From Candidatus Pelagibacter sp. TMED165 (GTDB lineage: Bacteria; Pseudomonadota; Alphaproteobacteria; Pelagibacterales; Pelagibacteraceae), in assembly GCA_002171035.2 (NCBI GenBank), contig NHHO02000017.1, positions 1 through 15,568 on the forward strand: DNA of 15,568 nt, given 5' to 3'. The notes below the pieces were generated by a model that saw nothing but the letters and a program-made list of their open reading frames with translations, was not told the DNA's origin and did no database searches. Positions within the stretch are counted from its first letter, which is position 1. Every line of letters begins with the position of its first letter. This document shows, one piece after another, positions 1 through 15,568 of this stretch. A program made the position numbers and the translations under genes.

Positions 1-53
1 AAGGCGCCGATTTAACCAAATTGCAGGCGCTTTATAAATGTAGCTAAACAGGA
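1..53 (+). ncRNA. SAM-II riboswitch aptamer upstream of metX
   Basis: S-adenosylmethionine-binding aptamer of the SAM-II class, a compact H-type pseudoknot that lowers methionine-gene expression when SAM is abundant. Stem P1 pairs 1-8 with 26-33 (eight pairs, one G-U). The loop carries the conserved GATTTAACC (9-17) and TTGCA (21-25). The 3' strand TGTAGCTAAA (39-48) supplies the second pseudoknot strand: 21-25 can pair with 39-43. Compared from memory with the marine SAM-II reference used for the crystal structure, segment lengths are identical and the last P1 pair is changed from U-A to C-G, a compensatory change. It is followed by a purine-rich AGGAGA (50-55). The gene downstream, metX, is the classic target of this class. 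The promoter must lie left of the window, and the 5' end may extend beyond base 1. Confidence 0.93.
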
Positions 54-71
54 GATAGCCCGGTTTAGCTG
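41..71 (+). promoter_or_regulatory. Putative antiterminator of the SAM-II switch
   Basis: AGCTAAAC (42-49), part of the conserved 3' strand of the SAM-II aptamer, is perfectly complementary to GTTTAGCT (63-70); T41-G71 adds a wobble pair. This hairpin uses the loop and upper 3' arm of the downstream terminator and traps the terminator's 5' arm in its own loop, so the two folds exclude each other. SAM binding should lock 39-48 in the pseudoknot and free the terminator. Without SAM, 42-49 can pair with 63-70 and allow read-through into metX. The pairing is seen in the sequence; the switching is inferred. Confidence 0.7.
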
Positions 72-83
72 GGCTTTTTTTTT
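57..83 (+). terminator. Intrinsic terminator in the metX leader
   Basis: AGCCC (57-61) pairs with GGGCT (71-75). The stem can be extended inward by G62-T70 and G63-C69, leaving the loop TTTAG. Nine consecutive T (75-83) follow, of which T75 closes the stem. This is the most GC-rich hairpin in the window and a textbook Rho-independent terminator. It stops 2 nt before the metX ATG, so it must act as an attenuator of metX-metW-gloB controlled by the SAM-II aptamer rather than as the end of an upstream gene. Confidence 0.88.
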
Positions 84-85
84 AT

Positions 86-1213
86 ATGAACAAAAATAAT
101 GACAAAATTAAACACTTAATAATAAAAAAACCATTAAAGTTAGATTGCGGTACTATAATCGAAAACTATCCAATTGCATATGAAACTTATGGCAGTCTTA
201 ACAGCAACAAAGATAACGCAATCTTAATATTTCATGCTCTGACAGGAGATCAATTTGCTAGCGGAAAAAACCCTGTTACAAAAAGGGATGGTTGGTGGAA
301 TACAATTGTTGGAAAAAATAAATCTTTAGATACTAATAAATATTTTATTATTTGTGCAAATGTTTTAGGTGGATGCATGGGCAGTTATGGTCCTAGCTCC
401 TTAAATACTAAAACAGGTAAACCTTTTGGAACAAATTTCCCAATAATTACAATTAATGACATGGTTAATGCTCAATATAATTTATTAGATTTTTTTGAAA
501 TCGAAAAGTTATTTTGTGTCATTGGCGGTTCTATGGGTGGAATGCAAGTTTTGCAATTTGTTTCAAATTTTCCAAATAAAACAAAAAATGCTATTCCTAT
601 CGCTTGTACAGCTAGTCATTCAGCTCAAAATATTGCTTTTAATGAGCTAGGAAGACAATCAATAATGGCAGATATAAATTGGCAACGAGGAAAATATAAT
701 TTAAGTGATAATTCGCCCGACAAAGGTTTAGCGGTAGCTAGAATGGCTGCCCATATTACTTATCTATCAAAAAAAGGTTTGCAAGAAAAGTTTGGTAGAA
801 AGCTTCAGGAAAGAGACTCGCTTGAATTCGGATTTGATGCAGACTTTCAAATAGAAAGCTATTTGCGATACCAAGGTTCTATATTTGTTGATAGGTTTGA
901 TGCAAATAGTTATTTATATATCACAAGGGCCATGGATTATTTTGACTTAACAAAACAATTTAATGGAAATTTGTCTGCAGCATTTAAAAAATCAAAAACT
1001 AAGTTCTTGATTATATCGTTTACATCAGATTGGCTTTATCCTACTTCTGAAAATAGAGAAATAGTAATTGCTTTGAATTCAATAGGTGCCGATGTAGGAT
1101 TTGTTGAAATTAAATCAGACAAGGGACATGATTCTTTTCTTTTGGAGACTCCAGATTTTTTAAGCACAATCAAAAATTTTATAAATAATTCTTATGAGGA
1201 AAAAAATGAATAA
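86..1213 (+). CDS. metX: Homoserine O-acyltransferase MetX
   Basis: Cytoplasmic alpha/beta-hydrolase-fold enzyme that acylates the hydroxyl of L-homoserine from acyl-CoA, the committing step of methionine synthesis, giving O-acetyl- or O-succinylhomoserine for direct sulfhydrylation or the cystathionine route. Length 375 aa, normal for the family. The nucleophile Ser149 lies in GGSMGGMQ, the acid Asp315 in FTSDWLYP and the base His348 in KGHDSFLLE; other family blocks are FHALTGD (49-55) and ANVLGGCMGSYGPSS (91-105). ATG 86 is the first usable start: the frame upstream is closed by TAG at 56-58 with no other start codon. No Shine-Dalgarno lies next to it; the closest purine run, AGGAGA, is about 30 nt upstream, before the terminator hairpin. 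The last 8 nt overlap metW. Whether acetyl-CoA or succinyl-CoA is the donor cannot be told, because many proteobacterial MetX proteins are succinyltransferases. Confidence 0.96.
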   Translation: MNKNNDKIKHLIIKKPLKLDCGTIIENYPIAYETYGSLNSNKDNAILIFHALTGDQFASGKNPVTKRDGWWNTIVGKNKSLDTNKYFIICANVLGGCMGSYGPSSLNTKTGKPFGTNFPIITINDMVNAQYNLLDFFEIEKLFCVIGGSMGGMQVLQFVSNFPNKTKNAIPIACTASHSAQNIAFNELGRQSIMADINWQRGKYNLSDNSPDKGLAVARMAAHITYLSKKGLQEKFGRKLQERDSLEFGFDADFQIESYLRYQGSIFVDRFDANSYLYITRAMDYFDLTKQFNGNLSAAFKKSKTKFLIISFTSDWLYPTSENREIVIALNSIGADVGFVEIKSDKGHDSFLLETPDFLSTIKNFINNSYEEKNE

Positions 1214-1826
1214 TGAATTTAATATTATATCAAAATTAGTACATAAAGACTCTAAGATCCTTGATGTTGGTTGTGGAGATGGTGAATTAATGAAATTGAT
1301 AAAAGATGTTAAAACCAAAAATATTAGAGGTTTAGAAATATCAAAATTCAATGTCCAAAAATGTATTTCAAAAGGACTTACCGTAATTGAAGGTGATGCA
1401 GAAAATGATTTGAAACAGTTTCCAAACCTTTCTTTTGATTATGTTATTTTAAATCAAACACTTCAAGCTTTTCTGAACCCTGAAAACGTAATTAATGAGT
1501 TGTTAAGAGTTGGTAAAAAAGCAATTGTAACTATTCCTAATTTTGGATATTGGAAAGTTAGATTGCAACTTCTGTTTAGGGGAACCATGCCAATTACAAA
1601 AAATTTGCCGAATGAGTGGTATAACACCCCAAATTTACACATGTGTACAATTAAAGACTTTTTTAATTTTTGTATTAAAAGAAAAATTAATGTCTATTCA
1701 GCGCTGGCTTTAAATAATGAAATAGATTCGAAAAATTGGAATAATAAGAAAATAAGTATAAATAAAAATAATCTTGAATATAAAAATTTTTTCTCTGAAT
1801 TAGGAATTTTTTTATTGGAGAGATAA
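1206..1826 (+). CDS. metW: MetW, methyltransferase-fold partner of MetX
   Basis: 206-aa protein with a class I SAM-dependent methyltransferase fold. Motif I is ILDVGCGDGEL at about residues 17-27, followed by an acidic strand end (GLEIS) and a post-motif TIPNFGYWKVR block typical of MetW. In many proteobacteria MetW is encoded next to MetX and is needed for, or stimulates, homoserine acylation; a methyl-transfer reaction has not been firmly assigned. The start at 1206 is preferred over the in-frame ATG at 1194 because GAGGA (1196-1200) sits 5 nt before 1206 and the product then begins directly with the family's N-terminus. It overlaps the metX stop by 8 nt, so translation is probably coupled, and it shares SAM-II control with metX. 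Confidence 0.93.
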   Translation: MNNEFNIISKLVHKDSKILDVGCGDGELMKLIKDVKTKNIRGLEISKFNVQKCISKGLTVIEGDAENDLKQFPNLSFDYVILNQTLQAFLNPENVINELLRVGKKAIVTIPNFGYWKVRLQLLFRGTMPITKNLPNEWYNTPNLHMCTIKDFFNFCIKRKINVYSALALNNEIDSKNWNNKKISINKNNLEYKNFFSELGIFLLER

Positions 1827-1827
1827 T

Positions 1828-2589
1828 ATGGATATTAAAATTATTAAATGCTTAGATGATAATTATTCTTATCTTTTGATTGATAAGATCAATTCAACTT
1901 GTTGTGTGGTAGACCCTGGGGAGCCAGAGGTTGTAAAAGAAATAATTGAAAAAAAAAAATTAAAACTTAATTTTATTCTAAATACTCATCATCACTTTGA
2001 TCATGTCGGAGGTAATATAGTTTTGAAAAAAGAATTTGGAGCTAAAGTTCTTGGGTACTCAGATGATAAAAATAGGATTCCAGGAATTGATATTTTTTTG
2101 AATGACGGAGATGTTTGGGAAGAAGGAAATTTTAAAGCAAAAATTTTCCATATTCCTGGGCATACTTCAGGACACATTTGTTTTAACTTTTTTGAAGAAA
2201 AATTATTATTTACTGGAGATACTCTTTTTTCATTAGGATGTGGTAGAGTTTTTGAAGGAACATATTCTCAAATGCTTAATTCACTTAATTTAATTAAAAA
2301 ATTTCCACCTGAAACAAAAGTTTATTTTGGTCATGAATATACTCAAAATAATTTAAACTTCTGTAAAAAGTACGATGCAAATAATTCTTTTTTAAAAGAA
2401 AAAGAAATATCGATAAAATCTAAGTTAAAAATAAATGAACCGACTACCCCAGTATCATTGGAAGAAGAGCTAAAAACAAATATTTTTTTAAGATGTAACG
2501 ACAAACTTTTAAAAAGTAATCTTGGATTAAATAATGCCTCTGAGGAGCAAATTTTTAAAAAATTAAGGGATTTAAAAGACTCTTTTTAA
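1828..2589 (+). CDS. gloB: Hydroxyacylglutathione hydrolase (glyoxalase II)
   Basis: Cytoplasmic metallo-beta-lactamase-fold enzyme that hydrolyses S-lactoylglutathione to D-lactate and glutathione, the second step of methylglyoxal detoxification. Length 253 aa, typical of bacterial GloB. The binuclear metal site is complete: THHHFDH (53-59), His112 in GHTSGH, Asp131 in FTGDTLF and His169 in YFGHEYT. The GCGRVFEGT block (137-145) and the C-terminal helical domain of glyoxalase II, ending in a KKLRDLKDSF-like tail, separate it from generic MBL hydrolases. It starts 1 nt after the metW stop with GGAGAG (1817-1822) as ribosome binding site, so it is the third gene of the SAM-regulated transcript. 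The link to methionine is positional only. The stop codon lies within a hairpin (2567-2594). Confidence 0.93.
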   Translation: MDIKIIKCLDDNYSYLLIDKINSTCCVVDPGEPEVVKEIIEKKKLKLNFILNTHHHFDHVGGNIVLKKEFGAKVLGYSDDKNRIPGIDIFLNDGDVWEEGNFKAKIFHIPGHTSGHICFNFFEEKLLFTGDTLFSLGCGRVFEGTYSQMLNSLNLIKKFPPETKVYFGHEYTQNNLNFCKKYDANNSFLKEKEISIKSKLKINEPTTPVSLEEELKTNIFLRCNDKLLKSNLGLNNASEEQIFKKLRDLKDSF

Positions 2590-2594
2590 ATCTT
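2567..2594 (+). terminator. Putative terminator hairpin over the gloB stop codon
   Basis: GATTTAAAAG (2569-2578) pairs with TTTTTAAATC (2583-2592) across the 4-nt loop ACTC; the innermost pair is G-U, and two further G-U pairs (2567, 2568 with 2594, 2593) can extend the base. The gloB stop TAA (2587-2589) is in the 3' arm. The T-run is inside the 3' arm and the sequence after it (AAATCTTGAC) is only moderately T-rich, so this is a weaker terminator than the one before metX. Its position, just before the rplU promoter, suits the end of the metX-metW-gloB transcript. Confidence 0.5.
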
Positions 2595-2599
2595 AAATC

Positions 2600-2627
2600 T
2601 TGACTTGATGTTCCTACAAGTTATATT
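2600..2627 (+). promoter_or_regulatory. Sigma70-type promoter for rplU-rpmA
   Basis: A -35 box TTGACT (2600-2605) is followed after 16 nt by a -10 box TATATT (2622-2627). Each differs from the consensus by one base. Transcription would start near 2634, giving a leader of about 20 nt with AGGAAA (2643-2648) as ribosome binding site for rplU. It lies in the only gap (65 nt) between gloB and rplU, directly after the presumed gloB terminator. Confidence 0.7.
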
Positions 2628-2654
2628 GCCATAATTTAAAATAGGAAATAGTTT

Positions 2655-3068
2655 ATGTCATTTGCAATAATTGAAACTGGTGGAAAACAATACAAAGTTT
2701 CTGCAAGTAAAATTTTAGAGATTGAAAAACTTCATGCAGAAGTTGGAAAAACAATAAAATTTGATAAAGTTTTATTACTAAATGATGATAAAACTACTGA
2801 AATTGGCAGCCCAAATATTGATGGTGCCATAGTTGAAGCTAAACTTCTTAAAAATGTTAAAGATAGGACTATTTTAGTTTTTCATAAAAGAAGAAGAAAA
2901 CATTCTAGAAAAAAGAATGGCCATAGGCAACAACATTCCAAAATTCAAATCACAAAGATTTTATCTAAAGACGGTAAAGTTATTTCAGAATTTAATTTGG
3001 CAGTAAAAAAAGTTAAAAGTGAGGACGTAAAGGCTTCAGCAAAGAGAATTAAAAAAGAGAGTAAATAA
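2655..3068 (+). CDS. rplU: 50S ribosomal protein L21 (bL21)
   Basis: Large-subunit ribosomal protein that binds 23S rRNA. Family hallmarks are AIIETGGKQYKV at the N-terminus (residues 4-15), VLLLNDDKTTEIGSPNIDGA in the beta-barrel and the basic RNA-binding loop FHKRRRKHSRKKNGHRQQHSKIQITKI (about 76-102). At 137 aa it is some 30 residues longer than the roughly 103-aa minimal protein: from about residue 105 a Lys/Ser/Val-rich tail follows, as in many alphaproteobacterial L21 proteins. AGGAAA 6 nt before the ATG supports the start. It is first in its transcript, with its own promoter upstream and rpmA starting directly after its stop. Confidence 0.97.
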   Translation: MSFAIIETGGKQYKVSASKILEIEKLHAEVGKTIKFDKVLLLNDDKTTEIGSPNIDGAIVEAKLLKNVKDRTILVFHKRRRKHSRKKNGHRQQHSKIQITKILSKDGKVISEFNLAVKKVKSEDVKASAKRIKKESK

Positions 3069-5426
<2,358 letters not shown>

Positions 5427-5427
5427 T

Positions 5428-6669
5428 ATGAAGTATTTATTAAAAGTTGGACATAATTCCAAAAAAGCTTATGAAAAACTAAGAAAAATTGATCACAAAA
5501 AAATAATAGAGTCTTTAGAAACCTACAATAAAAGTATTTTAAAAAACAAAAATCAAATCATTCGAGCTAATTTAAAAGACGTAAAAAATGTAAAAAGAAA
5601 ACATTTAGTAGATAGGCTTGTTCTTAATGATAGAAGAATAGAAAGCATCAGAAGCTCAATCGATCAAATTACAAAATTTAAAAATCCTGTTGGAAAAATA
5701 TTACAAAAATGGAGCAGGCCGAACAAATTGAATATTAAAAAAGTTTCAACTCCTATAGGAGTGATAGGTGTTATATATGAAAGCAGACCTAATGTTACTG
5801 CTGATGTAGCAGCATTATGTTTAAAATCAGGTAATTGTGGAATTTTAAGAGGAGGATCAGAAGCATTTAAGACAAACAAAATTCTTGCTGATTTATTTAG
5901 GAATTCTTTAAGAAGAAAAAATATTGACCCTAATGTAATTCAGTTTATCGAGAGAAAAGATAGAAAGATTGTCGATTTTATGCTTTCCAAGATGAGTAAG
6001 TACATTGATGTTATTGTTCCCAGGGGAGGAAAAAATCTTGTTGAAAAAGTTCAAAGATTTTCAAATATACATGTCATTGGACATCTTGAAGGTTTATGTC
6101 ATATATATGTTGATAAATCGGCTGATTTAAAAACTGCAGAAAAAGTTGTTGTTAACGCAAAAATGAGAAGAACAAGTATTTGTGGTGCACTTGAAACTCT
6201 TTTATTAAACGAGAAAACTATAAAGAGTCACGGTATTAAAATAATAAATTCTTTAATAAAAAAAGGTTGCGAGGTAAGAGTTGATAAAAAAATTAATAAG
6301 TTTTATAAAAATAGGTTAAAAAATGCTACTGACACAGATTGGAAAACTGAGTATTTAGATGCAAAAATATCTATAAAGTCTGTTAAAAACGTTGATGAAG
6401 CAGTAAATCATATTTTAAAATATGGAACTATGCATACTGATGGAATTATATGCACTAATACTAAAACAGCTGAGCACTTCTTAAATGGAGTGAATAGTTC
6501 AATTGCAATGCTAAATGTATCAACTCAATTTGCTGATGGTGGGGAGTTTGGTTTCGGAGGAGAAATAGGAATTTCAACAAACAAACTACCGCCTAGAGGA
6601 CCTGTAGGAATAGATCAATTAACCTCTTATAAATATGTTGTTTCAGGAAAAGGTATTATTCGATCTTAA
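5428..6669 (+). CDS. proA: Gamma-glutamyl phosphate reductase
   Basis: Second proline-biosynthesis step: NADPH-dependent reduction of gamma-glutamyl phosphate to glutamate semialdehyde, which cyclises to pyrroline-5-carboxylate. It is 413 aa with the aldehyde-dehydrogenase fold. The catalytic cysteine is Cys252 in MRRTSICGALETLL. Other family blocks are PIGVIGVIYESRPNVTADV (109-127), LRGGSEAF (140-147), VPRGGKNLV (198-206), and near the C-terminus the FADGGEFGFGGEIGISTNKLPPRGPVG region, which is strongly diagnostic. It starts 1 nt after the proB stop with no clear Shine-Dalgarno, as expected for a coupled gene. The final proline enzyme, proC, is not in the window. Confidence 0.97.
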   Translation: MKYLLKVGHNSKKAYEKLRKIDHKKIIESLETYNKSILKNKNQIIRANLKDVKNVKRKHLVDRLVLNDRRIESIRSSIDQITKFKNPVGKILQKWSRPNKLNIKKVSTPIGVIGVIYESRPNVTADVAALCLKSGNCGILRGGSEAFKTNKILADLFRNSLRRKNIDPNVIQFIERKDRKIVDFMLSKMSKYIDVIVPRGGKNLVEKVQRFSNIHVIGHLEGLCHIYVDKSADLKTAEKVVVNAKMRRTSICGALETLLLNEKTIKSHGIKIINSLIKKGCEVRVDKKINKFYKNRLKNATDTDWKTEYLDAKISIKSVKNVDEAVNHILKYGTMHTDGIICTNTKTAEHFLNGVNSSIAMLNVSTQFADGGEFGFGGEIGISTNKLPPRGPVGIDQLTSYKYVVSGKGIIRS

Positions 6670-6677
6670 ATAATTTG

Positions 6678-7214
6678 ATGCAAAAATATGCTTCTAAATC
6701 TTATGGTTTATTTGGTGGAAGTTTTGACCCACCCCATTATGGGCATTTGAAAATATCAAAAGTTTCTATTCGTAAATTTAATTTAAAAAAGTTATACTGG
6801 GTAATTACAAAAAAAAATCCGTTTAAGAAAAAAACATATTTTTCACTTCAAATAAGACAAGCAAGTTGTAAAAAAATTGTAAAAAAAGAGAGAAAAATTG
6901 AAATTATTTATATAGAAAATTTAATTAAATCTACAAGAACAATTAATGTCATCAAGTACTTTAAGAAAAAAAATAAATTTGCTAAAATCTATCTTATAAT
7001 TGGCTCAGATAATCTAATAAACTTTCATAAATGGCTAAAATTCAGGGAAATCCTTAAACTATGTGTTTTAGTTGTTTTTTCTAGGAAAGGTTATGACAAA
7101 AAAGCAAAAAATTCAGCTATAATGAGACGATTGAAAAGCAAAAATATCATATTTATTAAAAAGCCAAAAATAGATATATCTTCAAGTAGAATAAGAAAGT
7201 TATTAAAAAATTAA
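6678..7214 (+). CDS. nadD: Nicotinate-nucleotide adenylyltransferase
   Basis: Adds AMP from ATP to nicotinic acid mononucleotide, giving deamido-NAD on the way to NAD. The nucleotidyltransferase fold is clear: GLFGGSFDPPHYGHL (10-24) with the (T/H)xGH-type ATP site, the WVITKKNPFK substrate block (41-50), IIGSDNL (107-113) and the ISSSRIR signature (167-173). ATG 6678 is chosen over the TTG one codon upstream. It gives 178 aa, slightly short for the family; the protein is very Lys-rich. It lies 8 nt after proA, and its TAA shares its last base with the rsfS ATG (TAATG). proB-proA-nadD-rsfS is a conserved alphaproteobacterial order. Confidence 0.94.
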   Translation: MQKYASKSYGLFGGSFDPPHYGHLKISKVSIRKFNLKKLYWVITKKNPFKKKTYFSLQIRQASCKKIVKKERKIEIIYIENLIKSTRTINVIKYFKKKNKFAKIYLIIGSDNLINFHKWLKFREILKLCVLVVFSRKGYDKKAKNSAIMRRLKSKNIIFIKKPKIDISSSRIRKLLKN

Positions 7215-7561
7215 TGGAAGTTAACAAAATAAAAAAAATAATTCAAAGTACACTTGATGACAATAAGGCTATGAATATAGTTACTTTAAATCTAAAAAAT
7301 AAATCTCAAATAGCTGACTATATGATAATTGCATCAGGAACTTCGTCTAGGCATTTGCAATCACTTTCAGAAATTCTGTTAGTAGAATTAAAAAAAAAAG
7401 GTCTAATTGAATGCAGAATAGAAGGTAAAGAAAGTAACGACTGGAAACTAGTGGATGCAATTGATATAATTGTACATATTTTTCATCCTAAAAAAAGAGA
7501 GTTTTATGATCTCGAAAAAATGTGGTCTGAAACCCTTCCTAAAGAGAAAGCTATGATATGA
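7214..7561 (+). CDS. rsfS: Ribosomal silencing factor RsfS (Iojap family)
   Basis: RsfS binds ribosomal protein uL14 on the 50S subunit and blocks joining of subunits, lowering translation in starvation or stationary phase. The 115-aa protein shows the family core ADYMIIASGTSSRHLQSLSE (34-53), the IEGKESNDWKLVDAIDIIVHIF block (69-90) and the closing REFYDLEKMW (95-104). It overlaps nadD by 1 nt (TAATG) and ctpA by 4 nt (ATGA), both typical of coupled translation. In many bacteria rlmH, a 23S rRNA methyltransferase gene, follows rsfS; here ctpA follows directly. Confidence 0.95.
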   Translation: MEVNKIKKIIQSTLDDNKAMNIVTLNLKNKSQIADYMIIASGTSSRHLQSLSEILLVELKKKGLIECRIEGKESNDWKLVDAIDIIVHIFHPKKREFYDLEKMWSETLPKEKAMI

Positions 7562-8691
7562 AAAAAATAATTTTAATTGTAATGTTTGTAACATTCTCAT
7601 CCTATAGTTTTTCAAATGTCTCAGACAAAATGTATGAAAAAATTGATTTATTTGGAGAAGTTTTAGAAAAAATTAAAGAGGACTACGTCGATGACATTAA
7701 TCAGGTTGATGTCATGGACTCAGCTATTAATGGTGTTTTGCAATCTTTGGATCCCTATTCAGCTTACATGAGTCCAGAACTATTCGAAAGCATGCAAACT
7801 GATACAAGAGGAGAGTTTGGTGGTCTAGGAATTGAAATAGGTATGGAAGCAGGAGTAGTAAAAGTGATTTCTCCAATTGATGATACACCTGCATCTAAAG
7901 CTGGTATCAAATCTGGAGATTACATTGTGCAAATTGACGGTGAACAGGTACAAGGTAAATCATTGATGGAAGCAGTTAAATTAATGCGAGGTCCAATAGG
8001 CACAAGCATAAAACTTACTATTAGAAGAAAAAATATAAAAAAACCATTAGAATTTAATGTTAAAAGAGCAGTTATTGAAGTTAAATCTGTGAGCTCAAAA
8101 ATTATTGGTAACAAGAAAAAAATCGGTTATGTAAGGCTTAAATCATTCAATGAAAATAGTGACGAACAATTCTTTAAAATTGTAAAGAATTTTGAAAAGA
8201 AGTTTAAGCCCGTAGGTTATATTATTGACTTAAGAAATAATCCCGGGGGTCTACTAACCCAAGCTATAAGTATTACAGACTTTTTTTTAGATGATGGTGA
8301 GATAGTTTCAACAAAAGGTAGAAAAATATCAGAAACTAGAAGATTCTTTGCAAAGCAAGGAGATGGGGTAGAAGGTAAGCCGGTGATAATTTTAATAAAT
8401 AACGGTTCGGCTTCAGCCTCAGAAATACTAGCTGGTGCCTTAAAAGACCACAAAAGAGCTATCATTTTAGGGGAGAGCTCGTACGGAAAGGGCTCAGTAC
8501 AATCGATTATACCTCTTAAAAATGGAGGGGGCATAAGATTAACAATATCAAAATATTATTTACCATCAGGTAAATCAATTTCGGAAGTTGGTGTAACTCC
8601 AGATATAATAGTAGAAGAGTCAAACGATGATTTTATAATTGATTCAGCAAATGATAATCAATTAAACTATGCAGTAAAACTTTTTAAATGA
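7558..8691 (+). CDS. ctpA: Exported carboxyl-terminal processing protease (S41)
   Basis: Periplasmic serine protease of the tail-specific/CtpA family, which trims or degrades exported proteins from the C-terminus. Residues 1-19 are a signal peptide: MKK, a hydrophobic stretch IILIVMFVTF, and a Ser-rich end. A PDZ domain spans about 86-170 (GEFGGLGIEIG, then SPIDDTPASKAGIKSGDYIVQIDG). The catalytic domain has IDLRNNPGGLL (223-233), Ser286 in NNGSASASEIL, and Lys311 and Gln315 in SYGKGSVQS; the Ser-Lys gap of 25 matches the CtpB-type Ser/Lys/Gln triad. At 377 aa it is shorter than the usual 430-450, mainly at the C-terminus. It overlaps rsfS and rppH by 4 nt each. Alphaproteobacteria often carry a murein-hydrolase activator gene before ctpA; none is present. 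Confidence 0.93.
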   Translation: MKKIILIVMFVTFSSYSFSNVSDKMYEKIDLFGEVLEKIKEDYVDDINQVDVMDSAINGVLQSLDPYSAYMSPELFESMQTDTRGEFGGLGIEIGMEAGVVKVISPIDDTPASKAGIKSGDYIVQIDGEQVQGKSLMEAVKLMRGPIGTSIKLTIRRKNIKKPLEFNVKRAVIEVKSVSSKIIGNKKKIGYVRLKSFNENSDEQFFKIVKNFEKKFKPVGYIIDLRNNPGGLLTQAISITDFFLDDGEIVSTKGRKISETRRFFAKQGDGVEGKPVIILINNGSASASEILAGALKDHKRAIILGESSYGKGSVQSIIPLKNGGGIRLTISKYYLPSGKSISEVGVTPDIIVEESNDDFIIDSANDNQLNYAVKLFK

Positions 8692-9167
8692 GTGAGATTA
8701 AAAGAAATGTTTTACCTCTAAGAATTGGTGTTGGAATAATTGTTTTAAATCATAACAATCAAGTTTTCGTAGGTAAGCGTAAAGATAATCCAATAGACAG
8801 GTGGCAAATGCCTCAAGGAGGAGTTGATAAAAATGAACCTTTACTTACTGCAATGAAAAGAGAGCTTTTCGAAGAAACAAGCATAACAAATATTCAAATT
8901 ATTAAAGAACTGAACGATTGGTTTGAATACTATTTGCCTAAAAACCTAGTTGGAAAGATATGGAGAGGAAGATTTAGAGGCCAAAAGCAAAAATGGTTTA
9001 TAGTAAAGTTTATAGGTGATGAAAAAGAAATAAATATAAATACAAAACATCCTGAATTTATTGAGTGGAAATGGCTAGAGATTGACGAATTGCCGAATGT
9101 AATCGTTGATTTTAAAAAAAGAGTTTATGATAAACTTGTTTTACAAATAAAAGGAATTATCAATTAA
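8688..9167 (+). CDS. rppH: RNA pyrophosphohydrolase (Nudix)
   Basis: Removes pyrophosphate from the 5' triphosphate end of RNAs, which opens mRNA to 5'-end-dependent RNase E decay. The 159-aa protein has the RppH start LRIGVGIIVLN, then RWQMPQGGVD (38-47) and the Nudix box Gly44 to Ile66, with the metal-binding Arg58-Glu59 and Glu62-Glu63 of RELFEETSI. Position 65 is Ser where the Nudix consensus has Gly. WFEYYLPKNLVGKIWRGRFRGQKQKWF (72-98) and the later EFIEWKWLEIDELP block (124-137) are typical of RppH as opposed to MutT. ATG overlaps the ctpA stop by 4 nt. It ends this operon and overlaps the convergent atpC by 8 nt. Confidence 0.94.
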   Translation: MSEIKRNVLPLRIGVGIIVLNHNNQVFVGKRKDNPIDRWQMPQGGVDKNEPLLTAMKRELFEETSITNIQIIKELNDWFEYYLPKNLVGKIWRGRFRGQKQKWFIVKFIGDEKEININTKHPEFIEWKWLEIDELPNVIVDFKKRVYDKLVLQIKGIIN

Positions 9168-9176
9168 TTTCTTTTA
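9148..9176. terminator. Putative bidirectional terminator over the rppH and atpC stops
   Basis: TAAAAGGAATTA (9148-9159) and TAATTTCTTTTA (9165-9176) form a 12-bp stem around the 5-nt loop TCAAT; one pair is G-U on the + strand and A-C on the - strand. The rppH stop (9165-9167) and the atpC stop (9160-9162 on the other strand) both lie inside it. The T-rich arm comes last in each direction (TTTCTTTT on +, TTCCTTTT on -), as expected of a two-way terminator. It is AT-rich, so its strength is uncertain, but there is no room for a separate terminator between the two genes. Confidence 0.55.
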
Positions 9177-9545
9177 AGCTGTCAATTTTGTGTGCTATTT
9201 CATACTTTTCTTTATCTGAAATATTTTCTAAAAGTTTTTTTTCTGACGCTTGTATCATGTTTTGTTTTTCGCTTTGTGAAATATCACTTAAACTTTTTAT
9301 TGTTGAAGAAAGTATAAGTAAATTATTTCCTAAAAATTCAACTGTTCCTTCCTCTATAAAAAATTTTTTCTTTTGCCCTTTTGACTTTATTTCTATAAAT
9401 CCAGGCCTTAAAAAAGTTATGATGGGAATATGATCCTTAAGAATTGTCATTTGACCTTCGTATGAAGGTATAATTACTTCCTCAGTTTCTAAGTTTAAGA
9501 TAGTTTTATCGGGACTTATTATTTGAATATTAAAATTTTCAGACA

Positions 9546-9546
<1 letters not shown>
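9160..9546 (-). CDS. atpC: ATP synthase F1 epsilon subunit
   Basis: Central-stalk subunit that joins gamma to the c-ring and restrains ATP hydrolysis. It is 128 aa. The N-terminal beta-sandwich (about 1-84) has the signature IPSYEGQMTILKDHIPIIT (26-44) and EEGTVEFLGNNLLIL (65-79); the C-terminal part (about 85-128) is helical and Lys/Glu-rich, a compact form of the regulatory helices. Its ATG shares one base with the atpD stop (TAATG), with no separate ribosome binding site, so translation is probably re-initiated from atpD. It is the last gene of the F1 operon, and its end overlaps rppH on the opposite strand. Confidence 0.95.
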
Positions 9547-11849
<2,303 letters not shown>

Positions 11850-11850
<1 letters not shown>

Positions 11851-13382
11851 TATTTAACCGATTTTTTATAATTTTGAATTATATTATTAAGTGACTGCTC
11901 AATGTCGTCTTCTAATTTCCCAGACTTTCCAATTTTTTCGATAATTTCAGGCTTTTCATTTTTAATTTTTTCAACAATTTGAGTTTCAAACTTTTTAATA
12001 TCTTTTAAGTCAATGTCGTCTAAATAACCTTTCACACCTGTAAAAACAGAGATAACTTGTTCGGCTACAGTCATAGGAGAATATTGACTTTGTTTTAATA
12101 ACTCAGTTAACTTTGATCCTCGATTTAAAAGCTTTTGAGTTGCTGCATCTAAATCTGAACCAAATTGCGCAAATGCTGCCATTTCTCGATATTGTGCTAA
12201 TTCAAGTTTAATAGAGCCAGCAACTTTTTTCATAGCCTTAGTTTGAGCTGCCGATCCTACTCTAGATACTGATAAACCTACATTAACAGCAGGTCTTATA
12301 CCTTGGTTAAATAGTTCTGTTTCAAGAAATATCTGCCCGTCTGTGATAGATATTACATTGGTTGGAATATATGCTGAAACATCTCCAGCTTGAGTTTCAA
12401 TTATTGGAAGAGCTGTTAGTGAGCCTCCTCCTTCTTTATCATTCAGCTTTGCAGCTCTTTCTAGAAGTCTGCTATGTAAATAAAAAACATCACCTGGATA
12501 CGCTTCCCTTCCCGGAGGCCTTCTTAACAATAAAGACATTTGTCTGTAAGCAACAGCTTGTTTCGATAAATCGTCATAAATAATTAATGCATGCATACCG
12601 TTGTCTCTAAAATATTCACCTATTGTACACCCCGTATAAGGAGCTAAAAATTGTAATGGAGCCGAGTCAGACGCAGTTGCCGAAACAACAGTAGTATATT
12701 TCATAGCTCCGGCATCTTCTAATGTTTTCACAATCTGAGCTACGGTAGATCTCTTTTGACCTATCGCAACGTATACACAATATAATTTCTTTTTTTCATC
12801 GTCAGACTCATTTATTGCTTTTTGATTAATTATTGTATCTACTGCTACTGCAGTTTTCCCAGTTTGTCTATCTCCTATAATAAGTTCTCTTTGTCCTCTG
12901 CCAATCGGTATTAAGCTATCTATTGCTTTTAAGCCAGTTTGCATTGGTTCATTAACTGATTGTCGTGGAATTATACCCGGAGCTTTCACCTCAACTCTTT
13001 TTCTATTTATTTTTACCGAAAGATTTCCTTTTCCATCAATTGGATTTCCAAGCCCATCTACAACTCTTCCAAGCAATTCTTTTCCAACAGGGACGTCTAC
13101 AATTGAATTTGTTCTCTTAACTACATCCCCTTCTTTAATACTTCTGTCATCTCCAAATATTACTACACCAACATTATCGCTTTCTAAGTTTAAAGCCATA
13201 CCTTTTGATCCGTCATTAAATTCTACCATTTCTCCAGCTTGAACATTATCTAAACCGTATACCCTTGCAATACCGTCTCCAACAGATAAAACTTTTCCAA
13301 TTTCGGAAACTTCTGCTTTTTCATCGAAATTTTTGATTTGCTCTTTTAAAAGTTTTGTTATTTCTGAAGGGTTTATTTGCAT
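11850..13382 (-). CDS. atpA: ATP synthase F1 alpha subunit
   Basis: Nucleotide-binding, non-catalytic subunit of F1 that provides the arginine finger to beta. It is 510 aa, standard. The N-terminal [19 protein letters not shown] helix docks the delta subunit and peripheral stalk. Walker A GDRQTGKT is at 170-177, [16 protein letters not shown] at 266-281, and the arginine finger Arg374 is in [13 protein letters not shown]. The ATG lies 1 nt after the atpH stop. The two regulatory/catalytic nucleotide motifs are intact, so there is no sign of decay. It belongs to the atpHAGDC unit. Confidence 0.97.
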
Positions 13383-13383
13383 T

Positions 13384-13941
13384 TTATATTTCCAATAAAG
13401 CTTTTTTGAATTTTCTTAATTTATTTTGTATTGAAGAGTCAATCATCAAGCTTCCAACTTGAAGTTTTATACCACCTATAAGTTGATCGTCATGAATAAA
13501 TTTAAAGTTTAGTTTTGATCCTATAATTTCAGACAATTTTTTACTAATCTCTTTTAGTTCATTTTCTTGTAATTTTTTCGAGGAAACAAGAGAAGCTTGT
13601 AGTTCGCCTCTTTTTTTTAGAGCTAAAGATAAAAAGCTTTTCATAATTTTTTCTAAAAAAAATATTCTTCTTTTTGATACAAGCAGTAATAGGAAATTTG
13701 TCAAAGTTTTTTTGAATTTTAAAATTTTAGACAATATTCTTATTGTTTCCATTTGTTTTGAAATTGATTTAGTTGGATTTTTTAAAAAACTTCTTAAATT
13801 TGCGTCATAATTATAAATCCTATTAAGATTTATTACTTCCTGTTCAATATCTATTATTTCGTTATTCTCACTAGAAAGTTCAAATAATGCCAAAGCGTAC
13901 CTTGAAGAGGTTTCAGCTGAGAATGAGTAGTTAGTGCTCAA
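13384..13941 (-). CDS. atpH: ATP synthase F1 delta subunit
   Basis: Peripheral-stalk subunit that fixes the top of F1 to the b subunits. It is 185 aa. The N-terminal helical domain opens [18 protein letters not shown] (8-25) and contains FLKNPTKS (52-59); the C-terminal [25 protein letters not shown] (about 154-178) is the family signature. The first codon is TTG (13941-13939): AGGA lies 5 nt upstream of it (13950-13947), the product begins where homologues do, and no ATG or GTG lies nearby in frame. It is the first gene of the F1 operon, 87 nt downstream of priA on the same strand. A TTG start may lower its translation relative to atpA. Confidence 0.93.
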
Positions 13942-14028
13942 TTTTTTCCTATCTGTGATATTAATTTAAGAATTATTGGAATTTCCTACCATATGCATCA
14001 TTTCTGATCAAGATGGTATATACAGTTT
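13942..14028 (-). promoter_or_regulatory. Leader region of the atp operon between priA and atpH
   Basis: This 87-nt gap must hold the signals that raise expression of the ATP synthase genes over priA. Seen on the - strand: an extended TG-TATATA-like stretch (14024-14017), a TTGATC -35-like box (14011-14006) without a good -10 at 16-18 nt, an imperfect hairpin TACCAT...ATGGTA (14018-13987) with inner ATCA-GAAA-TGAT, the small dyad GGAAATTCC (13986-13978), a TTAATAT stretch (13964-13958), and the AGGA ribosome binding site. No T-run follows the hairpin, so it is not a classic priA terminator. No promoter can be fixed with confidence. Confidence 0.35.
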
Positions 14029-15568
14029 TTAAGCAAAATTAATTGGATCTACATCAACCTTAAGTTTAATTTTACTAGAAATTTTCAAGTTATTGAAAAT
14101 TTTTTCAATCTTTTTTTGTATTAAATTTTGTTTTTTACTTTTAATTAAAAGTCTTGCTCTAAATCTTTTATTTAATTTAATTAGTGGGGATTCAACAGGA
14201 CCGAGGATTTCAATATTTTCAATTTGCATTAGTCTTTTTTTTATTTCAGTGGCGGCAAGTATACTTTGATTTTTATTTGAAGAAGAAATTATTATTGCAA
14301 TCAATCTTGAAAATGGTGGAAGCTCATTTTCTTGTCTTATAATCATTTCATTTTCTAAAAACTTCTCAGGATTGTTAATAATAATATCTCTTAACGTGTC
14401 ATTTGCAGGACTAAGTGTTTGATATATAATAATAGACTCTGAGGAAAATCTTCCTGCTCTTCCACTGAGTTGATTGTATAATTGTATATTTTTTTCTGTG
14501 GTTCTCAAATCATAACCTCTTCCTGAAAAATCTGCATCTACAACAACTATGCAATTAAGTTTTTTAAAATTAAATCCTTTTGAAATCATTTGAGTTCCTA
14601 CAATGATATCAACTTTATTGCTCTCAATAGCTTCTAAAATATTTTCACTTTTGTTTGCTAAATAGTCGCTTGAAAATATCTTTATATTTTTTTCTGGGTA
14701 CCTAATTTTTAGCTCTTCATAAATTTTTTCAACACCAGGGCCATACATATGGTACTCACATTTTTTTTTATCTTTAGAACAAGTTTTAATTGTAGAAGTA
14801 TTTATCCCACAATGGTGGCATATTAATTTATTTTTGTTTTTATGATAAGTAAGATAAATTGAGCAATTAGAACAAATATGTCTATGTTTACATTTTTTGC
14901 AAATTAAAAAAGGTGCGTACCCTCTTCGATTTAAAAAAAATAAAACTTGGTCGCCTTTTTCCAAATATGAATTAATTGTCTCAAAAGTTTTATCTGAAAT
15001 AAATTTATTTTTCATTTTTTCTAAATTCAAATTTATTATTTTTGTATTGGGTAAATTAAAATTTTTATATCTTTGAGAAACTTTTGTATGGTTATATTTT
15101 TTATCTTTAATATTTTTAAATGTTTCAAGAGATGGGACTGAAGTGATTAAATATATTGGAATGTTTTCGAAAGAAGCTCTTGAACCTGCCATATCTCTTG
15201 CATTATAAACCATTCCTTCATCCTGTTTGTACGATTGATCGTGCTCTTCATCTACTATTATTAGACCAAGATTCTTAAAAGGTAAAAATAAAGATGATCT
15301 AGCACCAATTACAACTTTAATTTTATTTTTAGCAACTCCATACCAAGCGCTTCTTTTATCTTTTAAATTAATCTTTGAGTGCCAGACACAAGGTTGGAAA
15401 CCAAAAAAGTCTTCAAATCTTTTTTTAAACTGAGTAGTAAGAAAAATCTCAGGTAACATTATTAAAACTTGCTTATTGTTTTTTAAAATTTCTTTTACTC
15501 TTTCAAAATAAATAATAGTTTTACCTGATCCAGTTATTCCTTGCAAAACTGAAACATTAAATTTGGTA
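14029..15568 (-). CDS. priA: Primosomal helicase PriA (5' end beyond window)
   Basis: 3'-to-5' DNA helicase that reloads the replisome at stalled forks. 512 codons are visible and the frame stays open to the window edge; about 200 N-terminal residues (the fork-binding and winged-helix domains) are missing, so the TTG at 15546 is an internal Leu, not a start. Superfamily 2 motifs in order: GITGSGKT (I), DEEHDQSYK (II), TSVPSLET (III, usually SATPSLES), the RRGYAPFLICKKC block, GTQMISKGFNF (V) and QLSGRAGRF (VI). The Zn-binding insert has CKKC, CSNC and CHHC pairs, but the fourth pair is CSKD with another Cys four residues on. The end DVDPINFA is typical. It lies upstream of atpH on the same strand, a common alphaproteobacterial arrangement. 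Confidence 0.95.
   Translation of the reverse strand, partial: TKFNVSVLQGITGSGKTIIYFERVKEILKNNKQVLIMLPEIFLTTQFKKRFEDFFGFQPCVWHSKINLKDKRSAWYGVAKNKIKVVIGARSSLFLPFKNLGLIIVDEEHDQSYKQDEGMVYNARDMAGSRASFENIPIYLITSVPSLETFKNIKDKKYNHTKVSQRYKNFNLPNTKIINLNLEKMKNKFISDKTFETINSYLEKGDQVLFFLNRRGYAPFLICKKCKHRHICSNCSIYLTYHKNKNKLICHHCGINTSTIKTCSKDKKKCEYHMYGPGVEKIYEELKIRYPEKNIKIFSSDYLANKSENILEAIESNKVDIIVGTQMISKGFNFKKLNCIVVVDADFSGRGYDLRTTEKNIQLYNQLSGRAGRFSSESIIIYQTLSPANDTLRDIIINNPEKFLENEMIIRQENELPPFSRLIAIIISSSNKNQSILAATEIKKRLMQIENIEILGPVESPLIKLNKRFRARLLIKSKKQNLIQKKIEKIFNNLKISSKIKLKVDVDPINFA

Follow-up and report, generated by a model that had tools for sequence, protein, structure and literature searches.

Positions 1–83 of the window (the whole stretch of 15,568 nucleotides analyzed here, from Candidatus Pelagibacter sp. 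TMED165) very probably form a SAM-II OFF switch that acts on metX by transcription attenuation. The observed basis comprises the sequence, its complementarity, conservation in two paralogous leader types, a promoter-like site in relatives and the predicted order of folding, from which we infer SAM binding, a co-transcriptional race and regulation. Without SAM, the 3′ strand of P2 at 42–49 would pair with 63–70 once the latter exits RNA polymerase; this pairing would remove the loop and the stem top of the upcoming terminator, and the polymerase would continue into metX. With SAM, the pseudoknot (P2b triplex plus P2a) would hold 42–52, whereupon the terminator at 57–75 would form before T75–83 and release an RNA of ~83 nt. 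Transcription seems to stop early with SAM because the binding-pocket strand is the same strand that otherwise blocks the terminator. What stands out is that the core strand that binds the ligand would be the one directed at the terminator apex. An earlier sequence-only reading had called a transcriptional SAM-II unusual, which does not hold in general, as the excerpts of printed literature consulted describe transcriptional SAM-II as common. The pairing 42–49/63–70 is unnamed in the excerpts of published text on SAM-II, figures aside. The window belongs to SAR11, and SAR11 bacteria are among the commonest in the sea.

Table 1 Features of the metX leader and the gene behind it (positions in the window).
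Feature	Position	Strand	Basis and remarks
SAM-II P1 helix	1–8/26–33, part of 1–33	+	Sequence, fold, RF00521 alignment; G3–T31 wobble; encloses L1 and the P2 5′ strand
L1, GATTTAA	9–15	+	RF00521 alignment; identical letters in the SAM-II RNA of PMC8494917
P2 5′ strand, CCAAATTGC	16–24	+	Sequence; likeness to the printed SAM-II RNA (PMC8494917)
P2 3′ strand, AGCTAAACAGG	42–52	+	Sequence, RF00521 alignment, folds, relatives; 42–49 doubles as putative antiterminator 5′ strand
Spacer between aptamer and terminator	53–56	+	Sequence
Putative antiterminator 3′ strand, GTTTAGCT	63–70	+	Sequence, folds, relatives; covers the terminator loop and the upper end of each arm
Intrinsic terminator hairpin	57–75	+	Stem 57–63/69–75, 7 bp with G62–U70 wobble; loop 64–68, TTTAG; −11.0 kcal/mol
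T9 tract of the terminator	75–83	+	Sequence
metX, homoserine O-acetyltransferase-like, abhydrolase fold	86–1213	+	PF00561; first ATG (86) past the terminator

The 8-nt complementarity on which the sequence-only reading was built is exact: 42–49 (AGCTAAAC) is the reverse complement of 63–70 (GTTTAGCT), with an additional T41–G71 wobble. Its assignment of 63–70 to the 'loop side' of the terminator was right in so far as the loop is included, but 63 and 69–70 belong to the stem; because the stem is 57–63/69–75 and the loop 64–68, the strand spans the loop and reaches into the upper part of each arm. A terminator drawn with a 5-bp stem and 9-nt loop was rejected as weaker (−7.2 versus −11.0 kcal/mol for 7 bp and a 5-nt loop). 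By sequence and folds, the antiterminator helix 42–49/63–70 overlaps both P2 and the terminator and is thus exclusive with each. Within P2 we assume that CC at 16–17 can pair with GG at 51–52 as P2a and TTGC with GCTAA as P2b, and L1 (9–15) is presumably the SAM-II loop that forms the ligand-binding triplex. Base triplets between L1 and P2b are described for SAM-II in the part of PMC11508383 consulted.

The metX ATG lies 2 nt past the terminator T-run. We use the name metX because the sequence-only reading did so and metW (PF07021) adjoins the gene, rather than on the strength of a metX-specific model. A domain scan of eight of the proteins behind the leader gave a MetX-kind abhydrolase, MetW, a glyoxalase II-like protein, L21, Obg, an amino-acid kinase with a PUA domain, an aldehyde-dehydrogenase-type protein and an S41 peptidase. 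All 80 relatives of the window MetX that were kept of 565 came from Pelagibacteraceae (SAR11), at 76–81% identity.

The Rfam model RF00521 (SAM_alpha) aligned to 3–52 (model positions 10–63) with 23.3 bits and an E value of 0.0025, and the P1 stem, GATTT loop, TTGC and GCTAAA were present in covariance-model order. The window leader misses the Rfam gathering score of 36 bits, which is a curated threshold and no structural feature; scanning the window with Rfam at its standard threshold gives no match, as 23.3 bits falls below it. Five SAR11 leaders of another type directly 5′ of metX (L081–L085) scored 26.6–29.8 bits, likewise below the threshold. In this same SAR11 sample, a SAM_alpha match at E ≤1e-3 was present in 5/6 genomes and a match over the cut-off in 0/6, which means that the cut-off misses these metX leaders. 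The presence of a printed SAM-II RNA in L142, a locus of the same leader family, suggests that RF00521 has too strict a cut-off here. The genomic context is that of a methionine/SAM gene (metX, then metW), and a MetX relative stood behind the leader in 29/29 related loci of sufficient length. A SAM-II/SAM-V tandem was considered and rejected for the window: SAM-V was absent from the 12 Rfam matches up to E 10 in 1–300, and the ATG follows the T-run at 2 nt. A phage DNA search with window 1–1500 gave no match, and one strict sequence pattern run on viral contigs found none.

Complementarity alone is a ~0.5–1.4% event in the AT-rich window DNA because, among 3,000 random 27-nt window stretches compared with the 10-nt aptamer strand (GU allowed), at least nine pairs occurred in 15 and at least eight in 41; the true terminator site has nine. 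On sequence grounds, the stronger evidence for the pairing is its conservation, not the bare complementarity. Dinucleotide shuffles were applied to 131 leaders (the window plus 130 related loci, five of them of the paralogous type described below): at most 5/100 shuffles did as well in 53/57 unique strand/terminator combinations, and more than 5/100 in the other four.

Relatives were gathered by querying 297 Pelagibacteraceae genomes with window 1–120, which matched at E ≤0.01 in 235. From the 131 listed places with E ≤4.1e-6, 130 loci were taken (one near a contig start was omitted), comprising 125 metX-type leaders (L086–L210, 124 genomes) and five of a second type (L211–L215). Among places listed at this cut-off, a metX-type leader was present in 124/297 of the genomes drawn. 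L188, with its 6-nt loop, was excluded from pair counts, giving 125 scored rows from 124 loci and the window. The proposed arrangement, in which a SAM-II aptamer is followed by a terminator ahead of metX and the 3′ strand of P2 serves as antiterminator strand, was borne out across these relatives, with at least five consecutive pairs in 124/124 scored leaders. Over the 125 rows (GU allowed), the run of consecutive pairs was five in 29, six in nine, seven in 71 and eight in 16; leaders that keep the terminator and lose the complementarity were not found, though 29/125 rows have just five pairs. The terminator had the shape GCCCAG-TTTAG-CTGGGC or a variant in all scored metX-type leaders.

Among 24 unique metX rows, pairs 43/69 to 46/66 were intact in 24/24, and apex variation fell mostly at 64 and 65, with 66–69 always paired. 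Many metX leaders are down to 5–7 bp because pairs 47/65 (failing in seven unique rows), 48/64 (four), 49/63 (12) and 42/70 (four) fail in part. The spacer between aptamer and terminator took 38 forms among the 125 metX-type leaders. All metX leaders, drawn from a single family, are orthologous, and the conservation of the pairing may be by descent. A separate pattern concerned position 41: a loop other than TTT at 64–66 was present in 35/49 rows with C41 versus 2/76 with T41. C41–G71 could compensate mismatched loops, yet it may merely track clades and is not used as support.

A different metX SAM-II leader type (L001–L080 and L376–L405) was also observed. It is without the GC-rich terminator and has T6–T9 shortly 3′ of GCTAAA, followed by CTCACAATTCA or variants such as CTCTCAATTCA and CTCCAATTCA. 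The element CTCACAATTCA is complementary to aptamer TGAATTGCGAG (P2 5′ and P1 3′ strands), and in the printed folds AAAAAAAC/GTTTTTTT close a loop around GCTAAA. An element of this kind was present in 79/79 visible leaders of L001–L080 and, with a looser pattern, in 30/30 of L376–L405; it varies mainly opposite the mismatch. Because the element is 3′ of the T-run, it could hardly act by termination there, and this leader type is a candidate for a different expression platform.

Support for the pairing came from a paralogous SAM-II (the bhmT, SAM-II/SAM-V type), whose terminator stem, ACCACC/GGTGG or a variant, is unrelated to that of metX. The set combined four of L211–L215, 30 loci from a search with L212 (297 genomes, match in 155) and 20 hand-picked from the divergent end; its 54 rows represent 52 places, as L213/L328 and L215/L340 are duplicated, with L212 represented by L326 and unique counts unaffected. 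The terminator apex was again complementary to GCTAAA, with nine consecutive pairs in 43/54 rows and a minimum of four, in two rows; two of the nine pairs (50/62 and 51/61) are built in and prove nothing here because the stem-finding pattern fixed positions 61–62. Pair 49/63 was G–C in 12 and A–T in two (L367 and L374) of the 14 unique paralogous rows, and C–G in nine, T–G in three and mismatched A·G in 12 of the 24 unique metX rows.

When terminators were permuted among all 38 unique rows, the native 305/380 paired cells compared with a mean of 279.7 and were reached in 0/2,000 permutations, a result that leans largely on the one split between metX and paralogous types. Within the paralogous set, 123/140 cells were paired versus a mean of 119.0 (7/2,000 reached 123). 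Within the metX set, 182/240 were paired versus a mean of 182.0, which is no covariation and is explained by an aptamer strand that hardly varies. The covariation check that the sequence-only reading had proposed for 42–49 and 63–70 thus comes out empty within the metX set and finds support in the paralogous SAM-II. Judged from these alignments, compensation is visible between the two leader types; inside the paralogous type it is weak, and the metX type displays conservation, not covariation.

These data bear on the reading that the complementarity of the apex arose by chance and was then simply inherited, with a terminator that is constitutive or answers something else. The rate of 8–9 pairs in 0.5–1.4% of random stretches and the missing covariation within the metX set leave it some room, but the paralogous SAM-II combines an unrelated terminator stem with this very apex and with altered 49/63 pairs, and 66–69 stay constant while spacers vary. 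We consider this reading very unlikely.

The folding order predicted for the window was consistent with attenuation. The antiterminator had a probability of 0.98–1.0 at 3′ ends 68–74 and still 0.86 at 75, but dropped to 0.05 at 83; there the terminator reached 0.95 and so wins over the complete T-run. Holding 42–52 unpaired raised the predicted terminator to 1.0. With the last 12 nt hidden, the antiterminator reached at least 0.5 in 59/59 unique metX and 37/42 unique paralogous leaders, figures that are partly built in since hiding these nucleotides also hides the terminator 3′ arm. Over the full T-run it did so in 32/59 and 29/42, respectively, a mixed outcome. The modeled order fits a switch that would decide during transcription; ViennaRNA, which was used, is unable to model the SAM-bound pseudoknot.

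A promoter-like site, TTGA[C/T/A]-N16–19-TA within 60 nt 5′ of P1, was present in 124/124 metX-type leaders, a pattern that is loose for AT-rich DNA and was counted without a chance control; TTGACA was present in all 11 upstream regions printed. Given such a site upstream, the hairpin probably belongs to the metX leader rather than closing a different transcript. The window starts at P1, so its own promoter region lies outside. Read from the ATG past the T-run, MetX of 29/29 relatives with enough sequence aligned with the window MetX from residue 1.

A rival reading is dual control, in which attenuation would be joined by a SAM-hidden Shine–Dalgarno (SD) sequence (the purine run after GCTAAA; AGGAG at 50–54 in the window) serving the distant ATG past the terminator, as reported in Sinorhizobium meliloti metA. 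An SD-like tetramer (GGAG, GAGG, AGGA, AAGG, AGGG or GGGG) 4–16 nt 5′ of the post-T-run ATG was found in 0/125 metX-type leaders. In the system described in the consulted part of PMC9373788, the SD lies inside a SAM-II aptamer that a terminator follows, and translation begins at AUG2, 74 nt further along; an ATG between aptamer and terminator, like the one there, was present in 52/125 leaders, 50 of them in frame. Against dual control, the purine run is variable (commonest spacers AAGGGGAT, AAGGGAGAT, CAGGGTTTTT and AAAGGTTTTT) and P2a can account for the shared GG. The missing SD is also not special to metX because 4/7 other gene starts in the window, read by eye, have no clear SD either. Dual control is therefore a possible addition to attenuation that we regard as doubtful. 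As a side observation, the in-frame ATG of 50/125 leaders (for example L102, L142 and L144) lies directly past the aptamer purine run, and the window is among the 73/125 without an early ATG. Such an early start would prefix MetX with a short terminator-encoded peptide.

Leader and gene of the window disagree, as the two occur together in none of the relatives compared. Its leader (1–90) is 98% identical to that of L087, while the two MetX proteins share 67%. Genomes with this leader encode MetX 65–67% identical to that of the window (29/29), or 70–74% in further ones, and the window MetX is up to 81% identical to MetX of genomes carrying another leader. Compared by eye, the 95 listed genomes with MetX 75–80% identical gave no leader match at E <1e-8. 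Either the leader was exchanged by recombination or the contig end is a chimera. The metX of the window may not own this leader; the leader mechanism is unaffected.

We next weighed attenuation against the translational label that SAM-II carries in print. The SAM-II RNA printed in PMC8494917, which we take to be the Sargasso Sea metX RNA of PDB 2QWY used in crystal structure and folding studies, has an exact copy in L142 and another in L144, and each copy precedes GCCCAGTTTAGCTGGGC-T9, with the metX-frame ATG next; both are short loci that contain the MetX N-terminus only. This RNA belongs to the same leader family as the window and, in the consulted text, is labeled translational, yet it is natively followed by this terminator. 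A purely translational SAM-II, with the hairpin as a minor or constitutive attenuator, would agree with the excerpts of PMC6061858 and PMC10907184, in which metX SAM-II is termed translational, with the excerpt of PMC9373788, in which it 'probably' regulates translation, and with AGGAG in the window P2a strand. It sits poorly with the GCCCAGTTTAGCTGGGC-T9 behind the printed RNA in L142 and L144 and with the 73/125 leaders, the window included, that lack an ATG between aptamer and terminator. We judge a purely translational switch unlikely and retain attenuation.

Attenuation by the core strand may also bear on published behavior of the bhmT SAM-II/SAM-V tandem. According to the consulted part of PMC11508383, the bhmT SAM-II stops responding to SAM once the linker bearing the hairpin and U tract is included, and the SAM-V domain also exerts influence; the words terminator and anti-terminator are absent from that part. 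By our own reading, each of the three primers printed in that work has its target in L372. In L372, CCTGCTAAAGCG pairs with CGCTTTAGACAGG (8 bp plus 4 bp around one A), and the antiterminator has a probability of 0.99 over the T-run. The modeled L372-type antiterminator is a candidate cause of the silent SAM-II domain in the refolded bhmT RNA. Against a simple story, the folds predicted for the 150- and 190-nt contexts keep the antiterminator helix but open SAM-II P1, and the antiterminator does not explain in detail what primer 3, covering the U tract, brings about.

Taken as one proposal, the textbook SAM-II that hides a ribosome-binding site would natively be a transcription attenuator, its invariant ligand strand serving as antiterminator and the terminator apex as a conserved mimic of that strand's complement, and the same pairing would explain the SAM-silent SAM-II domain of the refolded full-length bhmT SAM-II/SAM-V RNA as an equilibrium artifact of a co-transcriptional switch. 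We think this joint proposal is probably, though by no means certainly, correct. Neither the native terminator behind the 'translational' metX RNA nor the antiterminator account of the silent bhmT domain is stated in the excerpts of published text examined.

The design was compared with SAM-II leaders across the class, where RF00521 matched at E ≤1e-4 in 137 of 289 alphaproteobacterial genomes; 110 leaders were used (30 supplied by the search and 80 hand-picked from the list). By eye, many of the 110 have a GGTCGG-type P2a 3′ strand that matches CCGACC in the terminator. P2a formed at least six contiguous pairs with the sequence ahead of the T-run in 66/93 leaders and in 67% of swapped leaders (mean 6.25 own versus 6.22 swapped, no difference); because swapped leaders do equally well, this count is no test. 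For the core strand, at least six pairs occurred in 16/93 versus 9% when swapped, and at least seven in 7/93 leaders with a T-run (for example L301, GCGGCTAA/TTAGCCGC). In the shuffle test, at most 5/100 shuffles did as well in 21/75 unique leaders; 34 leaders were scored as without a terminator by a script that misses some hairpins with a base before the T-run. As a side observation, in L301, L317 and L316 (the last by eye) the core strand NNNGCTAAA finds its complement in the terminator or at the terminator foot, in changed letters, as in the L301 pair above and in L316 (GCAGCTAAA/TTTAGCTGC). A design that sets core strand against terminator may have arisen more than once.

Among known systems, the closest are other SAM-II (RF00521) attenuators such as Agrobacterium tumefaciens metA and S. 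meliloti metZ, predicted in the consulted part of PMC9373788, which share the aptamer, the OFF logic and a terminator behind P2. In the excerpts of PMC2258182, PMC1273637 and PMC9373788, SAM-II 'enforces a distal pseudoknot' to reach its expression platform; many other alphaproteobacterial SAM-II leaders have the P2a GGTCGG/CCGACC pattern seen by eye, whereas SAR11 employs the core strand and the terminator apex. S. meliloti metA, as described in the same part of PMC9373788, likewise starts translation past a terminator and needs an SD within the riboswitch; an antiterminator could not be predicted for it in that work. The bhmT tandem of Ca. Pelagibacter ubique shares with the window a SAM-II plus terminator with the same apex complementary to GCTAAA, and differs in its terminator stem, its longer antiterminator and the SAM-V downstream. 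Outside SAM-II, the transcriptional preQ1-I riboswitch of Bacillus subtilis (PMC3905878, consulted in part) differs in ligand, aptamer and genes, and likewise relies on a small H-type pseudoknot whose folding has to precede that of a competing antiterminator hairpin.
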